A DNA stretch of 64,000 bases, taken from the NCBI RefSeq assembly GCF_002813425.1, contig NZ_PHUL01000001.1, positions 1,995,001-2,059,000 on the forward strand. Direction: 5' to 3'. Position numbers and translations under genes: made by a program. This DNA comes from Cellulophaga sp. RHA19. Lineage in GTDB: Bacteria; Bacteroidota; Bacteroidia; Flavobacteriales; Flavobacteriaceae. Shown piece by piece: positions 1-64,000 of the stretch. How positions within the stretch are numbered: the stretch's first letter is position 1; the number at the start of each line of letters is the position of its first letter. The notes under the pieces are model-generated. The model did no database searches. It saw only the letters and a list, made by a program, of their open reading frames with translations, and was not told the DNA's origin.

Positions 1-593
1 GGGTAGATTTTAGAGCTAAAAATATTGATGAGGTTTTAAAACATTACAGTAAAATAAATATAATAAAAGGCTTTAGACACGTAGTACAAGGTGAGCCAGA
101 TCATAATTTTTTATTAAGAACAGACTTTTTAAACGGAATATCAAAATTAGAAAAATACAATTTTACGTATGACATTTTGGTTTTTCCGCATCAGTTAGGA
201 GCAGTATTAGAGTTTGTAAAAAAGTTTCCTAAAATAAACTTTGTCATAGACCATATTGCTAAACCATATATAAAAGATGGTTTTTATGATGGTTGGGCAA
301 ACTTAATGTTGACAATTGGCGCACAACAAAATGTGTACTGCAAACTATCTGGTATGGTAACAGAAGCAGATTATATAGCGTGGACACCAGAAACTATACA
401 ACCTTATATGCAATTGGTTTTAAAAGCTTTTGGAGTAGATAGGTTGTTATTTGGATCAGATTGGCCTGTGTGCTTAGTAGCGGGCAACTATAAAAAAGTA
501 AAAGAGTTAGTTACAGATTTTATTTCCCAATTAAGTGCAGAAGATCAAGAAAAGATACTTGGGTTAAATGCTGTAAAATTTTATAATTTATAA
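1..593 (+). CDS. L-fuconolactonase-like amidohydrolase (5' truncated by window)
   Basis: The reading frame is already open at base 3 and has no start in the window, so only the C-terminal ~197 residues are present. The C-terminal LLFGSDWPV motif and the HIAKP segment are typical of the metal-dependent amidohydrolase_2 (TIM-barrel) family that hydrolyses sugar lactones. It ends 11 bases before a gene closely resembling L-fucose dehydrogenase, whose product L-fucono-lactone would be this enzyme's substrate, which supports the fuconolactonase reading. The substrate is inferred from context; a related lactone hydrolase is the alternative. The protein is cytosolic as far as can be seen. Confidence 0.8.
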   Translation, partial: VDFRAKNIDEVLKHYSKINIIKGFRHVVQGEPDHNFLLRTDFLNGISKLEKYNFTYDILVFPHQLGAVLEFVKKFPKINFVIDHIAKPYIKDGFYDGWANLMLTIGAQQNVYCKLSGMVTEADYIAWTPETIQPYMQLVLKAFGVDRLLFGSDWPVCLVAGNYKKVKELVTDFISQLSAEDQEKILGLNAVKFYNL

Positions 594-604
594 AAAGATA
601 TAAA

Positions 605-1396
605 ATGGATTTAGGATTAAAAAATAAAGTAGTTGTAGTAACAGGAGCTGCCGGTATAAAAGGTAGTATAGGAGAAACAATAGTACAACATTTAGCGGCA
701 GAGGGTGCAATACCAGTTATAGTTTGTAGAAATGATAGAGGTTTTGGATATGAAAAAGAACTTAAAGAAAAAGGTATAGATGCTTTGTTTGTAAAAACAG
801 ATTTATCAGACCATACACAAATTGAAGCTGCAGCTAAAACAATAGAAGAAAAATACGATAAAATTGATGCCTTAATAAATAATGTTGGTGTTAATGATGG
901 TGCAGGTTTAGATGCACCTATAGAAGATTTTATGTACTCTCTTAAGCTTAATATGGTAAGTTATTTTGCAATGGCCAAATACTGTTTACCAATGCTAAAA
1001 AAAACTAAAGGAAATATTTTAAATATTGGGTCTAAAGTAGCACTTACAGGCCAAGGAGGTACATCTGGCTACGCAGCATCTAAAGGAGGTGTATTTGGGT
1101 TAACGCGTGAGTGGGCTGTAGATTTAATTAGCTACGGGATACGTTCTAATGCCATTGTTATTGCAGAAAGTTGGACACCTGCTTATGAGGCTTGGATTAA
1201 AACTTTAGAAAACGGAGAAGAAAAACTTCAATCTATTGTAAAAAAAATACCATTAGAAAATAGAATGACTATGCCAGCAGAAATTGCAGACCAATGTTTG
1301 TTTACAATATCTTCAAAATCATCACACACAACAGGACAGTTTATCACAGTAGACGGTGGTTATGTGCATTTAGATAGGTCTTTGTTAACAGAGTAA
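605..1396 (+). CDS. L-fucose dehydrogenase (SDR family)
   Basis: A 263-residue classical short-chain dehydrogenase. The cofactor loop is TGAAGIKGSIG (13-23), NNVG lies at 92-95, and the catalytic Ser/Tyr/Lys are S143, Y156 and K160 (YAASK). The C-terminal SHTTGQFITVDGGYVHLDR closely matches what I recall of the Burkholderia L-fucose dehydrogenase (SHTTGEWLFVDGGYTHLDR). It would oxidise L-fucose to L-fucono-lactone with NAD(P)+ for the neighbouring lactonase. The glycine loop is two residues longer than the canonical TGxxxGxG. Start ATG at 605 lies 11 bases after the preceding stop, so co-transcription is likely. Confidence 0.85.
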   Translation: MDLGLKNKVVVVTGAAGIKGSIGETIVQHLAAEGAIPVIVCRNDRGFGYEKELKEKGIDALFVKTDLSDHTQIEAAAKTIEEKYDKIDALINNVGVNDGAGLDAPIEDFMYSLKLNMVSYFAMAKYCLPMLKKTKGNILNIGSKVALTGQGGTSGYAASKGGVFGLTREWAVDLISYGIRSNAIVIAESWTPAYEAWIKTLENGEEKLQSIVKKIPLENRMTMPAEIADQCLFTISSKSSHTTGQFITVDGGYVHLDRSLLTE

Positions 1397-1488
1397 AATA
1401 ATAAAACATTTGTTCTATTATTTAAGCCAGTAGTGGCCTTTACAAGTAGCTATCATTTTTAATTTTATATCAAAGTAATTACCTAAGT

Positions 1489-2829
1489 ATGAATCAACCA
1501 AAAGTTAACCCAATAGTAAAAAAGGAATTGTTATTTCCTTTTATAATGATAACTTCTTTATTTGCTTTATGGGGAATTGCAAATGACTTAACCAATCCTA
1601 TGGTTTCTGCGTTTAAAAAAGTAATGCCAGAATTGTCTAATATGCAGGCTTCTTTAGTACAGTTTGCTTTTTATTTTGGGTATTTTTTTATGGCATTACC
1701 AGCAGCTTTATTTATTAGAAAGTACAGTTACAAATCTGGTATTATATTAGGGTTGTGCTTGTACGCAATAGGAGCTTTTTTATTTTATCCGGCAGCAGCT
1801 TTACAAGAGTTTAATTACTTTTTAATTTCACTTTGGGTAATAACATGTGGTTTGGCATTTTTAGAGACCACCTCTAACCCATTAATATTGTCATTAGGAG
1901 CAAAAGAAACTGCAACGCAGCGTTTAAATTTAGCACAAGCTTTTAACCCAATAGGATCTTTAATTGGGATGATAGTAGCACAACAATTTGTAATTTCCTC
2001 TTTACGTTCTGATGACAAAAATGAAGCAGGAGAGTTGGTTTATGATTCCTTATCTACTTCTGCAAAAGCTGTTATAAGAGAAAACGATTTAAACGTAATT
2101 AGTGTACCATACATTATACTTGGTGTAGTTGTTTTGTGTATTATGGGCATTATATTATTTATTAAAATTCCTAAATCTGTAGACGGAGATAAAATGTCTA
2201 TTTCAGATTCTTTTAAAAAATTACTAGCTAATAAAAACTACATTTTTGGAGTTGTAGCACAGGCATTTTATGTAGGAGCACAAATTATGTGTTGGACCTA
2301 TATTTTTCAATATGTAGATAACATAAATGAAGGTTTACATAAAAACGAGGCATTAACAGCTACGTGGTATAATGTAGCAGCAATGATTATATTTTTATCT
2401 GGTAGATGGATAGGTACAGCTTTAATGAAAACATTAAATCCGTCTCGTGTATTACTATTATTTGGTTTAGGAGGAGTATTGTTTTCTGCCGGTGCAATTT
2501 TAATACAAGGCCAGTTAGGTTTATATTCATTGGTTACAGTGTCTTTATTTATGTCTATTATGTTTCCTACCATTTATGGTATTGCACTTAAAGATATGGG
2601 AGATGAAGCTAAAATAGGATCTGCAGGTTTGGTAATGGCAATTGTTGGCGGTGCTTTAATGCCAGTTTTACAAGGAGGAATTTTAGATTGGGGAGGACCT
2701 GGTTTTTCAGATGTAAAAGTGTTAGGGTTTATACCAGAAATTAATTTTTCATTTATACTACCACTTATATGTTTATCTGTAGTTACTGCTTATGGGTATG
2801 TAACTTATAAATCATCAAAAAAAATATAA
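1489..2829 (+). CDS. fucP: L-fucose:H+ symporter, MFS (FucP-like)
   Basis: A 446-residue inner-membrane transporter with about 12 hydrophobic segments. The N-terminal LFALWGIANDLTNPMVSAF segment and FLETTSNPLI in the first half are characteristic of the FucP/glucose-galactose branch of the major facilitator superfamily. Placement between L-fucose dehydrogenase and a mutarotase makes L-fucose the likely substrate. It lies 92 bases after the dehydrogenase, with no terminator-like hairpin in the gap, and two bases before the next gene. A related hexose specificity cannot be excluded. Confidence 0.85.
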   Translation: MNQPKVNPIVKKELLFPFIMITSLFALWGIANDLTNPMVSAFKKVMPELSNMQASLVQFAFYFGYFFMALPAALFIRKYSYKSGIILGLCLYAIGAFLFYPAAALQEFNYFLISLWVITCGLAFLETTSNPLILSLGAKETATQRLNLAQAFNPIGSLIGMIVAQQFVISSLRSDDKNEAGELVYDSLSTSAKAVIRENDLNVISVPYIILGVVVLCIMGIILFIKIPKSVDGDKMSISDSFKKLLANKNYIFGVVAQAFYVGAQIMCWTYIFQYVDNINEGLHKNEALTATWYNVAAMIIFLSGRWIGTALMKTLNPSRVLLLFGLGGVLFSAGAILIQGQLGLYSLVTVSLFMSIMFPTIYGIALKDMGDEAKIGSAGLVMAIVGGALMPVLQGGILDWGGPGFSDVKVLGFIPEINFSFILPLICLSVVTAYGYVTYKSSKKI

Positions 2830-2831
2830 TA

Positions 2832-3173
2832 ATGAGTACCAAAAGATATTGCTATTCTTGCGATTTAAAAGACGACTCTAAACTTATAGAAGAGTATAAA
2901 GCATACCACGCAGCAGGTAAAGCTTGGCCAGAAATTACTAAGAGTATAAAAGATGCTGGTATTGTAGATATGCAAATTTACCTAACAGGTAATAGAATGT
3001 TTATGATAATGGAGGTAGACGCAACTTTTGATGCTAATAAAAAGGCTAAAATGGATGCAGAAAACCCCAAAGTACAAGAGTGGGAAAACTTAATGTGGAA
3101 GTACCAACAAGAATTGCCATGGGCAAAAGATGGTGAAAAGTGGATTGCTTTAGAGAAGATATTTCAATTATAA
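2832..3173 (+). CDS. L-rhamnose/L-fucose mutarotase family protein
   Basis: A 113-residue protein of the RhaM-type mutarotase family (ferredoxin-like fold, DUF718). Visible family features are RYCYSCDLK at the start, a central IYLTGNRMFMIMEVD strand and PWAKDGEKWIALEKIFQL at the end. It would interconvert alpha and beta anomers of the imported 6-deoxy sugar so the dehydrogenase sees its preferred anomer. It starts two bases after fucP, so translation is probably coupled. It is the last gene of the plus-strand cluster and is followed by two hairpins. Confidence 0.82.
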   Translation: MSTKRYCYSCDLKDDSKLIEEYKAYHAAGKAWPEITKSIKDAGIVDMQIYLTGNRMFMIMEVDATFDANKKAKMDAENPKVQEWENLMWKYQQELPWAKDGEKWIALEKIFQL

Positions 3174-3202
3174 AAAGTTAGTTTTTTTAGTTCTTTTTGT
3201 TT

Positions 3203-3236
3203 AAGTTTAGGCTGTTTTTATTAACAGTCTAAACTT
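3203..3236 (+). terminator. Rho-independent terminator of the fucose cluster
   Basis: AAGTTTAGGCTGTT (3203-3216) pairs with AACAGTCTAAACTT (3223-3236) with one wobble pair and is followed by a short T run. It sits 30 bases after the mutarotase stop. Confidence 0.7.
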
Positions 3237-3248
3237 TTTACAGTTAAA

Positions 3249-3272
3249 AGGCCTGCTTAAAAAAGCAGGCCT
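3249..3272. terminator. Bidirectional hairpin terminator
   Basis: AAGGCCTGCTT, a short A-rich loop, then AAGCAGGCCTT form a perfect hairpin between two convergent operons. It could serve either strand. On the minus strand it would end the symporter-containing operon. Confidence 0.65.
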
Positions 3273-3311
3273 TCCTTACAAATAAAACTAAACTAACTAC
3301 AAGTTTTGGTT

Positions 3312-4325
3312 TTAAACTATACTGTTGCTATAAGCAACTATTACAATACCAATTACCATACAACTAAGTCCTAGGTATAAAAAGTTTCTTGCTTTTTTAG
3401 ATGCGTTAATCCACTCTTTGGTTATTATACCACTTAAAATTGCTGTTACCACACATGAAGTATTAAAAATTGCGTAACCAACAGTGTTACCCGAAGCTCC
3501 TAATTTATAAGCTGCAAATGCAAATAGGGCAGAAGCGGCATAGTGAAAAAATGCCATTACTAATATTAATACAAAGTTTTTACTAAAAGCAGGCGTTTTA
3601 AAATCTTTCCAAGCTTTTTTACTGTTTAATTGCCATAGAAAATAGGCAGTCATTACAATACCACCACTAATAAAAATAGGAAACATAACAGCAACAGCAG
3701 TAATCCACTCAGCATTTCCTGCAGCTTGGCTAGCCTCATGTAAGTAAGGTCTTCCTGCTGCATTAGCATAACTAAAGCCAGTTGCTAACAAACCGCCAAC
3801 TACAGCAATTAAAATACCTGTGGCCATAGAACCTTTTTTTAAAGTATCATCTTTTGTGTTTTTTTCTACTTTTTCTCGTATAAAACCAGCTTTTCCGTTA
3901 GCAAATATGCCTATTAAAACAACAAACAAACCAATCAAAATTATTGATAGTTTATTAGTAGGGGGTAAGCCATCTTCAATAAAAGGTAATACAGAACCTA
4001 CTAAAATTATGGTTCCAATAAATAAAGAAAACCCTAAAGACAAACCAATGTGATTAATAGCCTTGCTCCACATCATAACTCCAACTCCCCAAAGAAAACT
4101 TGTAAGTCCCATTTTTATCCATATATCTGTTGGCATATTTCCAAAAATATCACCAAACCCTTTTATTAAAGTTATTGATGCAATTATTGGAACAACAAAC
4201 ATTGTTAGTAGAAAAAATAAGCTCCAAGTATTCTCATATTTAAAATCTTTGGTAAATTTTTCTGGTAAGGCATATAGGCCCAACATTAATCCTGCAAAAA
4301 TTGCTAGTAATACTCCTTCTGTCAT
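3312..4325 (-). CDS. RhaT-type sugar:proton symporter
   Basis: A 337-residue membrane protein with about ten hydrophobic helices, starting EGVLLAIFAGLMLGLYALPEKF, which resembles the L-rhamnose-proton symporter (RhaT) family in order and length. It is the last gene of the minus-strand AHG catabolic operon, 34 bases after the epimerase gene. That position suggests it imports 3,6-anhydro-L-galactose, L-galactose or another red-algal monosaccharide rather than rhamnose, since no rhamnose isomerase or kinase is nearby. Substrate assignment is inference. Confidence 0.75.
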   Translation of the reverse strand: MTEGVLLAIFAGLMLGLYALPEKFTKDFKYENTWSLFFLLTMFVVPIIASITLIKGFGDIFGNMPTDIWIKMGLTSFLWGVGVMMWSKAINHIGLSLGFSLFIGTIILVGSVLPFIEDGLPPTNKLSIILIGLFVVLIGIFANGKAGFIREKVEKNTKDDTLKKGSMATGILIAVVGGLLATGFSYANAAGRPYLHEASQAAGNAEWITAVAVMFPIFISGGIVMTAYFLWQLNSKKAWKDFKTPAFSKNFVLILVMAFFHYAASALFAFAAYKLGASGNTVGYAIFNTSCVVTAILSGIITKEWINASKKARNFLYLGLSCMVIGIVIVAYSNSIV

Positions 4326-4359
4326 AGTTTGGTTGTTTTTTTGAGTGAATTAGTTATTG

Positions 4360-5397
4360 TTAAAATGAAAATTTAAAGACGGTTGTGCTCTTAAAATTTT
4401 CACCAGCTTTTGTGATAGATTTTGGTGAGTTTTTAATATTTGGTCCGTTAGGATATCTATGAGTTTCACAACAAAAACCTCTGTATTTGCCGTATTTAAG
4501 TCCGTTTTCTCGTTTTAAATTATTGGCAGTGTATTTACCTGTGTATAAAAGCATACAAGGCTCTGTAGTAAAAACATCTAAACTTAATTGCTCATTTTCA
4601 TTGGCTACTGTTGCCACTTTAGTTACTGTTTCTCCAGTATTATCAAAAACATAAAAATGTTCAAAACCATCATTCATTGCATTGTGTGCGTCTGCAATTT
4701 TTTTTGGGTTTCTTAAATCATCTACATCATTAGAAACATCTACTATTTCTCCTGTTGCCGCACCAGTATTATCTAATTTTAAACGTTTATTTGTAAATAC
4801 TTGAGCTGTATGGTTCTCTATAGATGTACTAAAGCCAGACAAGTTAAAATAGGTGTGGTTTGTTAATGATAATGGTGTATCTGCGTCTGTAAAGGCATAA
4901 TAATTAATAGTAAGTTCATTATTCTCTGTTAAGGAGAAAGTTACAGATACGCTGACATTTCCAGGAAAACCTTCTTCTAAATCTTTACTTATTAAAGTTA
5001 GTTTTACTAAGTTTTCATTGGTACTATCTAGACTCCATAATCTTTTGTCAAAACCCACTGTACCTCCGTGTAAATTATTAGGGCCGCAATTTTTCTCTAA
5101 TTGATATTGTTTACCGTTTAAAGTAAAATTAGCATCTTTAATTTGTGAGCAATACCTACCTACGGTACTTCCAAAATAAGGAGCATTTTCTTTATAGTCA
5201 TCAGAGAAATAACCATCTAAAGTATCAAAGCCACAAGCAATTTCTACTAGGTCTCCTTTTTTATTAGGTATTTGTATAGACGTAATTGTTGCTCCGTAAT
5301 TGGTTATTTTTACCACCATTCCGTTTGCATTTTTTAAAGTATATAAATCTACTTTTTTATCATCTATAAGTCCAAAATTGCTTTGTATTGGTTTCAT
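4360..5397 (-). CDS. Aldose 1-epimerase (galactose mutarotase)
   Basis: 345 residues with GalM-family landmarks: H110 in NNLHGG, H181 in LTNHTYFNLSG (general acid), D243 in MNDGFEH, and E311 in FCCETHRYPN (catalytic base). Length and spacing are normal for the family. It interconverts alpha and beta aldoses, most likely the galactose released by the GH2 enzyme encoded upstream. Ten bases separate it from the cycloisomerase gene. There is no signal peptide, so it is cytosolic. Confidence 0.88.
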   Translation of the reverse strand: MKPIQSNFGLIDDKKVDLYTLKNANGMVVKITNYGATITSIQIPNKKGDLVEIACGFDTLDGYFSDDYKENAPYFGSTVGRYCSQIKDANFTLNGKQYQLEKNCGPNNLHGGTVGFDKRLWSLDSTNENLVKLTLISKDLEEGFPGNVSVSVTFSLTENNELTINYYAFTDADTPLSLTNHTYFNLSGFSTSIENHTAQVFTNKRLKLDNTGAATGEIVDVSNDVDDLRNPKKIADAHNAMNDGFEHFYVFDNTGETVTKVATVANENEQLSLDVFTTEPCMLLYTGKYTANNLKRENGLKYGKYRGFCCETHRYPNGPNIKNSPKSITKAGENFKSTTVFKFSF

Positions 5398-5407
5398 ACT
5401 ATTTTTT

Positions 5408-6499
5408 TTATTGTTGATAAGGAGCTAGTTTTTCCCAGTTAAATACTACGCCTGTTCCAGGTTCGTTTGGAGCCACAGCTCTATGATTTTTTACAACAAG
5501 TGGTCTAGTTGTGTATTCATCTATAGGAAAACTATGTACTTCTGCCCAACCTGCGTTAGGTTGGGCAGAAACTAAACTTACGTGCAGTTCTTGCATACCA
5601 TGTGAACAAGCAGGAACTCCTTGTTTATCTGCTAAACGAGCAGCTTTTAACCAGCCTGTAATACCACCACAGTTAGATGCATCTGGTTGTATAAAAGAAA
5701 GCTTTGCTTGCTCAAAAGCATACTCAAACTCATGTATAGTGTGCAGGTTTTCTCCCATAGCTAAAGGAAATCCAGTTTTATCAACTATTTCTGCAAACCC
5801 TTTGTAATCATCAGGGATAATAGGTTCTTCAAACCAAGTAATATCATATTGTTTAAAACCTTCAATAGCTTTAATAGCCTTTTCTATAGACATAGAATAA
5901 TTGGCATCTACCATAAAAGTAACGTCTGGCCCAATAAATTCTCTAACAGCTTTTATTCGTTCTAAATCTTCATCTAAATTTTCTCTTCCTATTTTAATCT
6001 TAACAGCATTAAATCCGTTAGCTAAATAGGTTTTCATGTTATTAAGAAGCTTTTCTATTGGAAACTGTAAATCTATTCCGCCACAATAAGCTTTACATGT
6101 GTTATCTGTACCGCCAGCCATTTTCCATAGAGGAAGATTGGCTTTTTTACATTTAATATCCCAAAGAGCTATATCTATAGTAGAAATTGCAAATGATGCA
6201 ATGCCACCACGACCAACGTAGTGAATATGCCACTCCATAAAATCGTATAAACCATCTATATCTGTGCCATCTTTACCAATTAAAACAGAAGCAAAGTCAT
6301 ATTCTATCATTGCTTTAATTGCGTGTCCGCCTTTACCACCAGTATAAGTATAACCAGTTCCTTGGCTGCCATCTTCTAAAGTAATAGTAGTAGTTACTAA
6401 CTCAAAATGTGTGTGGTCACCGTGTTTGGCATCATTTAAAACCTCTGGCAACGGAACTTTAAATAGTTTAGCAACTACATTTTTAATTTTTGTACTCAT
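5408..6499 (-). CDS. 3,6-anhydro-alpha-L-galactonate cycloisomerase
   Basis: A 363-residue enolase-superfamily enzyme. Visible active-site residues are K167 and K169 (VKIKI), metal ligands D198 (MVDAN), E224 (WFEEP) and E250 (MGENL), and H300 (CSHGMQELH). The N-terminus, with SDAKHGDH-like LNDAKHGDH and the [15 protein letters not shown] stretch, closely matches the Vibrio sp. EJY3 cycloisomerase as I recall it. The reaction opens the anhydro ring of AHG-acid to 2-keto-3-deoxy-L-galactonate. It follows the AHG dehydrogenase gene by 21 bases, in pathway order. At 363 residues it is shorter than L-fuconate dehydratases (over 420), which argues against the fucose alternative. Confidence 0.88.
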
Positions 6500-6520
6500 T
6501 TTAAATATATAAAGTTGCTA

Positions 6521-7975
6521 TTATGCTTTGTGTTTAATGTAAAAAGTCTTTTTCTCCATATACTGTTCAAAACCATATTTACCATCTTCGCCACCCGAAC
6601 CAGAAAGTTTGTAACCATTATGAAAACCCTGGTGTTGTTCTCCGTGACCACGATTTACATAAATTTCTCCATATTCTAGTTCATCATTACATTTCATAAT
6701 GGTATTCATATCATTGGTAAAAACCATTGCAGCAAGTCCATATTCGCAGTCATTTGCATAACCAATAACTTCATCAAAAGTTTTAAACTTTAAAACAGGT
6801 AAAATAGGACCAAAAGATTCTTCATGAACAATAGTCATATCTTGTGTTACGTTGGTTAAAACAGTAGGCTCAAACCAGTATCCTTTTTCAAATTCTGCTC
6901 CTTCTGGTCTTTTACCACCAGTAGCTATAGTTGCACCTTCTTTTACACTAACAGCAACTAAATGCTCCATATGTTTTAACTCGGCAGCATTTACTTTAGG
7001 ACCCATATCTGTATTCTCTAACATAGGATTACCAACTTTTAATGCCTTAGTTTTTGTTATAAATTTTTCCATAAAAACATCGTAAATATCTTCATGCAAA
7101 TACATACGTTCATTACAGGTGCAAACTTGTCCGCAATTATCAAATCTAGAATGTAAAGCAGCGTCTACAGCAGCATCAATATCAGCATCTTTAAAAACTA
7201 TAAAAGGAGCTTTACCACCAAGCTCTAATTGAACATGAGTTAAGTTATTGGCTGCATTTTTTGCTATTTGCTGACCAACAGGTGTAGAACCTGTCATTGT
7301 TACCATTTTTGTAATAGGACTTTCTACCAATGCGTTACCCATAGCTCTGCCAGGACCAGTAATAATGTTTATAACACCAGCAGGTATCCCCACTTTATTT
7401 GCTAAGTTTCCTAACTCTAGTGTTGCTAATGGTGTTTCTGATGTAGGCTTAATAACAATACTATTACCAGCAACTAAAGCCGGACCTAGTTTACGGCCAG
7501 CTAAAGCCAAAGGAAAATTCCAAGCTGTAATTGCAACAACAACACCACGAGGAACTTTTTGAATCCAAATTTGTTCATTAGGATTGTCAGAAGGGATAAT
7601 ATCACCTTCAATTCTACGTGCACCCTCACAGGCATATCTAATAAATGAAGCAGTAACAGCAACCTCAAAACGGGCAACCTTTAAAAGTTTCCCTTGCTCT
7701 TTAGTTAATAGTTGAGCCAAATGTTCTGTATTTGCATCAATTTCATCTGCCAATTTATATAACATATCTGCTCTAGAACGGGCAGGTAATTTTTTCCATT
7801 CCTTTTGGGCTTTGTCTGCAGCTTTTAATGCATCTAAAGCTTCTTCAGCTGTTCCGTTTTGTACATTTGCTACCACTTCTTCTGTAGATGGGTTTACAAT
7901 GGCTATGGTTTCTCCAGATGTAGATTTTACCCACTCTCCGTTAATAAATAACTTGTATTCTTTAGTTGATGACAT
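6521..7975 (-). CDS. 3,6-anhydro-L-galactose dehydrogenase (ALDH superfamily)
   Basis: A 484-residue NAD(P)+-dependent aldehyde dehydrogenase. Seen are N153 (AWNFP), K176 (VIKPT), general base E251 (LELGGK) and nucleophile C285 (GQVC), all at normal positions. Generic ALDH homology alone would suggest lactaldehyde dehydrogenase. The adjacent cycloisomerase, GH117 and GH2 genes make oxidation of 3,6-anhydro-L-galactose to the corresponding acid the better call. C-terminal GFHNGYKLSGSGGEDGKYGF fits this branch from memory. Located in the cytosol. Confidence 0.82.
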   Translation of the reverse strand: MSSTKEYKLFINGEWVKSTSGETIAIVNPSTEEVVANVQNGTAEEALDALKAADKAQKEWKKLPARSRADMLYKLADEIDANTEHLAQLLTKEQGKLLKVARFEVAVTASFIRYACEGARRIEGDIIPSDNPNEQIWIQKVPRGVVVAITAWNFPLALAGRKLGPALVAGNSIVIKPTSETPLATLELGNLANKVGIPAGVINIITGPGRAMGNALVESPITKMVTMTGSTPVGQQIAKNAANNLTHVQLELGGKAPFIVFKDADIDAAVDAALHSRFDNCGQVCTCNERMYLHEDIYDVFMEKFITKTKALKVGNPMLENTDMGPKVNAAELKHMEHLVAVSVKEGATIATGGKRPEGAEFEKGYWFEPTVLTNVTQDMTIVHEESFGPILPVLKFKTFDEVIGYANDCEYGLAAMVFTNDMNTIMKCNDELEYGEIYVNRGHGEQHQGFHNGYKLSGSGGEDGKYGFEQYMEKKTFYIKHKA

Positions 7976-7986
7976 AGTATTTGGTG

Positions 7987-9390
7987 TTATTTTTTTGTGT
8001 TCGTTTTTTTATAAGCATCCATACGCTCGGCAGCGTGGCCTTCAAACTCTCTTCTTAATTGCCAAAGAGGTCTTTCTAGGCTTAGTTCCCAAGCAAATAG
8101 TTGCTTGTATAATTTTTTAACTTTTTTAGGATATTGTGTTGCTAAATTGTTTGTCTCAGAGACATCTTCTTGTAAGTTGTATAGCTCTGCAGGCCTATCT
8201 GGAAATCGTATTAGTTTCCAATCCATATTCCTAATAGCTCCTCTGTTTTCTTTTTTCCAGAAAAGAACTTTATGCGGTCTTTCTTTATCTTCTCCTTTTA
8301 GATAAGGTATTAGATCTACACCGTCTAATTTTTTTAAGCTTGATGATTCTCCGTTTGCAACATTTAAAAATGTAGGAAAAAGATCTAAGGTGCTAATTGG
8401 GTAGTTGTATGTTGTATTTTTCTTTAACTGACCAGGCCATGACATTAAAAAGGGAACTCTAATACCACCTTCCAAATGGTTAGCTTTTGTGCCACTAAGC
8501 GGATTATTGTTAGATTGGTTTGAGTCTGATGGTCCTCCGTTATCATTGGTAAATACAACCAATGTATTATTAGCTAATCCTTGCTTTTTTAACTCATTTA
8601 AAACAGTCCCAATAGCTCTGTCCATTGCTAAAGTCATTGCAGCTAATGTTTTTCTTTTTCCGATAAGATTTGGAAATTTATCTAAATCTTGTTTTGTTGC
8701 CTGCATTGGAGTGTGTACAGCATTAAACGATAAATAGATGAAGAACGGGTCTTGTTTGTTTTTTTTAATGAATGATATTGCTTCTTTAGCCAATTCATCT
8801 GTTAAATAGCCATTGTGTTCTAAAAAGTTTCCAAACCCTCTTTCTAATCTGTCTTCATTTTTAGTTAGTACATTATTTTCGTTATAGGGTAGGTAGCTAC
8901 GAGCACCTCCTCTAAAACCATAAAATGTATCAAAACCACGTTTTGAAGGGTGAAAACGGTCTGCGTTACCCATATGCCATTTTCCAAATAAGGCAGTGGT
9001 ATAACCTTGTTTTTTTAAGTAATCTGCAATAGTAAGTTGGTTTGTAGGCAACCCCATATTATCACCTGTTAAACCAGAATAGCTCATATAACCGGGTACG
9101 TTATTTTCTTCAAAACCAAATTTTTGTTGGTATTGACCTGTTAACATACCGGCTCTAGACGGTCCACAAACAGCTGCACTTACGTAAGCTTGTGTAAATT
9201 TTACACTCTTTTTAGCAAGTTTATCTAGTTCTGGAGTTTTAAATTCAGTACTACCTTGAAAACCAAAATCTGCATAACCAGCATCATCAGATAGTATAAA
9301 AACAATATTAGGTTTTTGCTGGCCAAATAGTAAACTCACCTCTAAAAGGACACAAAAAAGAACTGCTATTTTTATATTTTGATGATGCAT
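7987..9390 (-). CDS. Exported type I (formylglycine) sulfatase
   Basis: 467 residues with an N-terminal signal peptide (about 1-23). The S1-family signature [11 protein letters not shown] has C75 as the residue converted to formylglycine. Metal ligands are visible as D35/D36 (SDDAGYAD) and in FTNDNGG, and GKWHMG carries a substrate/sulfate-contacting lysine. It would remove sulfate esters from red-algal galactans or oligosaccharides in the periplasm, before the exo-glycosidases act. The exact S1 subfamily and sulfate position are not determinable here. A sulfatase-maturating enzyme must be encoded elsewhere. It is embedded in the AHG operon with 11 and 20 base gaps. Confidence 0.88.
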
Positions 9391-9410
9391 TGTTATACTA
9401 TATAAATTAA

Positions 9411-10181
9411 TTATCTACCCATCCATCCGCCATCTACTAAGACGATAGAACCACTCATATAATTTGCAGCTTCAGATGCTAAAAAGACTACAGGACCAGC
9501 AAAATCTTCTGGTTTACCCCATCTTCCTGCAGGTATTCTTGCTAAAATAGATTCTGCTCTTTCTGGATTATTACGTAAAGCTTCAGTATTATCTGTGGCA
9601 ATGTAACCAGGAGCAATAGCGTTTACATTTACTCCTTTACCAGCCCATTCATTAGCAAATGCCATAGTTAACTGGCCAATAGCGCCTTTACTAGCAGCAT
9701 AGCCAGGAACTGTAATACCACCTTGGTATGTTAATAATGAAGCTGTAAAAACAATTTTTCCGTTACCTCTAGCAACCATTTCTTTACCAATTTCTCTAGT
9801 AAGTATAAATTGTGCATTTTGGTTAACTTCAATTACTTTATCCCACATTTCATCTGGATGCTCTACGGCCGGAGCTCTTAAAATTGTACCAGCATTGTTT
9901 ATTAGAATATCTATTTGTGGATGATCTTTTTTTACCTGATTTATAAATGTGTATAATGCTTTTCTATCAGAGAAATCGCATTGGTATGCGCTAAACTTTT
10001 TGCCTTTAGCTTCTACTTCTTTAGCCACTTTACTGCCCGTTAACTCTAAACTTGCCGAAACACCAATAATGTTTGCGCCAGCTTCTGCTAAGCCAATAGC
10101 CATAGCTTTACCAATTCCTCTTTTACAACCTGTAACTAAAGCTGTTTTTCCTTCTAATTTAAATGTATCTAAAACACTCAT
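9411..10181 (-). CDS. KduD-like SDR, probable 2,5-diketo-3-deoxy-L-galactonate reductase
   Basis: A 256-residue classical SDR with [10 protein letters not shown] cofactor loop, NNAG, and YAASKG catalytic motif; overall it resembles 2-deoxy-D-gluconate 3-dehydrogenase/KduD. In the published AHG pathway, 2-keto-3-deoxy-L-galactonate is oxidised at C5 and then reduced to 2-keto-3-deoxy-D-gluconate. A KduD-like enzyme is expected for the second step. It lies 16 bases after the zinc dehydrogenase gene that would carry out the first step. The pairing is inference from gene order. Confidence 0.75.
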
Positions 10182-10197
10182 TTTCTTATTTCTTAAA

Positions 10198-11214
10198 TTA
10201 TAAACTACAATCCATTAATACTTTCATCCCAGAAGGATTTTTATCTATATTTTCAAATACATCCTGAATTTTACTTAATGGCTGTACATCTGTAATCATT
10301 GCCTCAAAAGGCAGTTTGTTTTCTGTTATTAATGCAATAGATTTTTCATAATCTTCTTTTTCGTAAACTCTAGCTCCAATTAAGCTTAGTTCTTTCCAGA
10401 AAAATTTAAAAAGATCTACAGGCTTTTTATCTCCGTGTATAGCAACCATTAAAATTCTACCTCTAATACCAGCAACCTCACACATAATATCTAAAGCAGG
10501 TTGTACACCAGCTACTTCAAAAACTACGTCTGCTCTTTTATCATCAGTTTTGCTTTTAACGTATTCTACTAAATCAACCTCAGTAGGGTTTACAGCATCA
10601 AAACCTAGGTCTTTAGCCATCTTAATTCTGGTAGGGTTAACCTCAGAAATTATTACTTGTGCACCAACTTCTTTAGCAACCATAGCAACCAACATACCTA
10701 TTGGTCCACCTCCTAAAACAACAGCAGTTTCACCTTTTATAAGTCCGCTTCTACGTACATCATGTGTTGCTACAGATAGTGGTTCAATTAAAGCAGCTAG
10801 TTTTAAATCTGTTTCTGGTTTTAATTTATGAAGTACAAATGTGGGAACATTCCAATACTGTTGCATAGATCCAGGACTGTCTATACCTATAAATTTTAAA
10901 TCTTCACAGATGTGGTTAAATCCCTTATCAGAAGCTTTAACTTTTCTGTCATCTAAAGGTCTAACAACAATTTTTTCCCCTACTTTGTAATCGGTTACAT
11001 TTTTACCAACAGCATCAATAACGCCAGACATTTCATGACCAATTGTTTGTGGTATTGAAACTCTTTTATCCATCATACCGTGGTAAATGTGCACGTCGGT
11101 ACCGCAAACACCAGAGTAGGCTACTTTAATACGTACTTCATCTTCAGTAGGTTCTTCAATTTTTTTATCAATTATGGCAAAAGTTTTATTGCCCTTGTAT
11201 TGTGTTGCTATCAT
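10198..11214 (-). CDS. Zinc-type dehydrogenase, probable 2-keto-3-deoxy-L-galactonate 5-dehydrogenase
   Basis: A 338-residue medium-chain dehydrogenase. Catalytic zinc ligands are seen as C37 (GVCGTD), H60/E61 (GHEMSG) and E144 (IEPLSV), and the Rossmann loop is LGGGPIGML. Between residues 85 and 110, where relatives carry four cysteines of the structural zinc, only C103 remains, so that zinc is probably absent. As first gene of the AHG operon beside the cycloisomerase and a KduD-like SDR, it fits the C5 oxidation of 2-keto-3-deoxy-L-galactonate. L-threonine or sorbitol dehydrogenase are the generic alternatives. Confidence 0.75.
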   Translation of the reverse strand: MIATQYKGNKTFAIIDKKIEEPTEDEVRIKVAYSGVCGTDVHIYHGMMDKRVSIPQTIGHEMSGVIDAVGKNVTDYKVGEKIVVRPLDDRKVKASDKGFNHICEDLKFIGIDSPGSMQQYWNVPTFVLHKLKPETDLKLAALIEPLSVATHDVRRSGLIKGETAVVLGGGPIGMLVAMVAKEVGAQVIISEVNPTRIKMAKDLGFDAVNPTEVDLVEYVKSKTDDKRADVVFEVAGVQPALDIMCEVAGIRGRILMVAIHGDKKPVDLFKFFWKELSLIGARVYEKEDYEKSIALITENKLPFEAMITDVQPLSKIQDVFENIDKNPSGMKVLMDCSL

Positions 11215-11240
11215 TTATTTAAGTTTCAAATAGTAAACTA

Positions 11241-11256
11241 GTTTCATATTTGAAAC
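11241..11256. promoter_or_regulatory. Palindromic operator candidate (IclR site)
   Basis: GTTTCATATTTGAAAC: two perfect 6-base arms with a 4-base spacer, 27 bases upstream of the dehydrogenase start. It directly abuts the -7 box of the operon promoter, so a bound regulator would block RNA polymerase. Size and symmetry fit IclR-family sites; the regulator is encoded next door. Confidence 0.55.
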
Positions 11257-11263
11257 AAATATA
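11256..11263 (-). promoter_or_regulatory. -7 box of the AHG operon promoter
   Basis: On the minus strand this reads TATATTTG, a perfect Bacteroidota TAnnTTTG box, about 40 bases upstream of the first operon gene. It overlaps the last base of the palindrome. Confidence 0.55.
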
Positions 11264-11409
11264 CATTTTTTTATAAGATATAAACTATCTATATAAACTT
11301 AAATTAAGTGTAATGTGTTAAAATATAGTAGTGTAGGGGTAAACCCTTTATTAAATAAGGGCTTGTAGATTATGTGTGCAATTTATGTATTGTATTATAA
11401 AGCTTGCTT

Positions 11410-12201
11410 TTACTGAGAAATAAAACCAAGTTTTACAGAAATATTTAAGGCATATTTTGCTACAATTTGCCCTTTTTTATGAAAATCTTCATGAGGTAAT
11501 CTACCATGTGGAGCTGTTATCCAAAGCGCAGCTACTGGGTAACCAGACTCATTAAATATTGGTGCGCCTATACAGTGTATACCTTGTATATCTTCACCAT
11601 TATCTATAGCATAACCATTTTGTTTTACCAATGCTAATGTTTCTTTAAACTCCTTTTTAGATGTAATGGTGTTTTTTGTGTACTTAGTAAGTGTTGTTTT
11701 TTTTAAAATTTTATCTGATTCTTCTTTGGGTAAAAAAGCTAAAATACATTTACCTCCAACCGAGCTGTGCAGGTTAAATTGCGTGCCAGGTTCTACAAAT
11801 AATTTAACAGGATATGAAGATGAAACTTGTTCTAAAATTGTTCCTTTGCTGTCTAACAGAACCCCTAGCATTACAGATTCTTTTAGCTCGTCTCTTAAGG
11901 CTCGCATAACATCTATAGACATCTCTACAATGCTCTGTTCGTTCATTGCAGATATGCCTAGAGTAAGCATTTTTCTGGATAAAGTTATTTTTTTTGTAGT
12001 CTCGTTTTTCTGAAGATAATTTTTAAAAATAAGCGTGCTTACTACTCTAAAGGCAGTAGTTTTTGTTAAAGCAAGAGCTTCTGTAATTTCTGCAAGAGTT
12101 AAACCATCTTTTTTTGTAGCTAATATTTCTATAACCAATAATCCTTTTTCTAAATTAGGAACATTGTATTCTGATTTTAAATCTACTTTAGGTTTGCTCA
12201 T
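11410..12201 (-). CDS. IclR-family transcriptional regulator
   Basis: 263 residues. An N-terminal winged helix-turn-helix (about 16-75; LAEITEALALTKTTAFRVV contains the recognition helix) is followed by the IclR effector-binding domain (about 90-258; GTILEQVSSSYPV and DNGEDIQGIHCIGAPIFN are typical). It lies between the GH2-GH117 unit and the AHG operon and probably senses a pathway intermediate. The palindrome on the downstream operon promoter is its likely operator. It has its own 112-base upstream gap containing the preceding unit's terminator. Confidence 0.88.
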   Translation of the reverse strand: MSKPKVDLKSEYNVPNLEKGLLVIEILATKKDGLTLAEITEALALTKTTAFRVVSTLIFKNYLQKNETTKKITLSRKMLTLGISAMNEQSIVEMSIDVMRALRDELKESVMLGVLLDSKGTILEQVSSSYPVKLFVEPGTQFNLHSSVGGKCILAFLPKEESDKILKKTTLTKYTKNTITSKKEFKETLALVKQNGYAIDNGEDIQGIHCIGAPIFNESGYPVAALWITAPHGRLPHEDFHKKGQIVAKYALNISVKLGFISQ

Positions 12202-12260
12202 AAGACATCTACTTATATACCGTAAAATTACTACTATTTATTCAACTACAAATAGAATAA

Positions 12261-12291
12261 AAAAAGGAACAATGTATAACTGTTCCTTTTT
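12261..12291 (-). terminator. Rho-independent terminator of the GH2-GH117 unit
   Basis: AAAAAGGAACA and TGTTCCTTTTT form a perfect 11-base stem with a T run on the minus strand, 23 bases after the GH117 stop. It separates the glycosidase pair from the regulator gene. Confidence 0.8.
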
Positions 12292-12313
12292 AGTGTTTAG
12301 TTTATAGTATTGC

Positions 12314-13540
12314 TTATTTAGATTTTACACCTTTTGCTTTGTGCGAAGTTTTTTTAGCAGAGGTAAAGCTCATTATACTTTGGTAGTCACTACTGTTGTA
12401 AATGTGAGTTAATCCCCAGCGTAAAATTTCGGTAGGATCTTTTTCTGTGTCTGCAGATCTGTTTAAGCCTATTGCATGTGCTGGTACGCCAGGAATAACA
12501 GATTTAATTTCAAAATTAATACCATCTGGAGCCCATTGTATAGTGTTTTTCTCCGGACCATCTGTAGTAATTAATGATGCAATACCACCATTATATGGCC
12601 AAACACAAATTTCATGACCACTATTACTTATTGGGTTGTATGGCGATTTTACATAAGGACCTAAAGGGTTGTCTGCAATAGCAACTCCATGGCGTATTTG
12701 TCTACCGCCAAATGTAATTTTTTCGCCCATTTGTTCTCCTTTATAATACAAGTAAAATTTACCTTTGTATGGTAAAATACAAGGGTCATGTACTTTATGA
12801 CTATCAAAGTCACCTTTTTTCTCTACTGCAAAACGGTCTTGCTCTTCACCTTTCCAAATACCGTTGTCTGCTGGGCTAAGAATAGGTTCTTTGCTTTTTG
12901 TCCATGGTCCATTAGGAGAATCTGACCAAGCCAAGCCAACTTGGTTTTTTACACGTACATTGTATGGCGATTTTACAGTTTGATAGCATAGATAATATTT
13001 GCCTTCATATTTCATTATTTCTACAGTAAAAACAGATCTATCATCATAAGCACCTTTTTCACCTCTTGCTACAGCAACACCTTCTTCTTTCCAAGTTTCA
13101 CCATCTTCAGACGTGGCGTACCAAATATCACACCTATCCCAAGGAAAAACTTTTTCATTTTCTATATCACCACCAAAACCCTGAGACGGGCCTAAGCTTT
13201 TACTGTACCAAACGTAATATTTACCATTTTCTTTAATAATAGCACTAGGATCTCTACGTACAACACCTTCTTCATAAGCTAAATCTCCTTTTAAAGGTTT
13301 TAAGTTAGAAAACTGTATAAACCAATTGTTACCCAAATCTGCTGGCCACTCTAATGCTCTTTTAGTAGCACTGCTTAGTGAATCTGGATTTGTAATACCT
13401 AATTCATCAATTTGCTCTGGAGTAATTTTTGTTTTAGATTCCTTTGCAACACTGCTATTGTTTGTGTTGGTATTGTTTTTACATGCTGTAATTAAAAGTA
13501 AATAAGTAAATGCACATAATAATATTTTATTTCTGTTCAT
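12314..13540 (-). CDS. GH117 exo-alpha-1,3-(3,6-anhydro)-L-galactosidase, lipoprotein
   Basis: 408 residues with a lipoprotein signal (LLLITAC, Cys20). The five-bladed beta-propeller family is indicated by repeated YYVWYS/YYLCYQ/FYLYYK strands. RRDPSA (D97), HDPCIL (D252) and SGHEICVW (H309, E310) match the catalytic/metal residues I recall for Zobellia AhgA (Asp97, Asp252, Glu310). The enzyme removes 3,6-anhydro-L-galactose from the non-reducing ends of neoagaro-oligosaccharides. It starts four bases after the GH2 gene; alternating action of the two enzymes dismantles the oligosaccharide. The Cys20 anchor implies a membrane-attached location. Confidence 0.87.
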
Positions 13541-13544
13541 AGTA

Positions 13545-16076
13545 TTAATTGTTGTTTGGTTCTATAGTAATTTTTATTTCGTTGCTATTTATTGTGTCAG
13601 AGTTTACTTTAATTGTAATTGGGTTTGTCTTGTCTTTTAAAGACTGAATAATTAAAAGAGCTTTTCCTCTATAGGTTTTAATTTTATTATTTTTAAAATA
13701 CTGTGTATTGGTTATACTACCATTATCTACACCAAGTAATTTGGCATCACCAATAATTTTAAAATCTATAGTCTTGTCTTCTGATTTTATAGGGTTTCCG
13801 TCTTTATCTTCAATTTGCGCAACAATGTGTGCAACACTATAACCGTCTGCTGTTAATATCTCTTTGTCTGCAGTTAGTTTAATTGTAGTAGGCTCTGATG
13901 TTGTAATTATTTTGGTTTCTACTTTTTTATCAGCTTTTAACCCTACTGCTTTTAAAGTACCTTTTTTAAAAGGAACAGCCCATTTGTATATATGATCTTC
14001 AAAATCACTTAGTTTTTTTATCCCTAATGATTTGTCATTCAAATAAAGCTCAACCTCTTCACAGTTAGAGTATACTTCTATAACTGTAGTTTCATTTTCT
14101 TTATAGTTCCAGTGTTCATTTACGTTATGCCATTGCCATAAAGCAGTTTTCCATTTGCCTTCTTTTTTTTCTACAGGATTGCTGTTGGCATCTAGTTTGT
14201 AAATAGATTTATCTAAAATTTGAGAAGTAATGTAAATATTTGGTTTGTTATTCCATAGCGTATTAAACATATGGTATGATGGTTTTTTAAAGCCAGCTAA
14301 ATCTAACAGACCACTAGAGGTACCTTTTTTTGGCCAGCCTTTGTTAGATTCCCCCATGTAATCTATACCTGTCCATAAAAATGTACCAGAGATAAAAGGT
14401 CTTTCCATTACAGCTTTCCATTCATGCCATTGCCCTAAATTTTCTGTTCCCATAACAGGTAAATTAGGATAGTTTTTGTGTCCGTAGTCATATATTACTC
14501 TACGGTAACTAAAGCCAATAATATCTAAAGCATCTGCATAACCAGACTCATAACTAGAAGAAGGTAAAATGCTGTTTGCAATTACATATCTAGTAGTATC
14601 TAACTCTTTAGTCCATTTTGCTAGCTTTTTGGCTGTTTCACCAATATCATATTTAGCTTTAGGTAGGGTGTTTAATTTTTCTTTTATGGTGTTAATATCG
14701 TTAGGTGGTAGTGACCAAAAATAGTTTCCACTCCAATCCATATTATTAAAAAAGCCTGTAGATTCTGCATTTCTTGGATATGTCCATTCAATTTCATTTC
14801 CTATGCTCCATTGAAAAATTGACGGATGATTTCTGTGTGATAAAACTGTGTTTTTTAAATCTTTTTCTGCCCATTCTTGAAAATGTTCTACATAGCCTCT
14901 TGTGATATAGTCAACACTTTTTTCGTTCATATTTTTTCTCTTGTCCTTTGGGTTGTCCCATTCATCAAAAAATTCATCTTGTACAAGAAATCCCATTTCA
15001 TCGCATAAATCTAAAAACTCATTAGAAGCAGGGTTGTGAGATATTCTAATAGCATTACAACCTATATCTTTTAATGCTTGTAATCTTCTTTTCCAAACTC
15101 CTTTTGGTACAGCTGCACCAACAAGCCCAGCATCATGGTGTAAACAAACACCTTTAATTTTTCTGTTTTTTCCGTTTAAATAAAAGCCTGTATCAGCATC
15201 AAACTTTATACTGCGTATTCCAAATTTTGTTTTTTGAGTGTCAATTACATCATCATCTAACTTAATTATAGTAATTGCAGTATATAGAGTAGGGTTGTTG
15301 GTATCCCATAACTTAGGGTTATCAACAGTAATAGCAGTTATGTCTTTTAATAATGCATTTTTAGCTACAGATATTTTTTTGGTGTCTGTATTTACAACTA
15401 TATCATTTTTGTCATAAATAGTTGTGGTTAGCTCTGCTGTTTTTGTAGTGTTGTATTTGTTATTTATAGTTGTTTGTATGTTAACAGTAGCTAGTTCACT
15501 AGTTATGCTAGGTGTTGTAATAAAAGATCCCCAAATAGGAATATGTAGCTTGTTTTTGGTTATAAACTTCACATTTCTGTATATTCCAGAGCCAGTATAC
15601 CATCTACTATCTGCGTATCTAGTCCTATCTACTTTTACGTTTATAGTATTTTCTTTTCCATTTTCTTTTAGAGCATCAGTAATATCATAATAAAAGGGAG
15701 AGTAACCATAGGGGTGAAAACCTAACTTGGTGTTGTTTAATGTAATAGTTGCATTGTTATATACACCGTCAAAAACAATATATGCTACTTGGTTATTATT
15801 TAAATTTGCAGTAAATTTTTTCTCATAATATCCAATTCCACCTAATAAATAACCTGTAGCACCTTCACCTTTTATAGAGTCAAATTTATTAGAAATACTC
15901 CAATCGTGTGGTAATCTTATTTTTTGCCAATCGTTATCTTTAATGCCTGAGACAGAATCTTCAAGTTTAAAATTCCAATCAAAATTAAAGTCGTTTTTTG
16001 GAACTACAGTTTCTTGTGTACTACAGCTAATTGCTGTAATTAAGAATAGAGTAATAATAGCTATTTTGTATTTCAT
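13545..16076 (-). CDS. GH2 exo-beta-galactosidase, lipoprotein
   Basis: 843 residues with a lipoprotein signal (LITAISC, Cys18). The order is GH2 sugar-binding/jelly-roll (about 30-175), immunoglobulin-like (180-290), TIM barrel with acid/base E428 (SIGNEIEW) and nucleophile E545 ([10 protein letters not shown]), then C-terminal beta domains. The last of these (about 730-840) resembles a bacterial Ig-like domain. Architecture matches beta-galactosidases of agarose and porphyran loci, such as the GH2/GH117 pairs reported in Bacteroides. It should remove D-galactose after the neighbouring GH117 removes anhydrogalactose. It is first gene of its unit; upstream repeats may control it. Confidence 0.87.
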
Positions 16077-16167
16077 TTTACAATTGTTTGTATTCTAAAA
16101 CTTTTAGGTGTTATGGTAAGGCTATACTTGTGTCAATTCTAAAATGAAAAATGTATAGTCAATAATG

Positions 16168-16175
16168 CAAATATG
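16168..16175 (-). promoter_or_regulatory. Candidate -7 box for the GH2-GH117 unit
   Basis: CATATTTG on the minus strand, one base off TAnnTTTG, about 92 bases upstream of the GH2 start. The 340-base non-coding stretch 16077-16408 otherwise holds only the direct repeats listed separately. Confidence 0.3.
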
Positions 16176-16204
16176 TATATATATTGATACTAAAATATAT
16201 ATAA

Positions 16205-16280
16205 GGACTAGACAATAACTGAACAACACACAATACGTTCTATCTTTTTAAACATTTGGACTAGACATTAATTTAACAAC
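16205..16280. repeat. Two 23-bp direct repeats spaced 53 bp upstream of GH2
   Basis: Copies at 16205-16227 and 16258-16280 share GGACTAGACA at one end and AACAAC at the other, with 19 of 23 positions the same. The 53-base offset equals five helical turns, placing both on one DNA face. They lie about 30 and 83 bases upstream of the candidate -7 box, where an activator would bind. Confidence 0.5.
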
Positions 16281-16408
16281 TTAAAAAATGAAGACTTTAA
16301 GTAGAAAATATTTTTTTTACAGTAAAATAACAGAAGCTTAAAATATAGAGTAAAAGAGGTGTGTTATATCTTGGGAAGCAAATGGTAGAAAAACAATTTA
16401 TTATAAAA

Positions 16409-16441
16409 TAAAAAAACCTTGCAGAAAAAATCTGCAAGGTT
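16409..16441 (-). terminator. Terminator of the downstream tRNA-Lys copy
   Basis: AACCTTGCAGA pairs with TCTGCAAGGTT (11 bases, 5-base loop), followed on the minus strand by a T run, 22 bases after the tRNA 3' end. Confidence 0.8.
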
Positions 16442-16462
16442 TAAAGTAAAGATTTCTCTTTG

Positions 16463-16535
16463 TGACCGGGCTGGGGCTCGAACCCAGGACCCTCTCCTTA
16501 AAAGGGAGATGCTCTACCAACTGAGCTACCAGGTC
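16463..16535 (-). tRNA. tRNA-Lys (TTT), copy 1
   Basis: 73 bases on the minus strand. The D arm is GCTC/GAGC, the anticodon stem TCTCC/GGAGA with loop CTTTTAA (anticodon TTT), and the T arm CTGGG-TTCGAGC-CCCAG. Discriminator is A and CCA is not encoded. The acceptor stem GACCTGG/CCCGGTC has one T-C mismatch at pair 5-68. It is identical to the second copy 270 bases upstream. Confidence 0.95.
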
Positions 16536-16573
16536 ATTATTCCAGCGAAGCAGCATATTGCTGTTTGCGGGTG

Positions 16574-16581
16574 CAAATATA
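16574..16581 (-). promoter_or_regulatory. -7 box of tRNA-Lys copy 1
   Basis: TATATTTG on the minus strand, 39 bases before the mature 5' end. Confidence 0.6.
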
Positions 16582-16701
16582 TAACCTTTATTTTATTCTG
16601 CAAGGGTTTTTCTTGTATAAATACATTTAAAATATAATAAAATTTGTAACCCCTTAACAAAGAATAAATTAAAATAAATAATATTAAAAATAAAGCATAA
16701 A

Positions 16702-16731
16702 AAAAACCGAAAGTTTATACTTTCGGTTTTT
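16702..16731 (-). terminator. Terminator of tRNA-Lys copy 2
   Basis: ACCGAAAGT pairs with ACTTTCGGT around a 4-base loop, flanked by A and T runs. It is unrelated in sequence to the terminator of copy 1. Confidence 0.8.
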
Positions 16732-16732
16732 G

Positions 16733-16805
16733 TGACCGGGCTGGGGCTCGAACCCAGGACCCTCTCCTTAAAAGGGAGATGCTCTACCAACTGAGCTACC
16801 AGGTC
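16733..16805 (-). tRNA. tRNA-Lys (TTT), copy 2
   Basis: Sequence identical to the copy at 16463-16535, including the T-C mismatch in the acceptor stem. It has its own promoter and terminator. Confidence 0.95.
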
Positions 16806-16843
16806 ATTATTCCAGCGAAGCAGCATATTGCTGTTTGCGGGTG

Positions 16844-16851
16844 CAAATATA
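16844..16851 (-). promoter_or_regulatory. -7 box of tRNA-Lys copy 2
   Basis: TATATTTG on the minus strand, exactly 270 bases from the equivalent box of copy 1. Confidence 0.6.
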
Positions 16852-16945
16852 TGACCTTTATTTAATTTCACAAGGACTTTTTTAAATTTTATTCTATTTT
16901 TTTTATTTCGATATAAAATAGAGCATCTTTGTATAAAAAAGATAC

Positions 16946-17461
16946 ATGCAGATAGTACTTATTGGTTATATGGGGAGTGGAAAATCTACAATAGGGAAGG
17001 AGCTTTCCAAACGTTTGAAAATCAATTTTTTGGATTTAGATTCTTATATAGAACAAAAATATGAAATGACTATTTCTGAGCTCTTCACTGCTAAAGGAGA
17101 AATATTTTTTAGGAAAGCAGAAATAGTATGTTTGAATGAGATTTTTGCCTCAAAAGAAGATTTTGTACTCTCTACAGGAGGAGGAACTCCTTGTTATGGA
17201 GATAACATTAACGTAATGACTAGTAATACCAATAATGTATTTTATTTAAACGTACCTATCCCAGAATTAATAAAAAGGTTAGTAAAAGAAAAAGAACAAA
17301 GACCGTTGATAGCTAATGTCCCAGAAAACGAGTTACCAGAGTTTATAGGAACGCACTTGTTTGAGCGTAGTTACTTTTACACAAAAGCACACCATACTAT
17401 TTTAGTACAGCAGAAAGAGGCATTTAAAGTAGTAGATGAAATTGTAGAGAAACTAGTTTAA
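16946..17461 (+). CDS. aroK: Shikimate kinase
   Basis: A 171-residue NMP-kinase fold protein. The Walker A motif is GYMGSGKST (7-15), the shikimate-binding DLDSYIE follows, STGGGTP is the conserved glycine triplet, and the lid contains EQRPLI. It phosphorylates shikimate at O3 in aromatic amino-acid synthesis. A CATCTTTG box lies just upstream at 16924-16931. Its 3' end overlaps the convergent phosphoribosyltransferase gene by nine bases. Confidence 0.95.
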   Translation: MQIVLIGYMGSGKSTIGKELSKRLKINFLDLDSYIEQKYEMTISELFTAKGEIFFRKAEIVCLNEIFASKEDFVLSTGGGTPCYGDNINVMTSNTNNVFYLNVPIPELIKRLVKEKEQRPLIANVPENELPEFIGTHLFERSYFYTKAHHTILVQQKEAFKVVDEIVEKLV

Positions 17462-17950
17462 GTAAACAGCATCATCATTATCTTTAAATTCTACTTCTAT
17501 ATGTTCTTGTAACGATGTAGATAAAGAAATTCCTTTGTAGTCTGCCTTTACAGGATATTTTTTGTGATTTCTATTTACTAAAACCCCTGTTTTAAGCTGG
17601 CGTAATGGTACTTTTAAAAAATGAAAAACACCATAAATTAATGTGGTTCCAGAGTTTAGTACATCATCTATTAAAACAACAGATTTGTTTGTGTATTCTT
17701 CTTTTGTGATAGATGTAGTGACACCACTTTCTAATGGGTTTTTTTTGTTCATTTTTACAGTGCAAAGCGTAATTTTTGCAGTTGTAATATCTTCTAGAAC
17801 AGCACTAAGTTTTTTTGCAAATTTGAGCCCGCCACCTTCTATACCGGCAATTATAATCTCTGTCTCTTCAACATTAGCTTCGTATATTTGGTAAGCTATG
17901 CGTCTTATTTTATGCTGAATTTGGTTGTGAGATAATATTTTGTTCTGCAT
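17453..17950 (-). CDS. Phosphoribosyltransferase family protein (PyrR-like)
   Basis: A 165-residue type I PRTase with the PRPP loop VVLIDDVLNSGTTL and the hood segment ending in a valine-rich strand. It resembles PyrR/uracil PRTase-type proteins, but no RNA-binding role can be read from the sequence. Substrate is unknown, perhaps a purine or pyrimidine base in salvage. It is convergent with and overlaps aroK. Confidence 0.8.
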   Translation of the reverse strand: MQNKILSHNQIQHKIRRIAYQIYEANVEETEIIIAGIEGGGLKFAKKLSAVLEDITTAKITLCTVKMNKKNPLESGVTTSITKEEYTNKSVVLIDDVLNSGTTLIYGVFHFLKVPLRQLKTGVLVNRNHKKYPVKADYKGISLSTSLQEHIEVEFKDNDDAVYLN

Positions 17951-17998
17951 TTGTGCTTTAGTTTTATATAGTCAAAGATAGTAAACACTTTTTAAGTG

Positions 17999-18382
17999 TT
18001 ATTCTTCTTCTGTAGAATTTGTGGTCGTATAATCGTCTATTTCTCTACGGTCTTTTTTGGTAGGTCTTCCAGTTCCCTTTTTTCTGTAATAATCCTTAGA
18101 GTATTTTAGTAAGTCAGAGTGCTCAAAAGCTTCTTTAGGTGTAGTATCTTTTCTGTACATATCTACTAATTTTGCTCCAACTCTGTTTGGCGGTACATCT
18201 AAAATAGTAAACTGGTAATTAATTTGGTTTTTGCGTACTGTTATTTTATCCATAGGAAAAACATCTCTAGACGGTTTAACTACTTTATCATTTACTTTAA
18301 TATGTCCTTTTTTACAGGCCTCAGTAGCAATATTTCTTGTTTTAAAATAGCGTGTGCACCATAAATATTTGTCTATCCTCAT
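17999..18382 (-). CDS. S4-domain RNA-binding protein (Hsp15-like)
   Basis: About 127 residues from the ATG at 18382: MRIDKYLWCTRYFKTRNIA begins the S4 domain exactly as in Hsp15/RlbA proteins. A longer frame to 18448 exists. The shorter start is preferred because a perfect -7 box (TATTTTTG, 18415-18422, minus strand) lies inside the longer version. It probably recycles stalled 50S subunits carrying peptidyl-tRNA. The C-terminal tail is highly charged. Confidence 0.85.
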   Translation of the reverse strand: MRIDKYLWCTRYFKTRNIATEACKKGHIKVNDKVVKPSRDVFPMDKITVRKNQINYQFTILDVPPNRVGAKLVDMYRKDTTPKEAFEHSDLLKYSKDYYRKKGTGRPTKKDRREIDDYTTTNSTEEE

Positions 18383-18414
18383 ATTAACTCTAAATTCTTT
18401 GTTAACTACTTCTG

Positions 18415-18422
18415 CAAAAATA
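18415..18422 (-). promoter_or_regulatory. -7 box of the Hsp15-like gene
   Basis: TATTTTTG on the minus strand, about 33 bases before the preferred ATG. It decides the start of that gene and defines a divergent promoter region with the FKBP gene. Confidence 0.5.
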
Positions 18423-18460
18423 GGGGAAAATTGTATCTTGCGACTCATAAATTAGAATAG

Positions 18461-19417
18461 ATGAAATTTAAGAACATATTTTTAGTTGCGTTACTTGTCG
18501 TAATACTTTGGGCTTGTAATAGCGATGATAATGGTTTTACAATAGAGCCTCCAAAAGCATTAAGTGAAATAGTAGACCAAGATAAAGACTCTATAGTTAA
18601 ATACTTGGAAACACACTTTTACAACTATGAAGAATTTCAAAGTCCACCAGCAGATTTTGATTATAAAATTGTTTTAGGTAAAATTGAAGGGGATAATGCA
18701 GATAAAACTCCGTTAATAGATATGATGACGGCTGTTAAAACAACGGTGCGCTCTGAAGAAAGAGGTATAAATGATGATAAAGAGGTAGAGCATACCTTTT
18801 ATTATTTAGTTGCTAGGGAAGGAATAGGGCAAACAGCACAGACTGCAGATTCTACCTATATACATTATGAAGGTTTATTGTTAGATGATACAGTTTTTGA
18901 TGCATCTACATCTGCACCTTTGTGGTTGGGTTATACTAATAGAATTAGAGGAATTTCTGAAGCTGTACAGTTCTTAAAAGCGGGTAAAGTATTAACAAAT
19001 GATGATATAAATGATGATGGAACATTTGAAGTAAGTGATTATGGGGTAGGTATGATAATTTTTCCTTCGGCACTTGGTTATTACAACAGTGCTCAGCCAT
19101 CTATACCTGAATATAGTCCTTTGATTTTTAAAATTGATTTAATAGCCGTAAATAAAGCAGATCATGATAATGACGGTGTACCATCATATTTAGAAGATTT
19201 AAATGGAAATGGTTATTTATATGATGATAATACAGATTTAAAATCAGAAAACAGTTCAACATCAATAGCAACAACACCAGACTTTTTAGATACAGATGAT
19301 GATAATGATGGTATATTAACTAGAGATGAAATTAGTGATGAAGATGGTAATATTATTTTACCTTACCCAGATACTGATGGTGATGGTGTGCCAAACTATT
19401 TGGATCCAAATAACTAA
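18461..19417 (+). CDS. FKBP-type peptidyl-prolyl isomerase lipoprotein with Ca-binding repeats
   Basis: 318 residues. The lipoprotein signal ends ILWAC (Cys19). A central FKBP-like domain (about 110-230) contains YIHYEGLLLDDTVFDAS and MIIFPSALGYY. The C-terminus (about 232-318) holds DHDNDGVPSYLEDLNGNG, DTDDDNDGI and DTDGDGVPNYLDP, thrombospondin-type-3-like calcium loops. It is likely an envelope foldase. Such FKBP lipoproteins occur in gliding-motility contexts in flavobacteria, but nothing nearby ties this one to gliding. Confidence 0.85.
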   Translation: MKFKNIFLVALLVVILWACNSDDNGFTIEPPKALSEIVDQDKDSIVKYLETHFYNYEEFQSPPADFDYKIVLGKIEGDNADKTPLIDMMTAVKTTVRSEERGINDDKEVEHTFYYLVAREGIGQTAQTADSTYIHYEGLLLDDTVFDASTSAPLWLGYTNRIRGISEAVQFLKAGKVLTNDDINDDGTFEVSDYGVGMIIFPSALGYYNSAQPSIPEYSPLIFKIDLIAVNKADHDNDGVPSYLEDLNGNGYLYDDNTDLKSENSSTSIATTPDFLDTDDDNDGILTRDEISDEDGNIILPYPDTDGDGVPNYLDPNN

Positions 19418-19450
19418 TAGTATTAACACTATTTAGTATAGTAAAATTAA

Positions 19451-19480
19451 AAAGCCCTAGAAATTAATTTCTAGGGCTTT
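19451..19480. terminator. Bidirectional terminator
   Basis: A perfect 30-base palindrome, AAAGCCCTAGAAATT followed by its complement, with A and T flanks. It lies between the convergent FKBP and outer-membrane barrel genes. Confidence 0.8.
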
Positions 19481-19516
19481 TATAATTTTAATTAAGTTCT
19501 TTAAAATAAAATACTG

Positions 19517-20101
19517 TTATAGTTTTAAAGATAAACTTAATATGAGTTGATCTGGTCTGGTGTCTATTCTGTCTCCTCCATTAATTAAGTTGTTGGAGTT
19601 TAGTATAGAAACTTCATTATCACTAAATCCTCTTTCATACCTTACGTCAACTCCTAAATTACCTAGGTTAACACCTACGCCTACGTTAAGACCTACGGTA
19701 AAGTCGTTATCTACATCGCCAATAGTTATACCATCATAATCTGTATCTAAAATATACTGGAAAGCAGGACCTGCAAATACGTTTACAGGGCCAATAACTT
19801 TTGCGCCAACTAAAACTGGTAAATCTAGTTTTTGCATTTTAAAATCTTCAGCATATCCAGATTTTAAAGATGTGTACACTAATTCTGGTCTTAAATACAA
19901 GTTGCCACCAGTTTGTGCAAAAATACCAAAGTGAAAACCTACATTTTTGTCAGGATCATTATATGCATCTTTTGCAGAGTCATAATAATCTCCGTTACCA
20001 CCATAGTTTAAACCTCCTTTAATACCAAAACTTGCATCAGTTTGGGCAAAAGTTGTTAAACTTGCCAAAGCCATTGTAATTACTAAAAGTGTTTTTTTCA
20101 T
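19517..20101 (-). CDS. Outer-membrane beta-barrel protein (PorT-like family)
   Basis: 194 residues: signal peptide ending TTFAQ, then alternating strands starting ASFGIKGGLNYGG and including FHFGIFAQTG, LYLRPELVYTS and LNVGVGVNLG, ending in an aromatic-poor LILSLSLKL strand. This is the small eight-stranded barrel type common in Bacteroidota. Role is unknown. It is monocistronic. Confidence 0.82.
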   Translation of the reverse strand: MKKTLLVITMALASLTTFAQTDASFGIKGGLNYGGNGDYYDSAKDAYNDPDKNVGFHFGIFAQTGGNLYLRPELVYTSLKSGYAEDFKMQKLDLPVLVGAKVIGPVNVFAGPAFQYILDTDYDGITIGDVDNDFTVGLNVGVGVNLGNLGVDVRYERGFSDNEVSILNSNNLINGGDRIDTRPDQLILSLSLKL

Positions 20102-20119
20102 TTTAAAAGTGTTTTAAAC

Positions 20120-20154
20120 AAAAAGAGAGCGACTGTAAAAAAACAATCACTCTC
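20120..20154 (-). terminator. Terminator of the transketolase pair
   Basis: GAGAGTGATTGT pairs with ACAGTCGCTCTC through two wobbles on the minus strand and is followed by a T run, 50 bases after the stop. Confidence 0.65.
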
Positions 20155-20206
20155 AATATGTTATTAATTAATATGTAAGTTAAGTATCAAAAACGATACC
20201 ATTTTC

Positions 20207-21160
20207 TTACTTGCGTTCTATAACTTTTAAAACGGCTTTTTCTATAGCTTTATTGTCTAAACCGTATTTTTCCATTAACTGTGCAGGAGTACCACTTTCT
20301 CCAAAAGTATCATTGGTACCAATAAACTCTTGCGGAGTTGGTTGGCTAGTTGCTAAAACACGAGCAACACTTTCTCCTAAGCCACCTAAAACATTATGTT
20401 CTTCTGCAGTTACAATACAACCTGTTTTTTTAACAGAGTTAATAATTGCGTTAGCATCTAAAGGTTTTATTGTGTGCATATTTATAACTTCTGCAGAAAT
20501 ACCTTGACTTTCTAAGTTTTCGGCAGCTACTAAAGCCTCCCAAACTAAGTGACCAGTAGCTACAATAGTAACATCTGTACCTTCTGTTAAGTGTAATGCT
20601 TTACCTATTTCAAATTTTTGATCTACAGGAGTAAAGTTAGCTACTTTTGGTCTTCCAAAACGTAAGTATACAGGACCTTCATATTCTGCAATTGCAATGG
20701 TTGCAGCCTTTGTTTGGTTGTAATCACAAGGGTTAATAACTACCATTCCTGGTAACATTTTCATTAATCCTATGTCTTCTAGTATTTGGTGTGTAGCACC
20801 ATCTTCACCTAGAGTAACACCAGCGTGAGAAGCACAAACTTTTACATTTTTACCAGAATAAGCTATAGATTGGCGTATTTGGTCATAAACTCTTCCTGTA
20901 GAAAAGTTTGCAAAAGTACCCGTAAAAGGTATTTTGCCACCAATAGTTAAACCTGCAGCAATACCCATCATATTAGCTTCAGCAATACCTATTTGAAAGA
21001 ATCTCTCTGGATTTTCTTCTATAAATTTATCCATTTTAAGAGAACCAATTAAATCTGCACATAATGCAACAACATTAGGATTTGTTCTTCCTAATTCTGC
21101 TAAACCTGCACCAAAACCACTTCTAGTATCGTTTTTTCCTTGATCTATGTATTTTTTCAT
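20207..21160 (-). CDS. Transketolase, C-terminal subunit
   Basis: 317 residues covering the pyrimidine-binding and C-terminal domains. FFQIGIAEANMMGIAAGL contains the catalytic Glu that activates thiamine diphosphate, followed by CASHAGVTLGEDGATHQ. Split transketolases are usual in this lineage. It pairs with the N-terminal subunit gene 48 bases upstream to make the pentose-phosphate pathway enzyme. Confidence 0.93.
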   Translation of the reverse strand: MKKYIDQGKNDTRSGFGAGLAELGRTNPNVVALCADLIGSLKMDKFIEENPERFFQIGIAEANMMGIAAGLTIGGKIPFTGTFANFSTGRVYDQIRQSIAYSGKNVKVCASHAGVTLGEDGATHQILEDIGLMKMLPGMVVINPCDYNQTKAATIAIAEYEGPVYLRFGRPKVANFTPVDQKFEIGKALHLTEGTDVTIVATGHLVWEALVAAENLESQGISAEVINMHTIKPLDANAIINSVKKTGCIVTAEEHNVLGGLGESVARVLATSQPTPQEFIGTNDTFGESGTPAQLMEKYGLDNKAIEKAVLKVIERK

Positions 21161-21208
21161 ATCCTTTATGATTTTTCTCTGTGTAAGAGAAGGTAGATTT
21201 AATTTTTA

Positions 21209-22054
21209 TTAGTAGTCTCCTAAAGTTTCAGGATTTTGTGCTAGTGCAGTCTCTAGTTGTTCATCACTAGGAGCTTTACCATGCCATGCGTGTGTGTGCA
21301 TCATAAAATCTACACCATTACCCATAACTGTGTGTAATAAAACACAAATTGGTTTGCCATTACCTGTCATAGACTTCGCCTTTTTAAGACCATCTATTAC
21401 AGCTTCAAGGTTGTTACCTTCTTTAACATCTAAAACGTCCCATCCAAAAGCTTCAAATTTAGCTCTAATGCTACCCATATTTAATACAGTGTCAGTAGAA
21501 CCATCAATTTGTTGACCATTTAAATCTATAGTAGAAATTAAATTATCAACTTTATTGGCAGAAGCATACATCATAGCTTCCCAATTTTGACCTTCTTGTA
21601 ACTCGCCATCACCGTGTAAACTATACACAATGTTGCTGTCTTTGTTTAGTTTTTTAGCAAGTGCTGCACCAATAGCTACAGACATTCCTTGTCCTAATGA
21701 TCCAGATGCTATACGCACACCAGGTAAACCTTCATGTGTAGTTGGGTGTCCTTGTAGTCTAGAATTAATTAGTCTAAAAGTGTTAAGCTCGTCTACAGGA
21801 AAATACCCGCTACGTGCTAATACACTATAGTAAACAGGAGAAATATGACCGTTAGATAAAAAGAAAAGGTCTTCACCTTTACCATCCATGTCAAATCCTT
21901 CGTTTAGTTCCATTAATTCATTGTACAGGGCTACAAAAAATTCTGCACAACCTAAAGAACCACCTGGGTGGCCAGAGTTTACTTTGTGCACCATTCTTAA
22001 AATATCCCTTCTCACTTGCGTGGTCAAATCTTGTAATTCTTCCAGTCTTGGCAT
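21209..22054 (-). CDS. Transketolase, N-terminal subunit
   Basis: 281 residues forming the thiamine-diphosphate pyrophosphate domain. The GDG...N motif is GDGELQEGQNWEAMMYA, the N-terminus has HKVNSGHPGGSLGCAEFF, and HTHAWHGKAP lies near the end. It is first gene of the two-gene unit. I see no thiamine-box riboswitch in the 170-base upstream gap. Confidence 0.93.
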   Translation of the reverse strand: MPRLEELQDLTTQVRRDILRMVHKVNSGHPGGSLGCAEFFVALYNELMELNEGFDMDGKGEDLFFLSNGHISPVYYSVLARSGYFPVDELNTFRLINSRLQGHPTTHEGLPGVRIASGSLGQGMSVAIGAALAKKLNKDSNIVYSLHGDGELQEGQNWEAMMYASANKVDNLISTIDLNGQQIDGSTDTVLNMGSIRAKFEAFGWDVLDVKEGNNLEAVIDGLKKAKSMTGNGKPICVLLHTVMGNGVDFMMHTHAWHGKAPSDEQLETALAQNPETLGDY

Positions 22055-22195
22055 TTTATATGTTGTGTTAATTCGCGTGTAAAAATAAGCTCTATCTTTT
22101 GCGTGTACAAGGCTAGTTATTATAATTTATTAACTACTTTATAATTAATACAGAACTTTATTTTTTTGTTAGCAATTTTTTGTAGATGAGTTGAT

Positions 22196-22203
22196 TATAT
22201 TTG
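22196..22203 (+). promoter_or_regulatory. -7 box upstream of tgt
   Basis: TATATTTG, matching TAnnTTTG, 22 bases before the TTG start. Confidence 0.5.
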
Positions 22204-22224
22204 CGGTTATAAATACTATAGTTT

Positions 22225-23355
22225 TTGAAATTTACATTAGAAAAAAAAGACCCGCAGAGTAAAGCACGTGCAGCTACAATGGTAACAGATCACGGTGTTA
22301 TAGAAACACCTATTTTTATGCCAGTTGGTACAGTAGCTTCTGTTAAAGGGGTTCATCAGAGAGAATTAAAAGAAGAAATAAATCCAGATATTATTTTAGG
22401 AAATACATACCATTTGTATTTGCGTCCTAAATTAGATATACTTGAAGCTGCTGGTGGTTTGCACAAGTTTATGGGCTGGGATCGTAATATTTTAACAGAT
22501 AGTGGTGGTTACCAAGTTTATTCTTTATCTGCGAATAGAAAAATAAAAGAAGAAGGTGTTAAGTTTAAATCTCATATAGATGGTTCTTACCACTTTTTTA
22601 CTCCAGAAAACGTAATGGAAATTCAGCGTACCATTGGCGCAGATATTATTATGGCTTTTGATGAGTGTACACCTTACCCTTGCGATTATAATTATGCAAA
22701 GCGCTCTATGCATATGACGCACCGTTGGTTAGACCGTTGTATGAATCACTTAGAAAAACTACCTTTTAAATACGGATACGAACAAACATTTTTTCCTATT
22801 GTACAAGGTTCTACGTATAAGGATTTACGTAAACAATCTGCAGAGTATATTGCAAACGCAGGTGCAGAAGGTAATGCTATTGGCGGCTTGTCTGTAGGTG
22901 AGCCAGCAGAAGAAATGTATGCAATGACAGAGGTTGTTTGCGATATTTTACCAGAAGAAAAACCAAGATATTTAATGGGTGTTGGTACACCAATTAATAT
23001 TTTAGAAAATATTGCTTTAGGTGTAGATATGTTTGACTGTGTAATGCCAACGCGTAATGCACGTAATGGTATGTTATTTACAGCGCACGGAACTATCAAT
23101 ATTAAAAATAAAAAGTGGGAAGCAGATTTTTCTCCTATTGATGAAATGGGAATTACATTTGTAGACACAGAGTATACTAAAGCTTATTTACGCCATTTAT
23201 TTGCTGCTAATGAGTATTTAGGTAAGCAAATTGCTACCATACATAATTTAGGTTTTTATTTATGGTTGACTCGTGAAGCTAGAAAGCATATTATTGCCGG
23301 AGATTTTACCGAATGGAAAAATATGATGGTAAAACAAATGGATAAAAGATTGTAA
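22225..23355 (+). CDS. tgt: tRNA-guanine transglycosylase (queuosine)
   Basis: 376 residues starting at TTG; no in-frame ATG precedes the conserved KFTLEKKDPQSKARA. D92 (TDSGGYQ) and nucleophile D271 (FDCVMPTRNARNG) are present. It inserts preQ1 into tRNA anticodons. Residues 300-330, where most bacterial enzymes have the CxCxxC zinc site, read DFSPIDEMGITFVDTEYTKA without any cysteine. This appears to be normal for Bacteroidota as I recall. It is first of a probable tgt-lptF/G-eamA unit (3-base gap, then overlap). Confidence 0.93.
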   Translation: MKFTLEKKDPQSKARAATMVTDHGVIETPIFMPVGTVASVKGVHQRELKEEINPDIILGNTYHLYLRPKLDILEAAGGLHKFMGWDRNILTDSGGYQVYSLSANRKIKEEGVKFKSHIDGSYHFFTPENVMEIQRTIGADIIMAFDECTPYPCDYNYAKRSMHMTHRWLDRCMNHLEKLPFKYGYEQTFFPIVQGSTYKDLRKQSAEYIANAGAEGNAIGGLSVGEPAEEMYAMTEVVCDILPEEKPRYLMGVGTPINILENIALGVDMFDCVMPTRNARNGMLFTAHGTINIKNKKWEADFSPIDEMGITFVDTEYTKAYLRHLFAANEYLGKQIATIHNLGFYLWLTREARKHIIAGDFTEWKNMMVKQMDKRL

Positions 23356-23358
23356 TAG

Positions 23359-24438
23359 TTGAGTATATTAGATAAATACATATTAAAACGCTACCTGCTT
23401 ACCTTTGCGGTAATGCTACTGTTATTTGTGCCAATAGGTGTAATGCTAGATTTGGCAGAAAAAATAGCTAAAATGGTACGTAATGAGGCACCAACTATAG
23501 AGATTTTAAAGTATTATATGAACTTTATTATTTATATAGGTAGCTTATTATTTCCTATATTTTTGTTTTTATCTATCATCTTTTTTACATCTAAACTCGC
23601 CTCAAATACAGAAATTGTCGCAATATTAAGCTCAGGAGTTTCTTTTGGTAGGTTTTTAAGGCCTTATTTTATGGGTGCTACCATTATTGCTGTACTAATG
23701 TTTGTAATGGCAATGTTTATTGTCCCCAAAGCCAGTTTAGATTATCATGAGTTTATATTTAAGTACTTAAAGAAAGGTAAAAAGTTTCAGGAGACCAGTA
23801 ATATTTATAATCAATTAAACGAAAACGAATTTCTTTACATTAGTAATTTTGACCCAAATAGGCAGTTAGGTAGCAATTTTGTGTTAGAACATTTTAATGA
23901 TGATGATAAATTAGCATATAAGCTTACAGCTTCTAGTATTAGATGGATACCAAAAGACACTGTTTATAGATTAACAGGTTTTACATCTAGAGTATTAAAA
24001 GAAGATATAGAAGTGGTTGAAAAGCAGAGTAGACTAGATACTATTTTTAATTTTAAAATAGATGATTTAACTCCTGTTAGTTACGTAGCTGAAACTAAAA
24101 ATATTTTTGAGTTAAACGAGTTTATTGAAGATCAGCGCAAAAAAGGAGCGTCTAACATAAATACATATGTAATGGCTAAGTATAAGCGTTGGGCATTACC
24201 TGTAAGTGCTTTTATACTAACTTTAATAGCAGTATCTGTTTCTTCAATAAAGCGTAGAGGAGGTATGGGGTTAAATTTAGCATTTGGAATTGTAATTGCC
24301 TTTGTTTACATATTTTTTGATAGAGTTTTTGCTATTCTTGCAGAAAAAGCAGGTTTGTCACCCTTAATAGCTATCATAATACCTAATGCAATATTTGCAA
24401 TCATTGGCTTATTCTTGTTAAAAAATGCTAAGCGATAA
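23359..24438 (+). CDS. LptF/LptG-family permease (YjgP/YjgQ)
   Basis: 359 residues from a TTG start (LSILDKYILKRYLLTF), three bases after tgt. There are three N-terminal helices, a periplasmic jelly-roll region (about 130-265) and three C-terminal helices, as in the LPS export ABC permease subunits LptF/G. It would move LPS from the inner membrane. Whether it is F or G cannot be decided from one sequence. Its 3' end overlaps the next gene by 14 bases. Confidence 0.88.
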   Translation: MSILDKYILKRYLLTFAVMLLLFVPIGVMLDLAEKIAKMVRNEAPTIEILKYYMNFIIYIGSLLFPIFLFLSIIFFTSKLASNTEIVAILSSGVSFGRFLRPYFMGATIIAVLMFVMAMFIVPKASLDYHEFIFKYLKKGKKFQETSNIYNQLNENEFLYISNFDPNRQLGSNFVLEHFNDDDKLAYKLTASSIRWIPKDTVYRLTGFTSRVLKEDIEVVEKQSRLDTIFNFKIDDLTPVSYVAETKNIFELNEFIEDQRKKGASNINTYVMAKYKRWALPVSAFILTLIAVSVSSIKRRGGMGLNLAFGIVIAFVYIFFDRVFAILAEKAGLSPLIAIIIPNAIFAIIGLFLLKNAKR

Positions 24439-25339
24439 ATTTAAAAACTATCTACACTTACACTTTATTGTGTTTGTTTGGGGCTTTACAGCTGTATTAG
24501 GTAAATTAATAACTATAGACGCGCTACCATTAGTTTGGTATCGTATGTTTTTTGCAGCTATTTTTGTGCTGCTATTTATATTGGTACGTAAAAACAGATT
24601 AAAAGTTAGTCGCAAAACATTATTGTTACTGCTTGGTACTGGTGTAATAATAGCCTTGCATTGGGTAACTTTTTTTTCCTCTATAAAAGTCTCTAATGTA
24701 TCAGTAACATTAGCAACAATTTCTTCTGGGGCATTTTTTGCAGCTATTTTAGAACCAATTTGGTATAAACGTAAAGTTATTTGGTATGAGATTGTTTTTG
24801 GACTTGTGGTTATTGGCGGTTTAGGCTTAATATTTAATATTGATGCATCATATAAAGAAGGTATTATACTGGCATTAATTTCTGCATTTTTAGCCACAGT
24901 TTTTTCTTTAATGAATGGTAAACTTATTAAAGAGCACAAACCTTCAATTATTTCTTTTTATGAGCTTGGAGCAGGTGTAGTGTTTTTATCAATTTATATG
25001 CTTTTTCAAGGTAATTTAGAACAAGTAAGTTTTAAACTATCAACATCAGATTGGATTTACATTCTAATACTAGCATCATTTTGTACAGCTTACGCATTTA
25101 TTGCATCGGTTAAAATAATGAAATTTTTAAGTCCGTACACTGTAATGCTAACTACAAACCTAGAGCCTGTTTACGGTATTTTATTAGCGTTTATAATTTT
25201 TGGAGATAGTGAAAAAATGGACCCTATGTTTTATTTAGGAGCATTTATTATTTTGATAACAGTAATTGCAAATGGTATTTTAAAAAATAGAACGGCCAAA
25301 AAGAATTTAAAAGCCGCTAACAAGCAAGTAGTTGTTTAA
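24425..25339 (+). CDS. EamA/DMT-family transporter
   Basis: 304 residues with ten hydrophobic helices in two EamA repeats (about 10-140 and 150-290). FVWGFTAVLGKLI in the first helix and LEPVYGILLAFIIFG near the end are typical. It is a cytoplasmic-membrane exporter of metabolites with unknown substrate. ATG at 24425 lies inside the end of the permease gene, indicating translational coupling. Confidence 0.85.
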   Translation: MLSDKFKNYLHLHFIVFVWGFTAVLGKLITIDALPLVWYRMFFAAIFVLLFILVRKNRLKVSRKTLLLLLGTGVIIALHWVTFFSSIKVSNVSVTLATISSGAFFAAILEPIWYKRKVIWYEIVFGLVVIGGLGLIFNIDASYKEGIILALISAFLATVFSLMNGKLIKEHKPSIISFYELGAGVVFLSIYMLFQGNLEQVSFKLSTSDWIYILILASFCTAYAFIASVKIMKFLSPYTVMLTTNLEPVYGILLAFIIFGDSEKMDPMFYLGAFIILITVIANGILKNRTAKKNLKAANKQVVV

Positions 25340-25410
25340 CTTTTTAAGGTTATAAACTATCTTTGTTGATATCTACCAAAGTTTATTGCTGCTAATTTTA
25401 TGGATTACAT

Positions 25411-25418
25411 TATTTTTG
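25411..25418 (+). promoter_or_regulatory. -7 box setting the purM start
   Basis: TATTTTTG, a perfect box, 17 bases before the ATG at 25436. It lies downstream of an earlier in-frame ATG at 25400 and so argues against that start. A further TATCTTTG at 25358-25365 is an alternative promoter. Confidence 0.45.
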
Positions 25419-25435
25419 CGTCAAAGCAAAAAAGT

Positions 25436-26614
25436 ATGAGTTCATCTAATAGCGAAAGATATAACCAAAGAGGAGTTTCTGCATCTAAAGAAGATGTACA
25501 TAATGCAATTAAGAATATAGATAAAGGTCTTTTTCCTAAAGCGTTTTGTAAAATTGTTCCAGATTACTTAACTGGCGATAAAGAGCACTGCTTGGTAATG
25601 CACGCAGATGGTGCAGGTACAAAATCGTCTTTAGCATATATGTATTGGAAAGAAACAGGAGATATTTCTGTTTGGAAAGGCATAGCGCAAGATGCTTTAA
25701 TTATGAATATTGATGACCTTGTATGTGTTGGAGCAACAGATAATATAATGTTATCTTCTACCATAGGAAGAAATAAGAATTTAATTCCAGGAGAAGTTTT
25801 GTCTGCTATTATAAATGGTACAGAAGAACTTATTGAAGATTTAAAAAATCACGGAATAGTAATACATTCTACAGGTGGTGAAACGGCAGATGTAGGTGAT
25901 TTGGTACGTACAATAATTGTAGACTCTACTGTAACAGCAAGGCTTAATAAAAAAGATGTTATAGATAATGCCAACATTAAAGATGGCGATGTTATTGTAG
26001 GTTTAGAGTCTTTTGGACAAGCAACATATGAAACCGAGTATAATGGTGGTATGGGAAGTAACGGACTTACCTCTGCAAGACACGATGTGTTTTCTAAATA
26101 CTTAGCAGAAAAATACCCAGAGAGTTTTGATGCTGCTGTACCTGAAGATTTGGTATATTCTGGCGCTGTTAAATTAACAGATGCTGTAGAAAACTCTCCA
26201 ATAGATGCAGGTAAATTGGTATTGTCACCAACTAGAACGTATGCACCTATTATTAAAAAAATATTAGAAAAGTATAATGCAGCAGACATACACGGTATGG
26301 TGCATTGTAGTGGAGGAGCACAAACAAAAATTTTACACTTTGTAGATAATTTACACATTGTAAAAGACAACCTTTTTCCTGTGCCACCTTTATTTAAATT
26401 AATACAAGAACAGTCTAAAACAGATTGGAAAGAAATGTACCAAGTTTTTAATTGTGGTCACCGTATGGAGTTGTACGTAAACCCTGCAGTAGCAGAAGAC
26501 TTAATTGCTATTTCTAAAAGTTTTGGTGTAGATGCTAAAATAGTTGGTAAAGTAGAGGCTAGTGCAACTAAAAAATTGACTATTACTAGTGAGTATGGAA
26601 CTTTTGAGTACTAA
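25436..26614 (+). CDS. purM: Phosphoribosylformylglycinamidine cyclo-ligase (AIR synthetase)
   Basis: About 392 residues from the preferred ATG (MSSSNSERYNQRGVSASK); an in-frame ATG 36 bases earlier is possible. It is a PurM-like ATP-grasp-independent fold with HADGAGTKSS near residue 60, MNIDDLVCVGA near 95 and HSTGGETADVGD around 140. It closes the imidazole ring in purine synthesis. Length (over 380) fits the Bacteroidota version rather than the ~345-residue enterobacterial one. Monocistronic. Confidence 0.9.
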   Translation: MSSSNSERYNQRGVSASKEDVHNAIKNIDKGLFPKAFCKIVPDYLTGDKEHCLVMHADGAGTKSSLAYMYWKETGDISVWKGIAQDALIMNIDDLVCVGATDNIMLSSTIGRNKNLIPGEVLSAIINGTEELIEDLKNHGIVIHSTGGETADVGDLVRTIIVDSTVTARLNKKDVIDNANIKDGDVIVGLESFGQATYETEYNGGMGSNGLTSARHDVFSKYLAEKYPESFDAAVPEDLVYSGAVKLTDAVENSPIDAGKLVLSPTRTYAPIIKKILEKYNAADIHGMVHCSGGAQTKILHFVDNLHIVKDNLFPVPPLFKLIQEQSKTDWKEMYQVFNCGHRMELYVNPAVAEDLIAISKSFGVDAKIVGKVEASATKKLTITSEYGTFEY

Positions 26615-26664
26615 CTAACAACAATTTTCACCTTTTAATCGTTGTATTTATAAAACAACTAATT

Positions 26665-27111
26665 ATGGAAAGAAAACAGTTTTTAAGAACCTTAGGAGCA
26701 GGTGCGGCTTTTGCTTTAACGTTTCCTTGTTTAGGTGGGTGTTCTAGTGATAGCGACAGTGAAGAAGGAGATAAGAAAGAAGTACCTACTAATGTAGATT
26801 TTACAATAGATTTGGAGTCTAGTGAAGCTTCTAATTTACAAAACAATGGAGGTTTTATTTTGAAGAATGATGTTGTTGTGGTTAAAAATTTAGAAGGTGA
26901 GTTTGTAGCTGCTACTCAAATTTGTAGTCACGAAAATTATGACCAAATACGTTTTGCAGATGTAGATGGTGGTATTTTTTATTGTGACGTTCACGGCTCT
27001 AGATTTAGTCAAACTGGTGAGCCTTTAAACCAAGTAGATAGTAAAGCAGCAAAACCATTAAAAGTGTACCAAATAGCACTTACTGGTACTATGCTACGTG
27101 TATTTGAGTAG
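26665..27111 (+). CDS. Rieske-type [2Fe-2S] protein, lipoprotein
   Basis: 148 residues. Cluster ligands are C87/H89 (ICSHENYD) and C107/H110 (YCDVHGSRF). The N-terminus RKQFLRTLGAGAAFAL is Tat-like with a single Arg, followed by a lipobox-like LGGC. It should sit on the periplasmic side as an electron carrier. It lacks a transmembrane anchor as in cytochrome bc1. It lies just before the thioredoxin-ApbE operon but a promoter separates them. Confidence 0.85.
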   Translation: MERKQFLRTLGAGAAFALTFPCLGGCSSDSDSEEGDKKEVPTNVDFTIDLESSEASNLQNNGGFILKNDVVVVKNLEGEFVAATQICSHENYDQIRFADVDGGIFYCDVHGSRFSQTGEPLNQVDSKAAKPLKVYQIALTGTMLRVFE

Positions 27112-27119
27112 TTTGGCAA

Positions 27120-27127
27120 TATTTTTG
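27120..27127 (+). promoter_or_regulatory. -7 box of the thioredoxin-ApbE operon
   Basis: TATTTTTG, ending 13 bases before the ATG at 27141; the leader would be only a few bases long. Confidence 0.5.
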
Positions 27128-27140
27128 TTTTTAAATTGAT

Positions 27141-27575
27141 ATGAAAAATTTAATATTAGTCTTTAGCTTATTATTTTCTGGAATAATAACAGCACAAGAG
27201 TGGAGTACTAGTTTTTCTGATGCAGTAAAAAAAGCAAAAGAAGAGCAGAAGCAAGTATTATTGGTTTTCTCGGGTTCAGACTGGTGCGCGCCTTGTATAA
27301 AGTTAGATACTGAAATTTGGAAATCATCAGAATTTAAAAAATATGCAGAAGAACATTTAGTTCTTTACAGAGCAGATTTTCCTAGAAAAAAGAAAAATAG
27401 ATTAGCTAAAGATATAGAATTAGCTAACAAAGAGTTAGCAGATACCTATAACCAACAAGGTTTTTTTCCGTTAGTACTACTTTTAGATGCAGATAAAAAT
27501 ATTTTAGGTAAAACGGGATATAAAAACGTTTCTCCATTAAAATATATAGCGCATTTGACTACTTTTGTTAAGTGA
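27141..27575 (+). CDS. Exported thioredoxin-fold protein
   Basis: 144 residues: signal peptide ending IITAQ, then a thioredoxin domain with SGSDWCAPC (C49, C52) and the cis-proline region FFPLVLLLD. It is likely a periplasmic dithiol reductant. Its last codon overlaps the GTG start of apbE (GTGA), so the two are translationally coupled. It could keep the cysteine-rich DUF4266 lipoprotein or other operon products reduced. Confidence 0.85.
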   Translation: MKNLILVFSLLFSGIITAQEWSTSFSDAVKKAKEEQKQVLLVFSGSDWCAPCIKLDTEIWKSSEFKKYAEEHLVLYRADFPRKKKNRLAKDIELANKELADTYNQQGFFPLVLLLDADKNILGKTGYKNVSPLKYIAHLTTFVK

Positions 27576-28564
27576 AAAAATTAGTATTCCCCCTGTTTTG
27601 TTTTTTCTTTATGCTTACAGTTGCACAAGAAAAGCATATTACTGCCCACAGAACTGTAAAATTAATGGGCAATAGATTTGATTTTACCATAGTAGCAAAA
27701 GAAACAGCTACAGCAAATGCATATATAGATGAATGTATTGCAGAGGTAAAAAGAGTAGAAAAAATTATTTCCTCTTGGGATGCAAATTCCCAAACTACAC
27801 AAGTAAATAAAAATGCAGGTATTGCTCCTGTTAAAGTGGCACCAGAGCTTTTTGGTTTGGTAGAGCGTGCTATGCAAATATCTAAGGTTACAGATGGCGC
27901 TTTTGATATTACATATGCGGCTTTAGACAATGTTTGGAAATTTAATATAAATACGGAGTATTTGCCTACAGACTCTCAGGTTGCAAACTCAATTGCAAAT
28001 GTAGGTTACCAAAATATTATTTTAGATAAAGAAAAGCAAACCATTTTTTTATCAAAAAAAGGAATGAAAATAGGCTTTGGAGCTATAGGTAAAGGCTTTG
28101 CAGCAGATAAAGTAAAAGAGCTAATGATTGGCAAAGGTGTTGTTGGTGGTATAATTAACGCATCTGGAGATTTAACAACTTGGGGAACGCAAGTTAGTGG
28201 TAAAAAATGGTTGGTAGGTATTAGTAATCCGTTAGATGCAGATAAAATATTTTCTTGGTTACCAATTGTAGAGTCATCCGTGGCAACATCTGGTAATTAT
28301 GAAAAATATATCATTTTTAAAGGAGAAAAGTACTCGCATATTATAGATCCTAGAACCGGTTGGCCTTCTAAGGGCGTAAAAAGTGTTTCTATTTTTGCTA
28401 AAAAAGCAGAACTGTGTGACGCACTTGCAACATCAATATTTGTAATGGGAGTAGAAACTGGCTTATCTGTAATAGAGCAACTAAAAGGTGTAGAAGTCAT
28501 AATTGTAGACCAGAACAACCAAATACATAAAAGTAAAGGCATTGCTTTTCAGAATAATTATTAA
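27572..28564 (+). CDS. apbE: FAD:protein FMN transferase
   Basis: 330 residues from GTG, with a signal peptide (FFMLTVAQ). The ApbE family features are SSWDANSQTTQVN, DGAFDITYAAL, IGFGAIGKGFAADKV and HIIDPRTGWPS, the last holding Mg/FAD contacts. It attaches FMN covalently to Ser/Thr of extracytoplasmic proteins. Canonical targets (NqrB/C, RnfG, FMN-binding domains) are not in the window. Confidence 0.92.
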   Translation: MKKLVFPLFCFFFMLTVAQEKHITAHRTVKLMGNRFDFTIVAKETATANAYIDECIAEVKRVEKIISSWDANSQTTQVNKNAGIAPVKVAPELFGLVERAMQISKVTDGAFDITYAALDNVWKFNINTEYLPTDSQVANSIANVGYQNIILDKEKQTIFLSKKGMKIGFGAIGKGFAADKVKELMIGKGVVGGIINASGDLTTWGTQVSGKKWLVGISNPLDADKIFSWLPIVESSVATSGNYEKYIIFKGEKYSHIIDPRTGWPSKGVKSVSIFAKKAELCDALATSIFVMGVETGLSVIEQLKGVEVIIVDQNNQIHKSKGIAFQNNY

Positions 28565-28573
28565 ATTTAAAGT

Positions 28574-28783
28574 ATGAAAAAATTATTCATTCTTTTTTGT
28601 TTAGCACTTTCTGCAACATCTTGCGTTACCGTAAAAGGGTATGATAAGGTATATCTTAATGATGAAGAAATGACCTTGGCGGCAAAAAACATAGAACGTT
28701 ACGAAACTAATTTTCAGGTTTACAGGGAGTCTGCTTCAGGGGCTAATGGCGGTAAAACCGGTGGTGGCTGTGGCTGTAACTAA
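28574..28783 (+). CDS. DUF4266 small lipoprotein
   Basis: 69 residues: lipobox ATSC (Cys17), then VTVKGYDKVYLNDEEMTLA and a C-terminal GGKTGGGCGCN tail. This matches the DUF4266 family, which is found with apbE and DUF3570 genes. The paired cysteines could bind a metal or cofactor. Function is unknown. It lies nine bases after apbE. Confidence 0.85.
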   Translation: MKKLFILFCLALSATSCVTVKGYDKVYLNDEEMTLAAKNIERYETNFQVYRESASGANGGKTGGGCGCN

Positions 28784-28797
28784 TAAAAATTAAAGTA

Positions 28798-30084
28798 ATG
28801 CAAAAGGTTTTTATACTAATGGCTATGTTGTTTTCTGTTGTTTTTTATGCGCAAGAAACAGAAGAAGCTACTTATACTAAGCGCGTTTTAGAAGAGACAG
28901 AAGTAGATTTACTTTTTAGTTATTATGACCAAGACGGTGATAATGCAGCTGTAAGTGGTGGCGAAGGTACACAAGAATTAACAGACGTAACATCTACAAT
29001 TGTTGTAAAAATGCCTCTAAATAATGATGACGTACTTACTGTAGATGTTGGTATATCTGCGTATACGTCTGCTTCCTCTAGTAACGTAAACCCTTTTGAT
29101 GTCGATGTAACAAAAAAAGCAAGTCCTTTTAGCGCATCATCTGGTGCATCTAAAAGTGATAAATTGGTACACATTAAAGCAGGTTATGAGCATAGTTCTA
29201 AAGACCGAAACCAAATTGTAGGCGCAAACTTTTACGCTGCCAAGGAGTATGATTATAGTTCTTTAGGTTTAGGAGTTAGTTATGCATATTTATTCAACGA
29301 GAAAAATACAGAATTATCATTCTCTGGACAAGTATATTTAGATACTTGGAAACCTCAATATCCGACGGAATTAAGAACTGGTTTTTTTGATAATAGAATA
29401 ACAGGCACAGGTACATACAACCCTAATTTTACAGCATTTACAGATAAAAACAGAAATACCTATTCTGTTTCTTTAGGTTTATCTCAAATACTAGGTAAAA
29501 AAGTGCAAGGCTCTTTATTTGCAGATGTTATTGTACAAAGCGGATTATTAAGTACACCTTTTCAAAGGGTGTATTTTGGAGATGTAAATAATTTTTTTAT
29601 AGATGATTTTCAATTAGCTGATGATGTAGAAATTTTACCAGACAATAGAGTTAAAATTCCAATAGGAGGTCGTTTAAATTATTATGTAAATGATGCATTA
29701 ATAGTACGTACTTACTATCGTTTTTATACAGATGATTGGGGAGTAAGCTCTAATACAGCAAGTATAGAGTTGCCTATAAAGTTAAATAATGCCTTTACAT
29801 TATATCCTACATATAGATTTTACAACCAAACGGCCGCAGATTATTTTTATGAAAAAGAAGCAGCTGTATCTACTTTAGATTATTATACATCAGATTATGA
29901 CTTAAGTAAGTTTGTATCTCATCAATACGGTGCCGGATTGCGTTACAAAGATATTTTTGCAAAACAGAAGGTTTTTGGTTTTGGTTTAAAAGCTGTAGAT
30001 GTAAGAGGTACAATGTATAATAGAGACAACGGACTAGACTCTTTTATAGTTAGTTTGGGTGCTACTTTTGTAAATATGAAGTAG
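28798..30084 (+). CDS. DUF3570 outer-membrane barrel
   Basis: 428 residues with a signal peptide (VVFYAQ) and long runs of alternating amphipathic strands to the C-terminus, which ends SLGATFVNMK. The SYYDQDGDNAAVSGGEGTQ start of the mature part is the DUF3570 hallmark. It is probably an outer-membrane channel or electron-transfer partner of the lipoprotein encoded upstream. It is last of the four-gene operon. Confidence 0.85.
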   Translation: MQKVFILMAMLFSVVFYAQETEEATYTKRVLEETEVDLLFSYYDQDGDNAAVSGGEGTQELTDVTSTIVVKMPLNNDDVLTVDVGISAYTSASSSNVNPFDVDVTKKASPFSASSGASKSDKLVHIKAGYEHSSKDRNQIVGANFYAAKEYDYSSLGLGVSYAYLFNEKNTELSFSGQVYLDTWKPQYPTELRTGFFDNRITGTGTYNPNFTAFTDKNRNTYSVSLGLSQILGKKVQGSLFADVIVQSGLLSTPFQRVYFGDVNNFFIDDFQLADDVEILPDNRVKIPIGGRLNYYVNDALIVRTYYRFYTDDWGVSSNTASIELPIKLNNAFTLYPTYRFYNQTAADYFYEKEAAVSTLDYYTSDYDLSKFVSHQYGAGLRYKDIFAKQKVFGFGLKAVDVRGTMYNRDNGLDSFIVSLGATFVNMK

Positions 30085-30174
30085 TAAAAAGCTCTTTTTT
30101 ATTGTCAACACTGTTTTGTTGTTTATAAATCTTTAAAAATATCGTAAATTCGCAGTCCAAGCGAAGCACGGATT

Positions 30175-31251
30175 ATGATTGACAAATTAAATATAGTAAA
30201 ACAACGTTTTGATGAGGTTTCGGATTTAATTATCCAACCAGATATTATATCAGATCAAAAACGCTATGTAGAGCTCAACAGAGAATACAAAGATCTTAAG
30301 AAGTTATGTGACAAAAGAGATATTTATCTTGAGTACACAAACAATATAGAAGAAGCTAACGAAATTATAGCAGACGGAAGTGATGCTGAAATGGTAGAAA
30401 TGGCTAAAATGCAGCTTGAAGAAGCTAAAGCAGGTTTACCTCCGTTAGAAGAAGAAATTAAACTATTGCTTATACCAAAAGACCCAGAAGATTCTAAAAA
30501 TGTTGTGGTAGAGGTAAGAGCAGGTACTGGTGGAGATGAAGCTAGTATTTTTGCAGGAGATTTGTTTAGAATGTACACTAAGTATTGTGAGTCTAAAGGT
30601 TGGAAAACCAATGTTATAGATTTAAGTGATGGTACCAGTGGTGGTTATAAAGAAATTCAGTTTGAAGTTACAGGTGATGAGGTTTACGGTACATTAAAGT
30701 TTGAAGCTGGTGTACACCGTGTACAACGTGTGCCACAAACAGAAACTCAAGGTAGAGTGCATACAAGTGCAGCAACAGTAATGGTACTACCAGAAGCTGA
30801 AGATTTTGATGTGCAAATAGATCCTAAAGATGTACGTATAGATTTCTTTTGTTCTTCTGGACCAGGTGGGCAGTCTGTAAACACAACTTATTCTGCAGTA
30901 CGTTTAACTCACGTGCCAACAGGTTTAGTTGCGCAGTGTCAAGATCAAAAATCACAACACAAAAACAAAGAAAAAGCATTTAGAGTATTACGTTCTAGAT
31001 TGTATGATTTAGAATTGGCTAAAAAGCAAGAAGAGGATGCGGCTAAACGTAACTCACAAGTTAGTAGTGGAGACCGTTCTGCAAAAATTAGAACTTACAA
31101 CTACCCACAAGGTAGAGTTACAGACCACAGAATTGGTTTAACTCTTTACGATTTGCAGAATATTATAAATGGTGATATTCAAAAAATTATAGATGAATTA
31201 AGACTGGTAGAAAATACAGAGAAATTAAAAGAAGCATCTGAAATTTTCTAA
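30175..31251 (+). CDS. prfA: Peptide chain release factor 1
   Basis: 358 residues with the GGQ motif (231-233 in SSGPGGQSV) and the tripeptide anticodon PQT (187-189 in [14 protein letters not shown]). These define RF1, which ends translation at UAA and UAG. Length is normal. It is followed by a structured leader and pyrF. Confidence 0.95.
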
Positions 31252-31274
31252 TAAAACATAATTCTAATAAAAAG

Positions 31275-31348
31275 AAGAGATTTTGTACGTTGATATATTG
31301 AAGAATGAAGAAGTTCAGATTCAAAAAAAATCAATTACAAAATCTTTT
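31275..31348 (+). promoter_or_regulatory. Terminator-like structured leader before pyrF
   Basis: AAGAGATTTTGTA (31275-31287) can pair with TACAAAATCT plus T (from 31336), leading straight into a T run. The 48-base loop holds its own nested hairpin (TTGAA/TTCAA enclosing TGAA/TTCA with a GAAG loop). It is either the prfA terminator or an attenuator for pyrF. Confidence 0.45.
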
Positions 31349-31378
31349 TTTATACACTAAAGTCAAAAAAAACACAAA

Positions 31379-32200
31379 ATGACAACAGAACAGTTAGTAG
31401 CACAAATACATAAAAAAAAATCTTTTTTGTGCATAGGTTTAGATGTAGACTTAACTAAAATTCCGCAGCATTTATTAAAAGAAGAAGATCCTATTTTTGC
31501 TTTTAACAAAGAAATTATAGATGCTACGCACCATTTATGTGTTGCCTACAAACCAAATACAGCTTTTTATGAAGCATATGGTATAAAAGGTTGGATGGCT
31601 TTAGAAAAAACAATAAAATACCTTAATACCAACTACCCAGAAATTTTTACTATAGCAGATGCTAAACGCGGAGACATAGGAAATACCTCTACAATGTATG
31701 CTAAAGCTTTTTTTGAGGACTTAGGGTTTGACTCGGTAACTATTGCGCCTTATATGGGAAAAGACTCTGTAGAGCCTTTTTTAGCCTTTACAGACAAGCA
31801 TACAATATTATTAGCTTTAACATCTAACGCAGGTGCTTTTGACTACCAAACAAAGCTTGTAGATGGTAAAGAGTTATATAAACAAGTATTAGAGACCTCT
31901 AAAACATATAAAGGGGCTAAAAACTTAATGTATGTTGTTGGGGCAACTAAAGCAGAATATTTATCTGAAATTAGACAAATAATACCTGACAGTTTTTTGT
32001 TAGTACCAGGAGTAGGGGCACAAGGAGGTAACCTTGCTGATGTTTGTACTTATGGGATGAGTTCTAATGTAGGTTTATTAATAAACTCATCTAGAGGTAT
32101 AATTTATGCTGGCGCCGATTTAAATTTTGCCGATAGCGCTGCAAAAAAAGCTCTAGAGTTACAACAGCAAATGAAAGTAGAGTTAGAAAAATTAAACTAA
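31379..32200 (+). CDS. pyrF: Orotidine 5'-phosphate decarboxylase (type 2)
   Basis: 273 residues. The active-site charged network is in [13 protein letters not shown] (D94, K96, D99), and [13 protein letters not shown] and [10 protein letters not shown] are present. Length and order are of the longer PyrF group 2. It makes UMP. Its last nine bases overlap a small convergent gene. Confidence 0.94.
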
Positions 32201-32386
32201 TTTCTCTAAAGTTCTCCTTGTTTTAACAGCCTTTACTTGTAAAAACTCTGCCAACTTAGTGTTACTATTTCCTATCTGAGCAGCCATTTCTACAAAAGAA
32301 TTGTATCTGCGTTCTAGAAGAGAAACCATATTTTCTTCGTTAGTTAAAGGAGTAGTTGTGCCTACTTTGCAATATTGATTTTTCAT
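32192..32386 (-). CDS. Small conserved-looking hypothetical protein
   Basis: 64 residues from the ATG at 32386 (an extended TTG/ATG frame reaches 32422). It is mainly helical, with [18 protein letters not shown] and a basic C-terminus [11 protein letters not shown]. No family recognised. It overlaps the pyrF stop tail-to-tail by nine bases, the same overlap seen at aroK. Confidence 0.5.
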
Positions 32387-32585
32387 AGCTAATGTTTTGT
32401 TCTTTACAAAGATACGTTTCAATTAGGGGTTTTGGTTCACTGGAAAAGTGGTGTACAGCTAATAAATAGGTTATTTATCTTTTTTTTAACTTTAATTTCT
32501 GAAAATCCTAACATTGTGATACAATCAACATATAAAATTCCTATTTTTACGTGCTTAAAGCATCATCAATCAATACAAAAATATA

Positions 32586-33365
32586 TTGCTTAATTATACA
32601 ACTTATAGACACAAAACTTCTGAGAAATGGGTTACGTTTATTCACGGAGCAGGAGGTAGTTCTTCTATCTGGTTTAAACAAGTAAGAGCATTTAGGAGTG
32701 AGTTTAATATACTACTTATAGACCTTAGAGGTCACGGTGGTTCTAAACACAGTTTTAAAGATGTGTATGATAAAAAGTACACCTTTAATTTTTTAACTGA
32801 AGATATTGTACAGGTACTAGAGTTTGAAAAAGTTGAAAAATCGCACTTCATAGGTATATCATTAGGTACAATTTTAATTAGAAACTTAGCAGAAAACTAT
32901 CCAGAAAAGGTAGAGAGTATGGTATTGGGAGGTGCAATACTAAAATTAAACTTTAGATCGCAAGTATTAATGCGTTTAGGAACCATTTTTAAATCTGTTG
33001 TTCCTTATTTATGGTTGTACAAGTTTTTTGCGTTTGTAATAATGCCTAATAAGAACCATAAAGAGTCTAGATCTCTTTTTGTACGTGAAGCTAAGAAATT
33101 ATACCAAAAAGAATTTATACGTTGGTTTAAGCTTACGGCAGACATAAATCCGTTGTTGCGTTTTTTTAGAACAAAAGATATAAAAATACCTGCGTTATAC
33201 ATTATGGGGCAAGAAGATTATATGTTTTTACCATCAATAAGAAAAGTAGTACAGCAGCATAAGTCATCGGAACTGGTAGTAATTGAAGACTGTGGACACG
33301 TAGTAAATGTAGAGCAACCAGACGTTTTTAATGAAAAAGTTATAAAATATATAGCATCATTTTAA
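32586..33365 (+). CDS. Alpha/beta hydrolase
   Basis: 259 residues from a TTG start (LNYTTYRHKTSEKWVTFIHG). The oxyanion loop is HGAGGSSS, nucleophile S92 lies in GISLGT, the acid is probably the Asp of GQEDYMF and the base His is in CGHVVN. It is a cytosolic esterase/lipase-like hydrolase of unknown substrate, monocistronic, ended by a hairpin at 33387. Confidence 0.82.
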   Translation: MLNYTTYRHKTSEKWVTFIHGAGGSSSIWFKQVRAFRSEFNILLIDLRGHGGSKHSFKDVYDKKYTFNFLTEDIVQVLEFEKVEKSHFIGISLGTILIRNLAENYPEKVESMVLGGAILKLNFRSQVLMRLGTIFKSVVPYLWLYKFFAFVIMPNKNHKESRSLFVREAKKLYQKEFIRWFKLTADINPLLRFFRTKDIKIPALYIMGQEDYMFLPSIRKVVQQHKSSELVVIEDCGHVVNVEQPDVFNEKVIKYIASF

Positions 33366-33386
33366 ATACAAAATGCTATAAAAAAC

Positions 33387-33412
33387 AAAAACCGGTGCTC
33401 CCACCGGTTTTA
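33387..33412. terminator. Bidirectional terminator
   Basis: ACCGGTG and CACCGGT with a 4-base loop, flanked by A and T runs, between convergent genes. Confidence 0.78.
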
Positions 33413-33582
33413 AACTAACTAACTCAAAAAAATACTAACTCAATTTTTTTACAAAAATCGAAAATTTTGTAATATCCACGGTTAACTAAACATTAATAAT
33501 AAGTTAGATAACGCGTTTCATATTTAGATAACGTCCTTATTTTTAGATTATTGTAAAAGAGTAAAAAAAATTAGTAATATTT

Positions 33583-34287
33583 TTAATCTTGTAGGGCAAA
33601 TACTTTTTTAAGAAGATCTGTAGACCTAGAAGACACTTTGTTTCTTATTTCTTTTTCTTCAACAGCAATCATTGTAAATACACCTTCTAAAGCTTGTTGT
33701 GTAACATAGTCTGTTAAATCTGGATTTACAGGTTGTACCAATGGTATGTTGTTGTATTTAGTAATTAATTGTGTCCAGATTTTATCTGCACCAACTTTAG
33801 AAAAAGAGCTTTTAATTACAGGATTAAATTTATTGTATAATGCCGTTTCTGTATTTGTAGTTAAATATTGTGTAGCAGCATTATCAGAACCAACTAATAT
33901 ATTTTTAGCATCTGTAAAGCTCATATTTGTTATCGCGTTTACAAAAATAGGAGTAGCCTCACCAACAGCATCTTCTGCAGCTCTGTTAATAGCTTTTAAA
34001 CCTTCGTCTGCTAAATTACCTAACCCAATTTTACGTAAAGTGTTATCTACTTTTTGTAATTCTTCTGGTAGTAATATTTTTACAAGTTCATTTTTATAGT
34101 AGCCATCTTTAAGAGTAAGCTTGCTAACTTGTTTTTGTACACCTTGGTTAAGTGCTGCGGTTAAGCCATTTGCAATTTCTTGGTTGCTTAATACAGCTCC
34201 GCTTTGTGGTAATTGATTAACTACTTGTTGTAACTCTGCACAACTAACTAAGCTAAAAATAGCAAAAAGTAATAGTAATTTTTTCAT
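33583..34287 (-). CDS. DUF4197 lipoprotein
   Basis: 234 residues with lipobox LVSC. The mature part starts with the DUF4197 pattern LSNQEIANGLTAALNQGVQ and contains KILLPEELQKVDNTLRKIGLG. The family is widespread and of unknown function; it is helical. A TACTTTTG box at 34332-34339 on the minus strand lies 45 bases upstream. Monocistronic. Confidence 0.82.
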   Translation of the reverse strand: MKKLLLLFAIFSLVSCAELQQVVNQLPQSGAVLSNQEIANGLTAALNQGVQKQVSKLTLKDGYYKNELVKILLPEELQKVDNTLRKIGLGNLADEGLKAINRAAEDAVGEATPIFVNAITNMSFTDAKNILVGSDNAATQYLTTNTETALYNKFNPVIKSSFSKVGADKIWTQLITKYNNIPLVQPVNPDLTDYVTQQALEGVFTMIAVEEKEIRNKVSSRSTDLLKKVFALQD

Positions 34288-34331
34288 AATGTAATGGTTT
34301 GTGTTTTTTACTGTCCCATATTAAGGAGGTA

Positions 34332-34339
34332 CAAAAGTA
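34332..34339 (-). promoter_or_regulatory. -7 box of the DUF4197 gene
   Basis: TACTTTTG on the minus strand, a perfect TAnnTTTG box about 45 bases before the start codon. Confidence 0.5.
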
Positions 34340-34373
34340 ATAAAAGCCCTGAGTTTTATGTCTTTTTTTAACC

Positions 34374-34976
34374 TTAATTATAAAGTCTTATAATTTCACC
34401 ATTACGTTTTCCTTTTACGCTCCTAACATAAGCACCAACTAACTTGTTCATAGATATTGGCATATTACCAGGAAAAAAATCTTTGTACTTTTCATAAGCA
34501 TCTTCTACAACATTAGCAGACACGGCATTAACTCTTATTCCGTTCTCTATTTCTAATGCTACAGCCATAACAAAGCTATGTATAGCTCCGTTAACCATAG
34601 CTGCACTGGTTGTTTTAGCTATAGGATCATCTGCTAAAATACCTGTGGTTAAGGTAATAGAGCCATTTTTATTTAAATAGCTTTTACCTATACGTACAAG
34701 GTTTACTTGTCCCATTAGTTTGCTATTAAGTCCAATATGGTAATCCTCTTCGGTTAAGTTATTAAATGTATCCCATTTGGCTTCACCTGCAATAGATATT
34801 ATAGCATCTAGTTTTCCTATTTTAGCAAACATTTCTTTTATAGAGTTGCTATTGGCAATATCAACAGTTATATCACCACTTGTTCTACCTGCAACAAGTA
34901 CCTCTGCTTCATTTTTAAAGTGTGTTGTTACTTTTTTACCAATTGTTCCGTTACCACCAATAATTAGAATTTTCAT
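34374..34976 (-). CDS. Short-chain dehydrogenase, atypical
   Basis: 200 residues from the ATG at 34976 (MKILIIGGNGTIGKKV). The cofactor loop is GGNGTIG, but the catalytic Tyr-x-x-x-Lys is not evident; ILADDPIAKTTSAAMVNGA stands where YxxxK would be. This is the short SDR type often annotated as NAD(P)-dependent. It is last of the ArsR-regulated unit. Confidence 0.78.
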   Translation of the reverse strand: MKILIIGGNGTIGKKVTTHFKNEAEVLVAGRTSGDITVDIANSNSIKEMFAKIGKLDAIISIAGEAKWDTFNNLTEEDYHIGLNSKLMGQVNLVRIGKSYLNKNGSITLTTGILADDPIAKTTSAAMVNGAIHSFVMAVALEIENGIRVNAVSANVVEDAYEKYKDFFPGNMPISMNKLVGAYVRSVKGKRNGEIIRLYN

Positions 34977-34992
34977 ATCAATATATTTATAA

Positions 34993-35256
34993 TTACACAT
35001 TTCTTTTTTGTCTGTGCGTATTGCTTTTTCGTTTTTTGTAAATTGTTAATGTAGCTATTATGCTCCATAATAAATTAGTTACAAATGGCGGAATTGCATT
35101 GTAATAGTAACAGTTTAGAGCAATAAAAAGTCCGCCTATTAAATTAAGATACTTACCGTAGTCTAAATACTTTACATTCTCTATAAGGGTAAGTGCATAA
35201 GCTAAAATAATTAATACAGATCCTGACCAACCTAATATATCTATTGTTAATTTCAT
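34993..35256 (-). CDS. Small membrane protein (CBU_0592-like)
   Basis: 87 residues with three hydrophobic helices and a basic tail (KKRKSNTHRQ). The DILGWSGSVLIILAYALT opening resembles the CBU_0592 family. Function unknown. It lies between the ArsR gene and the SDR; upstream bases contain half-sites like those of the ArsR palindrome. Confidence 0.7.
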   Translation of the reverse strand: MKLTIDILGWSGSVLIILAYALTLIENVKYLDYGKYLNLIGGLFIALNCYYYNAIPPFVTNLLWSIIATLTIYKKRKSNTHRQKRNV

Positions 35257-35306
35257 TTTATATATTGTTATATCTATATATGTCTATATGATAAAGTAAA
35301 AAAATA

Positions 35307-35609
35307 CTAACTAATAAAGTTAGTATACTCTTTAACAGTTTTTTCATTACGCTTAAAATAAGCCCATTTACCGTGCTTGGTAAGTATTAACAACCCACAT
35401 TTTTCCATATTTGTTAAATAGGTAGATATTGTAGATTGAGATAATCCAGATTTTTCTTGAATATAAGTTACACAAACCCCGTCATTAAAATGTTTTAAGG
35501 TTTCGTGAGGTGGAAAATTAGCTTCAGGTTTTTTTAACCACTCCATAATTTGAACTCTGGTTTGGTTAGATAAGCATTTACCTATTTCTGTGGCTAATTT
35601 TACATTCAT
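35307..35609 (-). CDS. ArsR-family regulator
   Basis: 100-residue winged helix protein: LSNQTRVQIMEWL, then GVCVTYIQEKSGLSQSTISTYL with the recognition helix. The two scattered Cys do not form the ELCVCDL metal site, so it is unlikely to be a classical metal sensor. A long palindrome immediately upstream suggests autoregulation. It leads a unit with the membrane protein and SDR. Confidence 0.85.
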   Translation of the reverse strand: MNVKLATEIGKCLSNQTRVQIMEWLKKPEANFPPHETLKHFNDGVCVTYIQEKSGLSQSTISTYLTNMEKCGLLILTKHGKWAYFKRNEKTVKEYTNFIS

Positions 35610-35616
35610 ATTTCAA

Positions 35617-35640
35617 ATATATCTATAATTCTAGATATAT
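35617..35640. promoter_or_regulatory. ArsR operator palindrome
   Basis: ATATATCTA, 6-base spacer, TAGATATAT: nine-base perfect arms, eight bases before the ArsR ATG. A related ATATCTATATATGTC stretch lies at 35270-35290 before the membrane-protein gene. Confidence 0.55.
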
Positions 35641-35670
35641 AAAAATGAGAAGTGTAGTTTAAACAGGATT

Positions 35671-36558
35671 TTAACAAATAGGTTCCCAGTAGTTTGCGTG
35701 TAGTAAAAAGTTTTTAAACGTAATAGTTTTAGGTTTGTCTCCCTTTTCTTTTATATAAAATGCAGCTTTTTCTTTATCCCAACCTAAAATTATATAACTG
35801 TGTTTTATACTTAAATAAGATTGATAAACATTTTTTAACTCTTCAAGTGTAGAAGAAAGTTCTTTGGTGTTAGAAAAACTTTTGTTTGTTATACTAGTTT
35901 TAATAATTTTTAGATCGTGTACATCTATACTGTCTAAAGTACCTAATATTAGGTGGTCTAATGTTTCATCATTTTTAATACTATTTACAATCTCTTTAAT
36001 TGTAGATATAGATTTTGGATTAGCATTGTTTTGATCGTAATTAAATACCCAAGCACTTTTTTTATCTACGTTTAACCCAAAAGGTATAAGTTCTGGTGTA
36101 ACTTTGGTATCTGTACCTTCTCTTGGTATGGTAAAGTTTAAATAAAAAGCAGGACTTTTTAAAAAAGGAATTATTTGAGCAGAAGAAAAACTATTAAAGC
36201 CAAAATTATCTGGTAAAATTGAAGATATTTCTTGATTAGAGCTTACACTTTTTGTCCAGTTACAAGTTTCTTCATTTGTTTGCAGAAATGTGTAGTTTTT
36301 ATTAGAGTCTTTGTAAGCTGCAACTATGGCACTACAGTAGCAACCACAAGTAGGGTAGGTACCGCAAATTTCTAAGTAACCATTTTTAGCATCATCTATA
36401 ATATCTAAATTCTTTTTCTCTTCTTTATTTAGATCCTGAAAATTAGAATAACAACTTTTTACTTTTTGCCAAAGAACTTTATTTAAATCAATTTTTGTTT
36501 GAGAATAAATAGTGTTGGTAAGTAGTATAGCTAAAAGAGTAATAACAATTTTTTTCAT
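35671..36558 (-). CDS. Exported hypothetical protein with Cys cluster
   Basis: 295 residues with a signal peptide (NTIYSQ). Residues near 64-75 contain ICGTYPTCGCYCSA, four cysteines in a short span that could be disulfides or a metal site. The rest is mixed alpha/beta with no family I recognise. Periplasmic by prediction, monocistronic. Confidence 0.65.
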   Translation of the reverse strand: MKKIVITLLAILLTNTIYSQTKIDLNKVLWQKVKSCYSNFQDLNKEEKKNLDIIDDAKNGYLEICGTYPTCGCYCSAIVAAYKDSNKNYTFLQTNEETCNWTKSVSSNQEISSILPDNFGFNSFSSAQIIPFLKSPAFYLNFTIPREGTDTKVTPELIPFGLNVDKKSAWVFNYDQNNANPKSISTIKEIVNSIKNDETLDHLILGTLDSIDVHDLKIIKTSITNKSFSNTKELSSTLEELKNVYQSYLSIKHSYIILGWDKEKAAFYIKEKGDKPKTITFKNFLLHANYWEPIC

Positions 36559-36611
36559 AGAGTCTAAATTAATTACACTTGTATTTTATTTAAAAGTAGA
36601 CAATTTTAGCT

Positions 36612-38870
36612 CTATTTAAAAACGTCTGTATATTTTATGGTAACCTTTCTTAGATTTTCAGACAGTGTTTTTAACCAAACCAATTGGTTAGATATTAAGT
36701 GGGACTCTTGTAGATTTAGCAAAGTGTCTTTATCTATTTCTGTTTTTCCGGCTTCAATATCTTTATCTCTAGCTAAGGCTAAGGCATCAAAATCTTTAAT
36801 AAGTTTTTGTTGTGCTTTGTCTACTTGTAACTCTTCTTCAACTGCAGTAAAGTTTACTTTTTCTAATGTTAAAGCCGAATTTTTTAATGAAGTATTTATA
36901 CTAGAAACAATAATATCAAACTCCTTAGAAGCAGGAGTAGTCTTGTGGTTTAAAATATAACTTCCTATAGACGCAATAGCAGATAACATTGTATGGTTAA
37001 GCGTAACAATGTCATAAATTAAAACAGATTCTTTTTGTTTAGATTTTGGATCTTGTGTTAACCTTTGGAAAGCAGCATTTAAATTACTCATAGCCAAAAA
37101 AGCTTCTTTTCTATAAACTTTATATTCTAAAGTGTTGGTTTCTTTATTTTGATATAACTTTTTTGTTGCCTCTAAATAATCTCTATTAGACAATATTACT
37201 TTTAAAATTACAGTATCTAAGTTTTTATACTCCCAACTAGGAAAAACAACATAATTTGCAAGTAAAGCAATGCCAGCCCCAATAACAGTATCTATTACGC
37301 GGTACTGAATTACAGAAAAAGCGTTGGGGTCTAATAATGCATATACAAAAACAATGTTTAAAGTAATAAAAGCTGCCCCAGCTTTGTAACTCTGCTGTAT
37401 TAATGAAAAGGCAAAGGTTAGTGAAATAACTGCCAATACCATATAAACTACAGTATTCTGTGTAATAAGTATTATAATTGTTGCAATTACAGCTCCAATT
37501 ATAGTTCCTATAATTCGGTTTTTAGAGCGCTCTTTGGTTAACCCATAATTGGGTCTCATAATTACAATTATGGTAAGCACTATCCAATAGGCATTTTTTA
37601 GATCTAAAATACTACCAATTAAAAAACCAAAAACAATAGCTAAAGACAAGCGCAGAGCGTGCCTTAACATTGGAGATTTAAAACTAAAATGCTGTAAAAG
37701 AATATTAAATTTGTACTCTTGCAGCGTTAAAAACTTTTTAGATTCTTGTGTTTTTGGTAAAACCTTATCAGCATTTTCTGAGTTGCTTAATACACGTCTA
37801 ATAGCTTTAATTTCTGCTAAAAGTTGTTTTTGGTAATCGTATAAATTACGTAATGTAATAGCACCGTCTCTAGCTTTTGGCAATTTTACCTCTGCCACAA
37901 AAGCATTTATAGACTTGTTACACTCCTTAAAAGTTTTATTTAATATGGCTATCTCTGGTAACTTATCTTTTTTAAGTAGTAGTTCTGATAATGTAATAAG
38001 ATGATTTCCCATTACTTTATTCATTTTTTTAAACGACTTAATATGATGTTTTTGAAGCTCAAAAAGAGAATCTATTTTAGAATAATCTAGATTATTAGCA
38101 AGAGCAAGTTCAAAAATGTCTACCAGCGAAATAAAAATTAGTAATCTTTTTTCGTTTGATAAAGACCTGCCAGAACGCTTACGATCTTTTAATAAAAGCT
38201 CTCTTAGCGTTTCGTGTTTTTCACTTATCTGTGTTTGTATAACAAGTGCTTTTGTAGAGAATTTATCTCTTTTTGCAGGCTTAGTTAAAAGTTTGGCTCT
38301 TATTTTTAAATACTTACCGGTAAGCGCAGAAGTGTCTGATAATAACTGATCTACATCTTTTTTAGGAGAAATCCACCCAGAAATTAAGGATACAAATAAA
38401 TACCATAATCCACCAATGCCAAGTAAACCAACGTGTTGCCAAATTTCACTAGCTTCTGGTTTTTTAACAGCCAATCCTAAAACAATAGCAAGTAAACCAG
38501 AAAAAGAGACCAAAGAAGCTCTAAAACCGTAAGCAGAAATTAAAGCAATTATAAAACTTAATATTGCAATAGAAATAAGCAGTACTACAAAAATAGGTTT
38601 TGTAAAAAGTATAATAGTAGTAACTAACATTGTTAGTACTATGCCAATTAAAATGCCGTTTATTTTACGTTTTAAACTACCAGGAACATCACTTGGCGCA
38701 TTTAAAAAAGCACCTAAAACAATTGATGGCGCGTATTCCATTTGTCCAATTGCGTAAAAAAATACTAAAGGAATAACAACAGATATAGTTAGTACAATGC
38801 CTCTATAAAAGCTAGACCCTTTTAAAAAGAGTTCAATGGTTTTTAAATAAGAGGTAATCTTTTTTTGCAT
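36612..38870 (-). CDS. FUSC-family membrane protein (YccS/YhfK-like)
   Basis: About 752 residues from ATG at 38870. Two clusters of six hydrophobic helices (about 20-170 and 395-530) flank a cytosolic helical domain, and a helical C-terminus follows. RPNYGLTKERSKNRIIGT in the second cluster is the FUSC signature. Relatives are linked to efflux of aromatic acids or fusaric acid. Monocistronic; no HlyD-type partner nearby. Confidence 0.85.
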   Translation of the reverse strand: MQKKITSYLKTIELFLKGSSFYRGIVLTISVVIPLVFFYAIGQMEYAPSIVLGAFLNAPSDVPGSLKRKINGILIGIVLTMLVTTIILFTKPIFVVLLISIAILSFIIALISAYGFRASLVSFSGLLAIVLGLAVKKPEASEIWQHVGLLGIGGLWYLFVSLISGWISPKKDVDQLLSDTSALTGKYLKIRAKLLTKPAKRDKFSTKALVIQTQISEKHETLRELLLKDRKRSGRSLSNEKRLLIFISLVDIFELALANNLDYSKIDSLFELQKHHIKSFKKMNKVMGNHLITLSELLLKKDKLPEIAILNKTFKECNKSINAFVAEVKLPKARDGAITLRNLYDYQKQLLAEIKAIRRVLSNSENADKVLPKTQESKKFLTLQEYKFNILLQHFSFKSPMLRHALRLSLAIVFGFLIGSILDLKNAYWIVLTIIVIMRPNYGLTKERSKNRIIGTIIGAVIATIIILITQNTVVYMVLAVISLTFAFSLIQQSYKAGAAFITLNIVFVYALLDPNAFSVIQYRVIDTVIGAGIALLANYVVFPSWEYKNLDTVILKVILSNRDYLEATKKLYQNKETNTLEYKVYRKEAFLAMSNLNAAFQRLTQDPKSKQKESVLIYDIVTLNHTMLSAIASIGSYILNHKTTPASKEFDIIVSSINTSLKNSALTLEKVNFTAVEEELQVDKAQQKLIKDFDALALARDKDIEAGKTEIDKDTLLNLQESHLISNQLVWLKTLSENLRKVTIKYTDVFK

Positions 38871-38980
38871 TGCAGACAAAGATAGTCTAATTGTTTTTAG
38901 CTATTTTACCTATAATGTTAGCTAAATGTATACAAACTATTAGGTTTATAATATTACAATTATAGGTAGTGTATGTTTAT

Positions 38981-39014
38981 AAAAAAACACCCTAAAAACA
39001 ATATCTAGAGTGTT
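38981..39014 (-). terminator. Terminator of the EthD-FrnE-yellow-HAD operon
   Basis: AACACTCTA pairs with TAGGGTGTT (one wobble) followed by seven T on the minus strand, 11 bases after the dehalogenase stop. Confidence 0.72.
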
Positions 39015-39024
39015 ACTTTAAAGG

Positions 39025-39693
39025 CTATAAATTTTTAGCTAAATCTGTTAACTTATGTATTACTGTTGTAGGCTCTATTCCCCAAGGATCCATAATAGCA
39101 TCTGGCGTACGTTGTACCCAAGCAGAATGCATACCAAACATTTTAGAGCCAATAACATCAAAATTATTGCTAGATATTAACCAGCTTTCCTCTTTTTTAG
39201 AGTTTGTAGTTTCTAAAAAGTAGTCATACACAATAGGGCTAGGCTTAAACATTTGTACATTTTCTACACTAATTACAGCTTCAAAATAATGAATAATATT
39301 AGCGGTGGTAAGTAATTTTGTAACAGCCTCTTTACTACCATTAGAAAAAGCAAATAAACGATGACCAGCATTTTTTAACTCCTCTAAACCATTTGCAACA
39401 TCATCAAAAACAGGTAATGTTTTATACTCGTTTAATAGTGCTTTTTTTTGGTCACAACTTAAGTCTATTGCAAACTTTTTACAAGCGTAGTTAAGTGCGT
39501 TGTCTGTACATACAGAAAAATCAGTATACTTATTCATTAATCCACGCCTAAAAGAATACTCTAATTGCTTGTCTCGCCAGGTATCCATAAAAGATTTAGC
39601 TACATTTTTGTCAATTAGTTTTTCTAGTGAAGCAAGTACAGCAGATGTATTTATAAGAGTGCCGTAAACATCAAAAGCTAAAGTAAATTTCAT
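39025..39693 (-). CDS. Haloacid dehalogenase, type II
   Basis: 222 residues. Nucleophile D8 lies in AFDVYGTLINT, the second motif is FAFSNGS, the lysine lies in MFKPSP and the acidic motif is WLISSNNFDVIGS. This is the (S)-2-haloacid dehalogenase branch (cf. L-2-haloacid hydrolysis). It is the last gene of a tight four-gene operon (2-base gap). A homologue with an export signal is encoded at 47645. Confidence 0.85.
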   Translation of the reverse strand: MKFTLAFDVYGTLINTSAVLASLEKLIDKNVAKSFMDTWRDKQLEYSFRRGLMNKYTDFSVCTDNALNYACKKFAIDLSCDQKKALLNEYKTLPVFDDVANGLEELKNAGHRLFAFSNGSKEAVTKLLTTANIIHYFEAVISVENVQMFKPSPIVYDYFLETTNSKKEESWLISSNNFDVIGSKMFGMHSAWVQRTPDAIMDPWGIEPTTVIHKLTDLAKNL

Positions 39694-39695
39694 AA

Positions 39696-40775
39696 TTAGT
39701 TTTTTGCTAATTCAATTTTATTAACTGTAAACTCCATATCAGAAATATTTGCGGTTACCTCATTTATTCTAGAGTTGGTATAATATAAATATCCATTGTA
39801 TATACTAAAGGTGTCTGCCCATTTTACAGCATCACCCTTAAGCAAAGTATGTGTGCTACCGTCTGGTTTACGATACATAATTTTATTGTGTTCTAAATCT
39901 GCGTAATATAAGTTTCCATTTTGGTCAAAAATCATTCCGTCAGGAGCAGATGTTTTAGCTTCAAAAGTTACTTCTTTTTCTAAAGCAACACTATCTTTTA
40001 AAATTAGTGAAGCAGTAGGTATGCTATATAAACTATAACCTGTAAGTGCATGGTAGTATAATTTATCATTTTTAGTATCTAAAGCAATCCCGTCAGAATT
40101 TACAGAATTTGTCCATTTTTTATCATCAAAAGTTAAAAAGCTAACTTCTGCCTCGGTAGAAGAGTGATTGTCTAAAACTCTAGTAAATTTCTCAGTATTT
40201 AAATCTAAAATTACGAGTCCAGAATTACCAGAATCTGTAAAGTAAATTTTGTTATTCTTTTTATCTAGTCGTAAATCATTAATATAAGAATTAGCGTGAT
40301 AAGTGCCTTTATCCAAAATGTAAGTATGCTCTAATGTTTTGGAGTCTATATTAAATACAAAGATCCTAGGTGCATCTAGTACTTCTTGAAAAAGAGGACT
40401 TCTAGTATCTAAAACATAAATAAGGTTATCATAAACAACTACAGATTGCACACCAACAAATTTAGTAGCTTCTACTGTATCTCCAATTTCCCAAGAGTTC
40501 CACTCTTTGTTAGGAAAAGGCGAGTTAGAACCATTTGTTACTTCTACTACAGAATTATGAACTCCTTTCCTCCATCTGGGGAAATTTACAAAAACACGCC
40601 CATTATTGCTTACAGTTACACCAGTTACTTGCTGCCCTTTAAAAGTTGCTATTTGAGTAACTTTTGATATACTAGCCTCTGTTTTATTAACATTGGATTT
40701 TACTTTGTCTTTTGGTTTCTCTTTACACGCAATAAATAAAATACTAATTGCAATTATGTAGCTTAATTTTTTCAT
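39696..40775 (-). CDS. Yellow/major-royal-jelly-family propeller lipoprotein
   Basis: 359 residues, lipobox FIAC (Cys17). GRVFVNFPRWRKGVHNS and PFPNKEWNSW are hallmarks of the MRJP/yellow six-bladed propeller family, and SGLVILDL plus SDGIALD repeats mark blades. Bacterial members may be lactonases or tautomerases; activity here is unknown. It sits three bases after frnE. Confidence 0.8.
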   Translation of the reverse strand: MKKLSYIIAISILFIACKEKPKDKVKSNVNKTEASISKVTQIATFKGQQVTGVTVSNNGRVFVNFPRWRKGVHNSVVEVTNGSNSPFPNKEWNSWEIGDTVEATKFVGVQSVVVYDNLIYVLDTRSPLFQEVLDAPRIFVFNIDSKTLEHTYILDKGTYHANSYINDLRLDKKNNKIYFTDSGNSGLVILDLNTEKFTRVLDNHSSTEAEVSFLTFDDKKWTNSVNSDGIALDTKNDKLYYHALTGYSLYSIPTASLILKDSVALEKEVTFEAKTSAPDGMIFDQNGNLYYADLEHNKIMYRKPDGSTHTLLKGDAVKWADTFSIYNGYLYYTNSRINEVTANISDMEFTVNKIELAKN

Positions 40776-40778
40776 TGT

Positions 40779-41423
40779 TTAAGATTGTAATAATTCCGTT
40801 AATACTTGCTTGTACACACTTACAGGTTGTGCGCCGGTTAATGCACTTTTACGGTTAAAAACAACTGTTGGTACAGAGTTTACACCTAAACTTTTCCAAT
40901 AATCTTCTTCAGATCTAACTTTGGTTCTTAGTTCTTCATTATCTAATAAAGCAAAAGCTTCTGTAGTATTTAAACCAACAGTTTCAAGTTCTTTTTTTAG
41001 AATATCTCTGTTAGATACATCTTTACGTTCACCAAAAAAAGCATTCATTAATCGCATTTTTAGCGCTGTTTGTTTGCCTTGTTTTTTAGCGTAGTCTAAT
41101 AAAACGTGGGCGTCAAACGTATTTGCCATACGCATACCTTTAAAATAATCAAACTTAAAATTAAGTTCAGCGCCAAAATCTGTCATACGCTCCTGTGACT
41201 CTTGTTGCTGTTCTGGAGTAGAACCATATTTTTCTGTAATATGTTCTTCTACATCCTGACCTTCAGCAGGCATATTTGGGTTTAACTCAAACGGTTGCCA
41301 TTCTAGCTCTATCTTATCTTCTATATTAAGTTCATTTATGGCTTGTTCTAAGCGTTTGTAACCAATGGCGCACCAAGGACAAACAACATCAGAAACAACA
41401 TCAATCTTTATTTTTTTATTCAT
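40779..41423 (-). CDS. DsbA-family oxidoreductase (FrnE-like)
   Basis: 214 residues without signal peptide, CPWC motif at C15-C18 (VVCPWCAIG), helical insert with NTFDAHVLLDYA, and cis-Pro loop VNSVPTVVFN. This is the cytosolic FrnE/2-hydroxychromene-2-carboxylate isomerase-like group, linked to oxidative stress or aromatic metabolism. It is second gene of the EthD operon. Confidence 0.85.
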   Translation of the reverse strand: MNKKIKIDVVSDVVCPWCAIGYKRLEQAINELNIEDKIELEWQPFELNPNMPAEGQDVEEHITEKYGSTPEQQQESQERMTDFGAELNFKFDYFKGMRMANTFDAHVLLDYAKKQGKQTALKMRLMNAFFGERKDVSNRDILKKELETVGLNTTEAFALLDNEELRTKVRSEEDYWKSLGVNSVPTVVFNRKSALTGAQPVSVYKQVLTELLQS

Positions 41424-41426
41424 AAT

Positions 41427-41741
41427 TTAAAATGTAACTAGTTCACTAATTTGTAATTTTCCTTGTACATTGCTGTAGTTTTTTACATCTGCTGCAAAGT
41501 TTTCAGAATGTGGACCAAAAGATGCTTTAAAAGAAGCAATATCATCAAACTTTAAATGTGCAATAGCTACATAAGGAGCAGGTTCTCCGGGAACTCTACT
41601 GGCTATTCCTAAGTCTAATTCTAATCCTTTTAATGCACTACCAAGAGCGTCTACTATCATTGGTAAATGTTTAGTTTTATAATACTCAGTATTAAACTTA
41701 ACGTCTTTACCATTAGGGTACATTACAGATACTTTTATCAT
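41427..41741 (-). CDS. EthD-family dimeric barrel protein
   Basis: 104 residues with YPNGKDVKFNTEYYKTKHLP, typical of EthD ferredoxin-like proteins. Some relatives act on small aromatic or ether compounds, others in polyketide cyclisation. It is first gene of the operon with FrnE, yellow-family and dehalogenase genes. Confidence 0.82.
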   Translation of the reverse strand: MIKVSVMYPNGKDVKFNTEYYKTKHLPMIVDALGSALKGLELDLGIASRVPGEPAPYVAIAHLKFDDIASFKASFGPHSENFAADVKNYSNVQGKLQISELVTF

Positions 41742-41855
41742 AACTTATTTGTAAAACTTTATATTATTATACACACAGAAATAGTACTCTTATAAAATTA
41801 CAAATTGTAAATCTCTATACATACTTATTTGTGTTTTGTTTGAGTTAAAAAAAAT

Positions 41856-41881
41856 AACCTTCCGCGGGGGCACGGAAGGTT
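41856..41881 (-). terminator. Terminator of the carboxymuconolactone-decarboxylase gene
   Basis: AACCTTCCG pairs with CGGAAGGTT; a T run follows on the minus strand. It also isolates the EthD operon from readthrough. Confidence 0.78.
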
Positions 41882-41929
41882 AAATACCGCTATCTTCTTC
41901 ATAGCAAATCTACATATTGCGGTAATTTT

Positions 41930-42481
41930 TTATTTTTTAGACCAAGCAAATTTTTTGAATGCATCATCTACCGGAGTATTAGCAATATGATTTGTGTAGT
42001 TGCTAATTACTTTTTGAGACAGACCTAAAATAATTTCTAATACTTGTTGCTCACCATATCCAGCAGCATAAAAAGCTTCTAAATCTTCTTTAGAAACATT
42101 ACCACGGTTACGCGTTATAGCTAAAGTCATTGTACGTAATGCTTCTAATTTAGCATCAGCAAGAGGGGTTTCATCACGTAGAGCATCAATAATGGCATCA
42201 TCAACCTTCATCATTTTTGCTATACCTGTATGTGCAGGAACACAGTAATGACAAGCGTGTTCTACGTTAATTGTTTGCCATACAACAGTAAGTTCATCAT
42301 TATTAAAAGATGTCTCTGTAAATAATTGGTGTAACTCTTGGTAGGCTTTTAGTAGGCCGGGAGCAGCCGCTAAAACACCGTGTAAACCAGGAATCATTCC
42401 GTATGCTTTGTTAGATGCCTCTAGTAATGGTTTTGCTGCTTCTGGTGCAGATTCCATATTGTGTACTTTTAAAGTTGTCAT
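41930..42481 (-). CDS. Carboxymuconolactone decarboxylase / AhpD-like protein
   Basis: 183 residues, helical. The peroxidase-type motif is EHACHYCVPAHTG with C77, C80 and H84, and E74 just before, as in AhpD. It is probably an alkylhydroperoxidase-type redox protein. The gene has an upstream 23-base sequence shared with the TetR gene next to it, so it is a likely regulon member. Confidence 0.85.
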   Translation of the reverse strand: MTTLKVHNMESAPEAAKPLLEASNKAYGMIPGLHGVLAAAPGLLKAYQELHQLFTETSFNNDELTVVWQTINVEHACHYCVPAHTGIAKMMKVDDAIIDALRDETPLADAKLEALRTMTLAITRNRGNVSKEDLEAFYAAGYGEQQVLEIILGLSQKVISNYTNHIANTPVDDAFKKFAWSKK

Positions 42482-42525
42482 AATTGTTAAATTTTATGTT
42501 ATTAATTTTTATTTTAAATTTATAT

Positions 42526-42548
42526 CTAAGCACTCGCTTAGTTATGAA
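42526..42548. promoter_or_regulatory. TetR operator, site 1 (CMD gene)
   Basis: Contains TAAGCACTCGCTTA, a TAAGC/GCTTA palindrome with a 4-base centre, then GTTATGAA. It differs from site 2 at only two of 23 positions. Confidence 0.65.
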
Positions 42549-42560
42549 GCAAAAAAAACG

Positions 42561-43124
42561 TTACAGGTTTGTAAATGTAACTTCTATTATATTTTCTAAT
42601 TGTTTTTTTGTAAATACTTTAGATGAGATAGATAATCCTAAAAGAGTATTCATTAGATAATCTGCTTGCTCTTGTATTAAAGTTTTTTTCTTTTTGTCGT
42701 CCTGTTTTAAATTACTTACAAATAAATCTCTTATTTCATTTGCAAATTTTTTGAGCTCTGTCATTACTTCAGGTTCGGCGTCTTGTTTAATCTCATTAAC
42801 AGTATTAGTTACTAAGCAACCTTTGCGCAAATTACCTTCTGATGAAAACTCAATAAAATCATAAAAATATTGCTTAAGACCAATAACACCGTTGTTAGAT
42901 GTTTTTAGCTTCTCTTTAATGGTATTTATTTGAATTTTATAATATTTTACACTTTCTAAAAACACTCCTTGTTTATTTTTAAAACTAGAGTAAATAGAGA
43001 ATTGGTTAATACCCATTTCTTTTTCTAACATACGAACAGAAGTAGCCTCATAGCCATTACGCCAGAAAAGACCCATTGCTTTTTTTATTACTTCTTCTTC
43101 GTTATATTGTTTTTTACGTGCCAT
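42561..43124 (-). CDS. TetR-family regulator
   Basis: 187 residues from the ATG at 43124 (MARKKQYNEEEVIKKA); an upstream TTG is less likely. The helix-turn-helix is NGYEATSVRMLEKEMGINQFSIYSSFKNK. The C-terminal domain resembles the COMR/YxaF-type group with GCLVTNTVNEI. It probably represses itself and the adjacent CMD gene through the two shared 23-base sites. Confidence 0.88.
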   Translation of the reverse strand: MARKKQYNEEEVIKKAMGLFWRNGYEATSVRMLEKEMGINQFSIYSSFKNKQGVFLESVKYYKIQINTIKEKLKTSNNGVIGLKQYFYDFIEFSSEGNLRKGCLVTNTVNEIKQDAEPEVMTELKKFANEIRDLFVSNLKQDDKKKKTLIQEQADYLMNTLLGLSISSKVFTKKQLENIIEVTFTNL

Positions 43125-43147
43125 TATTAAATAACTACAGCACAAAA

Positions 43148-43170
43148 CTAAGCACTTGCTTTGTTATGAA
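43148..43170. promoter_or_regulatory. TetR operator, site 2 (tetR gene)
   Basis: Contains AAGCACTTGCTTTGTTATGAA; 21 of 23 positions match site 1. It lies 24 bases upstream of the regulator start. Confidence 0.65.
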
Positions 43171-43224
43171 AAAATATTTAAGATTATTTAACACAAAATC
43201 AAGATAAATGATTGTTTAAAGGCT

Positions 43225-44115
43225 TTAATTATCATTGTAAACAGGTTTTATTATTGGTATTTCTTTAATAAAACAGTTTGTAGTGTCTTGCTTTTTTAAA
43301 AATAGAGGTGTAAAGTTTTTTAATTTACTTGTAAGCTGTTTTTTAGTAATTGTTGTATTGTATGAGGTAAAGTAGAATAGGTGAGTTGTATCTTTTAAAT
43401 TAATTCTGGGTCCCATAATAAGTTTTAGCCCAGATTCAATTTTTTTATTTTGTAGTTCTGTTTCTGAAAAAATAATTTTTCCTGACTGTAGGCTGTCTAG
43501 CTCGCTTATTTTTTGCTCTTTAGATTTAAAAGCAGAAATATAGTTTTTTCTTGTATTTATTAAATTGGCTAATTGTTCTTTTTCTTTTTGATTGTAATAA
43601 AAGCTAGAGTAGGTGATATAACTTGTTTCTTCCTTTGTATTGACTATGTTTTTAATAAAGAAATTAGTCTTACTAGTTGTTAAAATAACTTTACAGCCCA
43701 GGGAGTCTCTATTTTCTAAAAAATTATTTAACTCATTAGTTATTTCAGTGTTTTTACTAATTACAGTCTGAAAATCATAACTATCAAAAACATCATAGTT
43801 TAAATTGGGTTTAATTATAGCTTCTACATTACTAGTGTCATTGGTATAAATAAACAAACTACTATTTTTAGAGGTAACACTATCTGTATAGCGCCTAAGT
43901 GCCATAACTGCTTTGTTGTAGTTATCTATAGACTCATTTACTTCAGACTCGTCTCCTCCGTAATGAATGTTTTGAAATTCTTTATTTTGTTTGTAATTCT
44001 GAATAATTCCAGGTCCAAACCATTGGAATAAATAGAATAATATTACACCACCAATTATTGCAGTTTTTAATAAGAGGTATTTTATATTGTCTTTATTTTG
44101 GTTTTCCTGTTGCAT
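43225..44115 (-). CDS. Single-helix membrane-anchored hypothetical protein
   Basis: 296 residues with one N-terminal hydrophobic helix (about 13-32; LLLKTAIIGGVILFYLFQWF). The remainder is polar, with a coiled-coil-like stretch (180-215). No family recognised. It lies alone between the TetR and PAP2 genes. Confidence 0.6.
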   Translation of the reverse strand: MQQENQNKDNIKYLLLKTAIIGGVILFYLFQWFGPGIIQNYKQNKEFQNIHYGGDESEVNESIDNYNKAVMALRRYTDSVTSKNSSLFIYTNDTSNVEAIIKPNLNYDVFDSYDFQTVISKNTEITNELNNFLENRDSLGCKVILTTSKTNFFIKNIVNTKEETSYITYSSFYYNQKEKEQLANLINTRKNYISAFKSKEQKISELDSLQSGKIIFSETELQNKKIESGLKLIMGPRINLKDTTHLFYFTSYNTTITKKQLTSKLKNFTPLFLKKQDTTNCFIKEIPIIKPVYNDN

Positions 44116-44235
44116 ATTACTTTTTTAATATACCCCAAAGATAACCCGCATCTAAAGCAATAAAACCACTGTTTACAGCTAAATTTAATATCCGTAAAAC
44201 AGGTTAATAATATAAATGTAACGCTTTAATTTTTT

Positions 44236-45072
44236 TTAAAAAGTACCTACAATACCAATTTGACTACCAGAAAATTTTAAATTCCAAGTAACTAGTTTTG
44301 GTTTAATTGGGTAGTCATATAACTTTTCTTTAAACAAAAATTTATCAATACCATCTACAACAAAAATGCTAAAAGCAGCACCAAAGGCAACATCACTTAG
44401 CCAATGAGATCCATTGACCATTCTAGAAATTGCTGGCACACTACCAACAGTATAAATACCAATTTTTGCCCAAGTATTATCAAACTGTTTAGCAACAGAA
44501 TGTGCTACCGTCATCCCTAAAACGGTATGTCCAGATGGAAAAGAAAAGTATTCTTCTGTACCCTCAAAAGGTTTAAAAGTATATGGGTCTTTACCAGAAT
44601 ATGGCCTTGCACGCCCAAAAGCAGAACGTGCCATAATTTGTAAATATCCAGCAGTAATAGAAGATGATATTATTAAAACACCTGTTTTACGTACTTGTTC
44701 GTTTTTAGTAAATAAGCCAACACCATAAACACCTGCATTTAACGCAAAATAGTATTGTGGCTTGGCAAAGTAAAAACCAAATTCTTTTACAGCGTGTGGT
44801 AAGTGTGGTTCTTGATTTATAAAAAAATCGCTTGTTTGTCTGTCGGCAGCAGAGATAATAGCAGTACCAACAAATAAACTACCAAACTTTGCAAAATCTT
44901 TACCTTTCCAGTGTAACGGTCTAGTAACAGAGTGTTTTATACCTCTCCAAGATGAGTTAGCATCATACTTAAATGTTTTCCAAATAGTAGTACTATCTGT
45001 AGGTTTGTTTAGCTGTTGTGCAAAGCTATTTATAGAACAAAAAAGTAATAGTAGTATAAAACCTAAACGCAT
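44236..45072 (-). CDS. PAP2-family phosphatase
   Basis: 278 residues with signal peptide (NSFAQ) and hydrophobic helices. The three phosphatase motifs are RSAFGRARPYSG, FSFPSGHTV and SRMVNGSHWLSDV. It dephosphorylates lipid phosphates (undecaprenyl-PP or phosphatidate-like) at the envelope. Monocistronic. Confidence 0.86.
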   Translation of the reverse strand: MRLGFILLLLFCSINSFAQQLNKPTDSTTIWKTFKYDANSSWRGIKHSVTRPLHWKGKDFAKFGSLFVGTAIISAADRQTSDFFINQEPHLPHAVKEFGFYFAKPQYYFALNAGVYGVGLFTKNEQVRKTGVLIISSSITAGYLQIMARSAFGRARPYSGKDPYTFKPFEGTEEYFSFPSGHTVLGMTVAHSVAKQFDNTWAKIGIYTVGSVPAISRMVNGSHWLSDVAFGAAFSIFVVDGIDKFLFKEKLYDYPIKPKLVTWNLKFSGSQIGIVGTF

Positions 45073-45237
45073 AACTTGTGGTGTGTATTAGTTAATAATA
45101 CTAATTTGTACTTACTAATTTAAGACAGTAATAAGCAATATTAGTATAGGATTTAGCTGGCGAAATTAGCACTATAAATCTACAGTAACAACGTAATTTA
45201 GCTAATTTATTATGTATTTAAAGTCTTTTATATTTTT

Positions 45238-45756
45238 TTAAGCCTCTAATTTAAATAGTAAAAGCTCTTCAGTATCATTGGGTAGGGTTGTGGTCCCCAC
45301 TAGTTTTAAATCTAATTTTAACAGCAAATTTTGAGATCCTAAATTATCTTTAGTTGTTATAGCACTAATTGTTTTAAGATTAAATATATTAAATGCTGCT
45401 TCTTTTAATTTTTTACTAGATTCATATGCATATCCTTTTTTTTCGTATTTAGGTAAAAAGGCAAAACCTATATCTATGCCATCCAAACCGTCTCTGTTGT
45501 ATAAACCACAAGAACCAATTTTAATATTATCTTCTTTTCTAATAACAGTATAGTTAGAGAACCCCAATTGGTATAGCTGAGGTAGCATTTTCTCTTTTAT
45601 ATACGTTTTAGCATCAGTAATATTGCTAATATTACGGTCACCAATATAGTGTAACCATTTAGGTGAATTTAAAAGTTGAAAAATAAATTCGGCATCTTCT
45701 TCTGTAGTAGGCTTAATGTATAGTCTATCTGTTTCAAATGCCCTGTAGTTTTTCAT
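45238..45756 (-). CDS. GNAT N-acetyltransferase (RimJ/RimL type)
   Basis: 172 residues: TDRLYIKPTTEEDAEFIFQLL start, IGFAFLPKYEKKGYAYESSKKL acetyl-CoA loop, and TTKDNLGSQNLLLKLD. Substrate unknown. It lies 14 bases after the GT90 gene. Confidence 0.85.
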   Translation of the reverse strand: MKNYRAFETDRLYIKPTTEEDAEFIFQLLNSPKWLHYIGDRNISNITDAKTYIKEKMLPQLYQLGFSNYTVIRKEDNIKIGSCGLYNRDGLDGIDIGFAFLPKYEKKGYAYESSKKLKEAAFNIFNLKTISAITTKDNLGSQNLLLKLDLKLVGTTTLPNDTEELLLFKLEA

Positions 45757-45770
45757 TTTAAAACAATAAA

Positions 45771-46748
45771 TTATAATTGATTAGTTTTCTCAAAATATTT
45801 ATTCAATACAAGAAGAGATATTAGATCTTCTCTTTTTTTATTTTTAAATTTTTGCACGTATGCATTTGCATTTTTTACAATTTCTTGTGCCTTATCTGGG
45901 TTATCTATATAAAATTGCAGTTTTTCTTCTAAATCAGAATAATCTTCTTTTATGGCAACATAATGGTAGTCTGGCACAAGCGAACCTTCCATAAACCAAG
46001 TTTCAAACTTAGCTTTAGGCATAACAGCTAAGGAACCAGATGACATAACCCATTTAAGGTTACTAGCTACATCATTGCCTTCTAAACATAATATAAACTT
46101 ATAGTGTAAATGTTCTGAAATTGTTAAACGTTCCACTTTCCATTTAGGAATACATCTTCTGGTATTCACCATGCCAATATCACACATAGGGTGATCAAAA
46201 TACATTTCCAAAAACTTAAGTCTATTTGTATGCTTTTCAAATATTTGACCACGACTAACTAGAATATTTTTCTTTTTAGCAAAGGGTATGTTATCATTTT
46301 TAACAAACATAAAGTGTCTAACCTTATTCCATTTAAGTAAAATAGAATTCTGGTTATTGTCACTAACTGGTCTACTTTTAACAAAGGCAGGTTGTTTTGG
46401 TATGTGAGTTATATCTCCAAAAAGAAACTTACCTGTAAAAGTTTGCTTAAAATATCTGGTATATTCAAATGCATCAAAATAATATTCTTTATATCCTTTT
46501 TTTAAAACTAATTCTGATAGCTTTTTAATGTTTAAAGGTAAATCTTTATTAGTCTCAAGCTTATTATAATAATTTACTCTAGCATTAATTTCTTCAATTT
46601 CATCACTACTTAAATCGTTAATACAATTTAATTTTTTTTGTAGCTTTTTTTGATAAAAACTTAAAGGTATAAGCTGTCTTAAATAGTTTTTTCCATAGTA
46701 TTTTATTTTACTATTTTTATGTTTATAAGACAACCTTTTTAATTCCAT
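45771..46748 (-). CDS. Glycosyltransferase family 90 (CAP10/LpsA-like)
   Basis: About 325 residues from ATG at 46748 (MELKRLSYKHKN); a TTG eight codons upstream is possible. CAP10 features are FGDITHIPKQPAFVKSRPV, ILVSRGQIFEKHTNR, YKFILCLEGNDVASNLKWVM and a C-terminal helical tail. It is likely an LPS or glycan xylosyl/glucosyl transferase. No other LPS gene is adjacent. Confidence 0.82.
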   Translation of the reverse strand: MELKRLSYKHKNSKIKYYGKNYLRQLIPLSFYQKKLQKKLNCINDLSSDEIEEINARVNYYNKLETNKDLPLNIKKLSELVLKKGYKEYYFDAFEYTRYFKQTFTGKFLFGDITHIPKQPAFVKSRPVSDNNQNSILLKWNKVRHFMFVKNDNIPFAKKKNILVSRGQIFEKHTNRLKFLEMYFDHPMCDIGMVNTRRCIPKWKVERLTISEHLHYKFILCLEGNDVASNLKWVMSSGSLAVMPKAKFETWFMEGSLVPDYHYVAIKEDYSDLEEKLQFYIDNPDKAQEIVKNANAYVQKFKNKKREDLISLLVLNKYFEKTNQL

Positions 46749-46900
46749 TAGTTTAAATTTAGTTAAAGACAACTTAAATGTACTAGTAATAATACCAGAT
46801 AATTTTACAAATATAAAAGACTAGTTTTATATAGGGTTAAAAATTAATACAAACCATACATAAACTTTTATTACAGTAATTTTGATTTAATGTTTTATAG

Positions 46901-47638
46901 TTAAACCAGTGCTCCGTTAGCGCCAATCACTTGTCCAGATATCCATTTAGAGTCATCACTCGCTAAAAATAACACAACTCTAGCTATATCTATGGGTTTG
47001 GCTAGTCTGTTAAAAGCATTCATACTGCTTAATTTATCTATTTGTTCTTTAGATTTACCTGTTAAAAATAACTCGGTTTCTGTTGCTCCTGGGGCAATTG
47101 CATTAACAGAAATACCTCTGCCAATTTCTTTAGCAAATACTCGTGTCATTTGTTCCACAGCTGCTTTTGTAGCAGAATAGAGAGCATAAGTTGGTAGCAT
47201 TAATTTTGTAGTACTAGAAGAAAAATTTATTATAATACCATTATCTGCTAGTTTACTATCAGCTTCTTGCAGGGTATTAAAAATCCCTTTTACATTTACA
47301 TTAAATTGAGTATTGAAATCTTCTTGAGAATTATCTTTCAGTTTTTTAGAAATCATAGTACCAGCATTATTAATTAATACATCTATTTTTCCAAAGGCTT
47401 CTAAAGATTTATCAAACAACTCTGTAACTGCTTTTTTATCGCTTACATCTGCCTTAATTACAATTGCTTCCCCGCCATTATCTTTAATAGTAGTTGCTGT
47501 GTTGTTAGCTTCTTTTTCGCTATTAGAATGGTTTATAATTACTTTAGCTCCATTTTTTGCTAATAAAATAGCAACTTCTTTACCAATTCCTTTAGAAGAT
47601 CCGGTTACAATAATTACTTTGTTATTTAGTTTTTTCAT
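46901..47638 (-). CDS. SDR-family oxidoreductase
   Basis: 245-residue classical SDR: TGSSKGIGKEV, NNAG, S-x13-YSATK and APGATETELF. It resembles 3-ketoacyl-ACP reductase-like enzymes of unknown substrate. It is last of a TetR-dehalogenase-SDR unit, six bases after the dehalogenase gene. Confidence 0.86.
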   Translation of the reverse strand: MKKLNNKVIIVTGSSKGIGKEVAILLAKNGAKVIINHSNSEKEANNTATTIKDNGGEAIVIKADVSDKKAVTELFDKSLEAFGKIDVLINNAGTMISKKLKDNSQEDFNTQFNVNVKGIFNTLQEADSKLADNGIIINFSSSTTKLMLPTYALYSATKAAVEQMTRVFAKEIGRGISVNAIAPGATETELFLTGKSKEQIDKLSSMNAFNRLAKPIDIARVVLFLASDDSKWISGQVIGANGALV

Positions 47639-47644
47639 AATAAT

Positions 47645-48439
47645 TTATTTTAAGGCTATAAGTTTATCTGCTACTAGTTTTAAATTATTCTCGTTTATTT
47701 CTGGTTTATCTGCAAGCGGATACAATTGCGCTCCAGGTCTGTTTATAAATGCGCCTCTCCAATTTGCCCATAAAGCACCAGCAATGTCCCATCCGTGCGC
47801 AGCAATTAACATACATTCTTCTGGTTTAACTTTCATTTTGCGTGCAGCCCAATCGTATGCATCTGTATGTGGTTTAAATTTTCCGATATCCTCAATACTT
47901 AATCTGTCATCAAAATACGAAGTTAAACCAGCGTTTTTAAATTGTGTTTTTACACCTATGTTTGATGAATTTGTAAAAGAAACAATTTTATAACCAGCCT
48001 TACGTAGCCTTTCTAAAGACTCTTTTACCTCTGGGTGTGCAGGTAAAGATCTAATTGGAATTAAAATAGCATTTTTTGCTTCTTCTGATGTTAGTTTAAT
48101 ATTGTTATTTGCAGCTACCATTTCTAAAGTAGCTGCTCCTATAATACCAAAATCATTATATTGCCTGCCAACGGTACTAACTAATGAGTATTGTAGCATT
48201 GTTGTAAACCATAGTTTAAGTAAATCCTTTTTACCTCCTAAGGCTTCACCAACACTATTTTTCATAGCGGTTAAGTCTAATAATGTTTCGTTTACATCAA
48301 AAAATAAAACTTTAGGTTTTACGTCACTATAAGTAATTATTTTATTTGCTGAAGAAGCAAAATTCAAATTAGGAATAGTTGCCGCACCTATACCAGCTGC
48401 TGTAGCTTTTTTAATAAAATTTCTTCTGTTTTTTGTCAT
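47645..48439 (-). CDS. Exported haloacid dehalogenase type II (Tat signal)
   Basis: About 264 residues from the ATG at 48439. The N-terminus NRRNFIKKATAAGIGAATI is a twin-arginine signal. The HAD domain follows: FFDVNETLLDLT (nucleophile Asp), VSFTNSS, GKFKPH, and IAAHGWDIAGALWANWRGA. A folded, periplasmic dehalogenase is unusual for this family. It is in a unit with TetR and SDR genes. It is a paralogue of the cytosolic enzyme at 39025. Confidence 0.82.
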   Translation of the reverse strand: MTKNRRNFIKKATAAGIGAATIPNLNFASSANKIITYSDVKPKVLFFDVNETLLDLTAMKNSVGEALGGKKDLLKLWFTTMLQYSLVSTVGRQYNDFGIIGAATLEMVAANNNIKLTSEEAKNAILIPIRSLPAHPEVKESLERLRKAGYKIVSFTNSSNIGVKTQFKNAGLTSYFDDRLSIEDIGKFKPHTDAYDWAARKMKVKPEECMLIAAHGWDIAGALWANWRGAFINRPGAQLYPLADKPEINENNLKLVADKLIALK

Positions 48440-48493
48440 AATTGGGGTTTTAAATAAAAACATTCTATACGGTATGTTTTTTGGGTAAAAAAA

Positions 48494-49096
48494 TTAATTT
48501 TTTATTTGGTTTAAGTACAATTTAAGGCCCTTAATATATTCGTTTAAAATAGCGTCATCATTATATAATTTTCTAATGCCTCTAATACCTTCAAAAGCAC
48601 TAATTAAATAAATAGCTACGGCAGTAGAGTCTATATTTGTATTTATAGATTTTTCATTTTTACCTCTTTCAATTACATTTACTAAGGCTGTTTTCCATTC
48701 TTCAATTATACCTTTTAATGCCTGTTGGTATGCAATTTCTGTGTTTCCTATTTCATTAATAAGATTGTTCATTGGGCAACCATTTTGCTTGTCAATAAAG
48801 GGAAAAGACTTTAAACGATTAATAAAAACTGTCTCTAAAATTTTAAAGGCATTACCAGAGTTTAGCAATGGAGCTATCATACCATCTACAACTCTTTTTT
48901 TTACTTTAAGGCTAATAACAGCAGTACCTAATTCTTTTTTGTTTTTATAATGATGATAAAAAGCACCTTTACTCAAGGTAGTCTCTTTCATTATTTTGTC
49001 TATACTAGTTGTTTTAAAACCATCTTTATAAAACAAATTAAAAGCCTTGTCTATTATAAGTTGTTTAGTAATTTCTGATTTTAATTCTTGTTGCAT
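48494..49096 (-). CDS. TetR-family regulator
   Basis: 200 residues: DKAFNLFYKDGFKTTSIDKIMKETTLSKGAFYHHYKNK is the HTH region (seen at about 17-52), and NGCPMNNLINEIGN is typical of the TetR_C-type with YxaF similarity. It precedes the exported dehalogenase by 54 bases. In that gap AAAACAT and ATGTTTT arms flank a 10-base centre, a possible operator. Confidence 0.86.
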   Translation of the reverse strand: MQQELKSEITKQLIIDKAFNLFYKDGFKTTSIDKIMKETTLSKGAFYHHYKNKKELGTAVISLKVKKRVVDGMIAPLLNSGNAFKILETVFINRLKSFPFIDKQNGCPMNNLINEIGNTEIAYQQALKGIIEEWKTALVNVIERGKNEKSINTNIDSTAVAIYLISAFEGIRGIRKLYNDDAILNEYIKGLKLYLNQIKN

Positions 49097-49174
49097 ACTA
49101 CAAATGTAATAAAAAATACTAACCCGAATGTTTTTAGTTTTGTAGATAGATGAAGAAAAAGGCTATAGTTTTAA

Positions 49175-49672
49175 TTAGGTATACAAATCAACTTTACTAA
49201 TAATAGCATTTTTTACAGTTACGCTTATTGTAGGGTAATTTACGTTATGTGTTGACTTTAAAGTTAATTCAAAATGTATAGACTCTAAAGTTAATTCAAA
49301 ATCTAAGGCTTTGGCGTTATTAGCGTAAATGGCAGAGAGATAAAACTCATTTTCCCAATTTTTTAATTCTTCTTTTTTTGAAAAACCTTGAGTGTTTATT
49401 TCTTCTTCAATTTTTAAAAAATAGTCGTTTTTCCAATTTTGCACTAATTCAGATATAAAACTCAACTGGTTATTATATGGGCTATTGGTATTACCATTAA
49501 TAAAAAGAGATGTTGCAAACTCATCTCCGTTATTATTAACTAAACAAGTGTCTCCAATCCAATAATAGGTTTTAAGAGAATTATTACTCTTTATTCTTTG
49601 GCTAGTAAAATTACCTAAATAAGGGTGGTTAAAAACTTTTTTACGGCCAAAAATAAGATCAATTAATCCCAT
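49175..49672 (-). CDS. Hypothetical protein
   Basis: 165 residues, no signal peptide, starting GLIDLIFGRKKVFNHPYLG. Mixed alpha/beta with a duplicated FELTLESIHFELTLKSTH near the C-terminus (about 126-143). No family recognised. It begins directly after the DUF1275 gene with no gap. Confidence 0.6.
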   Translation of the reverse strand: MGLIDLIFGRKKVFNHPYLGNFTSQRIKSNNSLKTYYWIGDTCLVNNNGDEFATSLFINGNTNSPYNNQLSFISELVQNWKNDYFLKIEEEINTQGFSKKEELKNWENEFYLSAIYANNAKALDFELTLESIHFELTLKSTHNVNYPTISVTVKNAIISKVDLYT

Positions 49673-50416
49673 TTAATTATCAATTTTCTTTTGATTATAT
49701 TTTCTTTTCCTTTTAATTAATTTGTACCTAAAATCATCGTAAAACAAACTAATTAATAAAATAGCTGCAGCAATAATAAGCGTATTTAATTTAAAATTTA
49801 ATTTAGAGAAAAAGAAACCACCAATAAGTCCGCCTCCAAAAAAGAATAAAATAATATAAACTCTTAGTTTTATAGTAGATTTTAGGTTTTGCTTATGTGG
49901 TGCAGATTTTATAAAAAACAACTGAGAAATTTCTATTCCTAAGTCTGTAAAAAGACCTGTTAAATGTGTAGTTCTAACTATGGCATTAGATATTTTAGTA
50001 ACATAGGAGTTTTGTAAACCCATTGCAAAAAGTAATAAGCAGGCAATAGTATTGGGGTATTTTATCTCTATAAAATTGCTAAAAAGGGCAATAGAAATTA
50101 AAATTAAAGACTCTATAACTGTAGGAATTACAAAAACATTTAGTTTTTTATTTACTCTGTATTTTTCAATAAGAAAGCTAGAGGTAAATGAGCCAAACAG
50201 AAACGAGAAAATATATAAAAAGTAAATAGTTCCTTTCCAAAAATTAAAATTAGTAAGGTCATTTATAAATAGCGCAAAGTGCCCAGTAACATTTGTTGTT
50301 AATTGTTTAAATTGTAAAAAACCAGAAACATTTACCATACCAGCAACTAATGACAGTACTGTTGCAATTTGTAAGTTATGTTTATAGGTTCTGTTTTTGT
50401 TCTGGTGTCTAAACAT
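49673..50416 (-). CDS. DUF1275 (YoaK-like) membrane protein
   Basis: 247 residues with six to seven hydrophobic helices. GMVNVSGFLQFKQLTTNVTGH and GLQNSYVTKISNAIVRTTHLTG are diagnostic of DUF1275. Function unknown. It is adjacent to a hypothetical gene with zero spacing. Confidence 0.85.
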   Translation of the reverse strand: MFRHQNKNRTYKHNLQIATVLSLVAGMVNVSGFLQFKQLTTNVTGHFALFINDLTNFNFWKGTIYFLYIFSFLFGSFTSSFLIEKYRVNKKLNVFVIPTVIESLILISIALFSNFIEIKYPNTIACLLLFAMGLQNSYVTKISNAIVRTTHLTGLFTDLGIEISQLFFIKSAPHKQNLKSTIKLRVYIILFFFGGGLIGGFFFSKLNFKLNTLIIAAAILLISLFYDDFRYKLIKRKRKYNQKKIDN

Positions 50417-50651
50417 TAAATTTTACTTAGTGAACTACAGTGATAAATAGTGTTATTAAACAAACTATTTTATGCCACTAATTTACTAAATACATACAGT
50501 ATAATACTACTATAAACATTAAAAAGCAAAGAACCTTAATAACTAGTTTTTTGCTTTTAAAAGTACATTATATAATTTTATTTAGCATACGCTCCAGAGG
50601 AGTAAGTTAACTCATAACTGTGAGTGTAAATTTCAAAAACAATTTCAAAGG

Positions 50652-50795
50652 GATAAACTGGTTTTTAGAAAAATATATCTGGTAGTACCGCCAAAGGTAG
50701 AGTACGGGTTAACACCTAGAGGAAAATCCTTAGAACAAATATTAAGGAGTCTAGACCAATGGGGTTTAAAAGATTATACAGAGCTTAAAGGGTAG
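50652..50795 (+). pseudogene. HxlR-family regulator remnant
   Basis: A 47-codon plus-strand frame ending in a stop encodes DKLVFRKIYLVVPPKVEYG and LTPRGKSLEQILRSLDQWG, the second half of an HxlR winged helix domain. No start or helix-turn-helix precedes it; 50417-50651 shows no other coding signal. I read it as the 3' remnant of a decayed regulator gene. It lies convergent to the NUDIX gene. Confidence 0.6.
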
Positions 50796-50804
50796 GTGTA
50801 AAAA

Positions 50805-51323
50805 TTAAATTAGTTGCGCAGCAATATGTTTTAGTAAAAATGTTTCGCGTTCTATAGACATACCTTTTTTAGTGCTAGTAGCCATTGTGTTTTCATTGTG
50901 TTTAATAGCATCAAAAATGTTAACCCATTTTGCAGACATACCGTTTGTAATCTCATAAGATTCCATTTTAGAAGCACCCAACTCTTGGTTAATAGTACAA
51001 GTGTAACAATATGATATCATGTGCTGAATATCATAATCTGGCTTGTGCCAAGGTCTGTATTCTTCATAAGCACCAAAAGGCTTAATATCTGTAATGTCTT
51101 TGGCTCCAGTTTCTTCAACAAGCTCACGGATCATACCAATTACTTGGTCTTCATCCTTATCTAAGCCACCACCAGGTAAACTGTAATCTTCGTATCTTTC
51201 TGTGTATAGTAATAAAATATTAGCTCCTTTAATAGCAATACTTCTGGTAGCTAACCTAGTAAAAACAGATTTGTTATCTAGTGTTTTAATGTCTGGGTGA
51301 TAATGAGTTTTTAAAACTTGCAT
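50805..51323 (-). CDS. NUDIX hydrolase
   Basis: 172 residues with NUDIX box GGLDKDEDQVIGMIRELVEE (G-x5-E-x7-REU-x-EE-x-GU) at about residues 50-75. Likely hydrolyses a nucleoside diphosphate derivative; substrate unknown. Monocistronic. Confidence 0.87.
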   Translation of the reverse strand: MQVLKTHYHPDIKTLDNKSVFTRLATRSIAIKGANILLLYTERYEDYSLPGGGLDKDEDQVIGMIRELVEETGAKDITDIKPFGAYEEYRPWHKPDYDIQHMISYCYTCTINQELGASKMESYEITNGMSAKWVNIFDAIKHNENTMATSTKKGMSIERETFLLKHIAAQLI

Positions 51324-51417
51324 GCAGTAATTCTAATTTTTACAAAGGTAAGGCAACCTGCTATTTGGTTTAGGCAATTGTGCAGTAAAAACTCTTTTGT
51401 TTAAATTTTTAGTAAGA

Positions 51418-52449
51418 CTATTTACTATTATTTTTTTCAATAATTTTAATAATTCTGTTGTATGATATTTCAGATAAGTTCCAGTTGTAGCCACTAAAAT
51501 CTGTTGTATTTGTAAACTGTACAACAACGGCATCTATATTTTTATGGTACTCTGCAATACTTTGGTAACCCGGTATAAGACCAGTGTGGTTGTATTTGTA
51601 TATTGATGCGTAAATTTCATTTTCGGTACCAGTAAATAAGTTACCATTATTTAAAGCACGTAAAAATATACCAACATCTTCTGCAGTAGCAATCATAGAA
51701 CCATAATTTGTAGTTTTTATATCATTATTTATGCCTACGTAATAACCACTCATTAGGTTATCTATGGGAACATCTTTTAAAGATGCATAGGTGTTTTTAA
51801 GCGCTAACGGATTTAAAATAACCTCCTTTATATAGTTAAACTTACTTTTGCCCGCTGTTTTATCAATAAGCATAGAAAGTAGCAAGTAATTAGTGTTGCT
51901 ATACTCATAATCTGTATTGGGTTTAAAGCTTGCAGGTAAACCTTTTACTAACTCAAGAGCTTCTTCAGCATTTTGTGTAGGGTTGTTCCAAAAGTTAGGA
52001 GTATTGGTATAATTAGGAATACCACTACGGTGTTGCACCATCATTTTTACAGTAATTTTATCTGCATATTCAATTTTACCATTAAGTTCAGGAAAATAAT
52101 ACGCTAAGCTTTTATTTAAGTCTAGTTTATTTTTGCCAATGAGTTTGGTAATGGCAACAGCAGTGTACAATTTGTCTATGCTAGCAATTTTAAAAAAAGC
52201 ATTTGGTTTAGCAGTAATTTTTTGTTCTGTATTATGCCAGCCCTCGGCATAAAAAGCAGGTGGTTTACCAGCAACATCTACGTATAGTATAACACCATCA
52301 AAACCATAATTAATAGTTTGGTTTAATTGCTCTTGTATAGTGTTTGGTACAGGTTTAAGCCAAGCGGTTACAATGGGCCAAGGCACATAAAAAAAAGATA
52401 CAACTGTAGAGACAAGTAGTAGTACTCTAAAAATATTTTTTTTGTTCAT
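51418..52449 (-). CDS. Serine hydrolase (class C beta-lactamase family)
   Basis: 343 residues with one N-terminal helix/signal. The SxxK motif is SIDK (FKIASIDKLYTA), the YxN motif YSN (YEYSNTNY), and HTGLIPGYQS supplies the third element. This group includes D-amino peptidases and esterases rather than true resistance enzymes. It lies 11 bases after a small membrane-protein frame. Confidence 0.85.
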   Translation of the reverse strand: MNKKNIFRVLLLVSTVVSFFYVPWPIVTAWLKPVPNTIQEQLNQTINYGFDGVILYVDVAGKPPAFYAEGWHNTEQKITAKPNAFFKIASIDKLYTAVAITKLIGKNKLDLNKSLAYYFPELNGKIEYADKITVKMMVQHRSGIPNYTNTPNFWNNPTQNAEEALELVKGLPASFKPNTDYEYSNTNYLLLSMLIDKTAGKSKFNYIKEVILNPLALKNTYASLKDVPIDNLMSGYYVGINNDIKTTNYGSMIATAEDVGIFLRALNNGNLFTGTENEIYASIYKYNHTGLIPGYQSIAEYHKNIDAVVVQFTNTTDFSGYNWNLSEISYNRIIKIIEKNNSK

Positions 52450-52460
52450 TAGTTACATTT

Positions 52461-52574
52461 TTAACTGTGCATAAACAACCAATATATAATTTTAGCAACT
52501 AGTAAGGTTAAAATTATGCCTCCAGGAGCAAAAATATAATTATACCATTTTACTTTTTCTTTAGTGTTTTTCAT
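52461..52574 (-). CDS. Small single-helix membrane protein (37 aa)
   Basis: A 37-residue frame with charged MKNTKEKVKW, one hydrophobic segment (about 13-34: FAPGGIILTLLVAKIIYWLF) and a short tail. It begins at ATG 52574 and ends 11 bases before the serine hydrolase, so it may be co-translated. Its pattern is typical of genuine small membrane proteins, but no homologue is known to me. Confidence 0.4.
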   Translation of the reverse strand: MKNTKEKVKWYNYIFAPGGIILTLLVAKIIYWLFMHS

Positions 52575-52731
52575 AATGTGGTATGCTTAGTATTAACTAA
52601 GATAAAAAATACAAATTAACACCCAATAAGTACCATTTATAAAGTTATAGCATACAATTACACATATCCGTAATTCTACATTAAAAAAAAGTTTTACATT
52701 GTAAGAAAATTAAGCGCTAAAAACAGAAATG

Positions 52732-52782
52732 TGCGTTTATTACACCAATATGGGTGAATAAACGCAATGAATTGCGTTTATT
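52732..52782. repeat. Triple alternating inverted repeat, left edge of cassette-like region
   Basis: TGCGTTTATT (52732-52741), its complement AATAAACGCA (52757-52766) and TGCGTTTATT again (52773-52782). CACC/GGTG extends the first stem, and AAT/ATT the second, so two mutually exclusive hairpins are possible 30 bases before the first gene of the cassette-like region. Confidence 0.6.
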
Positions 52783-52812
52783 TATAGTTATGCATAATAC
52801 AAAAAAACTGAT

Positions 52813-53493
52813 ATGAGTGAATTAATTGGAAGTGGACATGAGGAAAGATGGTATCCTATTCCGATACATAAAATAAAGAATCATTTCTCAAAATATGTGA
52901 TTGACGAAGAATTATGTCCTGATTCGAAATATATTATTGCAAACATCAGTTATAACATACAATACATCCAGTATTTACGAAAAACATTGAATGAATTAAA
53001 TCTTTCAGAAGTTCTTCAAATTCAAACAATAAAGAGTTTCATAGTTATTAGCACTTCTATTATTGAAGCTATATTTTATTTAATATGTTGCAATGAAAAC
53101 TTGCGAAAAAAAATTATCTGGAAAGAATTCAAAACTATTGGTAAATCTGAATTTTTACTTGACGGAAAAAAATTAAAAAGTGAAACTAAACTCTTTGAAA
53201 AAAATGCTGATTCTGGATTTGAGTCATTGACTTTTGACCAAATGATTAAAAAAATAGAAACAAAAAAAATACTAAAACAAGAAAATCAATTTTTTAAAGA
53301 TTTGAATCACTTAAGAAAACTAAGAAATAAAATTCATCTTCAGGAAACCAAAACAATAGGAAAAACTGATTACAATTCATTTTGGAGACCAGAATATAAT
53401 TTATCGAAAAAGAACTTGAGATTATTATTGCTTGATGAAATCTTTAAAGCTGACGAATGGAATATTGAATTGTTTGAATTTTTAAAAACATAA
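52813..53493 (+). CDS. HEPN-like hypothetical protein (first cassette gene)
   Basis: 226 residues, all helical, no signal. Near the C-terminus LNHLRKLRNKIHLQ carries an R-x(4-6)-H arrangement typical of HEPN RNases/RiboL-PSP-HEPN proteins, and SFIVISTSIIEAIFYLIC is the usual first helix pair. HEPN function is inference from these motifs. Codon use (more AAA/GAA and TTG, less TTA) looks unlike its neighbours. It is followed by a long palindromic repeat. Confidence 0.6.
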   Translation: MSELIGSGHEERWYPIPIHKIKNHFSKYVIDEELCPDSKYIIANISYNIQYIQYLRKTLNELNLSEVLQIQTIKSFIVISTSIIEAIFYLICCNENLRKKIIWKEFKTIGKSEFLLDGKKLKSETKLFEKNADSGFESLTFDQMIKKIETKKILKQENQFFKDLNHLRKLRNKIHLQETKTIGKTDYNSFWRPEYNLSKKNLRLLLLDEIFKADEWNIELFEFLKT

Positions 53494-53504
53494 AGCACTA
53501 TGCA

Positions 53505-53696
53505 CAACAAAAGCTATAATTAATACGGGCTTTGGTGTTTAATTCAGAAGAAAGTGTATTTTTACTAAGTCCGCCAAATCTTTTGATTTGGCTTTAGAAC
53601 AAAAAAAGATAAAACAAAATTAAAAGTTTTGGCTAAGTGCTAAACTGAAAGTCTCTGACTTTCTATTTCCGTACTAACCATAGCTAAAACGTTAGC
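53505..53696. repeat. Long imperfect palindrome B (attC-like)
   Basis: About 190 bases. The ends AGCTATAATTAATACGG and CCGTACTAACCATAGCT are imperfect complements, closing with GTTAGC. A perfect inner hairpin GCCAAATC-TTTT-GATTTGGC is at 53573-53592. Roughly four fifths of its central 160 bases are shared with the repeat at 54946-55140. Confidence 0.7.
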
Positions 53697-53726
53697 TTTA
53701 ATTTGAAAAATCGTTGAAGGAAGAGG

Positions 53727-54170
53727 ATGAAACGAAGTGAAATTTTAATCATATCCATGACTTTTATTGGATTTGCCTCATTATTAGTATGGTTTGGACA
53801 CCTATCTTTTGGAATTTTTCAAAACTCGAAACCAATTATCTTGGAAACTCCAATTACTGGAGTTATCAACGACCTAAACCAGTACAAAGGCTTCACTTAT
53901 ATTCAGCTCGAACATGAAAATGAGTATTGGAAAATAGATGGTAGCAAAAATTATGACTATTCAGAGCCTTTTATTGCCGATTTTTTACTGAAAGGAGATT
54001 TTTTGGAAAAAAATAAATGCTCGGACACACTTTTTGTTAAAAGGGATAATCAAAAATTTCATTTCTTGATTGGCGACGTACTTTATAATAGCAAAACGCG
54101 TTCGAAAGAATTCATTGAATATTGGCGAAATCAAAGACGAATTATAACGGAAAAAAGTGATTGTAAATAA
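53727..54170 (+). CDS. Single-helix hypothetical protein (second cassette gene)
   Basis: 147 residues: one N-terminal helix (EILIISMTFIGFASLLVWF) then a polar domain with LEHENEYWKIDGSKNYDYSE. No family recognised. It starts 30 bases after palindrome B and ends ten bases before palindrome C. Confidence 0.6.
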   Translation: MKRSEILIISMTFIGFASLLVWFGHLSFGIFQNSKPIILETPITGVINDLNQYKGFTYIQLEHENEYWKIDGSKNYDYSEPFIADFLLKGDFLEKNKCSDTLFVKRDNQKFHFLIGDVLYNSKTRSKEFIEYWRNQRRIITEKSDCK

Positions 54171-54179
54171 AAAAACTAA

Positions 54180-54312
54180 AGCTAACATTACCTATAATTC
54201 AGTCTTGCCTTTTTCTAAAAATAAAATTTAGTACTTTTAATCCGGCTCGATTCCAATCTTGAAAAATCCTAACGGATTTCCCAGACCGAAATCATAGCCT
54301 AACCGTTAGCAA
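54180..54312. repeat. Long imperfect palindrome C (attC-like)
   Basis: GCTAAC (54181-54186) and GTTAGC (54305-54310) close the element. CTAT and ATAG, GTCT and AGAC follow inwards, and AAATCC-TAAC-GGATTT is an inner hairpin. Its middle is different from B and D, but its ends are the same. Confidence 0.6.
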
Positions 54313-54327
54313 CAAGTGCTCAAAAAA

Positions 54328-54828
54328 ATGAAGAAAGTAATACAAGTTTTAATTTTTACAATTGTGCTTACTGGATTTAGCCAAACTGGGTCTGTTAGTG
54401 GGAAAGTAATTTTTAAACTTGATTCGCTTAGTGTCCCAGGAGCAACTGTAATAATAAGCGGTACTAAAATCGGTGCTGCCGCTGATATTAATGGAGCCTT
54501 TGAAATTCCGAAATTGAAAGAAGGTAATTATGATTTGGTGGTCGAAGCCATAGGTTATGGAAAAGATACTATTCAAAACGTAATCGTTAATAATAATTCG
54601 AAAACCAAAATAACACTAGGTTTACCAGCAGGAAAATGTCATGTAAAGACTAGCTCTAAAAAATGTCCAATAGATGGAAAAACTAAAAATGTTATTCCAA
54701 TTCTTTATGGGTTGCCAAGAGAAAAAACAATACGGAAAATGAAAAAAGGAAAAGTCAAACTTGGCGGCTGTGAAGTTACTGGTTGTGAGCCAAATTGGTT
54801 TTGTAAAGAACATAAACAGGAATTTTGA
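54328..54828 (+). CDS. CarboxypepD-reg-like exported protein (third cassette gene)
   Basis: 166 residues from ATG at 54328, signal peptide ending TGFSQ. Residues ~22-105 are a carboxypeptidase regulatory-like beta-sandwich (GSVSGKVIFKLDS, ATVIISGTKIGA, YDLVVEAIGYGKDT). The C-terminal part has six cysteines, including KCHVKTSSKKCPIDG and GCEVTGCEPNWFCKEH, which could form a metal or disulfide module. No full-length relative is known to me. Confidence 0.68.
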   Translation: MKKVIQVLIFTIVLTGFSQTGSVSGKVIFKLDSLSVPGATVIISGTKIGAAADINGAFEIPKLKEGNYDLVVEAIGYGKDTIQNVIVNNNSKTKITLGLPAGKCHVKTSSKKCPIDGKTKNVIPILYGLPREKTIRKMKKGKVKLGGCEVTGCEPNWFCKEHKQEF

Positions 54829-54945
54829 GCAAGTTTGTACAGGTGGACTTCACTCGATCGCAATCACTGTGTTGATGGACTTTCAACTCGGACGGAAAAT
54901 AATATAAAACGCAAAGTTACGTGCTTACTCGAAAGTGTCGCACCA

Positions 54946-55140
54946 GTTGCTAACAATGCCTATAATTAATACGGGTTTTGGTGCTTAACCCAAAGTTTAG
55001 TGCTTTTAACCAAGTCCGCCAAATCTTTTGATTTGGCTTTATAAAGAAAAAGATAAAACAAAATAAAAAGTTTTGGCTAAGTGCTTAATCGAAAGTTTAT
55101 TACTTTTAATTCCCGTACTAATTATAACCGAGACGTTGCC
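54946..55140. repeat. Long imperfect palindrome D (attC-like)
   Basis: TTGCTAACAATGCC at the left and GACGTTGCC at the right. TATAATTAATACGGG pairs imperfectly with CCCGTACTAATTATA, and the same GCCAAATC hairpin as in B is at 55018-55037. The extra 117 bases before it (54829-54945) show no coding or recognisable signal. Confidence 0.7.
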
Positions 55141-55146
55141 AGTAAT

Positions 55147-55662
55147 ATGAAAAAACACATTCAAAAAAGAAAGGTTTTATTGAGATTTGCTTATTTAGGT
55201 TCATTTTTATTAATTAGCCTTTATTCTTGTATAATGCAAAAGCCTTATTCAGCTAAAATAGCAAAATTTCAACCATCTTTTTTGGGGGAAATTAAAGAAA
55301 ATAATTTAAAAAGAATTGCAGATACAACAGCTATTCTTATCACCGGAAAAGTGTATGATTATGATAGGCCTGAAGGAGGTATTTCCGTGATTTTTATTAG
55401 TAAAGAAAACAAAAGAAAGTTTAGAACAGTCACTGATTCTAAGGGACATTTTAAAATAAACATTGTCAATGGATTGTACAATATACAGCTAATACCTTAT
55501 AAATATGGTAAGTCTCCATCTTTAAACTTTGAAAATTTAAACTTTAAATCTGGAGAAATACGTGAATTAATAATTTATACAGAATCATCTGCTGAGACTG
55601 TATCAATGGATACCATTTTTGAAAGTAAAAGAGCTTATAATGAATATATTAAAAGGCAATAA
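55147..55662 (+). CDS. Carboxypeptidase-regulatory-like lipoprotein (fourth cassette gene)
   Basis: 171 residues from ATG at 55147, six bases after palindrome D; a GTG further upstream lies inside the repeat and is unlikely. Lipobox-like LISLYSC (Cys27), then TAILITGKVYDYDRPEGGISVIF and FRTVTDSKGHFKINI typical of a CarboxypepD_reg-type beta sandwich. After the stop, CAACAATGCCTATAG at 55677 is a partial left end of the same repeat type. Confidence 0.65.
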   Translation: MKKHIQKRKVLLRFAYLGSFLLISLYSCIMQKPYSAKIAKFQPSFLGEIKENNLKRIADTTAILITGKVYDYDRPEGGISVIFISKENKRKFRTVTDSKGHFKINIVNGLYNIQLIPYKYGKSPSLNFENLNFKSGEIRELIIYTESSAETVSMDTIFESKRAYNEYIKRQ

Positions 55663-55733
55663 GAAATACTACAGACAACAATGCCTATAGCAAATGGGAC
55701 ATAAAGAGTTAAATTTTTAGTCTTGTAAACTTT

Positions 55734-55767
55734 AAGATTGCTAATGCCATTAAGCATTAGCAATCTT
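55734..55767 (+). terminator. Strong terminator
   Basis: AAGATTGCTAATGC and GCATTAGCAATCTT, 14 perfect pairs with a 6-base loop and T run. It marks the right end of the cassette-like region. Confidence 0.8.
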
Positions 55768-55904
55768 TTTTGTTAGAAATTATAAGTTTCTGCAGAAAAA
55801 GTTTAATGCCAAATATGAATTAAAAACTAACGAATATAGGTTGATGGTTACATTAGTCTCAAAAATGTTTAATATTTACGTTGTTAACTATACAATAAAA
55901 CATT

Positions 55905-56792
55905 ATGAAATTAAAAATAGCTTATAGCACGTTCTTTGCCACTTTGTTTTTTACAGTCACATTAAGTGCGCAATACAACCAGACTAATGGTGATGGTGCA
56001 GAAATAACTTCTTACAGACCTTTTGAAGTGGCTACTGATTATGCCAACTTTAGCAAATGTATAATGCCTAGTGCAGGAGCACAAAAAACTTGTTTTACAG
56101 ACAAATTACAAGAGCTTTTTAATGAGAACTTAAAAATGCCTAAAGATTCTATTTCTCAAAACTTTAATGGAAAAGTATATTTTAACTTTTTTACAGATGA
56201 TAAAGGAGAGCTAGAGTCTACAGAGATTTTTAGTAGACCAGAAACTAAATTTATTGGAGAAAAAATAGATGTGGTTCTAAAAAAATTCCCAACCCTTAAA
56301 GTAGTTCAATTAAAAGATACGGCTGTTAGTACAGGTTATGTGTTGTATGCCAAATTTAACCCAGGAGAACCTATTCGTTTAAAGGTTGTAGATATTAAGG
56401 TAAGTAAAGAAAATTTAAAAGAAAATGAAAAAGAAGAAAATGATGTACCCTTTGTAATTGTGGATGATGTACCCGTATTTCCTGGTTGTGAAGATATGGC
56501 CATAAGTAGTAGGAGATCTTGTTTTCAAAATAAACTAGGTAAACACATTGCTAAACATTTTAGATACCCAGAAGAAGCTCAAGAATTAGGTATAGAAGGT
56601 AGAGTAAACATTATGTTTCTTATTGATAAAGATGGATTTGTAAAAAACATAAAAACCAGAGGACCGCACCCTTTATTTGAATTGGAAGGGCGAAGAATTT
56701 TTACAAAACTTCCTCGTATGACTCCGGGGAAAGTAAAAGGGAAACCTGTAAGAGTACCTTTTAGTATACCTTTGACTTTTAGACTTAACTAA
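55905..56792 (+). CDS. TonB C-terminal-domain protein
   Basis: 295 residues with a cleavable signal (LSAQ) rather than a TonB-type membrane anchor. The TonB C-terminal domain (about 190-293) reads FRYPEEAQELGIEGRVNIMF to VPFSIPLTFRL. An N-terminal half (about 60-160) resembles a degenerate second copy (VYFNFFTDDKGELESTEIFS). PVFPGCEDM linkers are typical of flavobacteria. It is probably an envelope partner rather than a classical energy transducer. Confidence 0.78.
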   Translation: MKLKIAYSTFFATLFFTVTLSAQYNQTNGDGAEITSYRPFEVATDYANFSKCIMPSAGAQKTCFTDKLQELFNENLKMPKDSISQNFNGKVYFNFFTDDKGELESTEIFSRPETKFIGEKIDVVLKKFPTLKVVQLKDTAVSTGYVLYAKFNPGEPIRLKVVDIKVSKENLKENEKEENDVPFVIVDDVPVFPGCEDMAISSRRSCFQNKLGKHIAKHFRYPEEAQELGIEGRVNIMFLIDKDGFVKNIKTRGPHPLFELEGRRIFTKLPRMTPGKVKGKPVRVPFSIPLTFRLN

Positions 56793-56871
56793 CTACTATT
56801 AATAAAGGCTTTTGGAGTAGAGTAATAAAAAACAAAAATGAACTACCATTATAGGCAATAGCTAAAACCTT

Positions 56872-57540
56872 ATGAAAAATCAGTTTATATTTATAATAGC
56901 ATTCTTTTTTATATTTTTTCAGATCTCTTGTTCTAAGAAAAAAGAATCTAAAATTAACTTTAAAGATTTTGTAATTAATTTATCAAAAGACGAAGAACCA
57001 CCTTTAATTTTAGAGGTAAAGTCTAAAAATGATATTCAGTATTTTGTAGAGAATCAGTCAAAAAAATGGCAAGGGATAGCTAAAGATTCAGAAACAATAA
57101 TTAGTGTTTACGATTGGAAATTATTTCCGCATAACAATATTGCTTTTGAATATCCAAGAACATATAGTTTTGAAGCAGATTTGACTACAACTAGCAATAT
57201 TTGGACTTTATCTGGTAATGATTTCAAGATTATGATTATAAGTCTAAAAAAATCAATATCAGTTAAGGAATATGTAGACGGAATGGTTAGTCAGTTTGGA
57301 CTGTCTAACTGTTCAACAAAAAAAATAACTAAACAAATAAACTCATATGATTTAGAAGGTATGAGTTTGTTAGTTTCATTAACAGGAGTTAATTTAGAAA
57401 TGGAAATTTTTGAAGTAGTTGATACTAATGGAAAAAGTAGCTTGCTTGTGTTTCAAGATTCTTTAACAGACGAAAAAGACAATAGTAAAGAGTCTAAAAA
57501 AGCTATGAGAAAAATAGACCAAACTTTTAAGGTGTATTAA
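56872..57540 (+). CDS. Hypothetical lipoprotein
   Basis: 222 residues, lipobox FQISC (Cys20), then mixed alpha/beta: YDWKLFPHNNIAFEYPRTYS and VKEYVDGMVSQFGLSN. Resembles PsbP-like or DUF-type periplasmic proteins only loosely. No firm family. Confidence 0.6.
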   Translation: MKNQFIFIIAFFFIFFQISCSKKKESKINFKDFVINLSKDEEPPLILEVKSKNDIQYFVENQSKKWQGIAKDSETIISVYDWKLFPHNNIAFEYPRTYSFEADLTTTSNIWTLSGNDFKIMIISLKKSISVKEYVDGMVSQFGLSNCSTKKITKQINSYDLEGMSLLVSLTGVNLEMEIFEVVDTNGKSSLLVFQDSLTDEKDNSKESKKAMRKIDQTFKVY

Positions 57541-57640
57541 TATGGTTAGTAAAAGCTTATTTGTAGGCCTTTAAATGTTGAATATTAAGTTCTTAAATTA
57601 GTTGCATATTTTGCAAAACACACAATAATCGCCATAAAAA

Positions 57641-58330
57641 ATGAATAAAATTATAATAGTATTGTTTCTTTTTATTTGCAATGTTACGCTTGCGCAAAGC
57701 TTAAATATTACAAGTAAACAACTAAGTGAAAAAGAAATTGATTCTGTTTTTACAACTAATGTTAAAGATAAGCTTCAAATAAATTTTCCTATTTATAGAA
57801 TTTATCAATTTAATGATAAAATAGGGACGCATTTTATTGTAATGACTGAGAATGAAACGGAATGTGAAGAGTTAGATAAATGTTTTAAGACCCTAAAAGG
57901 GTATTGTTTTTTGCTTAAGAACGATGATTTTAAGCTAAAATGGACTTTTAAAGATTACATACTACCTGATACATATGAATATACAATTTCTCATTGGACA
58001 AAGTACTTTAAAATAGATGATTATAACAAAGATGGTGTTGTAGATCCAATTGTTGTTTATGGTACCAAAGGTATGAATGATAATGATGATGGAAGAATAA
58101 AAATATTGATATACTATAAAGGTGAAAAAATAGCAGTAAGACACCAAAACGGAGTACATGACAATGAAAGAAATACACAAGTAGATAAAAAGTTTTACAC
58201 TTTACCATTAGAAATACAAGCCCAAGTAAAAACTATTATAGAAAATATAGAGGAAAATAATCACGGCATTTTTCCTGCTGGTTGGGAACAGGCTATGAAA
58301 AATAAGGAAACTAAGTTTGATGAAAATTGA
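57641..58330 (+). CDS. Exported protein, M949_RS01915-type surface polysaccharide family (tentative)
   Basis: 229 residues with signal (VTLAQ). A mixed-beta domain with HFIVMTENETECEELDKCF and an EF-hand-like DDYNKDGVVDPIVVYG. The order resembles proteins annotated as the M949_RS01915 surface polysaccharide family in Riemerella, from memory. No polysaccharide genes lie nearby. Confidence 0.55.
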   Translation: MNKIIIVLFLFICNVTLAQSLNITSKQLSEKEIDSVFTTNVKDKLQINFPIYRIYQFNDKIGTHFIVMTENETECEELDKCFKTLKGYCFLLKNDDFKLKWTFKDYILPDTYEYTISHWTKYFKIDDYNKDGVVDPIVVYGTKGMNDNDDGRIKILIYYKGEKIAVRHQNGVHDNERNTQVDKKFYTLPLEIQAQVKTIIENIEENNHGIFPAGWEQAMKNKETKFDEN

Positions 58331-58392
58331 AAAAAGGAATTTATAATGAGTTTTATATTTAGAGTTATTTATAATTAAGTTTATAGTAACAG

Positions 58393-58424
58393 AAAAGGCT
58401 TTATACCATTCACTAAAGCCTTTT
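58393..58424 (+). terminator. Rho-independent terminator
   Basis: AAAAGGCTTTA and TAAAGCCTTTT, an 11-base stem with T tail, after the preceding plus-strand gene. Confidence 0.78.
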
Positions 58425-58549
58425 ATACTATTTATAGTCTTATACTAGTTTATTTAAGTAGCTCTATGCCTTTTTTATTACGCCATCAATTTATTTTTAA
58501 GCTTCACAAAATAAAACCAATACTAACCTTCTGCTTTAATTTTATAAAA

Positions 58550-59239
58550 ATGAATTCAAAATTGTATTTTCTACTATTTCTTATGTTTACGTCTTGTATT
58601 TCAATCAAGAATAGAGAAAAATTAATGAATATAGACAGTATTGGGTTGACTGCTAATGAATTGAAATTAAACGGATATTATTATCAAGAAAAAAGTTATG
58701 AAACCTATCCCTATTACCGAAACGAATATGGTGGTTACAGCCAAGATAAAAATAAAAAATATAATCAAATAAGAATTTTGCCTATTGTATTATACCCTGA
58801 TGGAAGTGCCAATAAATTATCATCATTTTCGGGAACGCAAGATAATTCTGCTTTTAACTATGGAATTAAATGCTCTCTTGAAGAGAATAATACAATTGAA
58901 AGCGCATACGAACATTTTGAATGTTATTTAAAAAATAGACCAGAAGACAATTATATTTTTATAAATAAAAAAGCTGAAATTTGGAGTCAAGGCGTTTTTA
59001 AAACAGATGAAAACAAAATTGTTCTGCAGATATTTTACAATTCAAGAGGAAATTACTATTTGTATGAAGAATCCGGAAAAATTATTAATGATACTACTTT
59101 CATCTTAAATAAAGCGAAAGACTTTGAGACAGGAAAAGAATTTGAAATTAATAAAAAATATATGTTTAAGGCAATGAGAGATATGCCTAAAATTGAAAGC
59201 TATATTTTGAAAAACAAAAATAAGTTTGATAAAAACTAA
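58550..59239 (+). CDS. Hypothetical lipoprotein
   Basis: 229 residues from the ATG at 58550, chosen because it starts the signal MNSKLYFLLFLMFTSC; an earlier in-frame ATG would bury it. Mature part is beta-rich with YRNEYGGYSQDKNKKYNQIR. No family recognised. Confidence 0.62.
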   Translation: MNSKLYFLLFLMFTSCISIKNREKLMNIDSIGLTANELKLNGYYYQEKSYETYPYYRNEYGGYSQDKNKKYNQIRILPIVLYPDGSANKLSSFSGTQDNSAFNYGIKCSLEENNTIESAYEHFECYLKNRPEDNYIFINKKAEIWSQGVFKTDENKIVLQIFYNSRGNYYLYEESGKIINDTTFILNKAKDFETGKEFEINKKYMFKAMRDMPKIESYILKNKNKFDKN

Positions 59240-59438
59240 TGTTAACAAACTAAAAATAAAGCCAATTGTCTACACAACCTAAACATAATACTGATTTTAG
59301 TGCAAAACGGAAAAGTTCTTATACATTTACAAAATTGTTAGATTTTAAAACCAATACTTTGGCAAGCTTTTAGAACATTAAAAGCATTGTATTTTAAATA
59401 TTAAAGTGTCAATGGTGGGTAATACAAAAACAATAAAA

Positions 59439-59927
59439 ATGGAAAAGTATATAAAGCGACTAGAAGAGAATACAAGTGCATTACTTAAAACTGTAAAAGG
59501 GTATTCAGTTGATAAACTCACTGTAAAACAAGGCGAAGAGTGGAGCGTGTTAGAGATTTTAGAACACATTTATATAACAGACAAGGTTATTTGTGGTATT
59601 GTTCTTAAACCATCAGATAAGGAATCGATAACTAAAGAGCTATTTGGGCAAAATAAGTTAGAAAATATTTTAGTGCACCAAAGAGAAATAAAAATTAAAT
59701 CACCAAATATACTTCAGCCAAAAGGTAACTTTAAGAACCTTTCAGAATTTAATTCAGCTTTTACCCATTTAAGAGAGTCTTTAAAAGAGGATATCAAAGC
59801 AGAGAAACTTATTGTTGATAACAGAATCCATAATCACCCTTTTCTAGGAGAAATGACAATAACAGACTGGTTAAATTTTATATTATTTCATACAGAAAGA
59901 CATTTAAAGCAAATTGAAGAAAAATAA
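59439..59927 (+). CDS. DinB-family protein
   Basis: 162 residues from ATG at 59439 (MEKYIKRLEENTSALL); a GTG 33 bases earlier is less likely. Four-helix DinB/YfiT fold with ILEHIYITDKVI and ILFHTERHLKQI, whose histidines would form the metal site. Possibly a thiol-dependent transferase; role unknown. Confidence 0.8.
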   Translation: MEKYIKRLEENTSALLKTVKGYSVDKLTVKQGEEWSVLEILEHIYITDKVICGIVLKPSDKESITKELFGQNKLENILVHQREIKIKSPNILQPKGNFKNLSEFNSAFTHLRESLKEDIKAEKLIVDNRIHNHPFLGEMTITDWLNFILFHTERHLKQIEEK

Positions 59928-59947
59928 GTACTTGTCACAAAAAAAAT

Positions 59948-60682
59948 ATGAAGAAAAACGGTATATTAATTTTGTTAGGAGTAATAATTATGGGTTGCTC
60001 ACCAAAAATCAGGAATACTATTTCTAATTCAACATTTAAACCATTAGATTCAAAGTCAGAAATTATAGTTTTAGATAGCACAGAAAGTATATTAGGCTCA
60101 ATGCTAATTGGAACTTTTAAAATTGGAGATTCTGGTTTTACATCAGATTGTGGTTATAATAAAGTTATAAATGACGCTAAAGCTCAGGCAAGAAAATTTG
60201 GAGGGAACATTATTCAAATAACAGAATTAAAGAGGCCAAAAAAATGGGGTAGTACTTGTTATCGTATAAAAGGAAATATCTTAAGAAACTTTGATGAAAA
60301 AGTTATTTCAGAACTTAAATCTATATCAAAAAAGAATAATAAATCTCGACTTCCAAAAGGTGCTGATTATGCCAAAGTGTATATTTATAGACCTAAAATG
60401 ATAACAGGTAGTTTTATAGGGTATAAAGTTAGAATGGACACAGATTCTATTGTTTGTAGAGCTAGAAATGGAGAAAAATGCGAATTAAAAATATATGATT
60501 TTGGAAAGCATACCTTTTGGGCTAAAACAGAATCTACGGATTCTGTTACTATTGATATAAAAAAAGGAAAAGAATATTTTATTAGATGTGCAATGAACCC
60601 AGGGTTTATTACCGCCAAACCTTATTTAAATGAAATAGAAAGTCATATTGCAATTGAGGAGCTTGAGAAAATGGATAAATAA
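59948..60682 (+). CDS. Lipoprotein with DUF2846-like domain
   Basis: 244 residues, lipobox IMGC (Cys17). The C-terminal half (about 135-244; KVYIYRPKMITGSFIGYKV, YFIRCAMNPGFITAKPYL) fits DUF2846. The N-terminal half has CGYNKVINDAKAQARKFGGN, a helix of a YajQ-like or DUF4156-like module. It is 20 bases after the DinB gene. Function unknown. Confidence 0.65.
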   Translation: MKKNGILILLGVIIMGCSPKIRNTISNSTFKPLDSKSEIIVLDSTESILGSMLIGTFKIGDSGFTSDCGYNKVINDAKAQARKFGGNIIQITELKRPKKWGSTCYRIKGNILRNFDEKVISELKSISKKNNKSRLPKGADYAKVYIYRPKMITGSFIGYKVRMDTDSIVCRARNGEKCELKIYDFGKHTFWAKTESTDSVTIDIKKGKEYFIRCAMNPGFITAKPYLNEIESHIAIEELEKMDK

Positions 60683-60814
60683 AATTACTTAAACTTAAGT
60701 ATAGGGTTAATAAAAACGAATTTTAAATAATAGCAAACCTTTTGCAGTGTACAATTGTTTCTAATTTAACCACTAATGTTAAGTATATGGACTACATTAT
60801 TCATAGATATTCAC

Positions 60815-60822
60815 TACATTTG
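60815..60822 (+). promoter_or_regulatory. -7 box upstream of the four-helix membrane gene
   Basis: TACATTTG, a perfect box, 56 bases before the ATG at 60879. Confidence 0.45.
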
Positions 60823-60878
60823 AGATGTTGATTGTATGCGAAAATCGTTATCACTTATATCAAACTAAATATACTTAG

Positions 60879-61322
60879 ATGAATAGACAGTTGAGCAAAA
60901 GTATTTTTTTATCCTATATATTAGGAGCTCCTATTGTGTTACTTACAGTAATTACAACTATTTTAATACCTGTTATTTATGTAGGTAAAGGCTTAAGCTC
61001 AATGTCTATAGTTTTAGGTAGTGGCTTTCAAACAATTGGGTTTGTTTTGGCGTTTTTAGTAGCATTTTGGTTAGGAGGAAAACTAGCTGATACAAATATA
61101 AAAAACAACAATCTATTAATTTCAACTTCATTTAAATACTCTGTATTAGTGAATTTAATAATTTGGATTGTTTTTTGTTTAATTGTTGGTCAGTCTACAG
61201 GTAATTCTTATTTTTTATTTACACCTCCTGCAATTATAGCCGTTATTGTAAGTACAACAATTACAACATTTACAATTGGACTTCTTATTTCTTACCTAAT
61301 TAAAAAAATTAACAACTTGTAA
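60879..61322 (+). CDS. Four-helix membrane protein, hypothetical
   Basis: 147 residues with four hydrophobic helices (about 10-35, 42-65, 82-102, 112-140). Charged ends MNRQLSKS and LIKKINNL. No family recognised. It converges on purU. Confidence 0.65.
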   Translation: MNRQLSKSIFLSYILGAPIVLLTVITTILIPVIYVGKGLSSMSIVLGSGFQTIGFVLAFLVAFWLGGKLADTNIKNNNLLISTSFKYSVLVNLIIWIVFCLIVGQSTGNSYFLFTPPAIIAVIVSTTITTFTIGLLISYLIKKINNL

Positions 61323-61435
61323 TAAACACAGTGTTTTTAATTTATTAAATAATGTAATTAGTATAGCTTAAAGTCTGATAATGTTACACATATAAAAACT
61401 TTGTAATAAGATTTTGTATTCTATAACACATCAAC

Positions 61436-62281
61436 CTATATAAAAACAATAGTCTTATTATTAAATACCATTGTTTTGCGTTCTATATGTAATTTTACAC
61501 CTCTTGCCAATACAATTTTTTCTAAATCTCTACCTTTTGCAATTAAATCTGTAATGCTGTGTGTATGAGATACCGTAGTAACATCTTGTTCAATGATAGG
61601 TCCTTCGTCTAAATCTGCTGTTACATAGTGGCTTGTTGCACCAATAATTTTAACACCTCTTTTATAGGCTGCGTGGTACGGTTTTGCACCTGCAAATGCT
61701 GGTAAAAAAGAGTGGTGTATGTTTATTATTTTGTTAGGGTATTGGTCTATTACAGTCTGACTAACAATTTGCATATACCTAGCTAAAACAATAAAATCTA
61801 CATTGTATTCTGCTAGTAGAGCCAATTGTTTTTCTTCGGCTTCTATTTTAGTTGCTTTGGTTACTGGTATATGGTAAAACGGAATATTAAATTGGTTAGC
61901 AATACTTTTTGCTTTATCGTGGTTGCTAATAATTAAAGGGATGTCTACAGCTAATTCTCCAGAGCTATGTCTACTTAATAAGTCATACAAACAATGATCA
62001 TACTTACTAACAAAAATGGCCATTTTAGGTATAGTAACCTCTTTATGTACCTCCCATTTCATTTGGTAAGTAGGTGCTAAAGTTTTAAAGCCATTATTAA
62101 AGTCTTCTAGGGATAGCGTGTTGCCAAACTCACTTTCTAATCGCATAAAAAAAGTAGCACTTTCTTTATCTACGTATTGGTCTATGTATACAATATTTCC
62201 GCCTTTGGTATGTATAAAATTGGTTACAGTGCATATAATACCTGCTTGGTCTGGGCAGTTAATAAGTATAGTTAGCTTCAT
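61436..62281 (-). CDS. purU: Formyltetrahydrofolate deformylase
   Basis: 281 residues: N-terminal ACT domain (about 4-80, LINCPDQAGIICTVTNFIH) and formyltransferase domain with NIHHSFLPAF (catalytic Asn/His) and HYVTADLDEGPIIEQD (catalytic Asp). It releases formate and tetrahydrofolate from 10-formyl-THF. Divergent from icmF; 144 bases separate them. Confidence 0.92.
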   Translation of the reverse strand: MKLTILINCPDQAGIICTVTNFIHTKGGNIVYIDQYVDKESATFFMRLESEFGNTLSLEDFNNGFKTLAPTYQMKWEVHKEVTIPKMAIFVSKYDHCLYDLLSRHSSGELAVDIPLIISNHDKAKSIANQFNIPFYHIPVTKATKIEAEEKQLALLAEYNVDFIVLARYMQIVSQTVIDQYPNKIINIHHSFLPAFAGAKPYHAAYKRGVKIIGATSHYVTADLDEGPIIEQDVTTVSHTHSITDLIAKGRDLEKIVLARGVKLHIERKTMVFNNKTIVFI

Positions 62282-62378
62282 AAATAATAAAATTAAGCTA
62301 ACTAATTTAGGGTATTATCAAATAAGCACCCTAGCTTTCTTATATTTTTATAATATTGAATGTTTTTAGTGTAGATTT

Positions 62379-62400
62379 TTGCAATTTTCGTAAATTGCAA
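62379..62400. promoter_or_regulatory. 22-bp operator-like palindrome before icmF
   Basis: TTGCAATTT, spacer TCGT, AAATTGCAA: nine-base perfect arms, 25 bases upstream of the ATG. It overlaps the candidate -7 box TAAATTGC (62391-62398), so it is in place for repression. Confidence 0.55.
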
Positions 62401-62425
62401 GTCTAAAATTAGCTATTTAATACGA

Positions 62426-64000
62426 ATGGAACAACAGAAACCGTATACCCCAAAAAATAAAATAAGAATTGTTACAGCAGCGGCTTTGTTTGATGGGCAC
62501 GATGCAGCAATAAATATAATGCGTCGTATAATACAATCTACAGGTGTAGAGGTAATACACTTAGGTCATGACCGTAGTGTTGCAGAGGTAGTAGATTGTG
62601 CTATACAGGAAGATGTAAATGCAATAGCAATAACATCATACCAAGGTGGGCATAACGAGTATTTTAAATATATGTATGATTTGCTTCAGGAGCGTGGAGC
62701 AACGCACATAAAAATATTTGGCGGCGGTGGCGGCGTAATTTTACCAGAAGAAATTAAGGAATTAATGGATCATGGTATTACTAAAATCTATGCACCAGAT
62801 GATGGTCGTAAATTAGGCTTACAGGGTATGATTAATGATTTGGTAGAGAAGAGTGATTTTCCTGTGCCTGCATTAAAATTACCAGAAAATACAACGGTAT
62901 CTAAATCGATAAAAAATAAAGATATAAATACCATTGCGCGTTTAATTAGTCTTGCAGAAAACAGACATGAAGAGTTTGTAGAGTACTTTTCTAAAGTTGA
63001 AAAGCCGACTAAAAATGTACCTGTACTTGGTATAACTGGTACTGGTGGTGCTGGTAAATCTAGTTTGGTAGATGAGTTGGTAAGGCGTTTTTTATTAGAT
63101 TTTCCTGATAAAAAAATAGGATTAGTTTCTGTAGATCCGTCTAAAAGAAAAACTGGTGGAGCACTATTAGGTGACCGTATACGTATGAATGCTATTAACG
63201 ATGATCGTGTTTATATGCGTTCTTTAGCAACAAGGCAATCTAACCTTGCGCTGTCTAAATATGTAGAGGAAGCAGTAGAAGTTTTAAAAGCTGCAGAATA
63301 CGATTTAATTGTATTAGAAACATCTGGTATTGGTCAGTCTGATACAGAAATTATAGAACACAGTAACGTATCTCTTTATGTGATGACACCAGAATTTGGT
63401 GCCGCTACACAGTTAGAAAAGATTGATATGTTAGATTTTGCAGATTTAGTAGCTATTAATAAGTTTGATAAGCGTGGTGCTTTAGATGCAATTAGAGATG
63501 TAAAAAAACAATATATGCGTAACCATAATTTATGGGATACGCCACAAGAAGATATGCCAATTTTTGGTACAATGGCTAGCCAGTTTAACGATCCTGGGAT
63601 GAACAAGTTGTACACCAGAATTATGGAAACATTGGTAGAAAAAGCTAATGCAGATTTAAAATCTACTTTTAAATTTGGAAACGAGATAGAGGAAAAGGTT
63701 TTTGTTATACCACCAGCTCGTACACGTTATTTATCAGAAATTGCAGAAAATAATAGAGGTTATGATGCTACTGTAGTAACGCAAACCAAAGTTGCACAAC
63801 GTTTATACGGAGTGTATCAAACGATATTATCAGTTTCTAATACAACTAAAACTGAAGCTGCTTTATTACTTAAAAATGGTTTAGATATAGTTGCCATTTT
63901 AGAAGGTGTAAAAGAGGCAGCAGACAAAGACTTTTTAGACTTGCTTTTTAAGGAGTTTGATAGGGTTAAAATGAATTTAGATCCTTACAACTGGGAAGTT
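62426..64000 (+). CDS. icmF: Fused isobutyryl-CoA/methylmalonyl-CoA mutase (IcmF), 3' truncated
   Basis: 525 residues visible before the window end. Order: adenosylcobalamin-binding domain (about 13-145; [13 protein letters not shown] with base-off His25, GGHNEYF, FGGGGGV), then MeaI-type G-protein chaperone (about 195-410; Walker [13 protein letters not shown] at 202-213, NKFDKRG), then the start of the mutase large subunit. This order is diagnostic of IcmF, which interconverts isobutyryl-CoA and n-butyryl-CoA and protects its own cofactor loading. The DxHxxA (not G) is normal for this branch as I recall. Confidence 0.88.

Follow-up and report, generated by a model that had tools for sequence, protein, structure and literature searches.

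Which kind of system placed a run of single genes and long palindromic repeats in the window (the whole 64,000-nucleotide stretch analyzed here), and which enzyme would serve it? The original prediction described an integron-like cassette array with no integrase in the window. None was found there, and the candidate tyrosine recombinase locus of this genome lies at 728.9-729.7 kb, 1.32 Mb from the window.

The array in the window

Direct reading of the sequence and its repeats gave, at 52.69-55.70 kb, an attI-like site and behind it four cassettes of one ORF each, with a truncated final attC. The predicted layout, namely four single-gene units on the plus strand, split by repeats and closed by a partial left end, was therefore borne out. 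The parts of the window array described next all lie on the plus strand. The attI-like site (about 52690-52789) is conserved over about 95 bp, carries the motifs TGCGTTTA, TAAACGCA and again TGCGTTTA, and contains the palindrome AATAAACGCAATGAATTGCGTTTATT at 52757-52782. This site at the array start had not been named in the original prediction.

Cassette 1 (52787..53691) has an ORF at 52813-53493 (226 aa) without a Pfam match. Its start core, GTTATGCAT, was complementary to its own end, ACTATGCACAAC, at 8 of 9 positions, a match that is not significant alone. Its attC-like hairpin, element B, occupies 53500..53699, with the GTT at 53691-53693. Cassette 2 (53691..54305; ORF 53727-54170, 147 aa) encodes a protein with homologs in Cellulophaga (93%) and Maribacter (86%), and its attC-like hairpin is element C, of the ~130-nt type (54178..54313, GTT at 54305-54307). 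Cassette 3 (54305..55135; ORF 54328-54828, 166 aa) encodes a protein with a carboxypeptidase-regulatory-like domain (PF13715); its start, GTTAGCAAC, was complementary to its own end, GTTGCTAAC, at all 9 positions, and its attC-like hairpin is element D, of the ~196-nt type (54946..55143, GTT at 55135-55137). Cassette 4 (55135..55679; ORF 55147-55662, 171 aa) gave a PF13620 match under that family's cut-off, and its own end was complementary by eye at only 7 of 9 positions. The last element is the truncated attC-like left end, from 55671 to about 55700-55715. In the 3' flank, a TonB_C-domain gene at 55905 is conserved in genomes G012 and G006.

By blastn, elements B and D showed a match of 81% spanning 186 of 198 bp, including the GCCAAATC-TTTT-GATTTGGC hairpin at 53573-53592, and C had only the ends in common with them, as predicted. 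The whole-genome search proposed for this repeat found it to be recurrent: element D had at least 34 blastn matches in its own genome, itself counted, a lower bound from scoring 40 of 152 candidates. With this number of matches, the B/D repeat lies far above chance. Element D also matched a Flammeovirga plasmid at 92.5% identity over 94% of its length.

Cassette borders and hairpin structure

Cassettes were counted with the strict version of the cassette finder; the counts of the first link search and of a permissive chain finder were discarded because too much was returned from shuffled DNA and from both strands alike. The start of a cassette was the reverse complement of its own end at 6 of 6 variable bases in 61 of 84 cassettes, whereas the two ends of one repeat element were complementary in 1 of 84 (shuffled mean, 2.12 of 6). 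At all 16 recombinase-neighbor loci, a cassette's own start and end matched in 24 of 34 cases versus 0 of 34 within one element, and in a further subset in 5 of 7 versus 0 of 7. As in integrons, a cassette start is thus complementary to the first core of its own attC, whereas the two ends of a single repeat as a rule do not correspond; this pattern is the hallmark of circular integron cassettes. The originally proposed core, GTTAGC(A/T) or GTTGCC, did not hold as such: the core is GTTR plus about five variable bases whose complement stands at the end of the same cassette. GTT[AG] was present in all 120 starts by design of the search, and the classical core (RYYYAAC / GTTRRRY) was not the rule, with 6 of the 120 fitting GTTRRRY.

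An ORF on the array strand was found in 116 of the 120 cassettes, one cassette had its ORF on the opposite strand, and three were without an ORF. Copies of the repeat thus lay between single ORFs in one orientation, almost as consistently as had been asked, and were not scattered regardless of genes. Cassette 2 has a second copy in the main array at 738.06-738.68 kb, 1.31 Mb away; the copies were identical at 618 of 619 positions (53689 to 54307), with edges exactly at both GTT cores. A Pfam match was obtained for 3 of 10 main-array proteins.

In the aligned hairpins, which had been pre-selected by a stem finder, 86.6% of the cells were paired, compared with 57.7% after shuffling of the letters and 31-40% after sliding of the alignment, and two-sided changes occurred at 18 of 18 pairs. 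Among 17 elements picked by blastn and not by pairing, 150 of 207 cells were Watson-Crick pairs versus 35-66 of 206-208 when slid. The stem, like that of attC, is a conserved hairpin with unpaired bases: a conserved A faced a C in 51 of 55 elements, and in 15 of 17 of the blastn-selected set, the remaining two being gapped at this position. For element D the bottom strand gave the better fold. The attC-like sites may work as folded single strands. The element L020 (3790 kb) has a left half of one type and a right half of another; it was retained in the element alignment, where it lowers the pairing count. The repeat of the Flammeovirga cassette also looked hybrid. A search of the region against Rfam returned four matches, all to microRNA families and far under their gathering scores.

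attI-like sites and distribution of the arrays

The 3.93-Mb genome contains 18 attI-like palindromes (16 of them strong), of which the window array has one; a reversed-pattern control gave one match. A GTT lay 6-7 nt downstream of the palindrome in 18 of 18, and the end of the first cassette matched at 9 of 9 positions at 13 of the 18. The other five (window, 8; 1372 kb, 7; 1376 kb, 8; 1404 kb, 7; 1605 kb, 8) did not beat shuffles, their values being reached by 34-169 of 200. The own-genome search found no palindrome in the vicinity of the cluster at 3607-3610 kb; for 3790-3792 kb, the closest one was 19 kb off. The palindrome was also considered as a LexA box, but by eye it does not fit the Bacteroidetes boxes CTAA-N5-TTAG and GGA-N5-TCC given in passages of PMC8565304.

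At 729 kb, the tyrosine recombinase gene ends about 20 bp ahead of one of the attI-like copies. The same arrangement, with attI next to the recombinase gene and cassettes behind it, was seen by eye at 15 of 17 loci. Cassettes lay downstream of the recombinase on the same strand at 14 of 16 loci; at 80 named loci, 46 were downstream, none upstream and 3 on the other strand, and 63 of these loci showed no cassette, many having little downstream sequence. A tyrosine recombinase had been sought at the end of an array and was found at the start; more distant recombinases likewise stood at the head of such arrays.

In a set of 100 genomes, six (the own genome, G002, G003, G006, G012 and G051) have a recombinase with an identity of 80% or more. 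The attI-like site was found in the same six, in G051 as a single weak match (4e-5), and marginally in G081, which has no recombinase ortholog. Fifteen of the 100 genomes had a recombinase match (E 1e-30) without a blastn attC match, and four showed the converse. At the window locus, two relatives had conserved flanks with differing content between them, so that the conserved synteny without variable content that would speak against a cassette array was absent. One cassette is held in common with a Flammeovirga plasmid at 95.5%, and cassettes are present on a Persicobacter plasmid (Cytophagales) and at MAG loci titled Bacteroidales and Sphingobacteriales. Of the suggested undescribed flavobacterial cassette system, the integron attC logic stands, but the system is wider than flavobacterial.

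At the level of sequence, these comparisons establish the cassette unit with its borders, the complementarity of start and end, the conservation of the hairpin and the attI-like copies. They likewise establish that the arrays are linked to recombinases across many genera, that content varies at a site which is itself conserved, and that cassettes are common to several orders; similar arrays are present in many other Bacteroidota. In open-licence PMC literature searched by title and abstract start, we found no description of such arrays in Bacteroidota.

The array-linked recombinases and known systems

A frame break interrupts the recombinase gene in the own genome, so that the arrays may have become static or rely on a different enzyme; five relatives have the gene intact. 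The lineage of this genus with multiplied attI-like sites has a 297-aa recombinase. NF040815 was the best NCBIfam match for all eight array-linked recombinases tested, with L113 a near-tie with TIGR02249; its cut-off of 220 bits was exceeded by three (L118, L122 and L126), and the other five scored 207-218.4 bits. An extra N-terminal stretch of about 80-100 aa was present in 10 of the 15 recombinases of alignment A1.

A classical integron or CALIN, that is, IntI-driven cassettes with diverged attC sites overlooked by standard models, would have the same cassette logic, GTT core and attI adjoining the recombinase, and classical IntI is frequent in other parts of the phylum (108 of 392 genomes exceed the cut-off). 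The IntI model TIGR02249 gave the same eight recombinases 197-215 bits, but this is below its cut-off of 265, and the match in all eight was broken into two stretches around the IntI-specific part. Residues 183-245 of PDB 2a3v were left unmatched by the one intact protein searched. The array-linked enzymes lack the ~42-aa insertion of classical IntI: the spacing from Box I to HxxRH was 86-91 aa in 30 of 30, whereas it was 128 in 14 of 16 IntI proteins, the other two not being measurable. In three measurable archaeal rows (L187, L197 and L201) the spacing was 84-88 aa. IntI formed a separate group with 100% support in the recombinase tree, which leaves out INTI_L264, OT_L198 and OT_L150, and a clade of array-linked recombinases and IntI without the rest was weakly rejected (p-AU 0.024) in a test that also leaves out OWNXER_L051 and OT_L187. 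Furthermore, no gene above the IntI cut-off was found in the own genome, and of the 111 genomes in the phylum that gave an IntI match, 1 belongs to its class. Together with the rarity of GTTRRRY cores, these results make a classical integron unlikely.

We consider it more improbable still that host XerC/XerD move the cassettes at dif-like modules. The array recombinase is of Xer-like type, and two further Xer-like genes lie at 1822 and 2246 kb, but the attI-like site and the recombinase of at least 80% identity are confined to the same few genomes, unlike XerC/D, which to our knowledge are nearly universal. Moreover, dif is symmetric and 28 bp long, whereas here a one-sided GTT core goes together with a large hairpin. 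Least probable of all are non-mobile palindromic repeats (REP/BIME-like or terminators) spread between genes, which would account for numerous intergenic, hairpin-forming elements but not for starts that correspond to the end of their own cassette when an element's two ends do not correspond to each other, a whole gene-plus-repeat unit duplicated with sharp edges, or arrays that begin at an attI-like site beside a recombinase.

Our preferred reading, to which we give a probability of about 0.87, is an integron-type gene-capture system of Bacteroidota run by XerA-like recombinases and not by classical IntI. Single genes would move as circular cassettes with one attC-like hairpin site each, and a XerA-like tyrosine recombinase, presumably the array-linked one, would join the cassette site to an attI-like palindrome, which is fixed, or to the site of another cassette. 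Joining would take place at the GTT core, so that the cassettes would be aligned in one orientation behind attI. In the lineage with the 297-aa recombinase, the attI-like site would have been multiplied and scattered over the chromosome; the copies may be used in trans, and the window array was presumably served by the 729 kb locus. We favor, with more reserve, the further view that this is a second, separately evolved integron system, in which Bacteroidota took on a XerA-like recombinase without the IntI domain for hairpin-cassette capture and, in one lineage, a single recombinase working in trans fills some 16-18 chromosomal attI copies out of a gene pool common to several orders.

The extra domain of IntI is described as essential for integron function in passages of PMC8138268. 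A widespread system of the same logic without it would, if true, mean that the mechanism can work otherwise or arose twice. It would also help to explain why a standard integron survey (PMC9024848) reports one complete integron in Bacteroidetes proper. With 3 of 10 main-array proteins matching Pfam, a largely uncatalogued cassette pool would be opened, and dispersed attI copies would be a novel way of running an integron.

The system resembles integrons in its single-gene cassettes, the complementarity of the start core to the first core of the own site, the single orientation, a probable crossover in GTT, attI by the recombinase and variable content, as well as in an attC kept by structure rather than sequence with conserved unpaired stem bases. 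It differs in that the array recombinase is without the insertion of IntI and clusters separately from it, the core is GTTR plus variable bases rather than GTTRRRY, attI is a palindrome of about 22-26 bp located 4-7 nt ahead of the GTT, the recombinase is 5' of attI and reads in the array direction, and attI-like copies are numerous in the own lineage (18 in this genome). XerA-type enzymes (NF040815, "site-specific tyrosine recombinase/integron integrase") are alike in being the best family match and in box spacing; the array-linked enzymes differ from them in their partial passing of the family cut-off, their frequent N-terminal extension and their tie to cassette arrays. IntI1 acts at attG sites. 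Cassettes at attG, and delta-attI cassettes (PMC12901181), are similar in the idea that cassettes can occupy more than one chromosomal site, whereas the extra sites here are long conserved attI-like copies.

Cassette units and their attC-like hairpins

The original prediction had placed four plus-strand ORFs at window positions 52732–55700, with long hairpin repeats between one and the next, and the window sequence bore this out. In the 3.93-Mb genome, blastn with element D, the hairpin of the third cassette, gave at least 34 matches including D itself (40 of 152 candidates scored). The matches clustered at 412–416, 492, 696–698, 734–750, 1350–1388, 2048–2050 (the window), 3553–3555, 3607–3610 and 3790–3792 kb, with a single orientation within each cluster. 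By reading, cassettes of the main array (730–752 kb) open with GTTR, followed by some five variable bases, and close with the reverse complement of this start, as in GTTAGCAAT...ATTGCTAAC. We examined this complementarity in 84 cassettes lying between successive sites among 143 hairpin sites, which were detected by the inner stem alone, complementarity being unused in detection. All six variable bases agreed between a cassette's own start and end in 61 of the 84 cassettes (mean 5.11), at loci partly picked for containing cassettes, versus 1 of 84 for both ends of one hairpin (mean 2.37); random start/end pairings gave a mean of 2.12 and a maximum of 2.69 (1000 shuffles). When 16 recombinase-neighbour loci were taken whole, the counts were 24/34 and 0/34, respectively, and in the own genome they were 5/7 and 0/7. 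Judged from sequence, such complementarity is the trace that would be expected of circular cassettes inserted at GTT.

The attC-like sites were quantised in length: among 120 cassettes with 9/9 core pairing, 80 measured 129–136 nt, 6 measured 164–167 nt, 24 measured 194–200 nt and 10 fell elsewhere. In 55 aligned sites of the 131-nt type from many genera, which were pre-selected with a stem finder, two-sided changes were found at all 18 stem pairs, and 86.6% of cells were paired versus 57.7% in letter shuffles and 31–40% when slid. Because this set came from the stem finder, the pairing test was repeated on 17 elements picked by blastn alone, which showed Watson-Crick pairing in 150 of 207 cells versus 35–66 of 206–208 when slid. 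A conserved A opposite C lay within the stem in 51 of the 55 sites and in 15 of the 17 blastn-picked elements (the other two were gapped); it is comparable to the unpaired bases that classical attC sites have. For element D, the fold of the bottom strand (-25.7 kcal/mol, z -3.4) was better than that of the top strand (-22.3 kcal/mol, z -1.9).

Several further observations concern these repeats. The own genome contains an IS110-family element (PF01548, PF02371) twice in full and once as a remnant, at 731.1–732.3 kb (L012:6098–7312, the recombinase locus), 1373.6–1374.8 kb and 1389.8 kb; all three start at the same point in an attC-like site, directly after the AACA core. IS110-type elements targeting attC are known from classical integrons. 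Repeats at L020:8040–8240 (3790 kb) and L031:9501–10186 (a Flammeovirga plasmid) seem to have halves of differing types, as might arise if two sites were joined mid-way by homologous recombination. An attC-like repeat at window 59265–59330, amid ordinary genes, consists of a lone left half (67% identical to one in the compared genome G006); no right end was seen by eye, and it is probably a degraded cassette. The 147-aa membrane-like protein encoded at window 60879–61322 resembles, by eye, a cassette ORF of G012 (L132:14050–14529) and may be a one-time cassette gene now fixed outside any array.

attI-like sites and signs of cassette movement

The palindrome heading the window array occurred 18 times in the own genome at up to three mismatches, versus one match for a reversed-pattern control. 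Most copies lie inside about 95 conserved bases, the left part of which is missing from the one next to the recombinase, at 729 kb. GTT followed 6–7 nt downstream in 18/18. The first cassette ended in a 9/9 complement at 13 of the 18 palindromes, a level reached by 0–6 of 200 shuffles. The remaining five scored 8/9 (window) and 7 or 8/9 (1372, 1376, 1404 and 1605 kb) and were not significant singly, 34–169 of 200 shuffles reaching them. Sixteen palindromes were strong, the weak ones being those at 1404 and 1605 kb; at the 3607–3610 kb cluster, none was found nearby in the same search. One exact palindrome pattern matched in 8 of 20 genomes (own, 12 sites; G002, 6; G003, 2; G006, 5; G012, 7; G038, 2; G034, 1; G057, 1), lineages with other palindromes being unmatched by it.

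A second copy of cassette 2 (window 53691–54305, with a 147-aa ORF) lies at 738 kb, inside the main array, and differs from window 53689–54307 at 1 of 619 positions; the edges of the duplicate are two GTT cores, and similarity is clearly lower on either side. A search of 5.8 billion proteins, confined to relatives with short words in common, found four homologs of the cassette 2 protein: one from Cellulophaga (93%), one from Maribacter (86%) and one on each of two metagenomic contigs. At the orthologous site in G012 and G006, the attI-like site and a TonB_C gene are conserved and the ORFs between them differ: the own genome has four, G012 seven and G006 two. In G012 and G006 these ORFs are followed by a further gene common to both. 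A plasmid of Flammeovirga, which belongs to another order, shows 95.5% identity to the own genome over a 533-bp cassette stretch and 82.5% over an ATP-grasp gene; the cassette finder detected no complete cassette on it. A Persicobacter plasmid has a 504-bp stretch in common with the own genome (80.8%), and 16 cassettes, some repeating one another, were detected in 20 kb of it; among these 16, an apparent single cassette (GTTGTGGCTAAT, 584-nt body) occurs four times (L032, P. psychrovividus pPP2).

Linkage of a tyrosine recombinase to the arrays

The own genome encodes four tyrosine recombinases, one of which (728.9–729.7 kb) ends about 20 bp before the attI-like palindrome heading the main array. 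A frame break splits this gene (L012:3854–4740) into ORFs of 142 and 162 aa. Among 100 genomes, own included, enzymes at least 80% identical were found in the own genome and, intact, in G002, G003, G006, G012 and G051; therefore, this version is present in five of the 18 genomes that were sampled from the own genus. attI-like sites were found in the same six of the 100 genomes (G051 with a single, weak one), plus a marginal match in G081 (E 1e-3). G012 has a second, broken recombinase copy as well (C51:5624–6102). At E 1e-30, 63 of the 100 genomes had a recombinase match; compared with blastn matches to the 131-nt attC, both were present in 48, recombinase only in 15, attC only in 4 and neither in 33.

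We then considered the five intact orthologs together with eleven relatives at 49–66% identity (three from other own-genus species, the rest from other genera). At 14 of these 16 loci the cassette finder detected arrays on the recombinase strand; the other strand had none (at most 0.2 per strand in shuffled DNA). At L115 the contig ends about 200 bp past the recombinase gene, and L119 has a short, apparently broken gene. By eye, a palindrome and then GTT came just after the gene at 15 of 17 loci, own included; the layout at L125 and L126 is different and longer. Across 80 named loci, many with little downstream sequence, cassettes were found at 17, with 46 downstream, 0 upstream and 3 on the other strand (shuffled, 0–0.4 per locus). 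Sixteen of these 17 were among 42 loci titled Bacteroidota or unassigned, and one (L181, a Spirochaetota MAG) was among 38 loci titled as other phyla. We infer catalysis by the recombinase, strand use and use of attI copies in trans.

Relationship to integron integrases

With one 376-aa enzyme as query (E 1e-55 or better), 107 of 392 phylum genomes gave matches, which count enzymes and not arrays; the own class accounts for 52 of these genomes. Classical IntI exceeded the cut-off in 108 of the 392, and the own class holds 1 of 111 matching genomes; the IntI-bearing genomes of the phylum may represent groups such as Ignavibacteria and Chlorobi, in which integrons have already been reported. Ten recombinases of 376–390 aa (L118, L120–L128) carry an N-terminal region of about 80–100 aa, which is absent from the 297–305-aa forms found in the own lineage and in G051 and had no Pfam match in the members scanned.

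Eight recombinases scored 197–215 bits against the IntI model (cut-off 265), matching as two stretches flanking a gap, and nothing in the single intact protein searched corresponded to residues 183–245 of IntI4 (2a3v). The spacing from Box I to HxxRH was 86–91 aa in all 30 array-linked enzymes, 128 in 14 of 16 IntI (two unmeasurable) and 91 and 93 in the own Xers. In the tree, IntI formed one clade (support 100), and 29 of the 30 array-linked enzymes fell into one weakly supported group (82) together with seven others, L167 lying outside. Grouping every array-linked enzyme and the related Bacteroidota enzymes into a single clade was not rejected (p-AU 0.38), and a clade that also included IntI was weakly rejected (p-AU 0.024). 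In PMC8138268, the IntI insertion is described as essential for integron function, yet incompletely conserved in an integron-like subgroup; because of this incomplete conservation, some enzymes of the array-linked type may already have been filed there by sequence. GTTRRRY fitted 6 of 120 cores. Because the system behaves like an integron in the sequence-based tests made but departs from classical integrons in two defining features, the IntI insertion and the GTTRRRY core, we class it as a novel variation on the integron.
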